A stretch of DNA of 64,000 nucleotides from NCBI RefSeq assembly GCF_016765655.2, contig NZ_CP086106.1, positions 3,647,001 to 3,711,000 of the forward strand. Direction: 5' to 3'. How positions within the stretch are numbered: position 1 is the stretch's first letter; each line of letters opens with the position of its first letter. The position numbers and the translations under genes were made by a program. Shown here in pieces: positions 1 to 64,000 of the stretch. The notes below the pieces were generated by a model. It did no database searches and was not told where the DNA came from. It worked only from the letters and a program-made list of their open reading frames with translations. Source of the DNA: Skermanella mucosa (GTDB lineage: Bacteria > Pseudomonadota > Alphaproteobacteria > Azospirillales > Azospirillaceae).

Positions 1-74
1 AGTACCGCCGTGTCGGTCACGCCCGACCGGCGAAGCTGCATGATCAGGCGGATCTTTCGCGCGTCGATGCTCAA
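1..74 (-). CDS. pcm: Protein-L-isoaspartate O-methyltransferase, N-terminal fragment cut by window edge
   Basis: On the minus strand a TTG at 74-72 overlaps the stop codon of surE (TTGA) and opens a frame that runs off the left edge. The visible residues begin [20 protein letters not shown] and continue DTAVL, which fits the start of alphaproteobacterial Pcm proteins. These repair isoaspartyl residues in damaged proteins using S-adenosylmethionine. The order surE-pcm is a widely conserved neighbourhood and supports the call. Only 24 codons are visible, so no catalytic motif can be checked. The TTG start is inferred from the overlap with surE; the next in-frame ATG would remove most of the matching N-terminus. 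Confidence 0.7.
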   Translation of the reverse strand, partial: MSIDARKIRLIMQLRRSGVTDTAV

Positions 75-853
75 GCGAACACCGTCCTCAGCGTATCCAG
101 GGTGGGGGTATGGGTCAGGTCCAGGAACAGGGGCGTGATCGCGATACCCTTGTCCATCACCACCCCGATGTCGGTGTCCGGCAGCGTGTCGGCGTCGCCG
201 CGAAGCGTGCCGATCCAGAAATAGGCCCGGCCGCGCGGATCGACCCGCTCGGTCAGGTCGTCGCCGACCTTGCGCTGGCCGTGCCGGACGACATGGATGC
301 CCTTGGCCTCGCCGGGCTCGACGCTGGGGAAATTGACGTTCATCAGCACGTTGCGCGGCCACGCGACCGACACCGCCTTGCGCACCACCTCCGGCCCCCA
401 GTGGAGCGCGGTCTGCCACAGCGCCGGCTGCGCAGGGTCCAGATGCTGGCTCATGGCGATGGCCGGCACGCCCAGCAGGGTCGCCTCCATCGCCGCGGCG
501 ATCGTGCCGGAGTAGGTGACGTCCTCGCCCAGGTTGCTGCCGTGGTTGACGCCTGACAGCACCAGGTCGGGCTTGCGGTCCTTGAGGATATGGTTGATCG
601 CCAGAAGGACGCAGTCGGTCGGGGTGCCGTCGACCGCGAATCGGCGCTCGGCCATCTGCCGCATCCGCAGCGGCCGGTGCAGAGTCAGCGAGTGGCTGGC
701 GCCGGACTGCTCGGTCTCCGGCGCCACCACCCAGACATCGTCGGACAGGGTGCGGGCGATCTTCTCCAGCACCTCCAGGCCGGGGGCGTGGATACCGTCG
801 TCGTTGGAAAGCAGGATCCGGGCCTTTGAGACGTCCAGGGGAGCCTTAAGCAT
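71..853 (-). CDS. surE: 5'/3'-nucleotidase SurE
   Basis: A 260-residue survival protein SurE, a metal-dependent phosphatase acting on nucleoside 5'- and 3'-monophosphates in the cytoplasm. The family signature [13 protein letters not shown] with the metal-binding NDDG is near the N-terminus. [10 protein letters not shown] and [11 protein letters not shown] follow in the usual places, and the length is normal for the family. The frame is open to 877, but the ATG at 853 is the better start because it places the NDDG motif about 15 residues in and overlaps the serS stop by only 8 bp. It lies in a probable tatABC-serS-surE-pcm transcription unit with overlapping or short junctions. Confidence 0.95.
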
Positions 854-2120
854 CCGCCGCGATCCTATCCAGTCCACCCATGTAGGGCCGCAAGGCCTCC
901 GGCACGATTATGGACCCATCCGGTTGCTGAAAGTTTTCCATGATGGCGATCAGGCACCGGCCGACCGCGACGCCGGAGCCGTTGAGCGTATGGACGAACT
1001 GGGTGTTCTTGTCGCCCCGGGGCCGGCAGCGGGCCTTCATGCGGCGCGCCTGGAAATCGCCGCAGGTCGAGCAGCTGGAGATTTCCCGGTAGGCGTCCTG
1101 GCCCGGCAGCCAGACCTCGATGTCATAGGTCCTGGCGGCGGAGAATCCCATGTCGCCGGTGCACAGCGCGATGGTGCGGAACGGCAGTTCCAGCCGCTTC
1201 AGGACGGTCTCGGCGCATTGGGTCATGCGCTCGTGCTCGGCGTTGGACTGGTCCGGACCGGTCACGCTGACCATCTCGACCTTCCAGAACTGGTGCTGGC
1301 GGATCATGCCGCGGGTATCCTTGCCGGCCGCCCCCGCTTCGGAACGGAAGCACGGAGTGAGCGCGGCCATGCGGAGCGGCAGGTCCTCCAGGTCGAGGAT
1401 TCGGTCGGCCACCAAGTTGGTCAGCGGTACCTCGGCGGTCGGGATCAGCCAGTGTCCCGTCGTGGTGCGGAACAGGTCCTCGGCGAACTTGGGCAGCTGC
1501 CCGGTGCCGAAGGCGGCCTCGTCGCGCACCATCAGGGGCGGCATGACCTCGGTATAGCCGTGCTCGTTGACATGGAGGTCGAGCATGAACTGGCCGATCG
1601 CCCGCTCCAGCCGGGCCAGCTTGCCGCGCAGCACGGTGAACCGCGCGCCCGACAGCTTGGCGCCGGCGGCGAAATCCATAAGCCCCAGCTTCTCGCCCAG
1701 TTCGAAATGCTCGAGCGCATGGTCCAGGCGGGGCGGCTCGCCGACCCGGCGCAGTTCCACGTTGCCGCTCTCATCGGGACCGTCGGGAACGTCGTCGGCC
1801 GGAATGTTGGGCAGGCTGGCGAGCAGGGTTTCGAGGGCGGCGCCGGTCTCCCGCTCCTGCTCCTCGGTCTGCTGGATGCCTTCCTTCAGGCCGGCGACTT
1901 CAGCCATCAGGTCCTGGGCACCGCGGCCCTCTCGCTTGGCCTTGCCGATTTCCTTGGAAGCCTCGTTGCGGCGGGCCTGCATCTCCTGCAGCGCGGTCTG
2001 GGCGGCACGGCGGCTGGCGTCGAGGTCCAGGATTTCACCCGACATGGGCGACAGACCCCGTCTCGCCAGACCACGGTCGAAAGCTTCGGGATTGTCACGA
2101 ATCAGGCGTAAGTCGTGCAT
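846..2120 (-). CDS. serS: Seryl-tRNA synthetase
   Basis: A 424-residue class II aminoacyl-tRNA synthetase that charges tRNA-Ser (and tRNA-Sec) with serine. The N-terminal residues 1-110 form the usual antiparallel helical arm, starting [19 protein letters not shown]. Motif 2 is seen as [20 protein letters not shown], and motif 3 as the [18 protein letters not shown] segment close to the C-terminus. Length matches bacterial SerS. It is downstream of tatC after about 130 bp and overlaps surE, so it may have its own promoter in 2121-2254 or be read through from tat. No anomaly is seen. Confidence 0.97.
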
Positions 2121-2200
2121 GAGACCACTGGATCGAAGACGTTACGGGAAGTTGTTTATAAAGCTCCTCATGTCCCCGGTCCAGCCGTGCGGAACAGAGC

Positions 2201-2226
2201 GCGGCGGACTGTGTTCATTCCGCCGC
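2201..2226 (-). terminator. Weak hairpin after tatC
   Basis: An 8-bp inverted repeat (GCGGCGGA at 2201-2208 and its complement at 2219-2226, 10-nt loop) lies about 30 bp beyond the tatC stop, in the 134-bp tatC-serS gap. No T-run follows on the minus strand, so it may only attenuate or protect the tat mRNA end. Confidence 0.3.
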
Positions 2227-2254
2227 ACACTGTGCCCCTTTTCACCCGGAACCT

Positions 2255-3055
2255 TCACTCGGCCGCTTCGGCTTCCTCTTCGCGCTTCGCCCGCTGCTTC
2301 TCCATGACGCGCGCGATCTGCACCGAGATCTCATAGAGCGCATAGAGCGGCACGGCGAGGCCGAGCTGGCTGATCACGTCGGGGGGCGTCATGATCGCGG
2401 CGGCGATAAGGATGATGACGATGGCGTATTTCCGCTTGGACGCCAGCGCCTCCGACGAGACGATACCGGCCCGGGCCAGCAGGGTCAGCAGCACCGGAAG
2501 CTGGAACGCGATTCCGAAGGCGAAGATCAGGGTCATCACCAGCGACAGGTACTCGCCGACGCGTGCCTCGAACTGGATCGGCAGCCCCTCGGGACCGGGC
2601 GCCAGCTGCTCGAAGCTCAGGAAGAAGCTCCAGGCGAGCGGGAAGATCGCGTAATAGACCAACGCGCCGCCCATGAAGAACATGATCGGGGTGGCGACCA
2701 GGAACGGCAGGAAGGCGTTGCGCTCGTGCTTGTAGAGGCCGGGCGCGATGAACATCCAGAGCTGGCTGGCGATGACCGGGAAAGCGAGGAACATCGCCGC
2801 CCAGAACGCGACCTTGACGTAGGTGAAGAAGGCTTCCGTCAGGCCGGTGTAGATCATCCGCCTGCCTTCGTTGCCGAGCAGGTCGGCCAGCGGACGGACG
2901 AGGAAGGCGTAGATGTCGGGGCTGAAATAGTAGCAGATCAGGAAGGCGGCGAAGATCGCCGCTATCGAGTACATCAGCCGATTGCGCAGCTCGATCAGGT
3001 GATCGAGCAGCGGCATCTTGCTGTCGTCGAGGCCGTCGTCGCTCACGGTGGTCAT
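2255..3055 (-). CDS. tatC: Sec-independent protein translocase TatC
   Basis: A 266-residue inner-membrane protein, the receptor for twin-arginine signal peptides in the TatABC export complex. The conserved N-terminal cytoplasmic stretch MPLLDHLIELRNRL is present, then six hydrophobic segments, with the P-D-V-I-S-Q motif between the last segments (TPPDVISQ). The C-terminus is a charged cytoplasmic tail (EKQRAKREEEAEAAE). Its ATG overlaps the tatB stop by 4 bp (ATGA), implying translational coupling. Tat substrates appear in this same window, for example the formate dehydrogenase alpha subunit and the amidase-like protein at 21.4 kb. Confidence 0.97.
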   Translation of the reverse strand: MTTVSDDGLDDSKMPLLDHLIELRNRLMYSIAAIFAAFLICYYFSPDIYAFLVRPLADLLGNEGRRMIYTGLTEAFFTYVKVAFWAAMFLAFPVIASQLWMFIAPGLYKHERNAFLPFLVATPIMFFMGGALVYYAIFPLAWSFFLSFEQLAPGPEGLPIQFEARVGEYLSLVMTLIFAFGIAFQLPVLLTLLARAGIVSSEALASKRKYAIVIILIAAAIMTPPDVISQLGLAVPLYALYEISVQIARVMEKQRAKREEEAEAAE

Positions 3056-3564
3056 GCCCGCTTGTCAGGGGTATCGCCCGGCACCACGGCCGGTTCGGGG
3101 ATCTTCTGGTCGGCCGGCACGGCTGGGAGCTGCGGCTCGGCGGCCGTCGCGGGGAGTTGGGCCGCCTGGACCGTCCCGGTTCCGCGGACCTCCCCATGGG
3201 CCGCCCTGTCCGCCTCGGCTTCCGGGTCGGAGTCATCCTCCGCGCGCGGACGGGCCGTGACCGAGGGACTCGACGTGATGTTGGGATCGAACGCGTTGCG
3301 CAGGGAACCCGAGGGATCGATGGTATTCTCCACCTCCTTCGTCAGGTTCAGGTTGCGCAACTCGGTCGCCTGTCGGCGCACGTCCTCCAGATCGGCCTCG
3401 CGGATCATCTCGTCCACGCTGTTCTGGAAGTCGCGGGTCAGCATGCGCGCCTTGCGCACCCAGATGCCCACGGTCTTCAGGACCTTGGGCAAGTCCTTGG
3501 GTCCAATGACGAGCAGCGCCACCACCATGATGACGAGCAGTTCGGACCAGCCAATATCAAGCAT
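3052..3564 (-). CDS. tatB: Sec-independent protein translocase subunit TatB
   Basis: A 170-residue single-span membrane protein of the Tat export machinery. The N-terminus MLDIGWSELLVIMVVALLVI is followed by the hinge GPKDLPKVL and an amphipathic helix, the pattern that separates TatB from TatA. The C-terminal half is low-complexity, rich in acidic residues, Pro and Ala, typical of alphaproteobacterial TatB. It sits 102 bp after tatA and overlaps tatC by 4 bp, so tatB and tatC are coupled. Confidence 0.95.
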   Translation of the reverse strand: MLDIGWSELLVIMVVALLVIGPKDLPKVLKTVGIWVRKARMLTRDFQNSVDEMIREADLEDVRRQATELRNLNLTKEVENTIDPSGSLRNAFDPNITSSPSVTARPRAEDDSDPEAEADRAAHGEVRGTGTVQAAQLPATAAEPQLPAVPADQKIPEPAVVPGDTPDKRA

Positions 3565-3666
3565 TACGGATCGTCCAGGGACGGCGGAAGGGACCCACTA
3601 CCATAGGCGGGACGGCGGGCGACATGGAACTTGCCAAGCGCTTTGCGGACGCGGTGCCGGGTCTGC

Positions 3667-3978
3667 TCAGGTCTTGGCCGTCTCGTCCTTCCTGACCGTG
3701 GTGGTGTGATCCACCGTCGGCGTCCCGGCCGCCGGAACGGGAGACGCGGGCTGTCCCGGCGCGGCGTGGACGGAAGTCTGGACCGGCTGGGTCGTGGCGT
3801 GGCTGTCGATCACCCGGGGCTGGTCGGCGACGCCGTCATCGTCGTCTTCCTTCAGGCCCGACTTGAAGTTCTTGACCCCCTTGGCGACGTCGCCCATCAC
3901 CTTCGGCAACTTGCCGGCTCCGAAAATGATCAGGACGATCACGAGGATCAGGACCACCTGCCAAATACCGATACTCAT
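3667..3978 (-). CDS. tatA: Sec-independent protein translocase subunit TatA
   Basis: A 103-residue Tat pore-forming subunit. It starts MSIGIWQVVLILVIVLIIFG and continues AGKLPKVMGDVAKGVKNFKSG, which is the canonical TatA transmembrane helix, FGAGKLP hinge and amphipathic helix. The C-terminal ~55 residues are polar and Thr/Ala/Pro-rich and make it a little longer than average. It is first in the tatABC-serS-surE-pcm block; the promoter should lie in 3979-4091, where no clear -35/-10 pair could be picked. The neighbour upstream is an unrelated ABC ATPase on the same strand. Confidence 0.96.
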   Translation of the reverse strand: MSIGIWQVVLILVIVLIIFGAGKLPKVMGDVAKGVKNFKSGLKEDDDDGVADQPRVIDSHATTQPVQTSVHAAPGQPASPVPAAGTPTVDHTTTVRKDETAKT

Positions 3979-4091
3979 TGAGAATTCTCCAAAGTCCGCT
4001 CGTGGGTGCGCGCTGCGGCGGGATATTGGCAGAAAGCCAAACCGACCGCAACGACCCGGGGGGCCAAACCACCCCGGGATATCACAACTGT

Positions 4092-5375
<1,284 letters not shown>

Positions 5376-5686
5376 CGGTCCCGGTCGCTGCTCTGGGGGC
5401 GGGCGCAAGCGGCTATTAAGGCACGTCGAACAAGGATTGCAATTGGTTCTTAAAACCAGTCGCAAGGTGGAGGCCGTTTGTCGCAGGCCTCCCCGGGCTG
5501 GAGGAACCGATCCCTGCGATCCGGCGGCAAGCCGGAAACCGATCCCGCCGATGGGTGTGTTTGCGTCTCTCAGGCCGACAGGGGAAAATCCGATTGGCGA
5601 AGCACATGCCGGTTGCGATACCTTGACTCCAAACCCTCCAAAGCTCCATAAATTTTGCCGTAAATTCTCATGTTCAAGGTTCAGTG
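5376..5686. other. Intergenic region with promoter and short inverted repeat
   Basis: This 311-bp gap between divergent genes contains the promoter noted above. It also has a 7-bp perfect inverted repeat, GGAGGCC at 5469-5475 and GGCCTCC at 5486-5492 with a 10-nt loop. A fall in GC begins near 5640. No further gene is seen. Confidence 0.4.
5414..5442 (-). promoter_or_regulatory. Predicted sigma70-type promoter for the orphan ABC ATPase
   Basis: Read on the minus strand, TTGCAA (5442-5437) and TTAATA (5419-5414) are separated by exactly 17 bp. A transcript would start near 5407, giving a 5' leader of about 30 nt before the ATG at 5375. Spacing and position are good; the -35 box matches four of six consensus bases. 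Confidence 0.4.
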
Positions 5687-5956
5687 ATGTCGTTTGATGA
5701 CTTCGTTCAACGATTGACGCAGTGTCTTGAAGCGGCATTCGGGCCCGGAACGGTGAAGGTCCAACCGGTTGGCGGCTTCGGGAATCACGGTAGGCAGTTC
5801 ACCGTAGGTAGCTGCCACGTGATCCTCAATCCTGGAATCGGAGGTCTGGACGTCAATGATGCACTCAAGGCGAAGTTCGTCGCGAAGTTCGACCGCCTGA
5901 TGAGGCCGATCCCCCAAGGGAACAGGTTCTTGTTGGATTGCGCGCGCCGATCTTGA
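5687..5956 (+). CDS. Hypothetical small protein upstream of a HicB-like gene
   Basis: An 89-residue frame starting MSFDDFVQRLTQCLEAAFG, with a central GRQFTVGSCHVILNPGIGG segment. I do not recognise the family. It is lower in GC than its surroundings and lies 68 bp before a HicB-like gene, the position HicA toxins usually take. However, it lacks the HicA G-S-H-H type motif and is longer than HicA. Start could be the GTG three bases upstream. A frame on the opposite strand covers the same bases but has no ribosome-binding site or recognisable content. It may be a toxin-like partner, or a decayed gene. Confidence 0.45.
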   Translation: MSFDDFVQRLTQCLEAAFGPGTVKVQPVGGFGNHGRQFTVGSCHVILNPGIGGLDVNDALKAKFVAKFDRLMRPIPQGNRFLLDCARRS

Positions 5957-6024
5957 TAGCTTATCGGAGTTGGTATACCCTAAACCTTCACGTTGTTGTT
6001 GTATGACGTTAGGCAGGCAACCCA

Positions 6025-6525
6025 ATGGCTACTTACCCGGCGACGGTCAAGAGCGATCCTGATGAAGGAATATTCGTAATTGAGTTTCCTGATTTTGAGG
6101 AAGCGATCGCTGCGGGAAGATTGGAAAAGGATGATCCTTTAGACGTTGGACGAAGATGCCTGATGGACACCATCTGGTTCCGGCTGGAGGGAGGGCGCGG
6201 AATACCGGCGCCATCCCAGCTGGGTTCCGATCAGCTCCCGATCTCCATTGCCAACTTCACCGTCAACGACAATGCGGCGATCGAAAACGCCGTACTTGAT
6301 TCTTTCGTGAAGGCGGTGGACGAGTCCGCGAAGGAGTTCATGCGGCGCGGCAGGCATCAGATTGCCGAGGCCGTCCACTCGAAGCAGTGGCGTCCCAGGA
6401 ACAGCAGGATCTCCAACATCCAGGAGGCCCACATGGCTAAGGTGTGGGAAATCGTCGCTTCGCTCGTACGCCACCGCGAAGAGGCGCGATCCGAAGGCCG
6501 AAACGCTGCCCGGCCGCATTTCTGA
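6025..6525 (+). CDS. HicB-like antitoxin-family protein
   Basis: A 166-residue protein whose first ~65 residues match the RNase H-like fold of HicB antitoxins. There is a short strand, then G-I-F-V-I-E-F-P-D-F-E-E-A, a helix, and the end motif GRGIPAPSQ. AGGCAGG at the right spacing precedes the ATG. The C-terminal 100 residues are helical and charged and do not show the usual ribbon-helix-helix or Cro-type DNA-binding domain clearly. Base composition changes inside the gene: the first ~140 bp are AT-richer than the rest, which suggests transfer or fusion. It is convergent with the next gene, with a 5-bp gap. Confidence 0.6.
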   Translation: MATYPATVKSDPDEGIFVIEFPDFEEAIAAGRLEKDDPLDVGRRCLMDTIWFRLEGGRGIPAPSQLGSDQLPISIANFTVNDNAAIENAVLDSFVKAVDESAKEFMRRGRHQIAEAVHSKQWRPRNSRISNIQEAHMAKVWEIVASLVRHREEARSEGRNAARPHF

Positions 6526-6530
6526 ACGGC

Positions 6531-7820
6531 CTAATCCGGCTCCGGGCAGGATCGCCCCGCTTGGTCGGAACACGGCAACGATGCGAGCGCGAAGCCGCCG
6601 ACAGCCAGCAGCATCGGCAGGATGGAGAAGATGAAGCGCCCCTCCTCGCCCCTTTCACCGACCGATACCAGGATCACGACGAGCAGCGTCGAGGCGGCCA
6701 GCCACCAGCGTTGGTCGAGCCACGGCCAGGACCTGCGGCGGATCAGCACGGCGCCCCCGACGGCGACATAACCGGCCAGCGTCAGGAGCAAGACCGTCAC
6801 GACGACCCGGTATGCCAGGATTCCGACCCCTTGAGGGTCCCGGTCGTACATCCGCGTCGGCGCGCTGGCGAAAACGGCAAGGCGTTCCAGCATGTGGCCT
6901 GCCGCCCGGACCGGTTCTTCCAGGATCCTGGCGACGATCAGCGACTTGAGCGCCTCGCTCTCCCAGTAAACCTCGGAGGTGTTAAGGTCGGCCCACAGTT
7001 CGCCGGAACCCTCCCGAAGGCGCGGCAGTTCCTCCAGGCGGCGGGCGGACCGTATGTCGGGATGGAAATCTTCCCAGGCACGCTGGAGGTTGAAGCCGGA
7101 TACGTTGGTCCAGGTGATCTGATGGTCATGGGCGAGCCATACATGCAGGTGCCACCCGCCCGAGAGAATCGCGACGGGCAGGAGGAAGGCAGCCAGCGCC
7201 CCCGCCCTTCCCGATGCCGATGGTGATGGCGGAGCCGTCGTGACGATGCGGTGGACCTCCACCGCCAGGAACAGCGGCAGCAGGAAGACCATGAAAGGCC
7301 GGGTCAGGTCCAGCAGCGAGAGGCACAGCCCTGCCGCCGCCAGCGTGCCGGGCCGTCGGCTGCCCAGCCATGCCCGGACCAGCAGGAAATAGCCCAGCGT
7401 CAGCAGGGCGAAGAGGGGATCGTAGTTCGCCGGATTGCCGGCATGGACCGCCACCCCCCGGTGCGCCAGGAACAGCCCGAGGATCAGCACGGCGGTCCGC
7501 AACCAAGGCCGCTCCGGTTGGATCAGCACGGCCAGCGCGAAGGCAGATGCCACGCTGAGCGGATACAGTAGCTTCGAAAACAGCGCCAGATCGCGGAAAT
7601 TGACCCACCACAGCAGTTCCAGCGCCGATAGCACGGGAGGAATTCCGGTGCGCAGCCCCGCCAGATAATTCCAGATGTCGCCGGTGGTCCGGAAAGTCTC
7701 CAGGTCCAGCATCCGCATCCAGGAGACCGCTGATGTGGCCGTGTAGCCCCAGACCGGTACGAGGAAGATGCCGCAGACCAGCAGGAACCGTACGACGCGC
7801 CTGCACCTATCGATACCCAT
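6531..7820 (-). CDS. Polytopic membrane protein, possibly glycosyltransferase-like
   Basis: A 429-residue integral membrane protein with about nine hydrophobic segments: one at residues 9-26, several between 75 and 180, one at 205-222 and three in the last 110 residues. A large soluble loop rich in charged residues lies between about 230 and 320. The arrangement recalls GT-C type glycosyltransferases or O-antigen-related proteins, but no D-x-D or D-x-E signature in the first loop is convincing, so no function is assigned. It is 48 bp downstream of the DUF1194 gene on the same strand and may be co-transcribed. Confidence 0.75.
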   Translation of the reverse strand: MGIDRCRRVVRFLLVCGIFLVPVWGYTATSAVSWMRMLDLETFRTTGDIWNYLAGLRTGIPPVLSALELLWWVNFRDLALFSKLLYPLSVASAFALAVLIQPERPWLRTAVLILGLFLAHRGVAVHAGNPANYDPLFALLTLGYFLLVRAWLGSRRPGTLAAAGLCLSLLDLTRPFMVFLLPLFLAVEVHRIVTTAPPSPSASGRAGALAAFLLPVAILSGGWHLHVWLAHDHQITWTNVSGFNLQRAWEDFHPDIRSARRLEELPRLREGSGELWADLNTSEVYWESEALKSLIVARILEEPVRAAGHMLERLAVFASAPTRMYDRDPQGVGILAYRVVVTVLLLTLAGYVAVGGAVLIRRRSWPWLDQRWWLAASTLLVVILVSVGERGEEGRFIFSILPMLLAVGGFALASLPCSDQAGRSCPEPD

Positions 7821-7868
7821 TCCTGCGATCCGCGTTCCCAGCCTCTGTCAGGGCATCCGAACACGGGG

Positions 7869-8597
7869 TCAGGGCACAGGTTCCGGCAAGGCGGCGATCT
7901 CCCTCAGGAGTTTCGCGAGGATCGCGTCGGCGAAGCTCGATGGGCCCCTGGCGACGACGACGAAGGAGCCGGGACCGCCGATCACGTTCTCCTGGAAATA
8001 GGTATCCAGGTGGCGCCGCCGGTCGCGATCCTCGGCCCAGGGCAGCAAGCCCGCGCGGAGGATCGGCAGCCCGTTGATGATGACTCCCGCCTTGACGGCA
8101 TCATCTCGGGCCAGCGTCACCGGGCGGCCGACATTGTTCTCGCCGTCGCCCGAGATGTCGATCACCTGCCGCGTTCCTTCGAACCCGTTCGTCGCGAACA
8201 GGTTGACGCAGTGGTCGATCAGGGCGCTGATCGAGGTCCGCGCCTCCGTCACCGTCGGCCCGCCCGCCAGTTCCCGGCTGAAAGACTTTGCGCTCGCCGG
8301 ACCGTCGATCATTTGCCATCCGGCCACCGTGCGCTGCAGCTTGTCATCGGCCCATTCCACATAGGTCACCGCGATGCGGCCCAGCGCGCCGCCCTGGATC
8401 GCCTCCACCACCCGCCTGTCGGTGATCGCGCGGGCATAGCCGCTGCGCTGGAGATGGGCGTCCTCCTCGTTGACCGAGCCGGAGACATCCACGGCAAGCA
8501 CCAGTTCCAGGTCGACCGGAATTTCCGCCCGGGCCGTCAGGGCGGAAACCGCCAGCACCAGCCCGGCGCATCCGCTGAGCACCGCACGCACCCACAT
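7869..8597 (-). CDS. Exported DUF1194 (von Willebrand A-like) protein
   Basis: A 242-residue protein with a Sec signal peptide (residues 1-24, ending LTARA) followed by a VWA-like fold of the DUF1194 family. The metal-ion-dependent adhesion site is seen as LAVDVSGSVNEED (D-x-S-G-S) near residue 34, and DISGDGENN follows later as a second conserved site. A strong GGGGAAGCAGG precedes the ATG. The family is common in alphaproteobacteria and has no assigned function; a periplasmic binding or scaffolding role is plausible. It is divergent from fruB, with 92 bp between the two starts. Confidence 0.88.
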   Translation of the reverse strand: MWVRAVLSGCAGLVLAVSALTARAEIPVDLELVLAVDVSGSVNEEDAHLQRSGYARAITDRRVVEAIQGGALGRIAVTYVEWADDKLQRTVAGWQMIDGPASAKSFSRELAGGPTVTEARTSISALIDHCVNLFATNGFEGTRQVIDISGDGENNVGRPVTLARDDAVKAGVIINGLPILRAGLLPWAEDRDRRRHLDTYFQENVIGGPGSFVVVARGPSSFADAILAKLLREIAALPEPVP

Positions 8598-8689
8598 CCT
8601 GCTTCCCCCCAGGCCAGCCCTGCGATTGCAACGCTTTCTCCGGCATCGGGTTAGATAGTTTGAGTCTGATGCCCGAAAAGGAAAGCCGA

Positions 8690-11209
8690 ATGGTCAGCTT
8701 GGGACCGGAGAATGTGCGGATAGGCGCCCATGCCGTGGACAAGGCGGACGCCATACGCCAGGCGGGCGCCATCCTGGTCGAAGGCGGCTATATCCAGCCC
8801 GGTTACATAGACAGCATGATGCGCCGGGAGACGGTCACCGCAACATATCTGGGCAACGGCATCGCCATTCCCCATGGACTGCCGCAGGACCGCGATCTGA
8901 TCCAGCATACCGGACTTTCCGTTCTACAGCTGCCCTACGGCGTCGAATGGAATCCCGGCGAGTTCGTGCATCTCGTCGTCGGCATCGCCGCCCGCTCCGA
9001 CGAACATATCGGCGTGCTGCAGAAGCTGACCGACGTGCTGGAGGACGAGGCGACCGTGATGCGGCTCGCCCGCACCCACGACGTCACCGAGATCTCGGCG
9101 GCGCTCGACCCCGCCCGGTCGACGGAAGTGCCTCCCGCGCCCGCTCCGGCCGCGCCGATCCTGGGCGGCGGGCAGCGGGTCGATGTCGAAGTCACCGGCG
9201 GCGCCGGCCTCCACGCCCGGCCGGCCTCCGTCTTCGTGACGCTGGCCAAGCAGTTCAATTCCGACATCCGGGTCAGCCACGCGGGCAAGACCGCCAACGG
9301 CAAGAGCATGGTGTCGATGCTTCGGCTCGGCGTCGAGCGCGGCGGCATCATCAGCATCACCGCCGACGGTCCGGATGCGGCCAGGGCCCTGCAGACCCTT
9401 CGGGAAGCCGTGGAGACGGGCCTGGGCGAGGAGGACGAGGCGGCACACGCGGCACCGGAACCGGCGGTACAGGTCGGCCGCCACGAGACATTCCCGGCCG
9501 AGACGGCGCCGGACGAGCCGGGACTGATCCGCGGCGTCGCGGCGGCCCCCGGCATCGCGATCGCCCCGCTCCACCAGCTGCGCAAGCAGGCGGAAGTGGT
9601 CCTTGAGCAGCATGCCGCGAACCCGGACGCCGAACACTCGGACTTCGACCATGCGGTCGACCGGGCCGGCGCAGAACTGGAAGAGCTTCACCGCACCGTC
9701 GGACGCCGGGCCGGCGAGATGGAGGCGCGGATCTTCGCCGCCCACCGCGAGTTCCTGGAGGACCCCGATCTGCTCGATGCGGTCCACCACCGCATAGACC
9801 AGGGAGAGAGCGCGGCCTTCGCGTGGCGGGAAACGGTCGAAGAACGGGCGAACGAACTGGCCGCCCTCAGCGACCCGCTGCTGGCAGGCCGGGCCAACGA
9901 TCTTCGCGATGTCGGCGCCCGAGTCATGCGTCTCCTGGTCCGGCGCGACGAGGCGGAGGCACCCGCCCTGCCTGATCATGAGATCATCCTGGTCGCCGAG
10001 GACCTGACGCCGTCCGATACGGCGTCGCTGGACCCCGACCTGGTCAAGGGCATCCTGACCGCGCTGGGCGGCCCCAACTCCCACACCGCGATCCTGGCGC
10101 GTTCCCTGGACATCCCGGCGGTGGTCGGGGCCGGACCCCAGGTGCTGGACCTGGCCGGCGGCGTGACCGCCGTCCTGGACGGCACGCGCGGCACCCTGCT
10201 GCCCGATCCCGACGCCGACCGGCTGGAACTGGCGCGGCAGGCCCGGCAAGGCGCCGGGCAGCGTCGCGCCGTGGTGCTGGAGGCGGCATACCGCCCGGCG
10301 ATCACCGTGGACGGCCATCGGGTCGAGATCGCCGCCAATATCGGCGCGGTGCACGAGGCGGAGCGCGCGGTCCAGGCCGGCGGCGAGGCGGTCGGGTTGC
10401 TGCGGACCGAGTTCCTGTTCCAGGACCGCACCGATCCGCCCGGCGAGGAGGAGCAGTACGAGGCCTACCGCGCGATGGCCGAGGCACTCGGCGGGCTGCC
10501 CCTGATCGTCCGCACGCTGGATGCGGGCGGGGACAAGCCGCTGCCCTACATCTCCATGGCTCACGAGGAGAACCCGTTCCTGGGCCAGCGCGGCATCCGG
10601 CTGTCGTTTTCCATGCCCGACCTGTTCCGCAGCCAGCTCCGCGCGATCCTGCGCGCCGCGTCGCATGGGGAGATCAAGATCATGTTCCCCATGATCACCT
10701 CGCTCCACGAGTTCCGCCGGGGCCGCAGCCTGGTCGAGGAGGTCCGGCGCGAGGTGGACGGGCCGCACGTCGATGTCGGGATCATGGTTGAGGTGCCGTC
10801 GTCGGCCGTGATGGCCGACCTGCTGGCCCGCGAGGTGGATTTCTTCTCCATCGGGACCAACGACCTGACCCAGTACACCCTCGCCATGGACCGCGGCCAT
10901 CCGGCCCTGGCCCGCGAAGCCGACGGCCTGCACCCCGCCGTGCTGCGGATGGTCGACCAGACCGTGCGCGCCGCCCATGGCGAGGGGAAATGGGTCGGAG
11001 TCTGCGGCAACCTGGCGGCCGACCCCGCCGCGGCACCCATCCTGATCGGCCTCGACGTGGACGAGTTGAGCGTCGGCGTTCCCAACATTCCCGCCCTGAA
11101 GGCTCAGGTCCGCGAAATGGCCTACGAGGACGCCAAGGACCTGGCGCGCCGGGCGCTGGCGTGCAGCGCCGCCGCAGAAGTCAGGGCCCTGACCGGCGAG
11201 GCGGCCTGA
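8690..11209 (+). CDS. fruB: Fructose PTS multiphosphoryl transfer protein EIIA-HPr-EI
   Basis: An 839-residue fusion that carries the phosphate from phosphoenolpyruvate to the fructose permease. Residues 1-145 are EIIA-Fru with phosphorylated His62 in IAIPHG. Residues ~160-255 are HPr with His175 in GLHARPAS, and residues ~280-839 are Enzyme I with His465 in GGPNSHTAILARS plus the PEP-binding TIM-barrel. The ATG at 8690 is chosen because AAGGAAAG stands 5-6 bp before it; an upstream in-frame TTG and ATG lack a good site. The same A-HPr-I order is known from Rhodobacter FruB. The fruB-fruK-fruA operon has gaps of 3 and 33 bp. Confidence 0.96.
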   Translation: MVSLGPENVRIGAHAVDKADAIRQAGAILVEGGYIQPGYIDSMMRRETVTATYLGNGIAIPHGLPQDRDLIQHTGLSVLQLPYGVEWNPGEFVHLVVGIAARSDEHIGVLQKLTDVLEDEATVMRLARTHDVTEISAALDPARSTEVPPAPAPAAPILGGGQRVDVEVTGGAGLHARPASVFVTLAKQFNSDIRVSHAGKTANGKSMVSMLRLGVERGGIISITADGPDAARALQTLREAVETGLGEEDEAAHAAPEPAVQVGRHETFPAETAPDEPGLIRGVAAAPGIAIAPLHQLRKQAEVVLEQHAANPDAEHSDFDHAVDRAGAELEELHRTVGRRAGEMEARIFAAHREFLEDPDLLDAVHHRIDQGESAAFAWRETVEERANELAALSDPLLAGRANDLRDVGARVMRLLVRRDEAEAPALPDHEIILVAEDLTPSDTASLDPDLVKGILTALGGPNSHTAILARSLDIPAVVGAGPQVLDLAGGVTAVLDGTRGTLLPDPDADRLELARQARQGAGQRRAVVLEAAYRPAITVDGHRVEIAANIGAVHEAERAVQAGGEAVGLLRTEFLFQDRTDPPGEEEQYEAYRAMAEALGGLPLIVRTLDAGGDKPLPYISMAHEENPFLGQRGIRLSFSMPDLFRSQLRAILRAASHGEIKIMFPMITSLHEFRRGRSLVEEVRREVDGPHVDVGIMVEVPSSAVMADLLAREVDFFSIGTNDLTQYTLAMDRGHPALAREADGLHPAVLRMVDQTVRAAHGEGKWVGVCGNLAADPAAAPILIGLDVDELSVGVPNIPALKAQVREMAYEDAKDLARRALACSAAAEVRALTGEAA

Positions 11210-11212
11210 ACC

Positions 11213-12229
11213 ATGGACAACAGGGAAAACATGGACACCGAAACCGCCGAGATCACCCGGGCGACGGGAGCCGCGGATGCCGACACGACGGTCCGCGTCG
11301 CCACCGTCACCCTCAATCCGGCGATCGACCAGACGATCTCCATCCCGAACTTCGCCGCGGGACAGGTCAACCGCGTCGAGTGGGAACAGGCCGATCCCGG
11401 GGGCAAAGGCGTCAACGTCGCGGCCTTCCTGGCCGACTTCGGCTGCGCGGTCAGCGTCACCGGGATCCTCGGCACGGACAACATCGAGATCTTCCGAAGC
11501 TTCTTCGCCGACAAGGGGATTGCCGACCGCTTCGTGACCGTGCCCGGCCGCACGCGGGCCAACGTGAAGATCCTGGACACGCCCAACAAGCGCATCACCG
11601 ACATCAACCTGCCCGGACTGCCCTTCTCGGCGGAAAACCTGACCTGGCTCCGGGGCGCCATCGACACGCTGGCGGTCGACCACGACTGGTTCGTGCTGTG
11701 CGGCAGCACGCCGTCTGGCACGCCGGAAACGGTCTATGCCGAGATGGTCGCCGACCTGCGCGGACGCGGCAAGAACGTCGTGCTGGACGCCAGCGGCCCA
11801 GCCTTCGCGCGCGGCGTCGCGGCGCTGCCCTACGCGATCAAGCCGAACCTGGAGGAGTTGGAGGAGCTGGTCGGCCGCAAGCTTCCCGACGAGACGGCGA
11901 TCCTGACCGCGGTCCAGGAACTGATCGACCGCGGCGTCGGCTGCGTCGTCGTCTCGCTGGGGGCCGACGGCGCGATCTTCGCCGAAGGCACGGCCCGCCT
12001 CGCGGTCAGGCCGCCGGCGGTCATCGTGCGCAGCACGGTGGGAGCCGGGGACGCCATGGTCGCCGGGTTCATCCTGGGCAAGCTGCGGGGCCTTGACCTG
12101 GAAGGCTGCGCCCGTCTGGCGACCGCCTTCTCGCTCGGCACGCTGACGACCGTCGGACCCCACCTGCCGCCGCCGGAAACGATCGAGAATTCCATGGGCG
12201 AGATCGATATCCGCGTCCTTGCCCGCTAG
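11213..12229 (+). CDS. fruK: 1-phosphofructokinase
   Basis: A 338-residue PfkB-family sugar kinase that phosphorylates fructose 1-phosphate, delivered by the PTS, to fructose 1,6-bisphosphate. The family landmarks are TLNPAIDQTI at the N-terminal strand, DPGGKGVNVA (PfkB signature 1) and STVGAGDAMVAGF (signature 2 with the catalytic Asp). About 25 extra polar residues precede the core, and an internal ATG at 11231 is an alternative start. It lies 3 bp after fruB, so translation is probably coupled. Confidence 0.96.
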   Translation: MDNRENMDTETAEITRATGAADADTTVRVATVTLNPAIDQTISIPNFAAGQVNRVEWEQADPGGKGVNVAAFLADFGCAVSVTGILGTDNIEIFRSFFADKGIADRFVTVPGRTRANVKILDTPNKRITDINLPGLPFSAENLTWLRGAIDTLAVDHDWFVLCGSTPSGTPETVYAEMVADLRGRGKNVVLDASGPAFARGVAALPYAIKPNLEELEELVGRKLPDETAILTAVQELIDRGVGCVVVSLGADGAIFAEGTARLAVRPPAVIVRSTVGAGDAMVAGFILGKLRGLDLEGCARLATAFSLGTLTTVGPHLPPPETIENSMGEIDIRVLAR

Positions 12230-12262
12230 ACGCATTTCCGCTGCCGCCTGGAGAAGAGAACC

Positions 12263-14140
12263 ATGAAGAAAGTCGTCGCCGTGACGGGTTCCAGGGCCTC
12301 CGCCGCCCATACCGCGATGGCGGCCGAAGCGCTGGAAGCCACGGCCGACATGCTGGGATACGACATCCGCGTCGAGCGCATCGGTCCCGACGGCACTTCC
12401 GACCGGCTTTCCGACGTGGAGATCCGCAACGCCGACGTCGTGATCCTGGCGACCGACCAGCCCGACGACCAGGATCGCTTCCAGGGCAAGAACATCCGCC
12501 GCTCCACCCCCGGCGAGGCGATCCGCCACACCGCGCGCCTGCTGCGCGAGGCCGCCGGGGACCGGGAGTTGCCGCAGGTCGCCGAACTGGCGTCTCCCGG
12601 AACGGTGCCGCTGGAGCCGATGCCCGTCGCTCCCCCGGCGCCTTCTCCCGTTCCGGCGCCGCAGCCTTCCAGGGCGGCTCCGCCTCCGGTCGCGGAGACG
12701 CCGAAGCGGATCGTCGCGATCACGTCATGCCCCACCGGCATCGCCCACACCTTCATGGCGGCGGAAGCGCTGAACAAGGCCGCCCGCGCCCTGGGGCACC
12801 AGATCAAGGTGGAGACCCAGGGTTCGGTCGGCGCCGGCAATCCCCTGACGCCGGAGGAGATCGAGGCCGCCGACGTGGTGATCATCGCGGCCGACACGAA
12901 CGTGGCGCTGGACCGCTTCAGCAACAAGCGGGTCTATTCCACGTCTACCGGCAGGGCGCTGAAGGGCGGGAAGGAAGTCATCGCGACCGCCTTCGAGAAA
13001 GCCCAGATGCCGGGGGACGGCGGAGATGCGGCGACCGGCTCCAAGCCCGCCGCCGGCAGGAACCTGGCGGGCGAGGTCGAGCGGCTGAAGGCCGAGCGGT
13101 CGGCCCAGCGGACCGGGCCCTACAAGCACCTGATGACCGGCGTGTCCTACACGATCCCGGTGGTCGTCGCGGGCGGTCTCGCCATCGCGCTGTCCTTCAT
13201 GTTCGGCATCGACGCGGCCAACGAGGAAGGCTCGCTCGCCGCGGCGCTGATGCAGATCGGCGGGCAGGCCGCTTTCGCCCTCATGGTGCCGGTCCTGTCC
13301 GGCTACATCGCCTTCTCCATCGCCGACCGCCCCGGCCTCGCACCGGGCCTGATCGGCGGCATGCTCGCCAGCCAGATCGGCGCAGGTTTCCTGGGGGGGT
13401 TGGCATCGGGGTTCCTGGCGGGATACATCGCCTATTATCTCAAGAACTGGATCAGGCTGCCGCAGAACCTGGAAGGGCTGAAACCGGTGCTGATCATCCC
13501 GCTGCTCGCCAGCGTCGCGGTCGGCCTGCTGATGATCTACGTGGTCGGCGCGCCGATCGCCGCGATCCTCTCCGGTCTGACCGCATGGCTCAGCGGCATG
13601 ACCTCGGCCAACGCGGTGTTCCTGGGCCTGCTGCTGGGCGGCATGATGGCGGTGGACATGGGCGGTCCGGTCAACAAGTCTGCCTACACCTTCGCGGTCG
13701 GGTTGCTGGCCTCCCAGACCTACCTGCCGATGGCAGCGGTCATGGCGGCCGGCATGACCCCGCCGCTGGGGCTGGCGCTCGCCACCATGATCGCGAAGAA
13801 CCGCTTCACGCCCGACGAGCGGGACGCCGGCAAGGCGGCCGCCGTGCTGGGCATCTCGTTCATCACCGAGGGCGCGATCCCGTTCGCCGCCAAGGACCCC
13901 TTGCGGGTGATCCCGCCGGCCATCGTCGGCTCCGCCCTGACCGGCGCCTTGTCCATGCTGTTCGGCTGCATGCTGCGGGCGCCCCACGGCGGAATCTTCG
14001 TGCTGGGCATTCCCAACGCGGTCACCAATGTCGGTCTCTACGCGCTGGCGATCGTGGTCGGGACGGTGGTCACCGCCGGCTTGGTGATCGTCTTCAAGAA
14101 GCCGGGAACGGAAGCAACGCTGGGAGCCGAGGCGGCGTAA
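12263..14140 (+). CDS. fruA: PTS fructose transporter subunit EIIB'BC
   Basis: A 625-residue permease that takes up fructose and phosphorylates it at C1. Residues 1-105 are a duplicated EIIB' domain whose active-site Cys is missing ([11 protein letters not shown]). Residues ~150-250 are the working EIIB domain with Cys in [17 protein letters not shown]. Residues ~290-615 form the EIIC membrane channel with eight or more hydrophobic segments and the GGPVNK motif. A Pro/Ala-rich linker joins the two B domains. GGAGAAGAG precedes the ATG. It completes the fru operon; regulation by a fructose repressor is likely, but no such gene is in the window. Confidence 0.96.
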
Positions 14141-14437
14141 CCCGTTTCGACGGCCGGGAAGGCAAGCCCGAAGACGCTGTTCCCGTCGTACCGGAATATG
14201 GGAATGGGGCGAACAGGGCCAGTGGGTGACCAGCCTTCGGGAAACCGAAGACCGAGGGCTTCGGCAATGCGGAAGGGTTCATCCTCTCTCGGTTGGGGAT
14301 GCCCGGCGATCTTCCGATTTATGGTAAACGGCTGAAACGCAGCGATGCCGGACAGGTGTCGCTGTCCGGCATCGCTGGCTGCTCAATCCGCCGTCTTCAT
14401 GACCCTCTGACCAAAGATTGGGCGAACACCCCCGTCC
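14141..14437. other. Intergenic region between fruA and a convergent small gene
   Basis: About 300 bp without a gene. Besides the long hairpin at 14340-14377, there is a smaller one with a GAAA loop (CTTCGG at 14235-14240, CCGAAG at 14245-14250). Confidence 0.4.
14340..14377. terminator. Long perfect hairpin, probable bidirectional terminator
   Basis: Sixteen base pairs are perfect: the left arm 14340-14355 contains GCGATGCCGGACAG, the right arm is 14362-14377, and the loop is 6 nt. It lies about 200 bp after fruA and 60 bp after the end of the convergent small gene. No long T-run follows on either strand, so termination may be rho-assisted or the hairpin may protect the mRNA. Confidence 0.55.
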
Positions 14438-14665
14438 TCAGCCCTGCGGCCCGGGGGATTTCGGCACCGTGGTCGCCGGAGGGGTCAAGTCGGGATCGTC
14501 CCGGCTCGCATCGTCGCTGTCGGGCGCGATATCGGCGATGGCATCATGGTCCAGCCGCTTCGCCTCTTCCACCAGTTCGATCCCCTCGCCTTTGTTGCCG
14601 GCCTTCGCCTTCCGCATGCCTTCGACGGCCATCTCTCGGGCTTGGTCCTGATTGTCCTCGGCCAT
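14438..14665 (-). CDS. Hypothetical small charged protein
   Basis: A 75-residue soluble protein starting MAEDNQDQAREMAVEGMRKA, with a helical, charged first half and a Pro/Thr-rich tail. GGAGA six bases before the ATG at 14665 supports this start over the longer open frame. It contains no cysteine or membrane segment. I do not recognise the family. It is divergent from the YbiB-like gene. Confidence 0.6.
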   Translation of the reverse strand: MAEDNQDQAREMAVEGMRKAKAGNKGEGIELVEEAKRLDHDAIADIAPDSDDASRDDPDLTPPATTVPKSPGPQG

Positions 14666-14852
14666 GTGCCGTCTCCATGTTGATGATGCTGATGTTGCCG
14701 GTGAAAAATCCGGGTGAGGCATCTGGAACGGAGCTGCGGTCGCGCTCGTTCCCACCAATTGCGACGCGATGCCGGCCATCGAACAAGATGCTGCGCCGCA
14801 CCAGCATGTTCGCTACAGTATCGTTGATGAAAATCGGGGAAAGTCGTCGAGT

Positions 14853-15860
14853 ATGCAGGAGCATCCGTTCGCCGAATATACCAGGGCCTTGGGCAAGGGA
14901 CCGAAGCTGTTCCGGGACCTGGAAGAGCACGAGGCCGAGGCGGCCATGGCGATGGTCCTGCGCGGCGAGGTCGACCCCATCCAGCTCGGCGCCTTCCTGC
15001 TGCTGTTGAGACGCAAGGGGGAGACGGGCGCGGAGCTTGCCGGCTTCGTCCGGGCGGCGAAGTCGGTGCTCGCCCGGCCGGACGATCAGATCGTTCCCGA
15101 CCTCGACTGGCCCTCCTACGCGGACAGGCACCGGCAGCAGCCCTGGTTCGTCCTGTCGGCGCTGCTGCTGGCATCGGAAGGCATCAAGGTGCTGATGCAC
15201 GGCATCGACGGCGGGTCGGAAGGCTATGCCCCGACGCCGGCGGCACTCGCCCGGCTGGGCATCCGGCCCTGCGGATCGCTGACCGAAGCCGCGGCCAACC
15301 TGCGGAGCGGCAATTTCGCCTATATCAGGCTGCAGGATTTCTGTCCCGACCTGGAGCGGCTGTTCCAGCTCCGCCCGCTGCTCGGCGTGCGGACCGCGGT
15401 CAACACCTTCGCCCGAGACATCAACCCGCTGGACGCACCGGCCCAGATCCAGAGCGTGTTCCACCCGCCCTACCGCCCGCTGCATCAGGAGATCGCGATC
15501 CGCCTGGGCCAGCCCCGCGCCGCCATCTTCAAGGGCATCGGCGGCGAGGCGCAGCGTTCCCCCCTGAAGGAGTGCGTGGTCGCGACCGTCGAAGGCGGCC
15601 AGGCGGCAGAGGAATTCTGGGCGCCCCGGCTCGCGGAACGGATGGAGACGACCTATCAGTGGCGCGCCGAGGACCTGGACCCGCGGCACCCCGCCCTGCT
15701 GTGGGCGGGGGAGCTGGACAACCCGGTCGCCGAGCAGGCGGTCATCGCGACCGCAGCCGTGGGCCTGAAGGCCGTGGGCCGCGCCGCGTCGATCGAGGAG
15801 GCCGAGGATATGGCGGAGCGGCTGTGGCGGTCGCGCTTCCCGGGCCGTTTCCGCACCTGA
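14853..15860 (+). CDS. ybiB: Glycosyltransferase-family protein, TrpD2/YbiB-like
   Basis: A 335-residue relative of anthranilate phosphoribosyltransferase. The N-terminal helical domain (MQEHPFAEYTRALGKGPK, then FRDLEEHEAEAAMAMVLRGE) and the core with MHGIDGGSEGYAPTP match the TrpD2/YbiB branch. In that branch the phosphoribosyl-binding KHGNR-type motif of true TrpD is changed, and E. coli YbiB binds nucleic acid instead. No trp genes are near. The ATG at 14853 is preceded by GGGGA and fits the family start; the frame is open further upstream. Confidence 0.85.
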   Translation: MQEHPFAEYTRALGKGPKLFRDLEEHEAEAAMAMVLRGEVDPIQLGAFLLLLRRKGETGAELAGFVRAAKSVLARPDDQIVPDLDWPSYADRHRQQPWFVLSALLLASEGIKVLMHGIDGGSEGYAPTPAALARLGIRPCGSLTEAAANLRSGNFAYIRLQDFCPDLERLFQLRPLLGVRTAVNTFARDINPLDAPAQIQSVFHPPYRPLHQEIAIRLGQPRAAIFKGIGGEAQRSPLKECVVATVEGGQAAEEFWAPRLAERMETTYQWRAEDLDPRHPALLWAGELDNPVAEQAVIATAAVGLKAVGRAASIEEAEDMAERLWRSRFPGRFRT

Positions 15861-16179
15861 CGGAGCGCAGTTTCCATCGGCATGGATGAGGGTCGCTCCG
15901 AGTACATCCGGGCCCGGTTCGGCATCGCTTCCGAACAGGGCCGCCGACACCACCGGCGGTAACCGCACGGCCGTCATTACGCTTGCCTCGGTGCCGGAGT
16001 GCGGTGCGGCGCGCAACGACTCCCTGCGCCTGCGGAAGCCGCCACCCCAAGACCGCGACCCCGTGCGATTCTGGCAGGTCGTCTCCCTGATCCTGGGTCT
16101 GGCGCTGCTGCTTTCCTCCGTCCAGGCAGGATAGCCACGGAAAATCGGCGATCCGACGCGGGACCGGTGGGAAGCTCGG
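15861..16179. other. Intergenic region, possible small membrane peptide at 16063-16134
   Basis: A 319-bp gap. An 82-codon open frame (15886-16134, plus strand) ends in a hydrophobic helix, FWQVVSLILGLALLLSSV. An internal GTG at 16063 would give a 23-residue membrane peptide. No ribosome-binding site is convincing for either start, so it is not called as a gene. Confidence 0.25.
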
Positions 16180-18108
16180 TCAGACCGTGAGCAGCGGTCC
16201 CGACTTCTCCTCCGTCCGCTCCTGATCAGGGGCTCCGGCCTCCCCGTTCTTCAGGACGAATCGCCAGGGCTGGCCGGGAGGCTGGGTGACCATCATCTCG
16301 GGGTGGAGATCGATGATCCTCTCGACCAGGATCCGCAGGTTGCCGCAGCCGAACCAGGAGCGGTCGCCCCAGGTATTGACCTGCCTGACGATGCTGACCA
16401 AGTCGAGCCCCGCCAGGGTCCCCTTCCCCGTCACCTCCTCGAGCACCCGGTCCGCGACCTCCCGGATCAGCACCGAAAATTCGATGCCGGCGGGGGAGGA
16501 TGCGGAAACCGAGCTCCCCACGCCCCTTCTCCCCGGCTGCAAATCGCTCCATGTCGCCCCGGTCAGCCATATCGCGAAGAGGACATGGTCACGGTCGCTC
16601 AGCGTCAGCTGCGCGTTGGCACAGGTCTCGATGGCGTTCCGCATGAAGAAACGGGCGATCGCGCCGGGATCCGCCTCGTCCTCCGTGAAGTTGAAATCCG
16701 ACATGGCGAGGCCGGTGACCACGTAGGAGATCGCCGCCTTGTCCACGTCTACGCCACTCTCCGCGCAGATCGCGGAGACCTGCCCTTCGAGGGCCAGCTG
16801 ATCCTGATAGGGCTCCCGCTCCAGGGCCTCGCCGATGGCGCGGAACAGCTTGCCATATGTCGCTGCCGGCAAGGGCGGCATATCGGTGATGGAGGCGATG
16901 CGCCCGATGAAGTCCTGGAGTTCCTCGGCCTCGGTCTCCGTCGGCTGAGCGGCGGCGTCGGGCACCGCAAGCCGCCTGTGCCGCGTGCGGTCGAAGGCAA
17001 AGCCCGTGCCGGTGGTATCGATACCGATGTCCGGACCGCCATTGGCGAGGATCAAGGCCTTCAAGGTGCCATGTCCCGCCCATTGGCGCTGCTCCTTGAC
17101 CCAGTGGCCCATGGTGCGGGTGACGGTCTGCCCGAGGGCGGCAAGGGCTACGGGCTTGTCCGACGCGCCAAGCTCGGCGCGTACGGCCGCCATGATACGG
17201 CTCTTCAAGGCTGCGTCGTCCAGTGCCGACAAATCCGATCCGGCGATGGGCGATCCAACGGAGAGCGGTCCGGCGCCTTTCCATTCCACCCGCCAGTCCG
17301 CCTCGCCGGTCGACCTCAGTTCCAGGCCGGGGAGCAGGGTACAGAGCTGCTCAACCAGCGAGCGCAGATTGCCGAAACCGAACCACGAACTGTTGGTGAA
17401 CTGCGGGAACCTGCGCAGCACCTCATGCACGTCGCGGCTGGCGACCGGCCCGCTGGAGCGCGCCTGATCGGCCAGCGCCCCGGCGACGCTGGGAAGGAGT
17501 GCCGCGTAGCCGTCGCCGCGTCCGCCGGAGGTCGGGATCGGTGCCGCCGGGGACCCGAAGGCGGAACGCGCCTCTATCCCCAGGGCCTCCTCGACGAAGA
17601 CGTTCTGGTCGATCACGGAGTCGCAGGCGGCCCGGTACGCCGCGGCGGAGAAACGGCTGCTCCAGATGGCGGTGCGCCGGTCATGGGCGCGCAGCCTCAG
17701 CAGGACCGGAGTGAAGTCGGCGTCCGCGGACAGGATGATGAATTCGTCGATCCGGGTCGTGTGGGTCAGGGTATCCAGGATATCCATCACCATCACGATG
17801 TCCGCGCTGTTCTTGCCGCGCGACGTGACGGGCGGACAGTCGATGACCGAGAAAGCATTGCGGCTGAAATAGGCCCGGTAGTTGCCGAATCCGGTGGCGG
17901 TCGGATTGAGGTAGCAGCGGCGGATGAGGATCGCGCGACGGGCCGCGTGAGGATTGCCCTCGTAAGCACCGCTTTCGAGCCACCTGAGCCAGCGAAGCGG
18001 ATCGGTTGCGAAACGCTCGGCCGACTGTGGGTTCACATTCAGAAGGTTGATGTAGACGTTATCGAAATCGACGAAAACAGCTGTCTTTATACGACCGGAA
18101 TCCTGCAA
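16180..18108 (-). CDS. NYN-domain nuclease-like protein with three LOTUS/OST-HTH-like modules
   Basis: A 642-residue protein. Residues ~8-170 form a NYN (LabA/PIN-like) domain with the acidic residues expected of a metal-dependent RNase: VFVDFDNVYIN, KNSADIVMVMD and LSADADF. Three repeats resembling the LOTUS/OST-HTH RNA-binding fold follow at ~206-285, ~300-370 and ~545-620. The first and third share SWFG-x-GNLR-x-LVE; the middle one has QWAGHGTLKALI in the equivalent place. A helical region of unknown type (~380-540) lies between modules two and three. The family suggests structure-specific RNA binding and possibly cleavage; the target is unknown. It stands alone, with no co-directional neighbour within 290 bp. 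Confidence 0.8.
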   Translation of the reverse strand: MQDSGRIKTAVFVDFDNVYINLLNVNPQSAERFATDPLRWLRWLESGAYEGNPHAARRAILIRRCYLNPTATGFGNYRAYFSRNAFSVIDCPPVTSRGKNSADIVMVMDILDTLTHTTRIDEFIILSADADFTPVLLRLRAHDRRTAIWSSRFSAAAYRAACDSVIDQNVFVEEALGIEARSAFGSPAAPIPTSGGRGDGYAALLPSVAGALADQARSSGPVASRDVHEVLRRFPQFTNSSWFGFGNLRSLVEQLCTLLPGLELRSTGEADWRVEWKGAGPLSVGSPIAGSDLSALDDAALKSRIMAAVRAELGASDKPVALAALGQTVTRTMGHWVKEQRQWAGHGTLKALILANGGPDIGIDTTGTGFAFDRTRHRRLAVPDAAAQPTETEAEELQDFIGRIASITDMPPLPAATYGKLFRAIGEALEREPYQDQLALEGQVSAICAESGVDVDKAAISYVVTGLAMSDFNFTEDEADPGAIARFFMRNAIETCANAQLTLSDRDHVLFAIWLTGATWSDLQPGRRGVGSSVSASSPAGIEFSVLIREVADRVLEEVTGKGTLAGLDLVSIVRQVNTWGDRSWFGCGNLRILVERIIDLHPEMMVTQPPGQPWRFVLKNGEAGAPDQERTEEKSGPLLTV

Positions 18109-18297
18109 CGCGCCTGCTCCCCACTTTGCCGCCGCCCCTGTTTCGCGATGGCGTCGGCCTTCCCGGTCCCTGATGGGAATCGGCCGGCCCGCATTTTCGG
18201 AGGATTTCGTTTAATAATCCGTAATCGGCGCGACCTTGACCGAGGAGCAGGCTAACAGGACGGTTTTCGCTTCGAGGGCAAAGGATATTATGGTTAA

Positions 18298-18402
18298 CGA
18301 TTAATCAACCAATCCGGAGCCATAGTGTGCGGGCGCCATACTCGGTGCGGTTCTTCCTTGTAGACTTGGGCCCCGCGCGTCGTCCGCTGCGGGGCTCTTT
18401 TT
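18298..18402 (+). ncRNA. Candidate intergenic small RNA ending in an intrinsic terminator
   Basis: The stretch between the TATTAT box at 18286-18291 and a strong GC hairpin with T-run at 18370-18402 would make a transcript of about 105 nt that encodes no credible protein. The -35 region is poor (GTTTTC at 18263-18268, 17-bp spacing). I do not recognise it as 6S, SRP RNA, tmRNA or a known riboswitch. The start is inferred; only the terminator is firm. Confidence 0.35.
18370..18402 (+). terminator. Intrinsic terminator, plus strand
   Basis: GCCCCGC (18370-18376) pairs with GCGGGGC (18389-18395), followed immediately by TCTTTTT (18396-18402). This is a textbook rho-independent terminator for plus-strand transcription, and it lies upstream of no plus-strand gene. 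Confidence 0.75.
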
Positions 18403-18412
18403 CTGCCGGGCG

Positions 18413-18952
18413 TCACGCGATGCCGTTCCAGGATCGCTCGCGCGGGGGGACCTGCCAGATATCCAGGAAGCTCCAGACCATATTGACCGTCTCGCCGTCG
18501 TCCGACAGCGGGAACAGGCTGTCCGTCAGCCGGACGACAAGCTTGCTCTGCCCGACATAGGGGCGGTCGGTCAGAAGGGGCCGGCCGGTGGTCGCGACAT
18601 ATTCATAGTCGTCCCATCCCTTGTTGCCCGGGACGAGAAACGTCAAATCGGAGAAACGGATCCCGCGGAGGTTCTTGGACGTGATCTTGTCGATCGCGGT
18701 GCCCAGCAGCCTGAAGCGGAAATCCAGCGGATCGCGCAGCACGTCGACCAGCGCGGTAGACGACAGGAGGCGCGGGATCTCGACGGGATCGATGTCGACC
18801 CGTGACGGCATGCGGCGATCGCCGCGCTTCGTCATCCAGTAGGTCCAGGCTTCCGCGACGAGCGGTGACGAGACCGCTGGAAAATCCTCGATACTGCTTC
18901 TGGCATACTCCGCCCAGACACCGATCAAACGCCACCTCAGCTTCACGCGCAT
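18413..18952 (-). CDS. PAS_5-family protein
   Basis: A 179-residue single-domain protein. The core W-T-Y-W-M-T-K-R-G, then MPSRVDIDPVEIPRLLSST, FRFRLLGTAID and the C-terminal FPLSDDGETVNMV match the PAS_5 family (PAS-like sensory domain), abundant in Rhodospirillales. The role is probably ligand or signal sensing in the cytoplasm; no output domain is attached and no kinase is adjacent. The ATG at 18952 lies just downstream of an inverted repeat (18958-19011) that could be its operator. Confidence 0.8.
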   Translation of the reverse strand: MRVKLRWRLIGVWAEYARSSIEDFPAVSSPLVAEAWTYWMTKRGDRRMPSRVDIDPVEIPRLLSSTALVDVLRDPLDFRFRLLGTAIDKITSKNLRGIRFSDLTFLVPGNKGWDDYEYVATTGRPLLTDRPYVGQSKLVVRLTDSLFPLSDDGETVNMVWSFLDIWQVPPRERSWNGIA

Positions 18953-18957
18953 TGGTT

Positions 18958-19011
18958 CAGTATTTTACCTTGAAGCATTGCAAATAAACTTACTTGAGGC
19001 ACAAAATACTG
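18958..19011. repeat. Inverted repeat upstream of the PAS_5 gene
   Basis: CAGTATTTT at 18958-18966 and AAAATACTG at 19003-19011 are perfect 9-bp inverted arms, 36 bp apart, in an AT-rich stretch directly before the PAS_5 start. They could be paired operator half-sites or a hairpin in the leader. Confidence 0.4.
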
Positions 19012-19188
19012 TCCGACCTAAACACGATGTTGACGAGTCAAAATCCTCGCATGCTCCTCAATCGGTACTATGACCGCAATCACAGCCATCGCCCCTTGCC
19101 GGTGAAATGATTCGCTCCACTGTCTCGACTCGCCACGAATTGGGAATTGGATTGTTGAGTCAGGACCGGATCAAGCGGGAGACGATAC

Positions 19189-19428
19189 ATGTGCGGTCAA
19201 ACGACTGAAACGGCAGTACTCCGGACAATAAGGACATTGACTGTCGTATTGGCGTGCTCGGCCGGCTATGCAGCCGGCGCCGTGGAGCAGGCGGCGATCG
19301 GAAGCCCTTGGCCGACGGCGGTCCGGGCCGACGCCGCCGAAGCGACGGAACCGCGCGGAACCTATATGCCGGCCACCGCCCCAATACCCCTGACCAGCCC
19401 GCCGAAACGGATCGAAAGACTTCTCTGA
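19189..19428 (+). CDS. Hypothetical small exported protein
   Basis: A 79-residue protein with a signal-peptide-like N-terminus: positive Arg residues, then LTVVLACSAGYAAGA, possibly cleaved after AGA near residue 31. The remainder is short, Ala/Pro-rich and without recognisable domain. GGGAGA stands seven bases before the ATG, which favours a real gene. It ends 20 bp from the stop of the convergent lipoprotein gene. Confidence 0.45.
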   Translation: MCGQTTETAVLRTIRTLTVVLACSAGYAAGAVEQAAIGSPWPTAVRADAAEATEPRGTYMPATAPIPLTSPPKRIERLL

Positions 19429-19448
19429 GCCGCAGACCGGCCCTCCGG

Positions 19449-20294
19449 TCAACTCAGATCGTACCATACTCCATGTTCCCGGCATATTGTGCCGACGCCG
19501 CCGCGCGAGACGGCGCCGTGAAAATATTCGCGGATGACGGTACGGCATGTGACCGCGGCGCTCCGTCCATCGTCGCCCTTCGACGTCTCGGCGGCCCCGA
19601 TCGAAACGATACCGCCGGCGCCCGTCGCCCGGTTGCTCCACGCCAGTTTCGACCCAGCCGGTTCGTCCACCAGCTTCAACAGGGCGGCGGCTTCATGGGG
19701 CCGATCCTCGTCGGGAACCAGTGCGGTCTCCGCACGCGTGGCCTCGCTCGCGGCGTAGGCGGCGTCGACCTGGGCCTGCGCTTCCTGCGCGGCCACCAGC
19801 TTGTCATGGGCCGACATGGCACCATCGGCCATAGCCGGCAGGCCGGTGACCATCATGGTGCCGCCGGTCGCCATCGCGATCATCATCCGCCGGGCGACGG
19901 CAGGGCCGTTTTCGGCGGCGATCTCGGTCAGGGCTTCATGCACGAGATCGGGCGGCCGCGGCCCCATGACGATGCCGGAGGCCAGGGTGGACAGGGGGAC
20001 GCCAACGGTGTCCAGCGACCTTTCGTCGGTCGCCATGGCTTCAGCATATTGCGCGGCAGCCTCGTCGAACAGCGCATTGATGCCCGTCCGCTCCGCCACC
20101 CGGTCGAACACGCCTGTCTTCTGGACGGTTGAATAGGCCTGATCGGTCACCTGTTCGACGGCACAGCCGGACACCAGCAGTGCACCCGCAAGCGCAGCCC
20201 CGGCCAGCGGCCGGAGCGGCGATTTGAACGGGACATATCTGATAATCGAAAACTCTCGGCCGGTACCGATCTTCACGGTCGCATCCTGTAGCAT
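19449..20294 (-). CDS. Lipoprotein with surface-antigen-like C-terminus
   Basis: A 281-residue lipoprotein. The signal peptide ends in the lipobox LLVSGC, with the lipidated Cys near residue 44. The middle is Ala-rich and helical. The last ~60 residues (WSNRATGAGGIVSIG, then a C-R-T pair, then a G-T-I-C-R-E-H-G-V-W ending) resemble the C-terminal domain of 17-kDa/RT0821-type outer-membrane surface proteins, which place two Cys in the same pattern. An envelope-associated role is likely. The first ~20 residues before the signal hydrophobic core may not be translated. Confidence 0.7.
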   Translation of the reverse strand: MLQDATVKIGTGREFSIIRYVPFKSPLRPLAGAALAGALLVSGCAVEQVTDQAYSTVQKTGVFDRVAERTGINALFDEAAAQYAEAMATDERSLDTVGVPLSTLASGIVMGPRPPDLVHEALTEIAAENGPAVARRMMIAMATGGTMMVTGLPAMADGAMSAHDKLVAAQEAQAQVDAAYAASEATRAETALVPDEDRPHEAAALLKLVDEPAGSKLAWSNRATGAGGIVSIGAAETSKGDDGRSAAVTCRTVIREYFHGAVSRGGVGTICREHGVWYDLS

Positions 20295-20351
20295 TCACCT
20301 GTCGGAAGGGCCGTGATGTGTCTCACATAACTGGTTAACGGATGGTTCCGC

Positions 20352-21305
20352 TTACCCTCCACCCGCCTTGTCTAAGCGATCGATCGACGCGCGATCAAGT
20401 GTCAGCCGGGCGGCCGCGGCCAAGTCACTCAATTGTTCCAGGCTGGTCGCGCTGACGATCGGGGCCGTCAGGCCGGGACGGGCGATCAGCCAAGCCAGCG
20501 CCACCTGGGAAGGATTGGCGTCGAGCTTAGCCGCGACCTCGTCCAGTGCCGCCAGGATCGCCCGGCCCCGGTCGTTCAGGTACTTCCCGACGACGCCCTC
20601 GCCCCGCGGGCTCTTGCCGGCATCCTCGGGCGAGCGGTACTTGCCCGACAGGAAGCCGCTGGCCAGCGAATAATAGGAGATCACGCCGAGCTGGTTCTCG
20701 CGGCAGATGCCCTCCAGCTCGGTCTCGTATCCGGAGCGATCGAACAGATTGTATTCCGGCTGAAGGGTTTCATAGCGGGCGAGCCCCGGCTTGCCGCCGA
20801 CCTCAAGCGCCTCGCGCAGCCGCGCCGGGCTGAGGTTGGAGGCGCCGACCGCCCTCACCTTGCCCTGGTCGATCAGTTGCTGGTAGGCGGCCAGGGTATC
20901 CTCGAAAGGCGTCTCCGGATCGTCCCAGTGGGATTGGTACAGGTCGATATGGTCGGTCCGCAGCCGGCGCAGGGAATCCTCGACGGCGGTCCGGATATAG
21001 GCCGGCGCCAGCCCCTTCCTCCCCGGTCCCATTTCCGAACCGACCTTGGTCGCGATCACCAGCCTGTCGCGGTCGGTGCGGCCCTTGAGCCAGTTCCCGA
21101 TGATGGTCTCGGACTCTCCGCCCTGGTTGCCCGGAACCCAGGTCGAATAGGAATCGGCGGTGTCGATGAAGTTGAAGCCCTGCTCGACGAAAGCGTCGAG
21201 CAGCCGGTGGGAGGTCGCCTCGTCGATCGTCCAGCCGAACACGTTGCCGCCGAAGCAGAGCGGAACGACGGTCAGGCCGGACCGGCCAAGCTGCCGCTTT
21301 TCCAT
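20352..21305 (-). CDS. Aldo/keto reductase
   Basis: A 317-residue NADPH-dependent oxidoreductase that reduces aldehydes or ketones, TIM-barrel fold. The catalytic tetrad is visible: Asp and Tyr in DTADSYSTW, Lys in IATKVG and His in YQSHWDD. The C-terminal part carries the usual cofactor-binding segment. Length is normal for the YajO/Tas-like branch. The natural substrate cannot be told from sequence. No operon partner is evident. Confidence 0.93.
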   Translation of the reverse strand: MEKRQLGRSGLTVVPLCFGGNVFGWTIDEATSHRLLDAFVEQGFNFIDTADSYSTWVPGNQGGESETIIGNWLKGRTDRDRLVIATKVGSEMGPGRKGLAPAYIRTAVEDSLRRLRTDHIDLYQSHWDDPETPFEDTLAAYQQLIDQGKVRAVGASNLSPARLREALEVGGKPGLARYETLQPEYNLFDRSGYETELEGICRENQLGVISYYSLASGFLSGKYRSPEDAGKSPRGEGVVGKYLNDRGRAILAALDEVAAKLDANPSQVALAWLIARPGLTAPIVSATSLEQLSDLAAAARLTLDRASIDRLDKAGGG

Positions 21306-21442
21306 GTCGTCAATCCCCGGTACCGGTGAAGGGAGCGCGGGACGCGCGCGGCAGCCCCGAAGACCTCCGCGCGCGCTCCGCCATCATATCCAGCGAACAC
21401 CAGGCCGGGAGAGACGTTCCGTTGCCGGAACATCCGGTCGGA

Positions 21443-22897
21443 TCAGGCGTCGGCCGCCGAGAAGATGGATTTCTTGATGATCGCATGGACGCCCCAGTTG
21501 CCGTCCACCACCTGGGTTATGCCGAAATCGACGCCGAGCGACATCAGCGAGATCGCCTCGTCCTCCGTCAGTCCCTTCGCGTTCATCAGGAACTGACGCA
21601 TCTTGCGGAAGGCGTCCCGCATGGCGAGGTCCACCGACGACTTCTCGTAGATCACCGACTGGGCATTGGACCCCAGCTGCTCCAGGTAGTTCGGATAGCT
21701 GAACCCATGCATGACCCAGTCCTCCGCCGTTTCCAGCATGGGATAGTCCAGGCCTTCCAGGGCGGTGCCGGCGAGGTCGGCGGCCTTGTGCAGGATGAAC
21801 TGGAACGTTCCGGTGAAGGAACATTCGATCGCCGTACCGCACAGTTCCGAATCGCCCTGGGAGGCGTGCGGGTCCCCGGCGGAGAACAGGGCGCCCGGCA
21901 CCGCGACCGGGTAGTACATGGTGGCACCCTTGCCGAGCCGCCAATTGTCCATGTTGCCGCCGAAATAGCCGGGCGGCACGGAGTCCACCATCTCGACCTC
22001 CTTCGGGGCGACCGCGAGCACGCCGAAATGCGGCCGCACCGGAATGCGGATGCCCTTCAGCACGTCGAAGTTCTTCTCGATGGTGGAATGGTCGACCGGA
22101 ACGCCGGGATAGTCGATCTTGGCATGGACGACGCCGAACGGATCGGTCTGCGGCGTCCAGCGGAAATTATAGACGGCCTTGGCCCAGTTCCGCTCGCCGC
22201 GCGCGTCGATCTCGTAGATCGTCACGACCTCGCGCTCCTTGGGTTCGGTCAGCAGGTCCTTGTAGTGATAGCCCCACCATGCCGCGGCATTGACGCCGAA
22301 AGCACGGCCGGCGAACTCCGGGTTCGCGCTGGGCCGCGGCTTCATGTCCACGATGCGGACCTCCAGCACGTCGCCGGGCTCGGCGCCGCGGATCGCCACC
22401 GGGCCGGTGCAGATATGGACGCCGAACCCTTCGCCGGCACCGCGTCCGTGGATCGACGCATCCATCGGACCGGCGCCCCGCCGATCGATGTTCTTCTTCT
22501 CCCGGGTCCAATGGAAGACGCTTTCGGCGCCCGGATCGCCCGTCACCATGCGCTCGGCATCGTCGTTGGCATGGTGGGTCAGGGTCTCGATCGTGACGTA
22601 GTCGCCGGGCGAGATCTCGACGCGCGGCTTCAGGCTCTTGCTGAAATAACCCCAGTGGACCGTATCGGCCGTGGCCGGCAGGTAGTGGTGGCTGATACGC
22701 CCCGGCTGCTGGGCCTGCGCCGCCGCGGCCATCGCGGGCGTGACGAGGGACAGGCCGCCGGCTCCTAAGACGCCGGCACCGCCCGCGGCGGCGAAGGCGC
22801 TCTTCAGGAAAGTCCGGCGCTCATGGTCCATGGTCTTCAGGAAGTCCCGGCGATGCTCCTCGAAGTTGGGGCAGTTGCGGTCGTCACCTTGGCACAT
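21443..22897 (-). CDS. Tat-exported acetamidase/formamidase-family protein
   Basis: A 484-residue member of the FmdA/AmdA family, zinc-dependent amidases that release ammonia from formamide or acetamide. The core shows FSAGDPHASQGDSELCGTAI and YFGGNMDN, typical of the family. The N-terminus is unusual because it has two twin-arginine motifs in series, RRDFLK and RRTFLK, then a hydrophobic stretch ending MAAAAQAQ, so export by Tat is expected. The start at 22897 keeps both; a start at the internal ATG at 22831 would keep only the second. No nitrogen-regulation genes are near. Confidence 0.85.
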   Translation of the reverse strand: MCQGDDRNCPNFEEHRRDFLKTMDHERRTFLKSAFAAAGGAGVLGAGGLSLVTPAMAAAAQAQQPGRISHHYLPATADTVHWGYFSKSLKPRVEISPGDYVTIETLTHHANDDAERMVTGDPGAESVFHWTREKKNIDRRGAGPMDASIHGRGAGEGFGVHICTGPVAIRGAEPGDVLEVRIVDMKPRPSANPEFAGRAFGVNAAAWWGYHYKDLLTEPKEREVVTIYEIDARGERNWAKAVYNFRWTPQTDPFGVVHAKIDYPGVPVDHSTIEKNFDVLKGIRIPVRPHFGVLAVAPKEVEMVDSVPPGYFGGNMDNWRLGKGATMYYPVAVPGALFSAGDPHASQGDSELCGTAIECSFTGTFQFILHKAADLAGTALEGLDYPMLETAEDWVMHGFSYPNYLEQLGSNAQSVIYEKSSVDLAMRDAFRKMRQFLMNAKGLTEDEAISLMSLGVDFGITQVVDGNWGVHAIIKKSIFSAADA

Positions 22898-23126
22898 TTT
22901 CTTGTTTCTCCGCTTTGGTCCAGGCCCCCGACGCACAGGGGCCTGCGATGCGCTGGTGCGCATAATGCAGTATGCAAGTCGCGGGCCTGCGGCGGAGACG
23001 GTGCGCGCCCGTTCCCGGCATGATCGGTTCTGCCCGGCAAAGCGGCGGGGAGCCCAACATAGATGCAGCCCGTCGTCCCGCCGGGATCCCGGTTGACGTC
23101 GAAACGCGGCGTGCCAAGTAAGCCCT

Positions 23127-24164
23127 ATGCTGTCATTCCCCCGCTCCGCCCGGAAGTTCCTCGCCCCGGCGCTTCTCGCCCTCGGCCTGCTCGCGGCCGC
23201 TTCCCCTGCATCCGCACAGGCGGCCCGTTCGCTGGACCGGGCCATGCTCGACCAGGCACTCGAACAGGCCGCCGACCTGCCGACCCTCCGCTCGCTGATC
23301 GTTGCCCGCGACGGCGTCCCGATCGTGGAGCATGTCTTCGGCGGGCCGGGCCTGGACCGCCCGGTGAACGTGAAATCACTGTCCAAGACCGTGATCGCCG
23401 CGCTGACCGGGATCGCGATCGACCGCGGCGTTTTCGAGGGGGTCGACCAGCCGATCGTCGAGATCCTGGGAAATCGCGTCCCCGCCGGCGCCGACCCGCG
23501 GCTGGCACGGGTGACCGTAGACCACCTGCTGGCGATGCGCTCCGGACTGGAGCGGACATCCGGCCCCTTCTACGGCCGCTGGGTAAGCAGCCGCGACTGG
23601 GTGAGCTTTGCCCTGGCGCGCCCTTTCGTCGACGAACCCGGCGGCGGAATGCTCTATTCGACCGGCAACTCGCATATCTTGTCCGCCGCCCTGACCCGCG
23701 CGGCCGGGCGAAGCACCCTTGCGCTGGCGCGGGACTGGCTCGGCGAGCCGCTGGGGATCGAGGTACCGGCGTGGCAGCGCGATCCGCAGGGCATCTATTT
23801 CGGCGGAAACAACATGCTGCTGTCGCCCCGCGCCTTGCTCCGCCTGGGCGAGCTTTACCGGAACGCCGGCGTGGTGGACGGCCGCCGCGTCCTGTCGGAG
23901 GAGTGGATCCGCGCCTCCTGGACACCTCAGGCCCGTTCGGTCCATACCGGCGACAGCTACGGCTATGGCTGGTTCATCCGGGAGATGCGGGAGCACACCG
24001 TCTATTACGCCTGGGGCTATGGCGGGCAGATGCTTTATGTCGTGCCCGATCTCGGGATCACCGTCGTCATGACATCCGACCCGGACTCCCCCTCGGGTCG
24101 GACCGGTTATGTCCGGGACCTGCATTTCCTGATGGCCGACGGCATCATTCCGGCTGCGCGATAG
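23127..24164 (+). CDS. Exported serine hydrolase, beta-lactamase class C-like family
   Basis: A 345-residue protein with a Sec signal peptide (cleavage near ASPASAQA). The domain belongs to the beta-lactamase/DD-peptidase/esterase fold: SLSK (S-x-x-K, nucleophile Ser) lies in VKSLSKTV and the Tyr motif is LYSTGN. The third motif, normally K/H-T/S/A-G, appears as YGGQ near the C-terminus. It is closest in style to 6-aminohexanoate-dimer hydrolases and esterases of this fold, so true beta-lactam hydrolysis is unlikely. It is divergent from the amidase-like gene, with about 230 bp between starts. Confidence 0.85.
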   Translation: MLSFPRSARKFLAPALLALGLLAAASPASAQAARSLDRAMLDQALEQAADLPTLRSLIVARDGVPIVEHVFGGPGLDRPVNVKSLSKTVIAALTGIAIDRGVFEGVDQPIVEILGNRVPAGADPRLARVTVDHLLAMRSGLERTSGPFYGRWVSSRDWVSFALARPFVDEPGGGMLYSTGNSHILSAALTRAAGRSTLALARDWLGEPLGIEVPAWQRDPQGIYFGGNNMLLSPRALLRLGELYRNAGVVDGRRVLSEEWIRASWTPQARSVHTGDSYGYGWFIREMREHTVYYAWGYGGQMLYVVPDLGITVVMTSDPDSPSGRTGYVRDLHFLMADGIIPAAR

Positions 24165-24462
24165 TCCCGGCGGACCCGCCGCCCGAACGCTCGGATGTCG
24201 CCTCCCCGGCTTTTTTCGGCAAATGGCCGCTTCCGGTCCAGTTGCACTGGTCTGTCTACTCGACAATGATACATTTCGTAGCCAGGGACACGGCCGGCGG
24301 CGCCCGGCAGGGATGACCGCTCGGTCCGGCCCACAGGTCGACGGCCGATGAATCGTGCCACCTGCGAAACGATCGCAGCTTGACCGCTTCTGACGGCCGC
24401 TCTCAATGGGAGGCAGGAAGATGGCGAACAGAACCGCGACAAGCTGACCCTCGGTCCGGGAA
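24165..24462. other. Intergenic region, nothing recognised
   Basis: About 300 bp between two plus-strand genes. An ATG at 24421 opens only eight codons before a stop in the frame of the following gene. No promoter, repeat or RNA was recognised. Confidence 0.3.
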
Positions 24463-25230
24463 GTGGCGTACGGCGAAGCCTATCCCGTCGTGCGCAAGAT
24501 CGGGTTGAACGACATCAGGGACGCCCTGGGAAAGGGCGTCGAGGATTTCCTCGCGACGCCGACGCAGTTGATCTTCCTCGGCGTTATCTACCCCTTGGTC
24601 GGATTGGTCGCGGCCCGCTGGGCCTATGGCGCCGACCTGCGGCCGCTGCTGTACCCGCTGATCGCCGGATTGACGCTGATGGGTCCGGTCGCCGCGATCG
24701 GAATCTATGAACTGAGCCGACGCCGCGAACAGGGCAAATCCGCCTCCTGGCTGCATGCCTTCGACGTGCTGAAATCCCCGGCGATCGGGTCGATCATGGT
24801 GCTGGCCCTCGGACTGGCTGCGCTCTTCGTCGCTTGGCTGGCCGCCGCCTCCGCAATCTACGAGGCGACCTTGGGCACGTCGATGGCGGCGCCCGAGGAC
24901 GGCTTCCTGTACAGGGTCTTCAACACGGCGGAGGGATGGCAGATGATCTTCCTCGGCAACCTGGTGGGGTTCCTCTTCGCGGTGGTGGTGCTGGCGACCT
25001 CCGTCGTGTCCTTCCCCCTGCTGCTGGACCGGGACGTCGGACCGGTCGCCGCCGTCAAGACCTCGCTCCGGGCGGTCGCCGCCAACCCGGTACCGATGGC
25101 CGCCTGGGGCCTCGTGGTCGCGCTGTCGATCGCCGTCGGATCCCTGCCGTTCTTCGTCGGCCTGGCAGTCGTGATGCCGATCCTGGGCCATGCGACATGG
25201 CACCTGTACCGCAGGGTTGTGGAGAACTGA
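24463..25230 (+). CDS. DUF2189 integral membrane protein
   Basis: A 255-residue membrane protein of the DUF2189 family with six hydrophobic segments. The conserved N-terminal pattern [16 protein letters not shown] is present before the first membrane segment. A TGA lies in frame upstream, so translation starts at GTG 24463 or a slightly later GTG at 24490; neither has a good ribosome-binding site. The family has no assigned function and is common next to respiratory genes in alphaproteobacteria, which is not the case here. Confidence 0.85.
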
Positions 25231-25325
25231 CCCATTCACCGCGATTGGAAAAGGGCTGGGCGGAACAGCTTTCGGGGTTTCGTGTTGTTCCAGGAGACAC
25301 CTATAGATTTCAGGAACACTGCGAA

Positions 25326-26666
25326 ATGCGCACGCTTCCCACAGCCACGCTGCTTCTCACCGCGGCTGGCCTCACCCTGGCCGGTTGCGGCGAGAACGCG
25401 TCACTTCCGGTTTCGGCCGGCACGGGGCCGAACCCTGAATTGCCGGCTCCCGACGACGAGTCGCCGATCCCGACGGTCAACATCGCCCCGGCGAAAGGCT
25501 GGTCGGATGATCAGAAGCCGACCGCGGCCCAGGGCCTCGGCGTGACCGAGTTCTCCGCCGGCCTGGACCATCCCCGCTGGCTCCACGTGCTGCCCAACGG
25601 CGACGTGCTGGTGGCGGAGTCCAACGCGCCGCCCAAGGAGGGCAGCGGCGGGATCAGGGGCTGGGTCATGGGCCTGGTGATGAGCAGGGCCGGTGCCCGC
25701 GTGCCCAGCGCCGACCGCATCAGCCTGCTTCGCGACGGCGACGGCGACGGTGTGGCCGAGACCAAGACCGCTTTCCTGGAGAACCTGCATTCGCCGTTCG
25801 GCATGTATCTGGTCGGCAACGACCTGTACGTCGCCAATGCCGACGCGATCGTCCGCTTCCCGTACGAGGAAGGGCAGACCAAGATCACGGCCCCGGGTAC
25901 CAAGGTGGTCGACCTGCCGGCCGGCATCAATCACCACTGGACCAAGAACGTCATCGCCAGCCCTGACGGCAGCCTGCTTTACGCGACCGTCGGCTCCAAC
26001 AGCAATGTCGGCGAGAACGGCATGGAGATCGAGGAAGGCCGCGCCGCGATCTGGGAGATCAACCCGCAGACCGGCGAGCACCGCATCTTCGCTTCCGGCC
26101 TGCGCAATCCCAACGGCCTGGATTGGGAGCCGACGACCGGCGCCCTGTGGACCGCGGTCAACGAGCGCGACGAGATCGGCGGCGACCTGGTGCCGGACTA
26201 CATGACGTCGGTCCAGGACGGCGGCTTCTACGGCTGGCCCTACAGCTATTATGGCCAGAACGTGGATGTCCGGGTCGAGCCCCAGCGGCCCGACCTGGTC
26301 GAGAAGGCGATCGCCCCGGATTACGCGCTCGGGCCCCACACCGCTTCCCTCGGCCTCGCCTTTTCCGACGAGAACACGCTGACCGACCAGTTCTCCAACG
26401 GCGTCTTCATCGGCCAGCACGGGTCCTGGAACCGCACGCCGCGCAGCGGCTACAAGGTGATCTTCGTACCCTTCACCGAGGGCAAGCCGTCGGGCGACCC
26501 GGTGGACGTGCTGACCGGCTTCGTCGACGAGCAGGGCGACGCGCTGGGCCGGCCGGTCGACGTGGCGCCCGACGGCAAGGGCGGTTTGCTGGTGACCGAC
26601 GATGTCGGCAACCGAGTGTGGCGGGTCAGCGCCGATACGACCGTTGGTCAGGCGGCGCCGCAGTAA
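25326..26666 (+). CDS. PQQ-type sugar (sorbosone) dehydrogenase-like lipoprotein
   Basis: A 446-residue lipoprotein: signal peptide with lipobox LTLAGC, then a Pro/Asp-rich linker and a six-bladed beta-propeller. The propeller resembles L-sorbosone dehydrogenases and soluble quinoprotein glucose dehydrogenases; see [40 protein letters not shown] and [13 protein letters not shown]. The family oxidises aldoses or sorbosone with PQQ, but many members are uncharacterised. Location is probably periplasmic, membrane-anchored. No pqq biosynthesis genes are in the window. Confidence 0.88.
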
Positions 26667-26672
26667 GCCCGT

Positions 26673-27086
26673 CTAACCGACGATCCCGGCCATGCGGGCG
26701 AGGGTCAGGCGCCAGCCGCGCAGGCTCCGGACCCGCTGGCCGATTTCCGCGGCGCTGCGCAGTTCCTGGCTTTCCAAGCGGTTGCGCAGCTTAGCCATCT
26801 GGTGCTGGTCGCGCTGGCGGGCCATGTCGTCGTCGGACAGCGCCTCGCCCCGGCTGGGCGGCGGCGCTGAAGCGTCGAAGCTACCCCCGGCGCGGCGCAA
26901 CGCCGCGGCCGGGTCGGTGCCGTCCCGCATCATCTCCGCCGCCTTCTCGATGAAGGGCCTTGCCGCTTCGGGCACGCGAACGGTGACGCTGGTCAGCCCA
27001 TCGGCGCTCTCGGCCTGAACCGGTGCCGGGATCCGGGTCGCCCGGGGTTTCTGTCGTGCCGCACCGCGGTTGCTGTTTCTCGCCAT
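26673..27086 (-). CDS. Hypothetical protein
   Basis: A 137-residue basic soluble protein with an Arg/Ala/Pro-rich N-terminus, a central segment TSVTVRVPEAARPFIEKAAE and a C-terminal helix with many Arg residues. The centre recalls small DNA-associated proteins, but I do not recognise a family. It is convergent with the sugar dehydrogenase gene (6-bp gap) and has a GGTGAA weakly placed before its ATG. Confidence 0.6.
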   Translation of the reverse strand: MARNSNRGAARQKPRATRIPAPVQAESADGLTSVTVRVPEAARPFIEKAAEMMRDGTDPAAALRRAGGSFDASAPPPSRGEALSDDDMARQRDQHQMAKLRNRLESQELRSAAEIGQRVRSLRGWRLTLARMAGIVG

Positions 27087-27144
27087 TATTCACCGAATGC
27101 TGGACATTCCGCCGAGTAGATGGCGGGAATATCAGATTAACGCG

Positions 27145-27861
27145 TCAATGGCCACCCAGATAGGCGGCGGCCACCTGCGGGTTGTCGGCGATCTCCGGCC
27201 CGGGTCCGTGGAGCGTTATGGCGCCGCTCTCAAGCACATAGGCATAGTCGGCGATCTCCAGCGCCGCCTGCGCGTTCTGCTCGACCAGGAGGATGGTCGT
27301 TCCTTCGCGCTTCAGGTCGGCGATGATCCGGAAGATCTCCTCCACGAACAGGGGGGCGAGCCCCATGCTCGGCTCATCCAGCAACAGCAGGCGGGGTGCG
27401 CCCATCAGCGCCCGGCCCATGGCAAGCATCTGCTGCTCGCCGCCCGACAGCAGGCCGGCCTGCTGGGCCAGGCGTTCGCGCAGGCGGGGAAAACGCTCCA
27501 GCACGCGGTCGCGGCGCCTGGCGTACTCCGCCGCGCCCGGCGCCTGGAGCCCGCCGAGCTGGAGATTCTCGTCCACCGTCATCTCGGCGAAGACCTGCCG
27601 TCCCTCCGGCACCTGCCGGATGCCCAGCCGGGCGATGCGGTGCGCCGCAGTGCCGGTGATGTCGGCGCCATCGAAGCGGACGGTTCCCGCCGACGGCTTC
27701 AACAGGCCGGCCAAGCCGCGCATGGTGGTGGTCTTGCCGGCCCCATTGGCGCCGATCAGGCAGACCACGCCGCCGACCGGGACAGACAGGTCGATCCCCT
27801 TGACCGCCGTGGTCCTGCCATAGCCCAGGTGAAGTCCGGATACTTCGAGAAGAGTGCTCAT
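27145..27861 (-). CDS. livF: Branched-chain amino acid ABC transporter ATP-binding protein LivF
   Basis: A 238-residue ATPase of the HAAT family that drives leucine/isoleucine/valine import with LivG. Walker A is GANGAGKTT, the signature is LSGGEQQM, Walker B is LLLLDEP and the H-loop reads LLVEQNA; the short domain ending in AAAYLGGH is typical of LivF. The ATG at 27861 overlaps the livG stop by 4 bp. It is last in the livJHMGF operon. Confidence 0.95.
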   Translation of the reverse strand: MSTLLEVSGLHLGYGRTTAVKGIDLSVPVGGVVCLIGANGAGKTTTMRGLAGLLKPSAGTVRFDGADITGTAAHRIARLGIRQVPEGRQVFAEMTVDENLQLGGLQAPGAAEYARRRDRVLERFPRLRERLAQQAGLLSGGEQQMLAMGRALMGAPRLLLLDEPSMGLAPLFVEEIFRIIADLKREGTTILLVEQNAQAALEIADYAYVLESGAITLHGPGPEIADNPQVAAAYLGGH

Positions 27862-28652
27862 GCGCCGTGCGCCTTCGCCAGACGTTCGGCAACCTTGGTG
27901 CCGAGATAGGCCTCGATCACGGCCGGATCGTCGCGCACCTCGCGGGCGGTGCCCTCGGCGATCTTGCGGCCGAAGTTCAGCACGGTGATGCGGTCGCACA
28001 GGTCCATGACAAAGCCCATGTTGTGCTCGACCAGCAGCAGCGTGATGTCGCGCCGGGCGACCTCCCGGAGCAGCGCAGCGAGGTCGCGGGTCTCCGTCGG
28101 GTTCATGCCGGCGGCGGGCTCGTCCAGCAGCAGCAGGCGCGGATTGCCGGCCAGGGCGCGGGCGATCTCCAGCCGGCGCTGGTCGCCATAGGACAAATCG
28201 CCGGACCGCACCCCCGCCTTGTCGGCGAGCCTCACGAACTCCAGCAATTCCATGGCTTTCGCCTTGGCCGCCCGCTCCTCCCGCCGGAACGCGGGCAGGC
28301 GCAGCAGCGCCGCGAGGCCGGACGCCTCCAGGCGCGTGTGCATCCCGGTCATGACGTTCTCGACCACCGTCATGTCGGAGAACATGCGGATGTTCTGGAA
28401 CGTCCGGGCGACGCCCAGCCGGGTCCGCTCGTAGGGCGCCGCCCCGGTGATGTCGCGCCCGTCGAGCGTCAGGGTGCCGGAGGTCGGCGGCAGCAGACCG
28501 GAGATCAGGTTGAAGAACGTCGTCTTGCCGGCCCCGTTGGGGCCGATGATGCCGTGGACGGAACCCGTCGCCACATCGACGTCGACCTCGTTGACGGCCA
28601 GCAGCCCGGTGAACTGCTTGGAGATCTGCCGGGCGGAAAGCAGGATGGTCAT
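27858..28652 (-). CDS. livG: Branched-chain amino acid ABC transporter ATP-binding protein LivG
   Basis: A 264-residue ATPase partner of LivF. It shows Walker A GPNGAGKTT, ARTFQNIRMF in the Q-loop region, the degenerate signature LSYGDQRR usual for LivG, Walker B LLLLDEPAAGMNP and the H-loop LLVEHNM. Four-base overlaps with livM upstream and livF downstream imply translational coupling within the operon. Confidence 0.95.
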   Translation of the reverse strand: MTILLSARQISKQFTGLLAVNEVDVDVATGSVHGIIGPNGAGKTTFFNLISGLLPPTSGTLTLDGRDITGAAPYERTRLGVARTFQNIRMFSDMTVVENVMTGMHTRLEASGLAALLRLPAFRREERAAKAKAMELLEFVRLADKAGVRSGDLSYGDQRRLEIARALAGNPRLLLLDEPAAGMNPTETRDLAALLREVARRDITLLLVEHNMGFVMDLCDRITVLNFGRKIAEGTAREVRDDPAVIEAYLGTKVAERLAKAHGA

Positions 28653-29491
28653 GGTGCCCGCCTCAGCCTGAAGGGAATGACGCCGCGCGGCAGGAACAGC
28701 ACCGCGACGACGATGATCAGCCCGTTGATCACCAGCCGGAAGTCCTGGAGCGGACGCAGCACCTCCGGCAGCGCCGTCAGGATCATGGCGCCGATCACCG
28801 GGGCGACGGGAGTGCCGATGCCACCCAGCAGCGCGAAGCTGAGGATCGTCACGGCCATTTCGAATCCGAATTCATTGGGGCCGATGAAGCTGTTGCTGTG
28901 CGCGGTCAGGCAGCCGGCCAGCCCCGCCAGCATGGAGGAGACGATCAGCGCCCCCAGCTTGTAGCGCGGCAGGTTGACGCCCATGACGCCGGCCACCGCC
29001 TCGTCCTCGCGCATCGCCTCCATGGCGCGGCCGATCTTGGATCGCCCGACCATCCAGAAGCCGACGACACCGAGCAGGAGCAGCAGATAGATCAGCCACA
29101 GGTCAGCCTTGCGCGGGATGCCGGACAGGCCGAGCGCGCCGCCGGTCAGTCCTTCGGCGTTGATGTAGAGGACGCGCAGAACCTCGCCCAGCGCGATGGT
29201 CGAGATCGCGAGGTAGACCCCGCTCAGCCGCAGCGTCGGGCCGCCGATCACCAGCGCCACCAGGGCCGGCGCGAGCGCCGACAGCGGCAGGACCAGCCAG
29301 AACGGCAGCCCCAGCTTCAGCGTCAGCAGCGCCCCGGTATAGGCGCCGATCCCCATGAAGGCGGCCTGCCCCAGGGAGAGCTGCCCCACGGCCATCACGC
29401 AATACATCGACAGGGCCAGCAGCCCATGGACCCCGAGAGCGTGGATCAGCGTCTCGTAGGTGAACAGGAAATCGTCAAGCCAGATGGGCAT
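28649..29491 (-). CDS. livM: Branched-chain amino acid ABC transporter permease LivM
   Basis: A 280-residue inner-membrane permease with about eight hydrophobic segments. The LivM-type motif LSLGQAAFMGIGAYTGALL lies near residue 40, and the coupling loop contains GRAMEAMREDEAVAGVMGVN. It pairs with LivH to form the channel and is positioned 4 bp after livH. It lacks the extra N-terminal region of E. coli LivM, as is common in alphaproteobacteria. Confidence 0.94.
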   Translation of the reverse strand: MPIWLDDFLFTYETLIHALGVHGLLALSMYCVMAVGQLSLGQAAFMGIGAYTGALLTLKLGLPFWLVLPLSALAPALVALVIGGPTLRLSGVYLAISTIALGEVLRVLYINAEGLTGGALGLSGIPRKADLWLIYLLLLLGVVGFWMVGRSKIGRAMEAMREDEAVAGVMGVNLPRYKLGALIVSSMLAGLAGCLTAHSNSFIGPNEFGFEMAVTILSFALLGGIGTPVAPVIGAMILTALPEVLRPLQDFRLVINGLIIVVAVLFLPRGVIPFRLRRAP

Positions 29492-29495
29492 GGCG

Positions 29496-30377
29496 TCAGG
29501 CCCTCTTCGCCTGGGCGCGGCCGAACAGGCCGACCGGGCGGAACCACAGGGTCAGCACCAGGATGGTGAAGGCGACCGCCTCCCTGGCGTTGGACGAGAT
29601 GTAGCCTGCCGTCAGCACTTCCAGCAGGCCCAGCAGCACGCCGGCGATCAACGCGCCGCGGATGTCGCCCAGGCCGCCGATGATGATGACGGCGAAGCCC
29701 CGGAGCATCATGTGCTCGCCCATGAAGGGCTGGATCGCGTTGAAGTTCAGGCCGATAAGGACGCCGGCCGCCCCGCCGAGCATGCCGGACAGGAAGGAGA
29801 CGGCGGCGACGGTCAGGCCGACATTGATGCCCATCAGGCGGGCCGCGTCCTCGTTCTCCGCAAGGGCGCGGATCATCAGGCCGAGCTTGGTGCGTTGGAG
29901 CAGCACGAACAGCAGGGCCACTAGCACCAGCGTGGTGCCGATGATCAGGATCTGCACCGTGGAGATCCGGACATCACCGAATTCCAGGGCGGAGTTGTCG
30001 ACGAAGCCGAAGGGGAAGCGCTGGATGTCGGTGCCGATGAAGACGGCCATCAGCGAATAGAGCGCCAGCACGGCGCCCAGGGTCACCATCAGCGACGCAA
30101 GCTCACCGGCCTTGGCCCGGCGAAGCCGCGTCAGCAGGAGCCAGTCCGCGACGACGGCCACCAGCCCGGCCGCGACCGCGCCCAGCGGCAGCGCCACCCA
30201 GATGTTGGCGCCAAGCTCGCGCGCGGCGGTCAGGGCCACGAAGGCGCCGACCGAGAAATAGAAGCCATAGGTCAGGTTGATGACCCGGAGCACGCCGAAG
30301 ATCAGCGTGAACCCCAGCGCGAAAAGCGCATAGGTCGACCCCAGCACCAGGCCGTTGACCAATTGTTGGGACAGCAT
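29496..30377 (-). CDS. livH: Branched-chain amino acid ABC transporter permease LivH
   Basis: A 293-residue permease with eight or so membrane segments and the LivH start MLSQQLVNGLVLGSTYALFA. The coupling helix includes LMIRALAENEDAARLMGIN. The ATG at 30377 matches the family start, although the frame is open to 30419 and neither start has a clear ribosome-binding site. Translation may depend on the structured livJ-livH junction upstream. Confidence 0.93.
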   Translation of the reverse strand: MLSQQLVNGLVLGSTYALFALGFTLIFGVLRVINLTYGFYFSVGAFVALTAARELGANIWVALPLGAVAAGLVAVVADWLLLTRLRRAKAGELASLMVTLGAVLALYSLMAVFIGTDIQRFPFGFVDNSALEFGDVRISTVQILIIGTTLVLVALLFVLLQRTKLGLMIRALAENEDAARLMGINVGLTVAAVSFLSGMLGGAAGVLIGLNFNAIQPFMGEHMMLRGFAVIIIGGLGDIRGALIAGVLLGLLEVLTAGYISSNAREAVAFTILVLTLWFRPVGLFGRAQAKRA

Positions 30378-30422
30378 GGAAAGAATGCGCCAATTCGTGG
30401 ATCTGGAAACGCCCCGCAAAGC

Positions 30423-30448
30423 GGAAGCCCGCCGCGAGGCGGGCCTCC
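30423..30448 (-). terminator. Hairpin between livJ and livH, probable attenuator
   Basis: GCCCGCC (30427-30433) and GGCGGGC (30438-30444) enclose a GCGA loop. Three further pairs beyond one mismatch extend the stem to 30423-30448. No long T-run follows on the minus strand. In liv operons such a structure commonly lowers transcription into the permease genes or stabilises livJ mRNA, so the binding protein is made in excess; that role is inferred here. Confidence 0.5.
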
Positions 30449-30472
30449 CTTAGCACGGTGCGTCGGCCGGAA

Positions 30473-31600
30473 CTACTCCAGGATTTCGAACCGGCCGTTT
30501 TTCATGGACAGCACGACGACGCCCTCGTTCGAGGCGGGATCGCGGCCTTCGGTGAAGGTGAACGGCCCCATGACGCCGTTGAAGTCGGTCTTGTAGAGCG
30601 CCTGGCGGATCTTGTCGCTTTCGGCCGCACCCGCCCGGTCGATCGCCTGGGCCACGATGTACATCGTGTCATAGGCCTGGGCCGCGAACTGGTCGGGGTC
30701 CTTGCCGTTCCGCTTCTTGTACTCGGCCACGAACTTCCGGTTCGCCTCGTCCGGCTTGGCGATGAACCATGGGCTGCCGACCAGCAGGCCGTCGGCCGCG
30801 GCGCCCGCGATCTCACCCAGCTTCGGCGAGTTGGCGCCGTTGCCGCCGATGAAGCGGACGCTGCTGGGAATGCCGAGCTGGCGCGCCTGGAGGACGACGC
30901 CGGAGATCGGCTCGACCAGCGCCGAGATGGTGATGGCGTCGACGCCAAGACCCTTGATCTTGGTCAGCTGGGCCGAGAAGTCGGTATCCTTGCTGCCGAA
31001 GGTCTCGATCGTCGCGATCTCCAGCCCCAGTTCCTCGGCCGCGGCCTTCATGCTGTCGAAGCCCGACTTGCTGAAGGCATCGTCGTTCGCGTACATCATC
31101 GCGATCTTCTTGATGCCGAACTTCTCCTGCGCCGTCTTCAGCGTGACCGGAACGACGTCGGATTCCGGCAGCGACGTGCGGAAGATGAACGGCCCGATCT
31201 CGGTGATGCCCTTGGCGGTGGTCGAGGTGCCGACCGTGACCACCTCGCGCCCGTTGGTGACCGGGCCGACGGCGAACATCTCGTTGGACAGCGTCGGGCC
31301 GATCACGACCGGCACCTTGTCGCGGCCGACCAGCTTGCGCGCGGCGTTGACCGCCTGGTCCTTGTTGCCGGCCGAGTCCTCGACGATCAGCGCCAGCTTC
31401 TTCCCGCCGAGCACGCCGCCCTTGGCGTTGATCTCGTCCATCGCCAGTTCGAGGCCGCCCTTGATGGCGGTGCCGTAGGCGGCACTCGGCCCGGACAGGA
31501 TCTCGATGGCGCCGATGGTCACCGTCTCCTGCGCCATGACAGGCGTCGCCAGGAGCGAACCGAGCGCGATCGCCCCTACCGTCGCAAGCATCCTGGACAT
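30473..31600 (-). CDS. livJ: Branched-chain amino acid-binding periplasmic protein LivJ
   Basis: A 375-residue periplasmic substrate-binding protein of the HAAT family. A Sec signal peptide ends near TPVMAQ. The mature protein begins with VTIGAIEILSGPSAAYG, the ligand-facing strand of the family, and two alpha/beta lobes follow. It is the first gene of livJHMGF and captures leucine-type amino acids for import; the exact specificity cannot be read. The neighbouring liu genes fit a role in leucine use. Confidence 0.93.
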   Translation of the reverse strand: MSRMLATVGAIALGSLLATPVMAQETVTIGAIEILSGPSAAYGTAIKGGLELAMDEINAKGGVLGGKKLALIVEDSAGNKDQAVNAARKLVGRDKVPVVIGPTLSNEMFAVGPVTNGREVVTVGTSTTAKGITEIGPFIFRTSLPESDVVPVTLKTAQEKFGIKKIAMMYANDDAFSKSGFDSMKAAAEELGLEIATIETFGSKDTDFSAQLTKIKGLGVDAITISALVEPISGVVLQARQLGIPSSVRFIGGNGANSPKLGEIAGAAADGLLVGSPWFIAKPDEANRKFVAEYKKRNGKDPDQFAAQAYDTMYIVAQAIDRAGAAESDKIRQALYKTDFNGVMGPFTFTEGRDPASNEGVVVLSMKNGRFEILE

Positions 31601-31689
31601 GTTGTTTCTCCCTGAGTTTTCCCGCTGGCCCGGAACTTGTCCGGCCTGCTCCTAAAATGCAAGCTCCGACCCGTGAACCGGTCAGTCCC

Positions 31690-31768
31690 GTAGGTCGGCT
31701 GGAGCGAAGATGCTGCCGACAAAGCCGGCGCGTTGCCGTCGGCTGCCGCTTCGCTCTAGCCGACCTAC
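31690..31768. repeat. REP-like intergenic palindrome
   Basis: Twenty-base arms GTAGGTCGGCTGGAGCGAAG (31690-31709) and its near-perfect complement (31749-31768, one mismatch) flank a centre with a second stem (GCCGAC at 31715-31720, GTCGGC at 31738-31743). The GTAGGTCGG...CCGACCTAC ends are like repetitive extragenic palindromes found in many proteobacteria. It lies between liuD and livJ. No second copy was noticed in the window. Confidence 0.55.
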
Positions 31769-31816
31769 ATTTCTTGCAACCAAAGGTAGGGTTGAGGTTG
31801 GGGTGCAGTTTCAGCC

Positions 31817-33823
31817 CTATGGCGTCGAGGTCTCCGCGAAGCCGATCAGTTCGGCGCCGTCCTCGACTTGGTCGCCGACGGCGTAGCGGACCTTCTCGAC
31901 GGTGCCGTCGGCGGGCGCCTTGATGGTGTGCTCCATCTTCATCGCTTCCATCACCACCAGCGGCTGTCCCTTTGTCACCACCGCTCCCGGCTCGGTCAGC
32001 ACGGCGATGATCTTGCCCGGCATCGGGGCGATCAGGCGGCTGCCCGGCGCTTCCGCCGCATCGGCGCCGGCCAGCGGCTCGATCAGGGTCAGGCGATGGC
32101 TGCCGCGCTCGCGGAAGACGGCGATGTCGGCGCCCCGGCGCACGACGGTGCCCTCCAGCCGCCGGCCGCCCAGGTCGGCGGACAGCGTGCCGTCGGGGGC
32201 GAGCCGGCCCGACGCTTCGACGGTGCCGCCGGGAAGGTCGAGCCGGTAGCTGCCCCGACGGTAGATCAGATGGACCGGCCGGTCCGTCCCGCCGTCGCGG
32301 AACGTCAGCGTGTCGTGGGCGTCATCGTTCAGCCGCCAGCCGTCGCTGCCCGCCCACGGGCTGTACGGGTCGGCCGATGCCGCCGCGACCGCCCGCGCCT
32401 TGGCGGAGCGTTCCAGCAGCACCGCGAGCGACGCCAGCGCCAGCACCTCGTCGTCGGCCGGGGCCGGTTCGGGCAGCAGGTCGTCCTGGTAACGCTCGAT
32501 GAACTTGGTATCGAGATCGGCCGCGAGGAACGCCGGATGGGAGGCGATGGCCAGCAGGAAGTCCGTGTTCGCCGCCAGCCCGACCACCTGGGTCGCGGCC
32601 AGGGCGCCGCGCAGCTTGCGCACCGCGGCCGCCCGGTCCTCCCCTTTGACGATCAGCTTGGCGATCATCGGGTCGTAATGGATCGAGATGGTATCGCCCG
32701 CGCGTACCCCGGTATCGGTCCGAATGCCGAAATCGAGCGGCGGAAAGACCAGATGGTCGAGGCGGCCGGTCTGCGGCAGGAAGCCCTTCTGCGGGTCCTC
32801 GGCGTACAGGCGCACCTCGATGGCGTGCCCGTGGATAAACAGCCGGTCCTGGGTCAACGGCAGCGGCTGGCCGGAGGCGACACGGAGTTGCCATTCCACC
32901 AGGTCCTGGCCGGTGATGTACTCCGTCACCGGATGCTCGACCTGGAGGCGGGTGTTCATTTCCATGAAGAAGAACGAACCGTCCTCGTCCAGCAGGAACT
33001 CCACCGTCCCCGCCCCGACATAGCCGATCGCCCGGGCGGCGGCCACGGCGGCCTCGCCCATGCGGCGGCGGGTGTCCGGATCCAGGTTGGGGGCAGGCGC
33101 CTCCTCCACCACCTTCTGATGGCGGCGCTGGATCGAGCAGTCGCGCTCGAACAGGTAGACGCAGCCGCCGTGGGTGTCGGCGAAGACCTGGATCTCCACG
33201 TGGCGCGGCCGGGTGACGTAGCGCTCGATCAGCACGCGGTCGTCGCCGAAAGCGTTGATCGCCTCCCGCTTGGCGCCGTTCAGCTGGTCGTCGAACTCCT
33301 CCGGTCCGGCGACCACCCGCATGCCCTTGCCGCCGCCGCCGGCCGACGCCTTGATCAGCACCGGATAACCGATGCGGCCGGCTTCGGCGCGCAGCAGGTC
33401 CGGATCCTGGTCCTCCCCGTGATAGCCCGGCACCAGCGGCACGCCGGCTTTCTCCATCAGCGCCTTGGCCTCGGACTTGCCGCCCATGGCGCGGATCGCA
33501 GACGCCGGCGGGCCGATGAAGACGACGCCGGCCCGTTCGCAGGCCTCGGCGAAGCCGGCGTTCTCCGACAGGAAACCGTAGCCGGGATGGATTGCTTCGG
33601 CGCCGGAACGCTTCGCCACGTCCAGGATGGCGTCGCCGCGCAGATAGCTTTCGCGGGCCGGCGCCGGCCCGATGTGCCAGGCCTCGTCGGCCATCTCCAC
33701 ATGCAGGGCGCCGGCATCGGCGTCGGAATAGACCGCGACGGTGCGGATGCCGAGTTGCCTGGCGGTACGGATGACCCGGCAGGCGATCTCGCCCCGGTTG
33801 GCGATCAGGATCTTGGAAAACAT
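31817..33823 (-). CDS. liuD: 3-methylcrotonyl-CoA carboxylase biotin-containing alpha subunit
   Basis: A 668-residue biotin carboxylase plus biotin carrier protein. Residues 1-450 carry the ATP-grasp carboxylase with ASAGGGGKGMRV and MEMNTRLQVEHPVTE. The C-terminus has the biotinylation site VVMEAMKMEHTI. Together with LiuB it carboxylates 3-methylcrotonyl-CoA to 3-methylglutaconyl-CoA in leucine breakdown. Propionyl-CoA carboxylase is the main alternative, but the liuABC context decides. It is last in the liuABCD operon, 5 bp after liuC. Confidence 0.93.
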   Translation of the reverse strand: MFSKILIANRGEIACRVIRTARQLGIRTVAVYSDADAGALHVEMADEAWHIGPAPARESYLRGDAILDVAKRSGAEAIHPGYGFLSENAGFAEACERAGVVFIGPPASAIRAMGGKSEAKALMEKAGVPLVPGYHGEDQDPDLLRAEAGRIGYPVLIKASAGGGGKGMRVVAGPEEFDDQLNGAKREAINAFGDDRVLIERYVTRPRHVEIQVFADTHGGCVYLFERDCSIQRRHQKVVEEAPAPNLDPDTRRRMGEAAVAAARAIGYVGAGTVEFLLDEDGSFFFMEMNTRLQVEHPVTEYITGQDLVEWQLRVASGQPLPLTQDRLFIHGHAIEVRLYAEDPQKGFLPQTGRLDHLVFPPLDFGIRTDTGVRAGDTISIHYDPMIAKLIVKGEDRAAAVRKLRGALAATQVVGLAANTDFLLAIASHPAFLAADLDTKFIERYQDDLLPEPAPADDEVLALASLAVLLERSAKARAVAAASADPYSPWAGSDGWRLNDDAHDTLTFRDGGTDRPVHLIYRRGSYRLDLPGGTVEASGRLAPDGTLSADLGGRRLEGTVVRRGADIAVFRERGSHRLTLIEPLAGADAAEAPGSRLIAPMPGKIIAVLTEPGAVVTKGQPLVVMEAMKMEHTIKAPADGTVEKVRYAVGDQVEDGAELIGFAETSTP

Positions 33824-33828
33824 GGTGT

Positions 33829-34620
33829 CTACCTCGCCGTCCAGGCCGGCTTGCGCTTTTCGAGGAACGCCGCCAGACCCTCGCGCCCTTCGGAGGAGGC
33901 GCGGATGGTGGCGATGCGTTCGGCGGTGTCACGGATAACGGCGGCGTTCACGGGCCGGTGCGCCACGGCGAAGATCAGGTCCTTGGCCGCCTTCTGCGCG
34001 GCGGGGCCGCCTTCCGCCAAGCGCGCCAGGACGCTGTCCAGCGTCTCGTCCAGCTTGTCCGCCGGGACTACCTGATGGACCAGCCCGACGCGCAGCGCCT
34101 CGTCCGCGGCGAACCGCTCCGCCGTCAGGAAATAACGGCGCGACGCCCGCTCGCCGATCGCCGCCACCACGTAGGGCGAGATGACGGCCGGGATCAGGCC
34201 CAACTTCACTTCAGACAGGCTGAAGGAGGCTCCTTCGGCCGCGATCGCGATGTCGCAGCAGGCGACCAGCCCGACCCCGCCGCCGAAAGCGGCGCCCTGC
34301 ACCACCGCGACCGTGGGCCGGGGCAGGAAGTTGAGGGTCCGCATCAGTTCTGCAAGCCCTTCGGCGTCGCGCAGGTTCTCGTCGGGGCCGTAGCCGGCCA
34401 TGCGCTGCATCCAGCCCAGGTCGGCCCCGGCCGAGAAGCTTTTCCCCGCGGCCCGAAGCACGACCGCACGCACCCGGTCGTCCTCGCCCAGGCGCCGCAG
34501 GGTCGCGGTCATCTCGGCGATGACCTGATCGTTGAAGGCGTTGTGGACCTCCGCCCGGTTCATGGTGACGGTTGCGATGCCGTCGTCCCGGATGTCGGTC
34601 AGGATGCTGGTGCTGTCCAT
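33829..34620 (-). CDS. liuC: Methylglutaconyl-CoA hydratase (enoyl-CoA hydratase family)
   Basis: A 263-residue crotonase-fold enzyme, here expected to hydrate 3-methylglutaconyl-CoA to HMG-CoA. It shows the oxyanion-hole segments SFSAGADLGWMQ and VQGAAFGGGVGLVACCD, and LSEVKLGLIPAVISPYV with the region of the catalytic Glu. The ATG at 34620 follows GGAGG-like bases and gives normal length. The position between liuB and liuD gives the specificity; sequence alone says only crotonase family. Confidence 0.92.
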   Translation of the reverse strand: MDSTSILTDIRDDGIATVTMNRAEVHNAFNDQVIAEMTATLRRLGEDDRVRAVVLRAAGKSFSAGADLGWMQRMAGYGPDENLRDAEGLAELMRTLNFLPRPTVAVVQGAAFGGGVGLVACCDIAIAAEGASFSLSEVKLGLIPAVISPYVVAAIGERASRRYFLTAERFAADEALRVGLVHQVVPADKLDETLDSVLARLAEGGPAAQKAAKDLIFAVAHRPVNAAVIRDTAERIATIRASSEGREGLAAFLEKRKPAWTAR

Positions 34621-34658
34621 CGGCGTTTCCTCCCTGCCTTTTGCCCTGCCTTTTCCCA

Positions 34659-36266
34659 TCACATCCGGAACACGCCGAACTTCGGCGGCGGGATCGGGGC
34701 GTTGAGGGCGGCGGAGATGCCGAGGCCAAGGGTCATGCGGGTATCGGCCGGGTCGATGATGCCGTCGTCCCACAGCCGGGCGCTGGCGTAATAGGGATGG
34801 CCCTGATGCTCGTACTGCTCGCGGATGGGCGCCTTGAACGCTTCCTCGTCCTCGGCGCTCCAGCTCTTGCCCTGGGATTCCATGCCGTCTCGGCGGACCT
34901 GGGCCAGCACGCCGGCGGCCTGCTCCCCGCCCATCACCGAGATGCGGGAATTGGGCCACATCCAGAGGAAGCGGGGGCCGAACGCCCGGCCGCACATGCC
35001 GTAATTGCCCGCGCCGAAGCTGCCGCCGATCACGACCGTGAACTTGGGCACCTGAGCGCAGGCGACCGCCATGACCAGCTTGGCGCCATCCTTGGCGATG
35101 CCGCCGGCTTCGTACTTCTTGCCGACCATGAAGCCGGTGATGTTCTGGAGGAACACCAGCGGAATGCCGCGCTGGCAGCACAGTTCGATGAAATGCGCGC
35201 CCTTGAGGGCCGATTCAGAGAACAGGATGCCGTTGTTGGCGATGATGCCGACGGGATAGCCGAAGATGTGGGCGAATCCGCAGACCAGCGTGGTGCCGTA
35301 GAGCTGCTTGAACTCGTCGAACTCGGAACCGTCCACGATCCGGGCGATCACCTCGCGCACGTCGAAGGGCTTCCGCGTATCGCTGGGAATGATGCCGTAC
35401 ATTTCCTCGGCGGCGTAGAGCGGCTCGGCCGGGGCGCGCAACTCCACCTGGGGCCGCTTCGGCCGGTTCAGGTTGCCGACGATCCGCCGGGCGATGCTCA
35501 GCGCATGGGGATCGTTCAGCGCGTAATGGTCGGTCACGCCGGAGGTCCGGCTATGGACGTCGGCTCCGCCCAGATCCTCCGCCGAGACGACCTCGCCGGT
35601 CGCGGCCTTCACCAGCGGCGGGCCGCCGAGGAAGATGGTGCCTTGTTTCCGCACGATGATCGACTCGTCGCTCATGGCCGGGACATAGGCGCCGCCCGCC
35701 GTGCAGCTTCCCATCACCACCGCGATCTGCGGGATGCCCTGGGCCGACATGGTGGCCTGGTTGTAGAAGATGCGGCCGAAATGGTCCCGGTCGGGGAACA
35801 CCTCGTCCTGGTTCGGCAGGTTGGCGCCGCCGCTGTCCACCAGATAGATGCAAGGGAGGTTGTTCTCCCGGGCGATCTCCTGGGCGCGCAGGTGCTTCTT
35901 GACGGTCAGCGGGAAATAGGTCCCGCCCTTGACCGTCGCGTCGTTGGCGATCACCACGCATTCCCGCCCCGACACCCGGCCGATTCCGGTCAGGATGCCG
36001 GCGGCATGGATCGGCTCCTCGTAGACGCCGTGGGCCGCCAGCTGGGAGAATTCCAGGTAGGGCGTTCCGGGGTCGAGCAGCGTGCGCACCCGGTCGCGCG
36101 GCAGCAGCTTGCCCCGCGACAGGTGGCGGTCGCGGGCCTTGGCCCCTCCCCCCTGCTTGACCTCGTGGACCTTGTCGCGCAGGTCGGCGACCAGCCCGCG
36201 CATTGCCTCGGCATTGTCGGCGAAGGCGGAGTCGCGGGTGTCGATGGCGGATTTCAGGATGGTCAT
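34659..36266 (-). CDS. liuB: 3-methylcrotonyl-CoA carboxylase carboxyltransferase beta subunit
   Basis: A 535-residue biotin-dependent carboxyltransferase that moves CO2 from LiuD biotin to 3-methylcrotonyl-CoA. It has the crotonase-type N and C domains, with [33 protein letters not shown] and [16 protein letters not shown], as in MccB proteins. It lies 8 bp after liuA, and liuC follows after 38 bp. Length equals the family norm. Confidence 0.95.
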
Positions 36267-36274
36267 GGCAGGTC

Positions 36275-37447
36275 TCAGGCCGTCTCTTTGAACAGCTCGC
36301 GGCCGATCAGCATGCGCCGGATCTCGCTAGTGCCGGCACCGATCTCGTAGAGCTTGGCGTCGCGCAGCAGGCGGCCGGTCGGGTACTCGTTGATATAGCC
36401 GTTGCCGCCCAGCAGCTGGATGGCGTCCAGCGCCACCTGGGTCGCCGCCTCGGCCGCGTACAGGATGGCCCCGGCCGCGTCCTTGCGGGTGGTCTTGCCG
36501 GCGTCGCAGGCGCGGGCCACGGCATAGACATAGGCCCGGCAGGCGTTCAGCCGGGTATAGATGTCGGCAAGCTTGCCCTGGACCAGCTGGAACTCGCCGA
36601 TCGGGGTGTCGAACTGCTTGCGCTCGTGGACGTACGGAACGACCACGTCGAGGGCCGCCTGCATGATGCCGACCGGGCCGGCGGCCAGGACGGCGCGCTC
36701 ATAGTCGAGGCCCGACATCAGCACGTTGACGCCCTTGCCAACGGGGCCGAGCACGTTCTCCTCAGGCACCTCGCAGTCCTCGAACACCAACTCGGAGGTG
36801 GGCGAGCCCCGCATCCCCAGCTTGTCCAGCTTCTGCGCCGGGCGGAATCCCTTGAAGCCCTTCTCGATCAGGAAGGCGGTGATGCCGCGCGGGCCGGCGG
36901 ACGGATCGGTCTTGGCGTAGACCACCAGCGTCTCCGCATAGTGGCCGTTGGTGATCCACATCTTGGAGCCGTTCAGCACGTAGCGGTCGCCGCGCCGGTC
37001 GGCGCGCAGCCGCATGGAGACCACGTCGGAGCCGGCGCCCGGCTCGGACATGGCGAGCGCCCCGACATGCTCGCCGGACAGCAGCTTGGGCAGGTAGCGG
37101 TTCTTCTGTTCCGGCGTGCCCCAGCGGTTGATCTGGTTGACGCACAGGTTGGAGTGGGCGCCGTAGCTGAGCCCGACCGAGGCGGAGGCGCGGCTGATTT
37201 CCTCCATCGCGACGACGTGGGCGAGATAGCCCATGTCCACGCCGCCGAACTCCTCCGACACCGTGATGCCGTGCAGGCCCAGTTCGCCCATGGCCGGCCA
37301 CAGGTCGATCGGGAAGTCGTCCTTGGCGTCGATCTCCGCCGCGCGGGGGGCGATCTTCTCCTGCGCGAAGGTGCGCACGGTGTCGCGCAGCATCTCCAGG
37401 TCCGAACCGAGGCCGAAATCGAGTTCGCTATGGGTGGGTATCGCCAT
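36275..37447 (-). CDS. liuA: Isovaleryl-CoA dehydrogenase
   Basis: A 390-residue FAD enzyme of the acyl-CoA dehydrogenase family, oxidising isovaleryl-CoA to 3-methylcrotonyl-CoA. It carries [20 protein letters not shown] (flavin and substrate contacts), [19 protein letters not shown] and [20 protein letters not shown] near the C-terminus. In isovaleryl-CoA dehydrogenases the catalytic Glu lies in helix G, here in the GLDYERAVL region. It is the first gene of liuABCD and is divergent from a TetR gene. Confidence 0.95.
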
Positions 37448-37500
37448 TGTGTCCGCTCCTCCCGCTGGGCATCGCCCGGGCAGCGCCGCCGGGCTCGTTT

Positions 37501-37520
37501 AAATACGAACATACGTTTTT
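37501..37520. promoter_or_regulatory. Candidate TetR operator in the liuA-tetR intergenic region
   Basis: A 20-bp dyad, AAATACG (37501-37507), six bases, then CGTTTTT (37514-37520), has one mismatch between the arms. The predicted liuA -10 box lies in its centre, so a bound repressor would block liuA. It is 53 bp before the liuA start and 113 bp before the tetR start. Confidence 0.5.
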
Positions 37521-37536
37521 ATTTTACTTCGCGCAA
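37508..37536 (-). promoter_or_regulatory. liuA: Predicted liuA promoter
   Basis: Minus strand TTGCGC (37536-37531) and TATGTT (37513-37508) are 17 bp apart. Each box matches four of six consensus bases. The -10 sits inside the dyad at 37501-37520. Confidence 0.4.
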
Positions 37537-37632
37537 CGGCGTATCGGCGGCATAATAGGACATGACGCCCAGGATTGCGCCGGCTTTCGGCCCTGATATG
37601 GAACGGGCAGCATCGAACCAGGAAAACCCACC

Positions 37633-38289
37633 ATGGCACGCACTGCGGGATCCAACGGGACCAGGACGCTGGAAGCGATCCGCAAGGCCGGGCTGCGCCT
37701 GATCTACCGGCAGGGCTACGAGGCGATGAGCTTGCGACAACTGGCGTCGGAGGTCGGCCTCCAGGTCGGATCCCTCTACAACCATATCTCCACCAAGCAG
37801 GACCTGCTGTTCGACCTGATCCGGGTCCACATGGAGGAGCTGATCGCGCGGCTGGACCGGACGCTGGCGGGCGTCGACGCCCCGGCCGACCGGCTGGACG
37901 CCTTCATCCGGTTCCATGTCGAGTACCACATCGCCCGCAAGCGGGAGGTCTTCATCAGCTATTCGGAGCTGCGCAGCCTGGAGCCAAAGAACTACGAGGT
38001 GATCGTGGATCTGCGCGGCCGCTACGAGCGCCGGCTGATCGATATCCTGGACGACGGTGCCGCGCGCGGCGACTTCACCACCGCCGACACCACCGTCGCC
38101 GCCTTCGGCATCCTCGCCATGCTGACCGGGGTCTGCACCTGGTTCAAGCCGGGCGGGCGGCTGACCAAGGAGGAGGTGATCGAGGTCTATGCCGGAATGG
38201 TCCGGAACGGGCTGGTCCGCCCCGGCGCCGGCCTCAATCCCGGCAACCCGCCTCCCCGGCCGCCTGCCGGCGCAGCACGCGGCGCATGA
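37633..38289 (+). CDS. TetR-family regulator divergent from the liu operon
   Basis: A 218-residue repressor-type protein. The N-terminal helix-turn-helix is seen in YEAMSLRQLASEVGLQVGSL followed by YNHISTKQDLLFDLI, the TetR signature. The C-terminal helical domain would bind the inducer, perhaps an acyl-CoA of leucine breakdown. TetR proteins of the LiuQ type control liu genes in other proteobacteria, which fits, but orthology is not shown. AGGAAAA precedes the ATG. Its last 56 bp overlap the convergent acyl-CoA synthetase gene; the Pro/Gly-rich tail is encoded there. Confidence 0.9.
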   Translation: MARTAGSNGTRTLEAIRKAGLRLIYRQGYEAMSLRQLASEVGLQVGSLYNHISTKQDLLFDLIRVHMEELIARLDRTLAGVDAPADRLDAFIRFHVEYHIARKREVFISYSELRSLEPKNYEVIVDLRGRYERRLIDILDDGAARGDFTTADTTVAAFGILAMLTGVCTWFKPGGRLTKEEVIEVYAGMVRNGLVRPGAGLNPGNPPPRPPAGAARGA

Positions 38290-39862
38290 CCTTGCCGGTC
38301 ACCGTCATCGGCAGTTCGGGGACGAAGGCGACCTCGCGCGGGTACTCGTGGGCGGCAAGCCTGGTCTTGACGAACTCCTGGATCTCGCGGGCCAGATCGT
38401 CCGACGCTTCCCGCCCCGGGCGCAGCACGACATAGGCCTTAACGCGCTCGGTACGGATCGGGTCGGGCACGCCGATCACGGCGGCCAGGGCCACCGCCGG
38501 GTGGCCGAGCAGGCATTCCTCGACCTCGCCCGGCCCGATCCGGTACCCGGCGCTGGTGATCACGTCGTCGTCGCGCCCGACATACCAGAAGAAGCCGTCC
38601 TCGTCGCGGCGGCCCAGATCGCCGGTGACCAGCCAGTCGCCGACGAACTTGTCGGCGGTGGCCTCCGGCTTGTTCCAGTATCCCAGGAACATTACCGGAT
38701 CCGGGCGGCGGATCGCGATCGAGCCGACGGCGCCGGCCGGCAGTTCGTTGCCCTCGGAGTCGATCACGGCGACACGGTGGCCGGGGACGGCCCGCCCCAT
38801 GGACCCCGTCCTGAACCCGAGCGGAGCCGCGTTGCCGACCACGACGTTGCACTCGGTCTGGCCGTAGAACTCGTTGATGGTGACGCCGAACACCGAGCGT
38901 CCCCAGTCCAGCAGTTCGCCGCCCAGCGTCTCGCCGCCGCTGGCGACGGTGCGGAGCGACAGCCCCTCCCCAGTCACGCCGGCCTGCCGCATCAGCTTGA
39001 TCGCGGTCGGCGGCAGGAAGACGTTGCGGACGCCATGCCGCTTCATCAGGTCGATCGCCTGCTGCGGATCGAACTTCCGGAACCGATGGGTCAGCACGGG
39101 AACGCCGTGGTGCAGGGACGGCATCAGCACGTCGAACAGCCCGCCGATCCAGGCCCAGTCGGCCGGCGTCCAGAACAGGTCGCCGGGTTGCGGAAAGAAC
39201 TCGTGCGGAAGCTCGACGCCGGGCAGGTGGCCGAGCAGCACCCGGTGCCCGTGCAGCGCGCCCTTGGGGCTGCCGGTGGTGCCGGAGGTGTAGATGATCA
39301 CGGCGGGATCGTCCGGCCCGGTATCGACCGGCGTGAAGCTGTCCGACGCACGGGCGAGCGCCTCGTGGAAGCCGAGCGTGCCTTCCGGAGCCCCGTCGAT
39401 GCACAGCACCAGCATCAGGCCAGGCAGCCGGTCGCGCAGGGGCGCCAGCTTGGCATAGCCTGCCATGTCGGTGACCAGCACGCGGGCGCAGCTGTCTGAA
39501 AGACGGTATTCCAGGGCCTCCTCGCCGAACAGGGCGAACAGCGGGATGGTGATCAGCCCGGCCTTAAAGCCTGCGATATGGGCGACGGCGGTCTCCGGCG
39601 ACTGGGGCAGCAGCACGGCAAGCCGGTCGCCCCGGACCGCCCCGTGCGCCGCCAGCACGTTGGCCAGCCGGTTGGACTGGTGGAACAGGTCGCGGAAGGT
39701 GTGGCGCCGGACGGTGCCGTCCTCCTCCTCGACGATCAGGGCGACGCGGGCCGGATCGCCGGCGTGGCGGTCGCAGACATCGACGCCGATATTGTAGCGC
39801 TCCGGAACCGTCCAGGCGAACGACCGGTACAGGTCGGCGTAGTCGTCATGGCGCGTCAGCAT
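38234..39862 (-). CDS. Acyl-CoA synthetase, AMP-forming
   Basis: A 542-residue member of the ANL superfamily that activates a carboxylic acid with ATP and CoA. P-loop YTSGTTGSPKG, YGQTECN, the adenylate-binding TGDLGRRDEDGFFWYVGRDDD (D and R of the hinge) and the C-terminal Lys in PMTVTGKVMRR are all present. It resembles medium-chain/acetyl-like synthetases shorter than Acs. Near liu genes it could activate branched or short-chain acids; the substrate is inferred. The 3' end overlaps the tetR 3' end by 56 bp. Confidence 0.92.
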   Translation of the reverse strand: MLTRHDDYADLYRSFAWTVPERYNIGVDVCDRHAGDPARVALIVEEEDGTVRRHTFRDLFHQSNRLANVLAAHGAVRGDRLAVLLPQSPETAVAHIAGFKAGLITIPLFALFGEEALEYRLSDSCARVLVTDMAGYAKLAPLRDRLPGLMLVLCIDGAPEGTLGFHEALARASDSFTPVDTGPDDPAVIIYTSGTTGSPKGALHGHRVLLGHLPGVELPHEFFPQPGDLFWTPADWAWIGGLFDVLMPSLHHGVPVLTHRFRKFDPQQAIDLMKRHGVRNVFLPPTAIKLMRQAGVTGEGLSLRTVASGGETLGGELLDWGRSVFGVTINEFYGQTECNVVVGNAAPLGFRTGSMGRAVPGHRVAVIDSEGNELPAGAVGSIAIRRPDPVMFLGYWNKPEATADKFVGDWLVTGDLGRRDEDGFFWYVGRDDDVITSAGYRIGPGEVEECLLGHPAVALAAVIGVPDPIRTERVKAYVVLRPGREASDDLAREIQEFVKTRLAAHEYPREVAFVPELPMTVTGKVMRRVLRRQAAGEAGCRD

Positions 39863-39871
39863 GATTTGCCC

Positions 39872-40720
<849 letters not shown>

Positions 40721-40802
40721 CGGTGTTCCCGGCGTTGCCCGGTCAGGGCGTGAGATCAGGTCGTTTGGCCCCAACCATACTCCACCGGAAACGGCGATCC
40801 AG

Positions 40803-41969
40803 TCAAAGTGCGGCGGTACGCGCCTTGATCGTCTCGATTCGGCCGACGATCTCGTAGTCGATCTCGCCGGTCCGCCAGTCCTGGAGCTGCTGGACGATCC
40901 GGTGACGTATGCCGGCCAGGTTGTCCATGGTCACGCGGACCGTGTTCTCGCACTCGCTTTTCGGGACCAGCGGGATCACGCGCATGATCTCCGCGATGCG
41001 GCGGTGGTCGATATTCTGCCGGTCGGCCATCGCGGCCTGCCATAGTTCGCAGACGTCCAGCCAGCCATCGAGCAGCCAGGCGAGCCGGTCGATGCCCTGG
41101 CGCAGGCGGAGGATGTTGGCGTCCCAGCCGGCGAAGAAGGCCGGCAGGTTCTGAAGCTCGCAGTCGATCTCCGCGATCATCCGCTCGGCCATGCGGGCGG
41201 TCACGCCGGCAGTCTCGCCGGCGAGATGGCCGGTCGCGCCGATATTGGCGGCCGAGATCGAGTTGCGCAGATCGCCGACCCGGCGCAGGATCCGGCGCAG
41301 GTAGCCGGCATCCTCGTCGCCGGCGAAGCCCAGCGGACCGACCGCGTCGCTCAGTTCGAGGATGCGCGCCCGGCACTGCCCCGGCGGCTGCCCGACGAGG
41401 CGCGCGAAGGCATCGGCGACCTGGATGATCAGCGTTTCGCCGACCCGGCCGCGGACGCGGCGCATCAGGTCGTCCGTCGTCTTGTCCAGCACGCCGGTCA
41501 GCCGGACGACCCGGCGCAGCATGGCCTCCTGGTTGATCTTCTCCTCCCGCGCTATCCGGGCCATGGCGGCGCCCGCCGCCTCCGCCGCCTCGACTCCGGC
41601 CAGCCCGGTCTTGGCGACCCGATGGGCGGCGAGCCGCATGCGCATCGGCGTGATCGCGTCGGCCAGGCTGATCTCCGCCTGGAGCGCCCGGTCGTGCAGG
41701 GTCAGTCGCATCACCGAGGCCAGCCCGTCCCAGGGGAAGACATAGATCGAGCGGCATCCGGAAAAGCCGGTGACCAGTACCTCCAGGTGGTTGGTCCTGG
41801 TGTCGCGACGGACCCGCGAGAACGCCAGCTCCGGCGTGGTGAAGGGAACCGTCGTGCCGCGTTCGTCGAAGGTCGAGGGCGCATAGTCGTAAGCGAGGCG
41901 GAGCGTCTGGACGTCGCCGCCGGACGACGGCCGGCCGGCTTCCGCACCCCTGGCCATGGTTCTATTCAT
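40803..41969 (-). CDS. Unrecognised protein, paralogue A of a divergent pair
   Basis: A 388-residue soluble protein of a family I do not recognise. Residues ~30-115 look beta-rich and carry [35 protein letters not shown] and [14 protein letters not shown]; the rest is helical with [21 protein letters not shown] and DWRTGEID. The same motifs in the same order occur in the protein at 43639-44763, so the two are paralogues. Its start overlaps the stop of the preceding gene (41962-43371) by 8 bp, implying coupled translation. No signal peptide or membrane segment is seen, so a cytoplasmic location is likely. Function unknown. Confidence 0.85.
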
Positions 41970-43371
41970 GGTTGGCGTTCATGGCATGGATGATCTTCAG
42001 CAGGAACTGCGCCGGGTCGGCGCTCTGGGCGAAGCCGAGACGGACGGCGCAGTCCTCCAGCATTCCCAGCACGGCTTCCTCGCTGCTGATCGGTTCAAGC
42101 GAGCGGGCGACCTGGACAGCCACGGACAGTGTGGCCTGCTTTTCGCGGTTTCCGGCGGCGGCCCGGTCGGAGGCGATCCGTTCCAGGCGGCCGGCCACGC
42201 CCGAGATGGTCTCCGCCGCCAGGGCCTTCAATTCGCCGGGAACTTCGAACTGCTGCTTGACGGCGTTATGCACCTTCGCGATCGCCAGCACCGTCCGCGT
42301 CAGGACGGTGATCTCCTCGGCGGTCGGCAGACAGCCGCCCGGGGAAGAAACGAAGGACCCGACGCTGTCTTCCGCGGCCTTGGCGAAGCGGTCGCCAAGG
42401 AAGTCGTGGATACGTTCCTCGACCTTTTCGATCCTCTGGCCGACCTGCCGGGTCAGGTGCGGTGCCGCGACGCGCAGGACGCCGAGGCTTTCGATCGCCG
42501 CCCGGACCTTTTCGGCAGCGTCGTCGAGATCGCCGGCCGTCTCCAGCGGCATGGCGAACCCCGCTTTCAGGATCTCGCCCTCCTTCGAGACCAGCGCCTC
42601 GCACAGGTCGGAGGCGACCGAGGACCCGCCGCGGCTGCCGTTGTTCTCCGCCAGCGCCTCGATCAGCGGGGCGGTATGGTCCGACAGGTCCGAATCCATC
42701 AGGAGAACGAGGAAGAACAGCTTGAGCCAGCGCTGGTCGCCTTTGCGGGACGCGGCCTCCCGGCCCAGGGCTATCACGGACTGGACATACTGGTCGCCGA
42801 TGCCGATCAGCTGTTCGGATGCCATGATCTGGCGCCGGGCGGTCATGATGGCGTCGCGCATCTGATAGAGCGCATGCACTTCCTGGATGACGTCGGGCAG
42901 GTCCGGATGCCGTTGCGCCAGGGCTTTCGGCAGGGAGCGGTCGGTCGCCAGCCTGGAATGGATCTCCTCCACCGCGCGGGCGAAGGACGCGAAGAGCTGC
43001 CGATGGACGGACAGCGGGCACGGGTCGTCCATCAGGTATTCGCCGGAGGCATCGACCTGCCGCGCCGCCTCGGCATCGTCCAGATGTTCCAGCACCAGCG
43101 TCCACATCGGGTCGACGCTGCCGCGCGGGATGCTTCCCAAGGGCCGCGGACGTGCCGGCTCGTTGCACAGCAGGCTTTCGAAGGGCAGGCAGAACAGCCG
43201 TTCCGCGGTCATCCTGCGCAACGGCCGGATCTTCTTCAGCCGATGGCGCAACTGGTCCTTGAACATCCCGCGCAACGCACCGTCGGGCATCTTGTCGGCC
43301 AGGGCATATACCATCCTGACCTTGTCCTCCGACAACTCGTCTAACGCCCTTCTTTCCGGCAACTGAAGCAT
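41962..43371 (-). CDS. Unrecognised all-helical protein coupled to paralogue A
   Basis: A 469-residue soluble protein that appears almost entirely alpha-helical and acidic, with no recognised domain. The beginning MLQLPERRALDELSEDKVRM and the segment RPLRRMTAERLFCLPFESLL are distinctive. The second half contains heptad-like Ala/Leu/Glu runs that could form coiled coils (around residues 270-330). It is the upstream partner of paralogue A (8-bp stop/start overlap), and paralogue B is divergent across a 267-bp region with a palindrome. It may be a scaffold or adaptor; this is inference only. Confidence 0.85.
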   Translation of the reverse strand: MLQLPERRALDELSEDKVRMVYALADKMPDGALRGMFKDQLRHRLKKIRPLRRMTAERLFCLPFESLLCNEPARPRPLGSIPRGSVDPMWTLVLEHLDDAEAARQVDASGEYLMDDPCPLSVHRQLFASFARAVEEIHSRLATDRSLPKALAQRHPDLPDVIQEVHALYQMRDAIMTARRQIMASEQLIGIGDQYVQSVIALGREAASRKGDQRWLKLFFLVLLMDSDLSDHTAPLIEALAENNGSRGGSSVASDLCEALVSKEGEILKAGFAMPLETAGDLDDAAEKVRAAIESLGVLRVAAPHLTRQVGQRIEKVEERIHDFLGDRFAKAAEDSVGSFVSSPGGCLPTAEEITVLTRTVLAIAKVHNAVKQQFEVPGELKALAAETISGVAGRLERIASDRAAAGNREKQATLSVAVQVARSLEPISSEEAVLGMLEDCAVRLGFAQSADPAQFLLKIIHAMNANHE

Positions 43372-43476
43372 GTCACTGTCCTTCGCCCACTCCAGGCATC
43401 ATAGCCGGCAAACATAAAAATCTATATACTATCGATAGGAATAGTTCTTGGAATTGGAACGGCATCCGTGGATTAA

Positions 43477-43498
43477 CTGGATTTTTAACCATCCAGTG
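43477..43498. promoter_or_regulatory. Palindrome between the divergent unknown genes
   Basis: ACTGGAT (43477-43483) and ATCCAGT (43492-43498) are perfect 7-bp inverted arms with an 8-bp AT-rich spacer. The site lies in an AT-rich intergenic region between divergent genes, as expected for a shared operator, though a hairpin role cannot be excluded. Confidence 0.4.
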
Positions 43499-43638
43499 CT
43501 ATTCTAGAGCGCTGAAATGATTACCACTATAGGGTTATACCTCTTTATATAGTTGGATATCTCCCAAGATCGTCTAAAATGGTAGATATCGAAGAATGGG
43601 CGGCGATCTTGCCGGACGGTTGCATTTTGAGGGTTGGA

Positions 43639-44763
43639 ATGACTGGTACCTCGGCCATCAGCCAAGTCGCGGATGTCGTCCAGGACATGGTGCCGTCCAC
43701 GTTCGAGGAACGCGGCACGACGATTCCTTTCACGACCCCCGAACTGGCCTATTCCCGCCTGCGCCGCGGTGCCCGCGGGAGCCTGGAGGTGCTGGTGAAC
43801 GGGTTCTCGGGCGGGCGCTGCACCTACGTCTTCCCGTGGGCCAGCATCCCCCAGGTCGTCCGGCTCACCCTGCACGACAAGGCGCTTCATGCCGAGATCT
43901 CCTATTCCGACGCCACCACCCCGGACAAGATCCGGCTGGCCGCCTACCGGGTTGCGAGGACGGGCCTGGGCGGCCCGGAACTGATCGACATGGCCTCCCG
44001 CTCGATCGAGCAGGAGGTGACCGAGAAGCTGGCCAGCAGCTTTTTCCTGATGCTCAAGGTCATCGAGGCGACCGGGGTCAACACCGATCGGGCGACGCTG
44101 GCCCTGATCAACATCAACTCGCCCGAAGGCAAGGCCATGGTCCGCCAGGCTTTCCGCCGGCTGGGCGACGGCATCGGCACCACCCCCGAGGTCTGCCATC
44201 AGCGCATCACCGAGCTGGGCGACGTGATCCAGCCCATCGGGTTCGAGATCGAGGGGCAGCGCGGACGGCTGCGCCAGCTCCTGCACCGCCTGAACCAGTT
44301 CCGGGACGAGGTCGTCCGGGGCGAGTCGGGCGGCACCGCGCGGACGCTGGCCGACGTGGCCCAGCTTACGCTGCGGATCGGCAACGGGATCATCGCGGAC
44401 ATCGACCGGGACATCGCCGGCATCGTCCGTTACGTCACCGACTGGGACGCCCGCCTGCCGGCCACCCGCCAGAGCATGGAGCGGCTGTCCTGGCTTCTGG
44501 ACGGCTGGACCTATGTCTGCGACCTCTGGGAGGACACCAATTCCGACCGGTCTATCCCCAAACGCCAGCGCATCAACGAGATCATGCGGATCATCCCCGT
44601 GGTTCCCAGAAGCGAGGCCAATTCCGGCGCCCGGGCCGAGACGAGCGATCCCCAGCGCCGGCAAGCCCGCATCGTCCAGCAGAACGAGGATTGGCGAACC
44701 GGGCAGATCGACCATGAGATGGCGGCGAGGCTGGGCAGGCTCAATGCCCGCAACCCGTCCTGA
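43639..44763 (+). CDS. Unrecognised protein, paralogue B of a divergent pair
   Basis: A 374-residue paralogue of the protein at 40803-41969. Shared motifs in order are [70 protein letters not shown] and DWRTGQID. The central helical region is strongly diverged. The ATG at 43639 is chosen because GAGGG stands before it; the frame is open to an ATG at 43579 without a ribosome-binding site. The small tail-anchored gene follows after 23 bp and is probably co-transcribed. Function unknown; retention of the outer motifs but not the centre suggests two versions of one activity with different partners. Confidence 0.85.
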   Translation: MTGTSAISQVADVVQDMVPSTFEERGTTIPFTTPELAYSRLRRGARGSLEVLVNGFSGGRCTYVFPWASIPQVVRLTLHDKALHAEISYSDATTPDKIRLAAYRVARTGLGGPELIDMASRSIEQEVTEKLASSFFLMLKVIEATGVNTDRATLALININSPEGKAMVRQAFRRLGDGIGTTPEVCHQRITELGDVIQPIGFEIEGQRGRLRQLLHRLNQFRDEVVRGESGGTARTLADVAQLTLRIGNGIIADIDRDIAGIVRYVTDWDARLPATRQSMERLSWLLDGWTYVCDLWEDTNSDRSIPKRQRINEIMRIIPVVPRSEANSGARAETSDPQRRQARIVQQNEDWRTGQIDHEMAARLGRLNARNPS

Positions 44764-44786
44764 ACCGGCCGGCAAGAGGCAGCGCC

Positions 44787-45164
44787 ATGGCTGACGCGAA
44801 CGCCAGGACCGGGAACGGCGGCGGCGAGTTCTACCGGGTCGTCGACAATACGGGCGAACTGATGGGGGAGTTCCCCTCGTCCAGGATCGCCCGCGAATTC
44901 GCCCGCCGCATGATCGAGGCGGGCAAGGCCAGCACGCTGGTCGTGGAATGGTCCAACAACGGCCGGCGCGGCGAACTCTCGATCACCCGGAGGATGGTCA
45001 ACGCGGCCGAGATGCGCGCGACCGAAGCCAGGCGCCGGGCCCACCTGGAGGCACGACGCAGGGCCAACCTGATCAGCGGCATCGCCGCGGCGACCGTGGC
45101 CTTCCTGGCGCTGATCCAGATCGCCGCGACCTACATGGAAGCCAGGGGAAACCTCTGGCCCTAG
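44787..45164 (+). CDS. Small tail-anchored membrane protein, unrecognised
   Basis: A 125-residue protein. Residues 14-75 form a small mixed domain (FYRVVDNTGELMGEF, then VVEWSNNGRRGELSITRR). Residues 75-95 are very Arg-rich and helical, and residues ~95-115 are a single hydrophobic helix (ISGIAAATVAFLALIQIAAT). The topology suggests a C-terminal membrane anchor with the domain in the cytoplasm. It follows paralogue B by 23 bp. Its last 4 bp overlap the end of the convergent next gene. Confidence 0.7.
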   Translation: MADANARTGNGGGEFYRVVDNTGELMGEFPSSRIAREFARRMIEAGKASTLVVEWSNNGRRGELSITRRMVNAAEMRATEARRRAHLEARRRANLISGIAAATVAFLALIQIAATYMEARGNLWP

Positions 45165-45526
45165 TTTCCGGCCGGCCGGCTCATGCCGATCTCCAGGCTC
45201 GCGAACTCGGCGGCAAGCCGGTCGCGTGCCTGTTCCATCGCGTCGATGTCCTCAAGCAGCAGGGCGTCCTGGCAGTCGGCGCAGAACTGCCTGACCACGA
45301 GGGCTTCCTCCAGGGCGTCTCCGAGGTCGTCGGAAAAGCTGGCGAGTTCCGCCGCCATGCGCCCGGCAACCTCGCCGATCATCTCGGCCTGCGTCTCGAG
45401 ATTGCGGAACAGTTCGACGGCGGTCACCGCGTAGGGGACGCCCCGGGAAACGTCGGCGCGGCTGCGCGCGGCGCGGACTTCAGCCAGATCGATGACGCCT
45501 GCACCCTGGACCGGATTGGAAATCAT
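45161..45526 (-). CDS. Small helical protein, unrecognised
   Basis: A 121-residue acidic protein, helical over residues 30-110, with two Cys close together (FCADCQDALLLEDIDAMEQA). No membrane segment or known domain is seen. It is tail-to-tail with the membrane protein gene (4-bp overlap). Upstream lie 216 bp and then the signalling operon on the same strand, so it could be the last gene of that unit. Function unknown. Confidence 0.7.
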   Translation of the reverse strand: MISNPVQGAGVIDLAEVRAARSRADVSRGVPYAVTAVELFRNLETQAEMIGEVAGRMAAELASFSDDLGDALEEALVVRQFCADCQDALLLEDIDAMEQARDRLAAEFASLEIGMSRPAGN

Positions 45527-45742
45527 TTACCCACCTCGCGAGTGATCTTGAAAGGTTCAACTCATGAGGAGACAATCTGCACAACCGGTGCCAAGTATTT
45601 ATCTGACTTTCCGCCTACGCCAAAGCATCGGCGCGGCCTGATATGCAACGGATAGACTGGGAATCAGCGAGTTTGGCTTTGCAAAAAGCGAATCCGCTGC
45701 ACCGATGAATGCATTATGCGGCGGATCGGATCGGACGTCTGC

Positions 45743-46732
45743 TCAGTCCGTGAATTCCGCCCTGATCTTCAGCACTGCGGGCAGGTTGGCGAAGAAGGCA
45801 TCGATGCAGGCCGGATCGAAATGCGTTCCGGAGTTCGTCCGCAGGAATGCCAGCGCCTCCTCCAGGGACCATGCCGCCTTGTACGGACGCTGGGTGGTCA
45901 GCGCGTCGAAGACGTCGGCGATCGCGATGATGCGACCCGCCAAGGGAATCTCCTCCCCCTTCAGGCCCCTGGGATAGCCGGTGCCGTCGAATTTCTCGTG
46001 ATGGGTCAGCGCGATCGACGCCGCCAGCCGGATCAGGGGAGAGGAGCTGTCGTCCAGGATGCGGTAGCCGTGGATCGTATGCAGCTTCATGACCTCGTAT
46101 TCGTCCGCCGTGTATCGGCCCGGCTTGAACAGGATCTCGTCGGTCACCGCCACCTTGCCGACATCGTGCATGGGAGCCGCCAGCTGGATACGCTCCTGAA
46201 CCGAGTCCGGCAGGCCGACCCCGGCCGCGATGACCCGCGCATAGCGCGCCATGCGGTCCAGATGGGCGCCGGTCTCGCTGTCGCGGGACTCGATCGAGCG
46301 CGACAGGCGCATGATGAGTTCGCTGGCCGCCTGCTCCTTCAGCCGCCGGTGGCTGGCCCGGAGTTCCAGCAGGTTGCGGCACCGCGCGGTGAACTCGATG
46401 CGGTCGATCGGCTTGCTCAGGAAGTCGGTGACACCGCGGACCAGCGCTTCGCGCCGGAACTCCTTCGCCCCCTGCCCGGTCACCATGATGACCGGAACCT
46501 CGGCCGTGCTCCCGATCCCCCGCAGGCGGTGCAGGAACTCCAGGCCGTCCATGCTCGGCATCATGAAATCCGTGACGACCAGGTCGACGTCGTGGCCGTC
46601 GCACCAGTCCAGGGCCTCTGACGCGCACCCCACGCCGTGGATGCAGACGCCGGCGATCGCCTGGGCGTACCGGCTCATCAGCATCAGGTTCGCCGGATTG
46701 TCGTCGACGATCAGCATATCCATGGCGGTCAC
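45743..46732 (-). CDS. HD-GYP response regulator, probable cyclic-di-GMP phosphodiesterase
   Basis: A 329-residue RpfG-like regulator. Residues 1-125 form a receiver domain with the phospho-acceptor Asp in VVTDFMMPSMDG. Residues ~140-325 are HD-GYP with MHDVGK and HHEKFDGTGYPRGLKG, so both the HD metal site and the GYP motif are intact. The product would hydrolyse cyclic di-GMP when phosphorylated. GTG at 46732 is preferred with GAGAGG six bases before; an ATG at 46723 is possible. It follows the hybrid kinase by 27 bp, its likely partner. Confidence 0.93.
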   Translation of the reverse strand: MTAMDMLIVDDNPANLMLMSRYAQAIAGVCIHGVGCASEALDWCDGHDVDLVVTDFMMPSMDGLEFLHRLRGIGSTAEVPVIMVTGQGAKEFRREALVRGVTDFLSKPIDRIEFTARCRNLLELRASHRRLKEQAASELIMRLSRSIESRDSETGAHLDRMARYARVIAAGVGLPDSVQERIQLAAPMHDVGKVAVTDEILFKPGRYTADEYEVMKLHTIHGYRILDDSSSPLIRLAASIALTHHEKFDGTGYPRGLKGEEIPLAGRIIAIADVFDALTTQRPYKAAWSLEEALAFLRTNSGTHFDPACIDAFFANLPAVLKIRAEFTD

Positions 46733-46759
46733 AGCAAACCTCTCTGTTCAATTTTTGGT

Positions 46760-48976
<2,217 letters not shown>

Positions 48977-49049
48977 GATCGGCCACCTCCTGGTTGATGG
49001 CATGGACGGAAGGACCGCTGCATCGCGGCCACGCTGAGGGAGCGCCGCT

Positions 49050-49580
49050 TCACTGGACCTCGATACTCTTTACCTGCCAGACCGAGCGGCCGAAATAAAC
49101 TTCGTTGTAGAGGTCGGGATTGATGTCGAAGGGGTAGATCACGAAGATCGGTCCTTGATGGCGTACCGGCAGATAGGCGTCGTTCTTCTTCAGGGCGAGA
49201 ATGACGTCGAACTTCAGGAAGTCTTCGAGCGGGACTTCAGCGGAGTAGTCGTTGAGCGCCGTGATCCGAAGCTTGGAACCCTGGGCACCGGCCGCCTGCA
49301 ACACTGCCCGGGCAAGCGGTCCCTCGAAGGCGTTCACTCCCTCCGCCCAAGGGGTCGTCACCTTGGCCACCCGGCCGGGCAAGGCTTCCAGCATCGCCAG
49401 ATCGAATTCCGCCCCGGCGGCCCCGTTGGTCTGAGTGATCTTGCCGCTGACGGTCAGCACGACCGGCCCGCTCGGCACCGCCAGGGTACCGGCGGCCGCA
49501 GGACCCGGCTGGAAAATGGAGAACCAGAGGATCAGCGAGAAAGCGGCCAGGGAAAGAACGGCACGATAGATTGCGGACAT
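49050..49580 (-). CDS. Exported molybdopterin-oxidoreductase-like domain protein
   Basis: A 176-residue protein with a Sec signal peptide (residues 4-31, ending PAAA-G). The mature part resembles the C-terminal portion of the sulfite-oxidase-type molybdopterin-binding fold ([43 protein letters not shown]), as found in short periplasmic proteins near sensor kinases. It lacks a Cys that would bind molybdenum, so it may sense rather than catalyse. GGAGG precedes the ATG. It is the first gene of a likely operon with the hybrid kinase and the HD-GYP regulator. Confidence 0.8.
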
Positions 49581-49708
49581 GGCGACACCTCCGACGCGTA
49601 TGGATAAGTGATACCTCTTAGGATATTTCCGGACTAGCTGGCAATTTGGCATAAATCCGCATGGTATCGAAGCGATCGGTAATTCATCGCCTCCTCCCTC
49701 GTAGCCGC

Positions 49709-49936
49709 AAATGTCAGCATTCGACATGACCCGCCGATCGAGACGGGCTGGAGTGAACTGGAGTGAACCCCTAGACTGAGACAGGGGAAATGATGACAGG
49801 TGGTTTACGGGTGGCCGCCCCGGGTGGAGACGCAAATGTCATCATTCATCGACACCGGGTCATCGCTGCCCAGTGAAGCCCGCGCCCGGATGGATTTCCG
49901 CCGGTACCCGTAAAAGGTCCGAAATGTCAGCATTCG
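49709..49936 (+). repeat. Three direct copies of a 15-bp repeat, AAATGTCAGCATTCG
   Basis: Copies at 49709-49723 and 49922-49936 are identical; the copy at 49834-49848 differs at two positions. Each contains AATG...CATT, which is itself a partial palindrome. Spacing is 125 and 88 bp. Such arrays can be operator sites or the subterminal repeats of insertion-sequence ends. Confidence 0.6.
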
Positions 49937-50655
49937 TCATCAAGGACCGCGTCGGCTTCGCTTGCCGCCGAGCGCCGTCGGGGGCGTGTGAGAGCATGCG
50001 GCGGCGCTCGAGGAACGGCATGAATTCTCCCGGGAGTTCTGGGCATGATCTAGGATTATTATCTTAGTTCCGCGCGGGGCGCAATGGTTTGCCCTCGGAA
50101 AGCCCCCGCCGACCTGACGGGAGCGATCCGGGGATGCACAGCCCGCTCCACTCGTCGGTCCGACGGACTCAGCGCCGGAGCAAGCACCGGCTCGGCACCG
50201 GGATGCCGTTGTCGCGCCGGATCTTTTCGCGTCAAAATTTAATGGTTTGTTTACTTTTGCCGTTATAACTTAGCTAATCTAGCGATTCTGGCGAATGATG
50301 GCAGGTTACAAAAACCATGTGGAAAACTTTATTGATGCCAGGACGCGGAAAATTTTCCTTTAGCCCTGCCTGTTCCGGAATGCGACTCGAGCTTTGACAA
50401 ATATACCTTTGGCGGCGACTTGCCGAAGCGCTGGAACGCTCGAAACTGCCTCCCTCTCTCGTGTTGATCTGGCATATTTTGTTGTGCCAACTATTGTCAT
50501 TTTTCCAGTCATTTGCAAGTAAGCCGACTTGCCCCTCCAACAGGCTGCTCTTCTTCTGGGATGTACTGTCCCGGATGGCGGAGCGGTACCGATGTCCATT
50601 TACCAAACTGAACGGGTTTCGGTACATCGAACATTCCTGACAGGAAATCGGTGTG

Positions 50656-50690
50656 CCGCCGCTTGCTATACCAAGCAACGGTAACGGCGG
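50656..50690. promoter_or_regulatory. Nested dyad, probable autoregulatory operator of the toxin-antitoxin pair
   Basis: Outer arms CCGCCG (50656-50661) and CGGCGG (50685-50690) enclose inner arms TTGCT (50663-50667) and AGCAA (50674-50678). The site ends 11 bp before the antitoxin ATG, where Phd/YefM-type antitoxins commonly bind to repress their own operon. Confidence 0.45.
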
Positions 50691-50701
50691 AGTGAAGACG
50701 A

Positions 50702-51007
50702 ATGAAGATAATCACCGCGACCACGGTTCAAAACAGGTTCGGACAGTACCTCGACGAATGCGACCGGGAGGCAGTCGGGATCTCACGAAATGGCCGTATC
50801 AAAGGAATCCTCATGGGAATCCACGAGTACGATGCGCTGAAGGCCATCGAAGCCGCTTATCTGGCGGATCTGGCGAACTCAGCGACAGACGCCGATTTCC
50901 TGGGACCTGGGGAATCCGAGGCGATACTGGGGTCGCTGCCTGAATCCGGAGTCGAGACAGATGACGATCAGGCTGAACTTCCACAAAGACGTAAAAAAGT
51001 TTCTTGA
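50702..51007 (+). CDS. Phd/YefM-family antitoxin
   Basis: A 101-residue antitoxin. The N-terminal half MKIITATTVQNRFGQYLDEC, then V-G-I-S-R-N-G-R-I-K-G-I-L-M, has the pattern of the Phd/YefM DNA-binding fold. The C-terminal half is acidic and flexible, as needed to bind and neutralise the toxin. GGAG nine bases before the ATG serves translation. The last 47 bp overlap the toxin gene in another frame, so the two are coupled. Confidence 0.8.
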   Translation: MKIITATTVQNRFGQYLDECDREAVGISRNGRIKGILMGIHEYDALKAIEAAYLADLANSATDADFLGPGESEAILGSLPESGVETDDDQAELPQRRKKVS

Positions 51008-51212
51008 GTCCCTGGATACGGAAAGCCGAGCGAAGATCAGGCGCAGGCTGGAAATGCTGCGGCCCGATGAGGAGGTCCCCGCCGCTCAGGGGAAGTATCT
51101 GCAAACCATGATCAGAGACACTTCCCCTGGTATTACGGTCTTATACCAGTATCGAGAACGGCAATTGATGATCTACAAGATCATCATTCATCCGCATGCT
51201 GGTTCCCGGTAA
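50961..51212 (+). CDS. RelE/ParE-family toxin
   Basis: An 83-residue basic protein with the RelE/ParE-type order of helices then strands: LNFHKDVKKFLESLDTESRA, then RDTSPGITVLYQYRERQLMI and YKIIIHPHAG. Toxins of this fold cut mRNA at the ribosome or attack gyrase. The usual R-V-x-Y-x core is changed to I-T-V-L-Y-Q-Y. Its start lies 47 bp inside the antitoxin gene. The pair is bordered by the repeat-containing region and by the formate dehydrogenase operon on the opposite strand. Confidence 0.72.
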   Translation: MTIRLNFHKDVKKFLESLDTESRAKIRRRLEMLRPDEEVPAAQGKYLQTMIRDTSPGITVLYQYRERQLMIYKIIIHPHAGSR

Positions 51213-51234
51213 GCCTCGCCCATAGCGTCTCCTC

Positions 51235-52293
51235 TCACTCCGCCGGCATGCCCGGCGGATGCGGGTCGTGGCGGGTGGATACCTTGCTCGGGCCGTCGCG
51301 GGTGTCGGTGGAGATGCCCTGGGTCTTCAGCCAGCCGGCATGGTGCTCGCGGGCCCAGTTGAGGTCCACTTCGCCGTTGCCCATGGCGTCGAAGGCGCCT
51401 TCCATGCCGATCGTGCCGATGTAGATGTGGCCGAAGATGACCGCCATCAGGACCGCCGTGCCCAGCGTATGGACGACATGGGCGATCTGCATGCCGTTGA
51501 CGCCCGTCAGGTAGAACGGGAACATCAGCATGTAGCCGCTGAGCGCCATGGCGAGGCCGCCCAGCACGATTGTCCAGAAGATCATCTTCTGGCCGGCGTT
51601 GAAGCGCCCGGCCTCGGGATGCATCCCGTTGTTCAGGAATCCGCCGCCCTGCTTGATCCAGGTCAGGTCGGCCTTTTCCGGGATGTTGTCCTTGATCCAT
51701 AGCACCAGCATCATCAGGATGCCGAGGACGAAGGGGAAGCTCAGGAAATTGTGGGCGTACTTCCCCAAAGTGGCCATGGCCGTGAAGGCCTCGTGGCCGA
51801 ACAGCGGGATCATCACCGGCTTGCCGAAGATCAGCATGAGCCCGGTCAGCGCCAGAACGATGAAGCTGGAGGCCGTCAGCCAGTGGGCGAAGCGGTCGAT
51901 CGGCATGAAGCGGGTGATCGTCCGCCCCGCCCGGCCGGCGGCGATGCGGATCTTGCCGCGGAACAGGTAGAACCCCACCAGCCCCAGCAACATCCCGCCC
52001 ATGACGACGAGGGAGATGATGCGGCCGTAGTAGTTGCGGAATTCCCGCCAGTCGCGCCCTTGGGGCTGGACCAGGGTGGCCAACTTGCCGTCCGGGATGC
52101 TGACGTAGCCTTGCACCTTGCCCTGGAGCTGCTGGTAAAGTTCGACCTCCTCCTTCTCGGAAGGAGAGTTGGGCGTCACGACCTGGTCGAGCTGGGCATG
52201 GGCCGCGGGCGCCGCGGCCAGCAGGAAGACGGCGATCAGCAGTCCGGGGAGCAGTCCGGTCAGCAGCCTGAGGATCGTTCCGGGCATCATCGG
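51235..52293 (-). CDS. fdhC: Formate dehydrogenase cytochrome b (gamma) subunit
   Basis: A 352-residue membrane subunit that passes electrons from formate oxidation to the quinone pool. It has a Sec signal peptide (to HAQ, near residue 36), an exported N-terminal region of ~95 residues, then four membrane helices of the FdnI type. Haem-ligand His residues occur in the segments FAHWLTASSFIVLALTG, AHNFLSFPF and IGHIYIGTIG-like FGHIYIGTIG. ATG 52293 has AAGGAGAA in front; a frame open to 52323 would overlap fdhB. Last gene of the fdh operon. Confidence 0.93.
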   Translation of the reverse strand, partial: PMMPGTILRLLTGLLPGLLIAVFLLAAAPAAHAQLDQVVTPNSPSEKEEVELYQQLQGKVQGYVSIPDGKLATLVQPQGRDWREFRNYYGRIISLVVMGGMLLGLVGFYLFRGKIRIAAGRAGRTITRFMPIDRFAHWLTASSFIVLALTGLMLIFGKPVMIPLFGHEAFTAMATLGKYAHNFLSFPFVLGILMMLVLWIKDNIPEKADLTWIKQGGGFLNNGMHPEAGRFNAGQKMIFWTIVLGGLAMALSGYMLMFPFYLTGVNGMQIAHVVHTLGTAVLMAVIFGHIYIGTIGMEGAFDAMGNGEVDLNWAREHHAGWLKTQGISTDTRDGPSKVSTRHDPHPPGMPAE

Positions 52294-52315
52294 CATTGCG
52301 TGTTCTCCTTCGCCA

Positions 52316-52915
52316 TCAGACACCCCGGTCCGTCTGGCCGTAGGCGGTGGTCCAACCCCAGGCGCCGGAGCCGTAGCCCCGGCGGACGACGCGCTCCTTG
52401 TAGATGTCGGCGATGATGTCGCCGTCGCCGGCCATCAGGGCGCGGGTCGAGCACATCTCGGCACACAGCGGCAGCTTGCCTTCCGCAAGCCGGTTGGTGC
52501 CGTAGCCGTGGTATTCGATCAGCGTCATGTCCTCTTCCGGCCCGCCGGCGCAGAAGGTGCATTTGTCCATCTTGCCCCGGCCGCCGAAATTGGTCGTCTG
52601 CGGGTACTGCGGCGCCCCGAAGGGGCAGGCGTAGAAGCAGTAGCCGCAGCCGATGCACAGCTCCTTGGAATGCAGCACCACGCCGTCGGCCGTGGTGTAG
52701 AAGCAGTCCACCGGGCACACCGCCGCGCAGGGCGCGTCGGTGCAGTGCATGCAGGCCATGGAGATCGACTTCTCGCCCGGCTGACCGTCCTTCAGCGTGA
52801 TGACCCGGCGGCGGTTGATGCCCCAGGGGACGTCATGCTCGTTCTTGCAGGCGGTGACGCAGGCGTTGCACTCGATGCAACGGTCGCTGTCGCAGAGGAA
52901 TTTCATTCTTGCCAT
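52316..52915 (-). CDS. fdhB: Formate dehydrogenase iron-sulfur (beta) subunit
   Basis: A 199-residue ferredoxin-like subunit with four Cys clusters that carry [4Fe-4S] centres: CIECNACVTACKNEHDVPWG, CMHCTDAPCAAVCPVDC, CIGCGYCFYACPFGAPQ and CTFCAGG followed by a late CAEMCSTRA. It lies between the catalytic subunit (25-bp gap) and the membrane subunit (22-bp gap). It lacks a C-terminal membrane helix, unlike E. coli FdnH. Confidence 0.95.
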   Translation of the reverse strand: MARMKFLCDSDRCIECNACVTACKNEHDVPWGINRRRVITLKDGQPGEKSISMACMHCTDAPCAAVCPVDCFYTTADGVVLHSKELCIGCGYCFYACPFGAPQYPQTTNFGGRGKMDKCTFCAGGPEEDMTLIEYHGYGTNRLAEGKLPLCAEMCSTRALMAGDGDIIADIYKERVVRRGYGSGAWGWTTAYGQTDRGV

Positions 52916-52940
52916 GGTCGGTACTCTCGCCCTCCTCCGC

Positions 52941-55832
52941 TCAAGCCGGCTCGATGCGGCACAGGGTCACTTTGGTTTCCTGCATGAAGGTCACAGGGTC
53001 GTAGCCATAGGTCATGACGGCGTTGACCGGGGCTCCCAGCACGATCGGATCGGTCCCCGGCGGATACTTGTCCCGCTGGTCCACGCCCTCCCAGAAGCCC
53101 GAGAAGTGGAACGGCATGAAGGCGACACCCTGCCCCACCCGGTCCGTGACGAAAGCCATGACCCGGGCCTTGCTGTCGTATTCCGGGCCGTAGACCCAGA
53201 CGTCGGACTGGTGGCGGATGCCCAGCCGCTCGGCGTCACGGGTGTTGACCTCGACGAACATGGTCTGCTGCAGCTCGGCCAGCCACGGATTGGACCGGGT
53301 CTCCTCGCCGCCGCCCTCGTACTCGACCAGACGGCCCGAGGTCAGGATGATCGGGAACTCCTTCGACACGTCGCGCGCCTGGATCGACTTGCCCAGATGG
53401 GTCATGCGGAAGTCGCGGCGGTCGTCCAGGGCCGGGTATTCGTCGACCAGGTCGCGGCGCGGGGTGTAGAGCGGTTCGCGGTGGATCGGAACGGGGTCCG
53501 GCAGGTTCCAGGCCACCGCCCGCGCCTTGGCGTTGCCGTGGGGCACGCAACCATGCTTCAGGGCGACCCGGATGATGCCCATGGACAGGTCGGTCATCCA
53601 GCTGACTTGATCGATGTTGTCGCCGCCGATCGCGTTGATCACCGCCATCTCGTCGGACGTCAGCTCGGTGTCCCAGCCCAGCTTCCGCAGCACGGCCATG
53701 GTGAATTCGGGATAGCCGTCGGTGATCTCCGACCCCTTGGAGTAGGAGCCGTCGGCCAGCAGGCTGACGCCGTTCCGCTCGATCCCGAAGCGCGCGCGGA
53801 ACGTGCCGCCACCTTCCATGACGTGCTTGGAGGTGTCGTAGAGCACGGCGGAACCGGGATGATTCATCTCCGGGGTGCCCCAGCACGGCCAGGGCAGGCC
53901 GTAATACTCGCCCTTCAACGGTCCCGTGGTCGCCCGCATGCTGATCTTGTCGAAGTCGGCCTGGTGCTCCATGTGCATCTTCAGCCGCTCGGGGGACTGG
54001 CCCGTATAGCCGGTCGCCAGAGAGCCGCGGTTGATCTCCCGCAGGATGTCCTCGGCCCTCGGCTTGGTGCCGTCCACCGTGATGTGCTTGAAGAGCTGGT
54101 CCGCGAAGCCGAGCTTGCGGGCCAGGAGGTACATGGTCTCGTAGTCGTCCTTGGATTCGAAGATCGGGTCGACGACCGGATCGGACCACTGGAGCGACCG
54201 GTTGGACGCGGCGCGGCAGCCCGCCAGCTCGAACTGGGTGCAGGCCGGCAGGATATAGGTGCCGTTCTTGCGGTCGCTGATCGACGCGAAGGTGGTCGGG
54301 TGCGGGTCGACCACCACCATCAGTTCCAGCGCCTCCAGGCCGCGGCGCATCTCGGGCATCCGGGTGACCGTGTTGCCGCCATGGCCGAAGGTGATGAAGG
54401 CCTTGATGTTGTTGGGCTGGTCCAGCTCGCCCGGCTTCGCCAGCACGGCGTCGAACCAGCGGGTGGTCGGGATGCCCTTGGTCTCCATCAGTTCCTTGGA
54501 GGCGAAGCGACCCTTGATCCACTCGTAGTCGACGTCCCAGACGCGCGCCCAGTGCCGCCAGGCGCCTTCGGCGAGCCCGTAGTAGGACGGCAGCGAGGTC
54601 ACGTCGAGGCCCATGTCGGTGGCGCCCTGGACGTTGCTGTGGCCGCGGTAGATGTTGGCCCCGCCGCCCTCGACGCCGATATTGCCGAGCGCCAGCTGGA
54701 AGATGCTGAAAGCGCGGACATTGGCGGTCCCGACGGTCTTCTGGGTGGCGCCCATGCACCAGATCAGGGTCGACGGCTTGTTCTTCGCCATCATCTCGGT
54801 GACCTTGCGGAGCTGGTCGCCGGGAACGCCGGTCACCCTCTCGACCTCCGCCGGGTGCCACTTCTTCACCTCGGCCCGGATCTCGTCCATGCCGTAGACG
54901 CGCTGGCGGATGTATTCCTTGTCCTCCCAGCCGTTCTCGAAGATGTGCCAGAGCATGCCCCAGATCACCGGGATGTCCGTGCCGGGGCGGATGCGGATGA
55001 AGTCGGTCGCGTGGGCGGCGGTCCGGGTGAAGCGGGGATCGATGACGATGAACGGCGCCCGATTATGTTCCTTGGCGCGCAGCATGTGCTGCATCGACAC
55101 GGGATGCGCCTCGGCCGGGTTGCCGCCGATGATCATCAGCGCCTTGGCGTTCTGGATGTCGTTGTAGCTGTTGGTCATGGCGCCGTAGCCCCACGTGTTC
55201 GCGACGCCGGCGACCGTCGTGGAGTGGCAGATGCGCGCCTGGTGGTCCACCGTGTTGGTGCCCCACAGGGCCGCGAACTTGCGGTAGAGATAGGCGCCCT
55301 CGTTGGAGAACTTGGCGGAGCCCAGCCAGAACACGCTGTCCGGACCCGACTTCTCGCGGATCTCCAGCAGCTTGTCGCCGATCTCGTCGATCGCCTGGTC
55401 CCAGGAGATGCGTTGCCACTCGCCGTTGACCAGCTTGACCGGATACTTGTTGCGGCGTTCGCCTTTGGTCAGCTCGCGGACCGACGCGCCCTTGGCGCAG
55501 TGCGTGCCCTGGCTGATCGGACTGTCCCAGCCGGGCTCCTGGCCGACCCAGACACCGTTCTGCACCTCGGCGATGACGGTGCAGCCGACCGAACAGTGGG
55601 TGCAGATGCTCTTGCGCCGGGTGACCTCCAGGTCCGGATCGATCGGCCCGGCTTCCGCCTTGCGGACGGTGGCCAGCGGCAGCGCCCCCAGCGCCGCCAT
55701 CCCTCCGGCGGCCAGGCCGGAGTTGCGAAGGAAGGTGCGGCGGTCCAGCGGGCCGCCGGCGTTGGCCGCGGCGGCCAGGGTGGATGCGAGCGGCGAGCGT
55801 TGGGCGGTTCCCGAGCGTCTCTTGACCAGCAT
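52941..55832 (-). CDS. fdhA: Formate dehydrogenase catalytic (alpha) subunit, Cys type
   Basis: A 963-residue molybdenum or tungsten bis-MGD enzyme oxidising formate to CO2. A twin-arginine signal (DRRTFLRNSGLAAGG) near residue 30 sends it to the periplasm. The [4Fe-4S] motif CTHCSVGC with a distal THCAKG is near residue 80. The active site has Cys202 followed by His in ARICHSTTVAG, where E. coli FdnG has selenocysteine, so no SECIS or UGA read-through is needed. The C-terminal domain binds the cofactor. It follows the small Tat protein gene by 25 bp. Confidence 0.96.
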   Translation of the reverse strand: MLVKRRSGTAQRSPLASTLAAAANAGGPLDRRTFLRNSGLAAGGMAALGALPLATVRKAEAGPIDPDLEVTRRKSICTHCSVGCTVIAEVQNGVWVGQEPGWDSPISQGTHCAKGASVRELTKGERRNKYPVKLVNGEWQRISWDQAIDEIGDKLLEIREKSGPDSVFWLGSAKFSNEGAYLYRKFAALWGTNTVDHQARICHSTTVAGVANTWGYGAMTNSYNDIQNAKALMIIGGNPAEAHPVSMQHMLRAKEHNRAPFIVIDPRFTRTAAHATDFIRIRPGTDIPVIWGMLWHIFENGWEDKEYIRQRVYGMDEIRAEVKKWHPAEVERVTGVPGDQLRKVTEMMAKNKPSTLIWCMGATQKTVGTANVRAFSIFQLALGNIGVEGGGANIYRGHSNVQGATDMGLDVTSLPSYYGLAEGAWRHWARVWDVDYEWIKGRFASKELMETKGIPTTRWFDAVLAKPGELDQPNNIKAFITFGHGGNTVTRMPEMRRGLEALELMVVVDPHPTTFASISDRKNGTYILPACTQFELAGCRAASNRSLQWSDPVVDPIFESKDDYETMYLLARKLGFADQLFKHITVDGTKPRAEDILREINRGSLATGYTGQSPERLKMHMEHQADFDKISMRATTGPLKGEYYGLPWPCWGTPEMNHPGSAVLYDTSKHVMEGGGTFRARFGIERNGVSLLADGSYSKGSEITDGYPEFTMAVLRKLGWDTELTSDEMAVINAIGGDNIDQVSWMTDLSMGIIRVALKHGCVPHGNAKARAVAWNLPDPVPIHREPLYTPRRDLVDEYPALDDRRDFRMTHLGKSIQARDVSKEFPIILTSGRLVEYEGGGEETRSNPWLAELQQTMFVEVNTRDAERLGIRHQSDVWVYGPEYDSKARVMAFVTDRVGQGVAFMPFHFSGFWEGVDQRDKYPPGTDPIVLGAPVNAVMTYGYDPVTFMQETKVTLCRIEPA

Positions 55833-55857
55833 TGACGTCTTTCCTCCTGGATCCGCC

Positions 55858-56088
55858 CTAGAGGCGGTTCAGCGCGTAGAACTGCTGCACATGGGCGGTT
55901 TCCTGGTAACGCGGCTTGACGCGCTCTTCCGGCGACTCCTCCGCCGCGGCGCTCGTCGCGGCCAGCGGAATCGCGGCCGCGGCAGCCGTGCCGGCGAGGC
56001 CGATCACCTTCAGGAAATCCCGGCGTTCGACCGGTGAACCGCCGACCCCGCCCTTCCGCTCAACCCCGATGTTTTTTTCCGATGACAT
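55858..56088 (-). CDS. Formate dehydrogenase-associated small Tat-signal protein
   Basis: A 76-residue protein with RRDFLKVIGLAGTAAAAAIP as its Tat signal and a short tail ending HVQQFYALNRL. Such proteins stand just before fdhA in many proteobacteria (TIGR02811-like family) and are thought to help the exported enzyme; the function is not proven. ATG 56088 is chosen as it gives the family-length product. First gene of the fdh operon. Confidence 0.85.
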   Translation of the reverse strand: MSSEKNIGVERKGGVGGSPVERRDFLKVIGLAGTAAAAAIPLAATSAAAEESPEERVKPRYQETAHVQQFYALNRL

Positions 56089-56294
56089 TGTCCGGTCGTC
56101 CTCATTCTTCCGATCCCGATTCCCGGCGCGGGGAACGGTCTGGCGCTTACGTGCTGGACAACACGCACGCACGTAAAAAGTCGCAGTCTCGAAAGCTCAA
56201 GAAACCAACCGGCGGCATGGCTGTTGAGCGCCCGACGATGACTCCGTCCGGCCGCGGCCGCGATGGGGCCGGGAAAGTTGGAAGGATCACCATT

Positions 56295-56657
56295 TTGCAC
56301 GTGAAGCCGATCATCCTGGGGGCGGCCCTGCTGGCCGTGGCCGCCGCCTCGGCCGGGGCCCAGGGCATCAAGAAGGAAACGTTGACGGAGGACCCGAGCG
56401 TCACGCGCAGCCTTGAGCCCGACTCGACGCCCCAGGGAACGCGATCGCCGGGCGTCAACGAGAAGCGGAACGAGAACCCGGCCGACATCCGGGGGACGGT
56501 CGATCGGCTGAGGGAGAATCCGACCGACGTCCAGGGCAACCATGTGACGCGCGAGACGCGCGACGGCGGCCAGCCCCAGGCCGAGGAGACGGCCCAGGAC
56601 AAGGAGAACCGCGCCGGCGTGCCGGACGCGAACCAGCCGGAGGACCAGCCGAAGTAG
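56295..56657 (+). CDS. Small exported hydrophilic protein
   Basis: A 120-residue protein with a short signal peptide (PIILGAALLAVAAASAGAQG) followed by a polar, Glu/Asp/Asn/Pro-rich mature part. The mature part has a loose repeat, ENPADIRGTVDRL and ENPTDVQGN. TTG at 56295 is chosen because AAGGA stands 8 bp in front; a GTG at 56301 is the alternative. No family is recognised. It is divergent from the fdh operon and may lie in the periplasm. Confidence 0.6.
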   Translation: MHVKPIILGAALLAVAAASAGAQGIKKETLTEDPSVTRSLEPDSTPQGTRSPGVNEKRNENPADIRGTVDRLRENPTDVQGNHVTRETRDGGQPQAEETAQDKENRAGVPDANQPEDQPK

Positions 56658-56731
56658 GACGGCTTCCCGACGGAAAAGCGCTCCGGGACGGCTCCGGTTC
56701 CGGTCAGCCGTGCCGGATCCGCCCGTCCCGC

Positions 56732-57136
56732 CTACAGCACCATGTGGCGGGCGCGGGCGCCGCGCTCGATCGCGGCGGCGTTGAGCCGGTCGATCTCCAG
56801 GCTGTCGCGCAGCAATTCCAGCAGGCGCAATTCCTCCTGGGTCGTATAGCCGTCGGCAGCGGCGACGTCGCAGGCGACTGCGTATGCGGTTTCCCGCAGC
56901 TTCGGCGGCACACCCTGCTTGATTTCGGCCAGCGCCGCGTCCAATCCGTCGCGCTGGCCGAGCAGTTCCGTGCAGTCCGCGGCGATTTCGGACAAGCGGC
57001 CGGTGTCGAAGTCGCGGAAGACCGGCAGATACCGGACCGTCTCGCTGATGGTGTTCAGTTCCGCATCCGTCATGTCCGCATCGGAAGCGGACACCATGAC
57101 CATGGTGTAGATCAGCGCGGCATGGTGGTCGATCAT
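56732..57136 (-). CDS. TerB-family protein
   Basis: A 134-residue helical protein resembling the tellurite-resistance TerB fold: VMVSASDADMTDAELNTISE (acidic metal-binding region) and a repeat-like ACDVAAADGYTTQEELRLLE. The two D-x-x-M/Y-x-x-x-E arrays are what one expects in TerB domains. ATG 57136 has AAGG seven bases before it. No other ter gene is near; the role is unknown, probably cytoplasmic. Confidence 0.8.
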   Translation of the reverse strand: MIDHHAALIYTMVMVSASDADMTDAELNTISETVRYLPVFRDFDTGRLSEIAADCTELLGQRDGLDAALAEIKQGVPPKLRETAYAVACDVAAADGYTTQEELRLLELLRDSLEIDRLNAAAIERGARARHMVL

Positions 57137-57304
57137 GATAAGCCTTCTCGCGATTGTCCTGCGCACATGTGCCCGCGCGCCCGATGAACTTCAAGGGTGA
57201 CGCATGACCTCATGCATAGCCGTTTTTTCCGGGGGAGGGCTGCCTCGACACGGCAGCGCCTTAACCTTATCTTGCTGCTTACCGAGTGACGGCGGTTCCG
57301 TCCG

Positions 57305-57745
57305 ATGGGGAATGCTTTGATGACGACGGCTTTGCCGAACGCCGTGCCGGGCAGCAAGTCCGCGGAACAAATGCCGGCTGTCCGGCATTCCGCGCAGGTG
57401 ATGATCATGGAGGACGAGCCGCTGGTGGCCCTGGAACTCCGGATTCTGGTCGAGGACATGGGGCATCGTGTGTGCGCCGTGGTGGATACCGAGGCCGATG
57501 CGGTGCGCCAGGCCGACGCGACGGCGCCCGACCTGGTGATCGCCGATATCCAGCTCCGGCAAGGCAACGGTGTCGATGCCATGGAGCGGATCGCACAATG
57601 CCGCGACGTTCCGGTGATCTTCGTCTCCGGCAACCATACGTTCACCCCCAACCCGCAGATCCGGACTGCCCGCTTCATTGCCAAACCCTTCCGCGTCGAG
57701 AGCCTCAGGCAAGCCGTCGCCGACCTTTTCGGCGGCGTGGCCTGA
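57305..57745 (+). CDS. Single-domain response regulator
   Basis: A 146-residue receiver protein: VMIMEDEPLVALELRI holds the acidic pocket, the phospho-acceptor Asp is in LVIADIQL and the Lys switch is in RFIAKPF. No output domain is attached, so it acts by protein contact. ATG 57305 or 57320 may be used. The following histidine kinase overlaps it, and HisKA_2 kinases paired with single receivers are common in alphaproteobacterial stress or light signalling. Confidence 0.9.
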   Translation: MGNALMTTALPNAVPGSKSAEQMPAVRHSAQVMIMEDEPLVALELRILVEDMGHRVCAVVDTEADAVRQADATAPDLVIADIQLRQGNGVDAMERIAQCRDVPVIFVSGNHTFTPNPQIRTARFIAKPFRVESLRQAVADLFGGVA

Positions 57746-59447
57746 AACCGCGCGTCGCTGGCGGCTGATCCGTCGGGGCAGTACGGCGAGCACCATCCAT
57801 CTCAGCATCTTCGCCCTGCTGGTGATCGTGACGGCGGCGTCATGGCTGATCTACGACGCCCGGCGCAACCTGGTGCTGGAGGCCCAGCGGACGGCGGGCA
57901 CCGCGGCCTTCTTCCTGGCCGACCACGCGGCGCGGCTATTCGAGGCGTCCGACCTGGCGCTGCTGGAAGCGACCAACGCCGTCGAGGCGATGGACTGGGA
58001 CCGGGTCGCCGACGACAAGGGACTTTGGGAACGGCTGCGGGGCCTCAGCGACCGGCTTCCCTACATCGACCATATCTGGCTGAACGACAGCAGCGGCCAG
58101 CTGCGCATGAGCACCATAGCCCTGCCGACGCCGCCGAGCACGGCGGGAGACCGCGACTTCTTCCGGGCTCACCAGGAGCCCGACAACGGGCTGTTCATCG
58201 GCGAGCTGATCATCGGCCGGGTCACGGGGGAACCGACCTTCCTGCTGAGCCGCCGGCTGTCGGCCGAGGACGGGACCCTTCGCGGCGTGGTCTCCCTGAC
58301 CATCGACCTGACCTATTTCTCGACCCTCTACGGCTCCCTCGACCTGCGGCTCGATCCGGTGATCAGCCTGGTGCGGGCGCTGGACGGCTCGATCCTGACC
58401 CGCGTCCCGCTGGGTGAGCCGCAGCCCCTGCCCGACCTGCCGATACCGGCGGGCGCCGGATCGGGGTTGAGCGGCCCGTCCTCCTTCATCGACTGGCATA
58501 CGCCCGTCCATGCTTTCCACAAGGCCGAGCGCCTGCCGCTCCATGTCAGCGTGGCGGTGCCGAACCGGAACATCACCCGGGAATGGGCGTCGCAGATCTG
58601 GATCTACTGGGTGGTCGCCGGCGTCGCGGGCATGGCGTTGTGGCCGCTGTCGGTCATGGCGGTGCGGCAGGCCCAGGCGGACCGGATCGCCAAGGAAACC
58701 CTTGAGCGGCGGGTGGAGGAGCGCACGCGCCAGCTCACCGCCGCCAACGCGCAGCTCGAGACGCTGTTCCAGGAAGTCCACCACCGGGTCAAGAACAACC
58801 TTCAGGTCATCACGTCGCTGCTCCGGCTCCAGGCGGCGCGCTCCACCGATGCCGAGACCCGCTCGTCCCTCCAGCAGAGCGTGGACCGCGTCCACGCCAT
58901 GAGCCTGGTCCACCACCTGCTCTACAGTTCGAATGAACTGACCGACGTCGATTTCGCGGCTTATATGGGCGAGCTGGCGGCGAACCTTCAGAGCGCCTAC
59001 GGGACCGAGAACCAGGTCCGCCTGGACATCGACGTGGGCAAGGCCTGGTTCCCGCTGAACCGGGCGATACCCCTGTGCCTGACCGTCAACGAAGTCATGT
59101 CCAACGCGTTCAAGCACGCGTTTCCGCAGGGCCGGTCCGGGACCCTGCGCATCCGGCTGCGCGAGACGGACGGCTCCTGCGAACTGCTGATCGAGGACGA
59201 CGGCGCCGGCTTGCCGGATGGATTCGACCCGGCGCGCGGCAAGGGCCTGGGAATGCAGATCATCCGTTCGCTGGCGGCCCAGCTGGAGGGAACCGCGACG
59301 TTCGCACCGTCCGAGGGCGGCGGGTCAGCCTTCAGGCTCGCCTTCCGAGGGAGCAGGGGCGAGGAATTCCCGCGTCACCCGGACCGCCTCGGCGAGGCCG
59401 ACCCGGCGCAGCTCGACGCCGTCCGGAAAAGCCCCGGCCAGCCTTGA
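57678..59447 (+). CDS. Membrane sensor histidine kinase, HisKA_2 type
   Basis: A protein of up to 589 residues. A membrane helix (about residues 40-58) precedes a ~250-residue periplasmic Cache-like sensor domain, then a second helix (near 310-335). HisKA_2 follows with the dimer/His box EVHHRVKNNLQVITSLLRLQ, then HATPase_c (NEVMSNAFKHAF, GKGLGMQII). The N-terminus is uncertain: TTG 57678 overlaps the regulator by 68 bp and no ATG or GTG exists in the next stretch. The last ~40 residues lie beyond the catalytic domain and are encoded opposite the end of the helicase gene. Likely partner: the receiver at 57305. Confidence 0.88.
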   Translation: MPNPSASRASGKPSPTFSAAWPETARRWRLIRRGSTASTIHLSIFALLVIVTAASWLIYDARRNLVLEAQRTAGTAAFFLADHAARLFEASDLALLEATNAVEAMDWDRVADDKGLWERLRGLSDRLPYIDHIWLNDSSGQLRMSTIALPTPPSTAGDRDFFRAHQEPDNGLFIGELIIGRVTGEPTFLLSRRLSAEDGTLRGVVSLTIDLTYFSTLYGSLDLRLDPVISLVRALDGSILTRVPLGEPQPLPDLPIPAGAGSGLSGPSSFIDWHTPVHAFHKAERLPLHVSVAVPNRNITREWASQIWIYWVVAGVAGMALWPLSVMAVRQAQADRIAKETLERRVEERTRQLTAANAQLETLFQEVHHRVKNNLQVITSLLRLQAARSTDAETRSSLQQSVDRVHAMSLVHHLLYSSNELTDVDFAAYMGELAANLQSAYGTENQVRLDIDVGKAWFPLNRAIPLCLTVNEVMSNAFKHAFPQGRSGTLRIRLRETDGSCELLIEDDGAGLPDGFDPARGKGLGMQIIRSLAAQLEGTATFAPSEGGGSAFRLAFRGSRGEEFPRHPDRLGEADPAQLDAVRKSPGQP

Positions 59448-62129
59448 GGGCATCATCGGGTCGAGCAGGACGAAGACCCCGGTGTCGTCGGCACGGCGGA
59501 CCAGCCGGCCGAACGCCTGCTTCAGCCGGAGGCGGGTGATCATGTCGTCGTAGCGCTTGGCGCCGAACGCCTCGCGCCGGGCCCGGTGCAGGATGTCGGG
59601 ACGCGGCCAGGGAACGCGGTCGAACACGATCAGGCGGAGCGAGCGGCCGGGGACGTCGACGCCGTCGCGCACCGCGTCGGTGCCCAGCAGGCAGGCCTGC
59701 TCCTCGCCCCGGAAGATGTCGATCAGGGTGGAGACGTCGAGCCCGTCCACATGCTGGCCGTAAAGCGGCAGCCCGGCCAGTTCCAGCGGCTCGGCGATGC
59801 GCTGATGGACGGCGCGAAGCCGGCTGATCGCGGTGAAAAGCCCGAGCGCCCCGCCGCCGGCCGCCAGGAACAGCTCGCGGTAGGCGGCGGCGACCTGGAC
59901 CAGGTCGTCCTTGCGGACGTCGTTGACCACCATGACCCGGGTGCGCGCCGGATAGTCGAAGGGCGACGGCACGCTGGCCCGCAGCGCCGGCCAAGCCATG
60001 TGGACCGCGCCGGTACGGACCGACGCCGCCAGCCAGTCCTGCTCCACGTCTCCCGTTCCGTCGGTCAGGGTGGCCGAGGTCACCACCATGCCGTGGGCCT
60101 GGGCGCCGACGGTCGCGACGAACGGGACGGTGGGATCGACATAGTGCCGGTACATGCCGACATCCAGGTCGCGGCCGTCCTGCCGCTCGATCCCGAACCA
60201 GTCGACGAAGCCGGGCGGGGTCGGCCTGCCGATGCTCCCGAGCATGTCGCGCCAGCCCTTGAGGGTGACGCTGCCGCGTCGCTGGAGGCTGCGGCAGACC
60301 GCCTCAATCCGCCGGCGGGTGTCGCTGTCCAGTTCGGCCGCCTCGGTGTCGAGCCGGGCCGCCAGGCGCTTGGCCAATTCCTCCAGCGGCTCCTGCAGGC
60401 GGCCGAGGGCCTTCTCCAGCTCGACGGCGGCGGCTTCAAGGCCGTCCACCGGGTCGGCGGTCTCCGTCTCCAGGCTGTAGAAGCCGTCGCGGCCATGGGC
60501 CCGGGCATGGACCTGGCGGCGGACCATCAGCAGGAACGCCTCGGCGGCGCCGGTCCCCATCCCGTCGGTCAGGCGGTTGGACCAGCCCTCGCCGGGAAGC
60601 GCCCGGGCGGCCATGACCACATCGTCCACCAGGGCGGCGCTGTCCTCGTCGGCGGCGACGAGATCCTCGACCCGCCGCTTGAGGCCGCGCGCCCGGCTGC
60701 TCCGCCCGCCCTCGGCACCCAGCAGCCAGCGGCGAAGCTCGGCGGTCTCCTGCGCGGTCAGGTGGCCGGCGAAGGCGCTGTCGGCGGCGTCGAAGACATG
60801 GTGCCCCTCGTCGAAGACGTAGCGGGTCGGGGCCGTCGTGTCCTCCCCTCCCAGCGCCGCCTGGATCATCACCAGCGCGTGGTTCGCGATCACGATGTCG
60901 GCCTTGCGGGCGCGGCGGATCGTGTTCTCGATGAAGCATTTGCGGTAGTGCTGGCAGGCCGAGTAGATGCATTCCCCGCGGCGGTCGGCCAGCGTGACGG
61001 TGCGCGCACGGCCGACCAGGTCGGGCAGCCAGCCGGGAAAGTCCCCGCCCTGCATGTCGCCGTCGCGGGTGGCGGCGGCCCAGCGGACCATCAGGCCCAG
61101 GGCGGTGGCGTAGGCCGGCAGCGACGGCAGGGTGGCGACCGCCTCCTCCAGGTTCAGCAGGCAAAGGTAGTTCTCCCGGCCCTTGCGGAGCACGACCTTG
61201 CGCGCCTTCACGTCCGGGTCCGCGTGCAGCCGGTCCAGCTCGCCGTCGATCTGGTGCTGCAGGTTGCGGGTATAGGTCGAGATCCAGACGGTGCCGCGGT
61301 TGATCTCCGCCCAGAGGCTGGCGGGCGCCAGGTAGCCCAAGGTCTTGCCGACACCCGTGCCGGCTTCGGCCAGGACAAGGTTCGGCGTTCCGGGATAGTT
61401 GCGCGGCGTGAAGGCGGTGCTGACCGCGCTGGCATAGTCGGACTGCTGCGGCCGCGGCTCGGCCGCCTTGCCTCGGATGCCGGCCTGGAGCAGGTCGGCG
61501 AGGCGGCGGCGCGCATCGTTGGCGTGGACGGCGATCTGGCCGGGCGGCGGTTCGGGAGCGCCCTCCTCCCATTCCGGCAGGCGCTTCCAGACCTGGAACG
61601 CGCCGAGCGCGCGGCGGCCCGGCGGGCCGTTGGGGGCGCCCAGCGCGGACAGCACGAAGGGCGCCCAGCCCCAGGCATAGCCCTGGGCACCCGCCCCCAT
61701 GTACCAGGCGATGGCGACCGGGTCGGACTTCTCCTCCCGCCCGGGGTCGGTAAGGTCGGTCAGGAGCTGGCGGGTTGCGCGGATCAGGGTCAGCGCGTCC
61801 TCCTCCGCGCCGTCGGGCTTCGGCAGGCCCAGCGCCTCGGCGAGGCCGCGCGGGGTCGGCACGACGAAGCGGGCGGGATGGACGAAGGCGAACAGTTCCA
61901 GCAGGTCGAGCGCCGCGAAGCGGTCGGCGTTCAGCCGGCGCCCCAGCGCCCGGGCGTGGCAGACCAGCAGCGTCTCGCGCTGCAGCCTGCGCCGGGCCTC
62001 GTCGAGATCGATGCTGTCGACCTCACCGTCGGCGGTCAGCCAGACGGCCCGCCGCGCCCCGGCGACCAGGGCGGGCACGTCGGGCAACAGCAGGCGCCGC
62101 GGCGGCGCGGGGGATTGAACGATGTCCAT
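59325..62129 (-). CDS. DinG-family Fe-S DNA helicase
   Basis: A 934-residue superfamily 2 (XPD/DinG) helicase. Walker A is AEAGTGVGKTLGYLAP and the DEAH-type box is FDEGHHVFD. The Fe-S cluster Cys residues are YLC, then EC, AC and KC in the region ECIYSACQHYRKC. The C-terminal motor domain includes LGTDAVRDGVDVPG and the QAFGRLVRR box (motif VI). About 230 N-terminal residues precede the helicase core and are not recognised. The family unwinds R-loops or forks in DNA repair. The 3' end overlaps the kinase 3' end by 123 bp on the other strand. Confidence 0.92.
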   Translation of the reverse strand: MDIVQSPAPPRRLLLPDVPALVAGARRAVWLTADGEVDSIDLDEARRRLQRETLLVCHARALGRRLNADRFAALDLLELFAFVHPARFVVPTPRGLAEALGLPKPDGAEEDALTLIRATRQLLTDLTDPGREEKSDPVAIAWYMGAGAQGYAWGWAPFVLSALGAPNGPPGRRALGAFQVWKRLPEWEEGAPEPPPGQIAVHANDARRRLADLLQAGIRGKAAEPRPQQSDYASAVSTAFTPRNYPGTPNLVLAEAGTGVGKTLGYLAPASLWAEINRGTVWISTYTRNLQHQIDGELDRLHADPDVKARKVVLRKGRENYLCLLNLEEAVATLPSLPAYATALGLMVRWAAATRDGDMQGGDFPGWLPDLVGRARTVTLADRRGECIYSACQHYRKCFIENTIRRARKADIVIANHALVMIQAALGGEDTTAPTRYVFDEGHHVFDAADSAFAGHLTAQETAELRRWLLGAEGGRSSRARGLKRRVEDLVAADEDSAALVDDVVMAARALPGEGWSNRLTDGMGTGAAEAFLLMVRRQVHARAHGRDGFYSLETETADPVDGLEAAAVELEKALGRLQEPLEELAKRLAARLDTEAAELDSDTRRRIEAVCRSLQRRGSVTLKGWRDMLGSIGRPTPPGFVDWFGIERQDGRDLDVGMYRHYVDPTVPFVATVGAQAHGMVVTSATLTDGTGDVEQDWLAASVRTGAVHMAWPALRASVPSPFDYPARTRVMVVNDVRKDDLVQVAAAYRELFLAAGGGALGLFTAISRLRAVHQRIAEPLELAGLPLYGQHVDGLDVSTLIDIFRGEEQACLLGTDAVRDGVDVPGRSLRLIVFDRVPWPRPDILHRARREAFGAKRYDDMITRLRLKQAFGRLVRRADDTGVFVLLDPMMPSRLAGAFPDGVELRRVGLAEAVRVTREFLAPAPSEGEPEG

Positions 62130-62240
62130 TACGGCCGCAGTATAGAAGCCCCGACGCCGCGGCGCGAGGGGAACAGGCCGAGGTTGCCTCCCCCTTCAGG
62201 GTGGTTATGATGGCCGGCCCGTCCCCAGGCCGCAGGTCCC

Positions 62241-62951
62241 ATGCCCGTCCTCCAGCGAGTTTCCTCCGCCTTGCCCCGGCGGCGCCTCCTTCCGGCCCTC
62301 CTGGCGATCGGGCTGGGCGTCGCGTCGGTCACCGTCGGCTGGGTCGTGCTGTACAGGGTGGTGCCGCCGCCCGGCACGCCCCTGATGCTGATCCGGGCGA
62401 TCGGCGGGGCCGGCATCGAGAAGGACTGGGTCGGCCTTGAGGACCTGTCGGGCACCCTGCCCCAGGCGGTGATCGCGTCGGAGGACAGCCTGTTCTGCAG
62501 CCATGCCGGGTTCGACTGGGAGTCTCTGCGCCAGGCATGGCAGGGAAACCTGGCTGGGCGATCTCTCAGGGGCGGCAGCACGATCACCATGCAGACCGCC
62601 AAGAACGCCTATCTCTGGCAGGACCGGACCTACCTGCGGAAGGGGCTGGAAGCCTGGTTCACGCTGTTGATCGAGCTGGTCTGGCCGAAGGCGCGGATCA
62701 TGGAGGTCTACCTGAACATCATCGAGTGGGGCGACGGCATCTACGGCGCCGAGGCGGCCGCGCGCGCCTTTTTCGACAAGCCGGCATCGGCCCTGACCCG
62801 TCGGGAAGCGGCGCTGATGGCGGCGGTGCTGCCCAACCCGCTGCGCTGGTCGCCCGCCAAGCCGACCCGCTACATCGCCGGCCGCGCCAACGTGATCCAG
62901 CAGCGCATGGCGATCGTGGAACGGGACGGGCTAAACGATTGCATCGGCTGA
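62241..62951 (+). CDS. mtgA: Monofunctional biosynthetic peptidoglycan transglycosylase
   Basis: A 236-residue GT51 enzyme that polymerises lipid II into glycan strands. A membrane anchor lies at residues ~18-40. The catalytic Glu is in VIASEDSLFCSHAGFDW, then RGGSTITMQTAKNAYLW, RKGLEAWFTLLIELVWPKAR, MEVYLNIIEWGDGIYGAEAA and the last GT51 box AALMAAVLPNP follow in order. Length is typical. It is divergent from the helicase gene. Confidence 0.96.
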   Translation: MPVLQRVSSALPRRRLLPALLAIGLGVASVTVGWVVLYRVVPPPGTPLMLIRAIGGAGIEKDWVGLEDLSGTLPQAVIASEDSLFCSHAGFDWESLRQAWQGNLAGRSLRGGSTITMQTAKNAYLWQDRTYLRKGLEAWFTLLIELVWPKARIMEVYLNIIEWGDGIYGAEAAARAFFDKPASALTRREAALMAAVLPNPLRWSPAKPTRYIAGRANVIQQRMAIVERDGLNDCIG

Positions 62952-63024
62952 CCGGCGGGACGAGGGAAACCCTTCCGCGTTCCTTCTGTTGAGGTACCAG
63001 ATCCATCAACGGAAGGACCAGACC

Positions 63025-63294
63025 ATGTCGGAAACGACTACCGACCACGACAAGATCCGCAAATGGGCCGAGCAGCACGGCGGCAAGCCGGCGGTGGTGA
63101 AATCGACCCACGGCCAGGGCGGCGTCGGGATCATCCGGATCGAATTCCCCGACGCCCCCAACTCGAAGAACGACAGCCTGGAGGAGATCTCCTGGGAGGA
63201 ATTCTTCAAGCAGTTCGAGGACCACAAGCTGGCCGTGGTGTTCGAGCCGAAGAGCAACTTCAACAAGATCATCGGCCGGGATTCGGCGAAGTAA
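63025..63294 (+). CDS. Conserved small protein of unknown function
   Basis: An 89-residue soluble protein: KIRKWAEQHGGKPAVVKSTH, GIIRIEFPD, EISWEEFFKQFEDHKLAVVF. This pattern is familiar from short Rhodospirillales/Rhizobiales proteins sometimes mislabelled as glucan-branching enzymes; no enzyme motif is present. GGAAGGACC precedes the ATG at 63025. Monocistronic after mtgA. Confidence 0.8.
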   Translation: MSETTTDHDKIRKWAEQHGGKPAVVKSTHGQGGVGIIRIEFPDAPNSKNDSLEEISWEEFFKQFEDHKLAVVFEPKSNFNKIIGRDSAK

Positions 63295-63410
63295 CGGGAC
63301 GGGCGGCTTGGGAAGGGGCAAGTCTCCTCTGGATAACGTACCATCGGACGCTTTGAGGGTGGCGGGCATTCGAGACAAAATCGACGCCCTGTCACCGATG
63401 GGTGGACCCT

Positions 63411-63671
63411 ATGGAGCGCTTGGCTTCCGAGGACCTCGTTCGGACCGTGGTCGGTGCCTTTGCCCGCGCGAGGAGCGAACGGCCGCATCCCGAAGCCGCC
63501 GGATACCGTGCCGCCCTGGCGATCCTGCTGAAACACAATCCCCGATTGACGCCTGAGGAAGCCGCCGACCGCTTGATCGCGATGCTGTGCTACGCGGCAT
63601 CCGAACGCCCCGAATGGCTCCAGGTCGAGCAACCTGTGGCCGGCGCGTTCCTGGAGCGGTGCCGCCGCTGA
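63411..63671 (+). CDS. Hypothetical small protein
   Basis: An 86-residue helical protein starting MERLASEDLVRTVVGAFARA with a single Cys pair near the end. ATG 63411 or an in-frame GTG at 63402 may start it. No family is recognised. Confidence 0.5.
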   Translation: MERLASEDLVRTVVGAFARARSERPHPEAAGYRAALAILLKHNPRLTPEEAADRLIAMLCYAASERPEWLQVEQPVAGAFLERCRR

Positions 63672-63729
63672 GGGCCGGACGGCTGCATTGCCGACCCCGT
63701 TTCGCTTACTCCCGTCTGGGCGGCCGGCG

Positions 63730-64000
63730 TCACTCGGATGCCGGCGCGGAAATGCGGCAGCTGAACTCGCGGCCGTGCAGCGTACGGTACAAAGTCCGCA
63801 GTTTCTGCCGGTCGGCTTCGCGCAGGCATCCGCGCATCAGGTCGTCGTGCAGCTGTACCGCCTGGGTGCGGTTCAGGCCGTGCCCCTTGGACAGCAGGAC
63901 GGCGAGAAGAAGGGAAGCGTCGGCGTCGGTCCGGGCCTGACGCTGGTCCGCGGCGGCCATGGCGCGCCGCAGGTCGCCGATGGCGTCCTCCTTCCCGTTG
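63730..64000 (-). CDS. Partial hypothetical protein running off the right edge
   Basis: The frame remains open from the stop at 63730 to the right edge. It reads NGKEDAIGDLRRAMAAADQR and on through LLLAVLLSKGHGLNRTQAVQ to a C-terminus of about 30 residues. An ATG at 63960 could start a 76-residue protein, but the upstream sequence keeps the same style and the true start may lie outside the window. No domain is recognised. Confidence 0.45.
   Translation of the reverse strand, partial: NGKEDAIGDLRRAMAAADQRQARTDADASLLLAVLLSKGHGLNRTQAVQLHDDLMRGCLREADRQKLRTLYRTLHGREFSCRISAPASE

Follow-up and report, generated by a model that had tools for sequence, protein, structure and literature searches.

The window analysed here, a stretch of 64,000 nucleotides from the genome of Skermanella mucosa, contains a locus of five genes, and the question was whether these genes encode one conserved system. 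The preliminary description of the locus had proposed a multi-protein complex, possibly attached to the membrane, in which two paralogues of one core carry different adaptors. It turned out that the five genes do not form one conserved system; rather, a core of two genes, encoding members of the protein families A and B, is accompanied by genus-specific companions.

Gene arrangement at the locus

The five open reading frames described earlier are all present (Table 1). The gene order is B followed by A1, and the two genes overlap by 8 bp, as had been reported. For A2, the start codon chosen in the preliminary description was a better fit to the orthologues than the longer open reading frame beginning at 43579. 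The fifth gene was correctly placed tail-to-tail, as the TA and C5 open reading frames converge, with an overlap of 4 bp.

Table 1 Genes of the locus and the two genes adjoining it (positions in the window)
Gene	Coordinates	Strand	Product	Basis or remark
A1	40803..41969	-	Family A protein, 388 aa, partner of B	Open reading frame, paralogue match, motifs, orthologues
B	41962..43371	-	Predicted all-helical, solenoid-like protein, 469 aa	Open reading frame; AlphaFold2 model
A2	43639..44763	+	Second family A paralogue, 374 aa	Oriented divergently to B; no separate B gene
TA	44787..45164	+	125 aa, one C-terminal hydrophobic segment, tail-anchor-like; genus-restricted companion	
C5	45161..45526	-	121 aa, small, putatively helical; probably last gene of the kinase/HD-GYP unit	
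Response regulator	45743..46732	-	Response regulator with HD-GYP-type domain (REC + HD_5)	Adjoins the cluster also in L016 and L017
Hybrid kinase	46760..49003	-	Hybrid histidine kinase (HisKA, HATPase_c, REC, Hpt)	Adjoins the cluster also in L016 and L017

C5 has the same direction as the two genes that encode a hybrid histidine kinase and an HD-GYP response regulator, and it lies 216 bp behind the latter. Because this arrangement is retained in two further loci (L016 and L017), C5 looks like a part, and is probably the last gene, of the kinase/HD-GYP transcription unit. On the other flank lies the gene for KdsA, which was not found in L017, although the regulator and kinase genes remain beside the cluster there. 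The A1 orthologues in L016 and L017 are 81-83% identical, B is 73 and 63% identical to its orthologues in these two loci, and the identity of the neighbouring KdsA in L016 is 91%. The closest named loci belong to S. stibiiresistens and S. aerolata, with 82% identity over A1.

A1 and A2 are indeed paralogues of one core, with an overall identity of 42% (E 3.4e-90). The seven common motifs that had been given (ERGTT[VI][32 protein letters not shown][VI]IP, DWRTG) were found in both proteins. The identity is highest in residues 30-125 (65/95, 68%), falls to 24% in residues 126-290 (39/165), and amounts to 45% in residues 291-388 (44/97), in agreement with the earlier impression that the two proteins differ strongly in the middle.

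Families and predicted structures of A and B

The preliminary description had recognised none of the families, and no convincing relative of A or B was found in Pfam, NCBIfam, PADLOC, PHROGs or the PDB. The five proteins of the window were compared with Pfam, NCBIfam and PADLOC, the last of which returned no family for any of them, and 79 A and 72 B proteins were compared with Pfam and NCBIfam. In addition, ten distant members or A-like proteins were searched against Pfam, and ten proteins against PHROGs, where nothing better than E 0.03 was obtained for A or B. Scattered matches were inconsistent from member to member and were taken as due to chance, among them DUF4147 (2/79 A proteins, best E 0.00045), YfkB (4/79 A proteins, best E 0.067) and TACO1/YebC (2/72 B proteins, best E 0.0039). 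A search for a repeat family in the 72 B proteins yielded no consistent Pfam family, the best 25 of 34 families matching at most three members each. DUF6880 (PF21810) was matched over the C-terminal helices by one distant solo B protein (L125; E 0.0072), but the score of 15.8 was below the cut-off of 27.3, and the other four solo B proteins tested did not match. A and B are also unrelated to one another (hhalign probability 0.2%).

In the PDB sequence search, the single match of A below 0.001 was the designed coiled coil 9r1o (E 0.00034), which aligned over a helical stretch, while B had no match below 0.001. AlphaFold2 predicted B as an all-helical solenoid of 21 helices, with no strands of three or more residues (pLDDT 86.5, pTM 0.78). 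A was predicted to consist of helices and a small beta domain, whose three short strands fall within residues 52-79 (pLDDT 80.5, pTM 0.77); the model is unreliable at residues 1-25 and 344-364. Foldseek at E <= 0.001 retrieved nothing from the PDB for either protein and nothing from the viral models, which were searched with A. As a predicted stack of helices, B may resemble alpha-solenoid scaffolds such as the HEAT, ARM and TPR superhelices, for example importins and LGN. Its top Foldseek matches were designed helical repeats, transportin and LGN, none of them significant (best E 0.008, TM-scores about 0.1-0.25). To our knowledge, the arginine motif that is conserved at the N-terminus of B is absent from the HEAT, ARM and TPR signatures.

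A literature search with protein and locus identifiers and guessed old locus tags retrieved no paper on A or B. Members of both families are annotated in Azospirillum as pairs of hypothetical proteins, for example WP_014249635/WP_014249636, which are neighbours in the order A-B at an A match and have a third gene, 122-124 codons long, behind them. A 2007 study of alphaproteobacterial signature proteins (PMC2241609) includes unnamed Rhodospirillales proteins, among which A or B may be present.

Distribution and adjacency of A and B

The 7.84 Mb genome contains five A genes and six B genes. One B gene adjoins each A gene except A2, which faces the B gene of A1, and two B genes lie in tandem without an A gene (L013). 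A scan of a species-genome collection with two peptide patterns revealed 88 relatives, which, going by the record titles, belong to Rhodospirillales-type alphaproteobacteria; the best 80 were retained and represent 78 loci. Among 82 genomes of the Azospirillaceae, A was matched in 77, in one of them (G721) by a weak A-like fragment alone, and B in 79. In a set of 289 Alphaproteobacteria, A was detected in 26 and B in 39 genomes (both in 22, A only in 4, B only in 17), although some A proteins may have been missed because the A profile was built from 5 rows and the B profile from 72. A was also present in 6/398 genomes of the phylum, all six being the window's own genome or members of its class.

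The preliminary description had asked for co-occurrence across Rhodospirillales, and for the core and the helical protein this was found. B adjoins 127 of the 132 A genes in the family (111 in the order A-B, 11 in the order B-A, and 5 divergent), and all 76 family genomes with a proper A gene contain at least one adjacent A-B pair. The five divergent cases are A2 genes that share the B gene of A1. Similarly, of the 85 A genes in the 83 loci formed by the window and L012-L093, 70 precede B and 7 come after it. A2 and its two orthologues are divergent from B, and 5 A genes, one of them at a contig end, are without B. The adjacent genes mostly have the same direction and often overlap. The proposal of different adaptors held only for A2, which lacks a separate B; for family A at large, the partner is B.

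Adjacency was also observed in distant lineages (L095-L097, L103, L104, L106-L108, L126 and L140-L149). The pair is present in eleven of the loci L135-L150 and a single partner in five (L135-L139); these 16 loci include two repeats (of L018 and L033), and the five had been chosen because no partner had been listed. In four of them (L136-L139), lone copies, three of A and one of B, occur in genomes that have A and B elsewhere. Pairing of A and B in cis is, hence, not a strict requirement. Two apparent fusions of A were rejected: in the 1985-residue open frame of L094, the codon signal seen in the A part is missing from most of the sequence upstream of it, and the long A frames in Azospirillum are no fusions either, going by related annotated records.

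Inheritance of A and B as cognate pairs

The distances among A proteins and among B proteins were closely correlated (Spearman 0.91, 75 A-B pairs). In 20 genomes with at least two pairs, we asked whether the paralogues of two genomes are matched in the same way by the B distances and by the A distances. The matching agreed in 148/149 comparisons with an A preference above 0.1, in 182/192 above 0.05, and in 228/289 above 0.02, failing in 61/289 at this loosest threshold; the comparisons share genomes and are, hence, non-independent. This near-complete agreement shows that A and B are passed on as cognate pairs and that, in clear cases, swapping of partners is rare. Cognate inheritance, in turn, makes an A-B complex likely. 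The postulated multi-protein complex would survive in this reduced form and not as a unit of all five genes.

These data bear on the possibility that A and B are conserved housekeeping genes, independent of one another, which are neighbours merely through shared descent. Each of them is indeed found solo in some lineages, and the surveyed loci come mostly from one taxonomic order. However, the two genes stay adjacent in paralogous copies whose flanks are unrelated, whichever gene comes first, and also in distant families, and the paralogues retain their partners in all but one of the clear comparisons. We consider this explanation improbable.

Residues distinguishing solo and partnered copies

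The residues of 90 partnered A proteins (76 core and 14 remote copies) were compared with those of 6 solo A proteins, and 84 partnered B proteins were compared with 15 solo B proteins; the solo copies form separate clades, such that the differences may reflect descent and not loss of the partner. In A, Y76, G122 and G125 are present in 90/90 partnered and 0/6 solo copies, and H92 is present in 87/90 partnered copies and is replaced by R in all six solo copies. In contrast, R37, G38, R52, R54, D93, P108, D301, G302 and W303 are retained in 6/6 solo copies, as well as in 75-76 of the 76 core and 10-14 of the 14 remote partnered copies. In B, four residues occur largely in partnered copies, namely W127 (78/84 partnered, 2/15 solo), E358 (77/84 and 0/15), R423 (79/84 and 2/15) and E426 (81/84 and 4/15); several solo B proteins have no aligned residue at 423-434. 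The N-terminal motif, however, is retained in the solo copies of B (R52, R58 and R83 in 15/15, R42 in 13/15, P63 in 12/15).

This contrast between solo and partnered copies suggests a putative docking face on each protein and a core that is independent of the partner. A would dock on the C-terminal half of B, and the arginine-rich N-terminal motif of B may work independently of A. The agreement is not uniform. The B protein of the window has F127 and T358 and, thus, departs from two of the four consensus docking residues, and A proteins without a nearby B (L018, L039, L041 and L076) still contain the partner residues. In an underpowered coevolution analysis of 83 pairs (35 effective), the proposed interface accounted for 2 of the top 40 pairs versus 1.8 expected, which is no enrichment. 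The top scores were higher than in 10 partner shuffles, but a few single columns dominate the ranking, which was given no weight.

Companion genes and neighbours

TA has a hydrophobic segment (Kyte-Doolittle window maximum of 2.2 at residue 95) that is retained in two other Skermanella species. It adjoins the cluster in 5/5 Skermanella genomes and in 0/77 other genomes of the family, bar one marginal match. C5 has the same distribution, with additional weak matches in nine other family genomes. Membrane attachment of the complex was not supported in the form proposed, as it depends on TA, a protein of a single genus. In Azospirillum, a different third gene, encoding about 123 residues, follows B (24 loci).

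A survey of the neighbours did not reveal any gene besides A and B that recurs beside the pair across lineages generally. Beyond these two, sensor-kinase-like proteins (37 loci) were the sole gene cluster found in more than 28 surveyed loci, and the other frequent neighbours (at most 28 loci) apparently represent one synteny group or generic families. Similar pentapeptide-repeat proteins are encoded near L013, L105 and L107.

Other neighbours raise the possibility that A-B is a cyclic-di-GMP module, in which an EAL or HD-GYP phosphodiesterase sets the level of the ligand and A or B is the effector. In four of five Skermanella genomes (L015, L032, L133 and L134) and in two unrelated MAGs (L081 and L039), the gene next to the pair has the same direction and encodes an EAL protein of one kind, and the HD-GYP response regulator adjoins the cluster in the window and its orthologues in L016 and L017. 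EAL proteins account for 4/144 of the non-redundant near neighbours listed (144 of 258), compared with at most 1/148 of the far genes listed (148 of 393). However, the EAL gene is absent from S. aerolata (L024 and L132, which are one and the same DNA), neither EAL nor HD-GYP was found in L135-L150, and a survey of 119 loci revealed only six EAL places, which come from four lineages and include two at distances of 4.6 and 8 kb. Such proteins are, thus, neighbours in some lineages and not generally, and these genomes are rich in EAL- and HD-GYP-type genes. Furthermore, A and B themselves did not match PilZ, GGDEF, EAL or HD-GYP among the Pfam families listed (25 of 27 for A, 25 of 34 for B). No literature joining Skermanella and cyclic-di-GMP was found. 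A cyclic-di-GMP module appears unlikely, and the link, seen in three lineages, is a weak lead.

Discussion

The explanation that we favour, with a probability of roughly 0.55, is that A and B are two subunits of an undescribed cytoplasmic scaffold complex, of which several copies would exist in parallel in one cell. B would form a helical solenoid, and its N-terminal arginine-rich motif (42-43, 52, 58, 63 and 83 in the B protein of the window) would carry an activity that does not depend on A. A would be an adaptor or regulatory subunit that docks mostly on the C-terminal half of B (consensus W127, E358, R423 and E426) with a face containing Y76, H92, G122 and G125. The near-universal core of A (R37-G38, R52, R54, D93, P108 and D301-G302-W303) perhaps binds an anionic ligand or target. 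The five A and six B genes of this genome would give rise to several paralogous complexes, and A2 of Skermanella has perhaps been re-used with TA to yield a membrane-attached variant. Signalling would be the likeliest sphere of action, going by the kinase, HD-GYP and EAL neighbours, and this is the weak step of the proposal.

A toxin-antitoxin-like or defence pair under selfish or anti-phage selection, which the overlapping genes, the several copies per genome and the fast-evolving B might bring to mind, is very improbable, because the PADLOC and PHROGs searches described above gave no match worth following, the A and B distances are in agreement, and the distribution does not have the patchiness of defence genes within the family (76/82 genomes), although A is present in only 26/289 genomes of the class.

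A more far-reaching version of the scaffold complex would make A-B a new class of adaptor-solenoid assembly, with partner-insulated copies for each cargo or site, recruitment to the membrane by TA, and tuning by cyclic-di-GMP phosphodiesterases; taken as a whole, we regard this version as speculative and doubtful. The novelty of A-B holds for the families and folds in the libraries searched, and the AlphaFold database of cellular proteins may still place either protein in a known fold.

The A-B pair represents an unnamed module in 76/82 genomes of a family that includes plant-associated soil bacteria such as Azospirillum. Because A and B are present as a pair, as solo subunits and as several pairs per cell, they form a good system for studying partner specificity, and also for finding the role of the part that the paired and solo states share.

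Genes accompanying A and B

In Azospirillum, the A-B pair is followed by a third gene, and the protein from the one copy tested in the PHROGs search matched PHROG 36523 (function unknown) with an E value of 8e-25. Judged from this match, the A-B operon of Azospirillum includes a member of a phage-shared family.

Loci L109-L122 come from other families of the Alphaproteobacteria and carry solo B genes, with two-component, BrkB-like or CoA-transferase genes nearby or, at some of these loci, cytochrome c maturation-like genes. These identities are a reading of gene starts; BrkB and kinases were also found in the survey of neighbour genes. At the Skermanella locus L015, the chemoreceptor-like protein was read by eye as globin-like in its N-terminal part and PilZ-like in a C-terminal stretch.

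The pentapeptide-repeat proteins of three loci (L013, L105 and L107) resemble one another. The A-like protein of L105 matched the helical part of A only (profile positions 146-319, E about 1e-4), and the A-profile search gave comparable partial matches in other genomes of the family, with E values down to 6.5e-9. The L105 protein possibly represents a third, distant family, or else the match may arise from helical bias.

Features at loci around A and B relatives (coordinates local to each locus)
Feature	Coordinates	Remark
Third gene after A-B, about 123 aa, Azospirillum	L019:12463-12834	cluster of similar genes, counted at 24 loci in the gene survey
Chemoreceptor-like protein	L015:13042-14826	divergent from EAL-B-A genes
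B gene, apparently split between frames	L091:11107-12347	
B gene, apparently split between frames	L126:6469-7700	
Pentapeptide-repeat protein	L013:3148-4512	near tandem B genes
Pentapeptide-repeat protein	L105:3467-4774	near A-like protein
Pentapeptide-repeat protein	L107:3381-4694	near A-B pair
A-like protein, about 340 aa	L105:5845-6876	A-profile match
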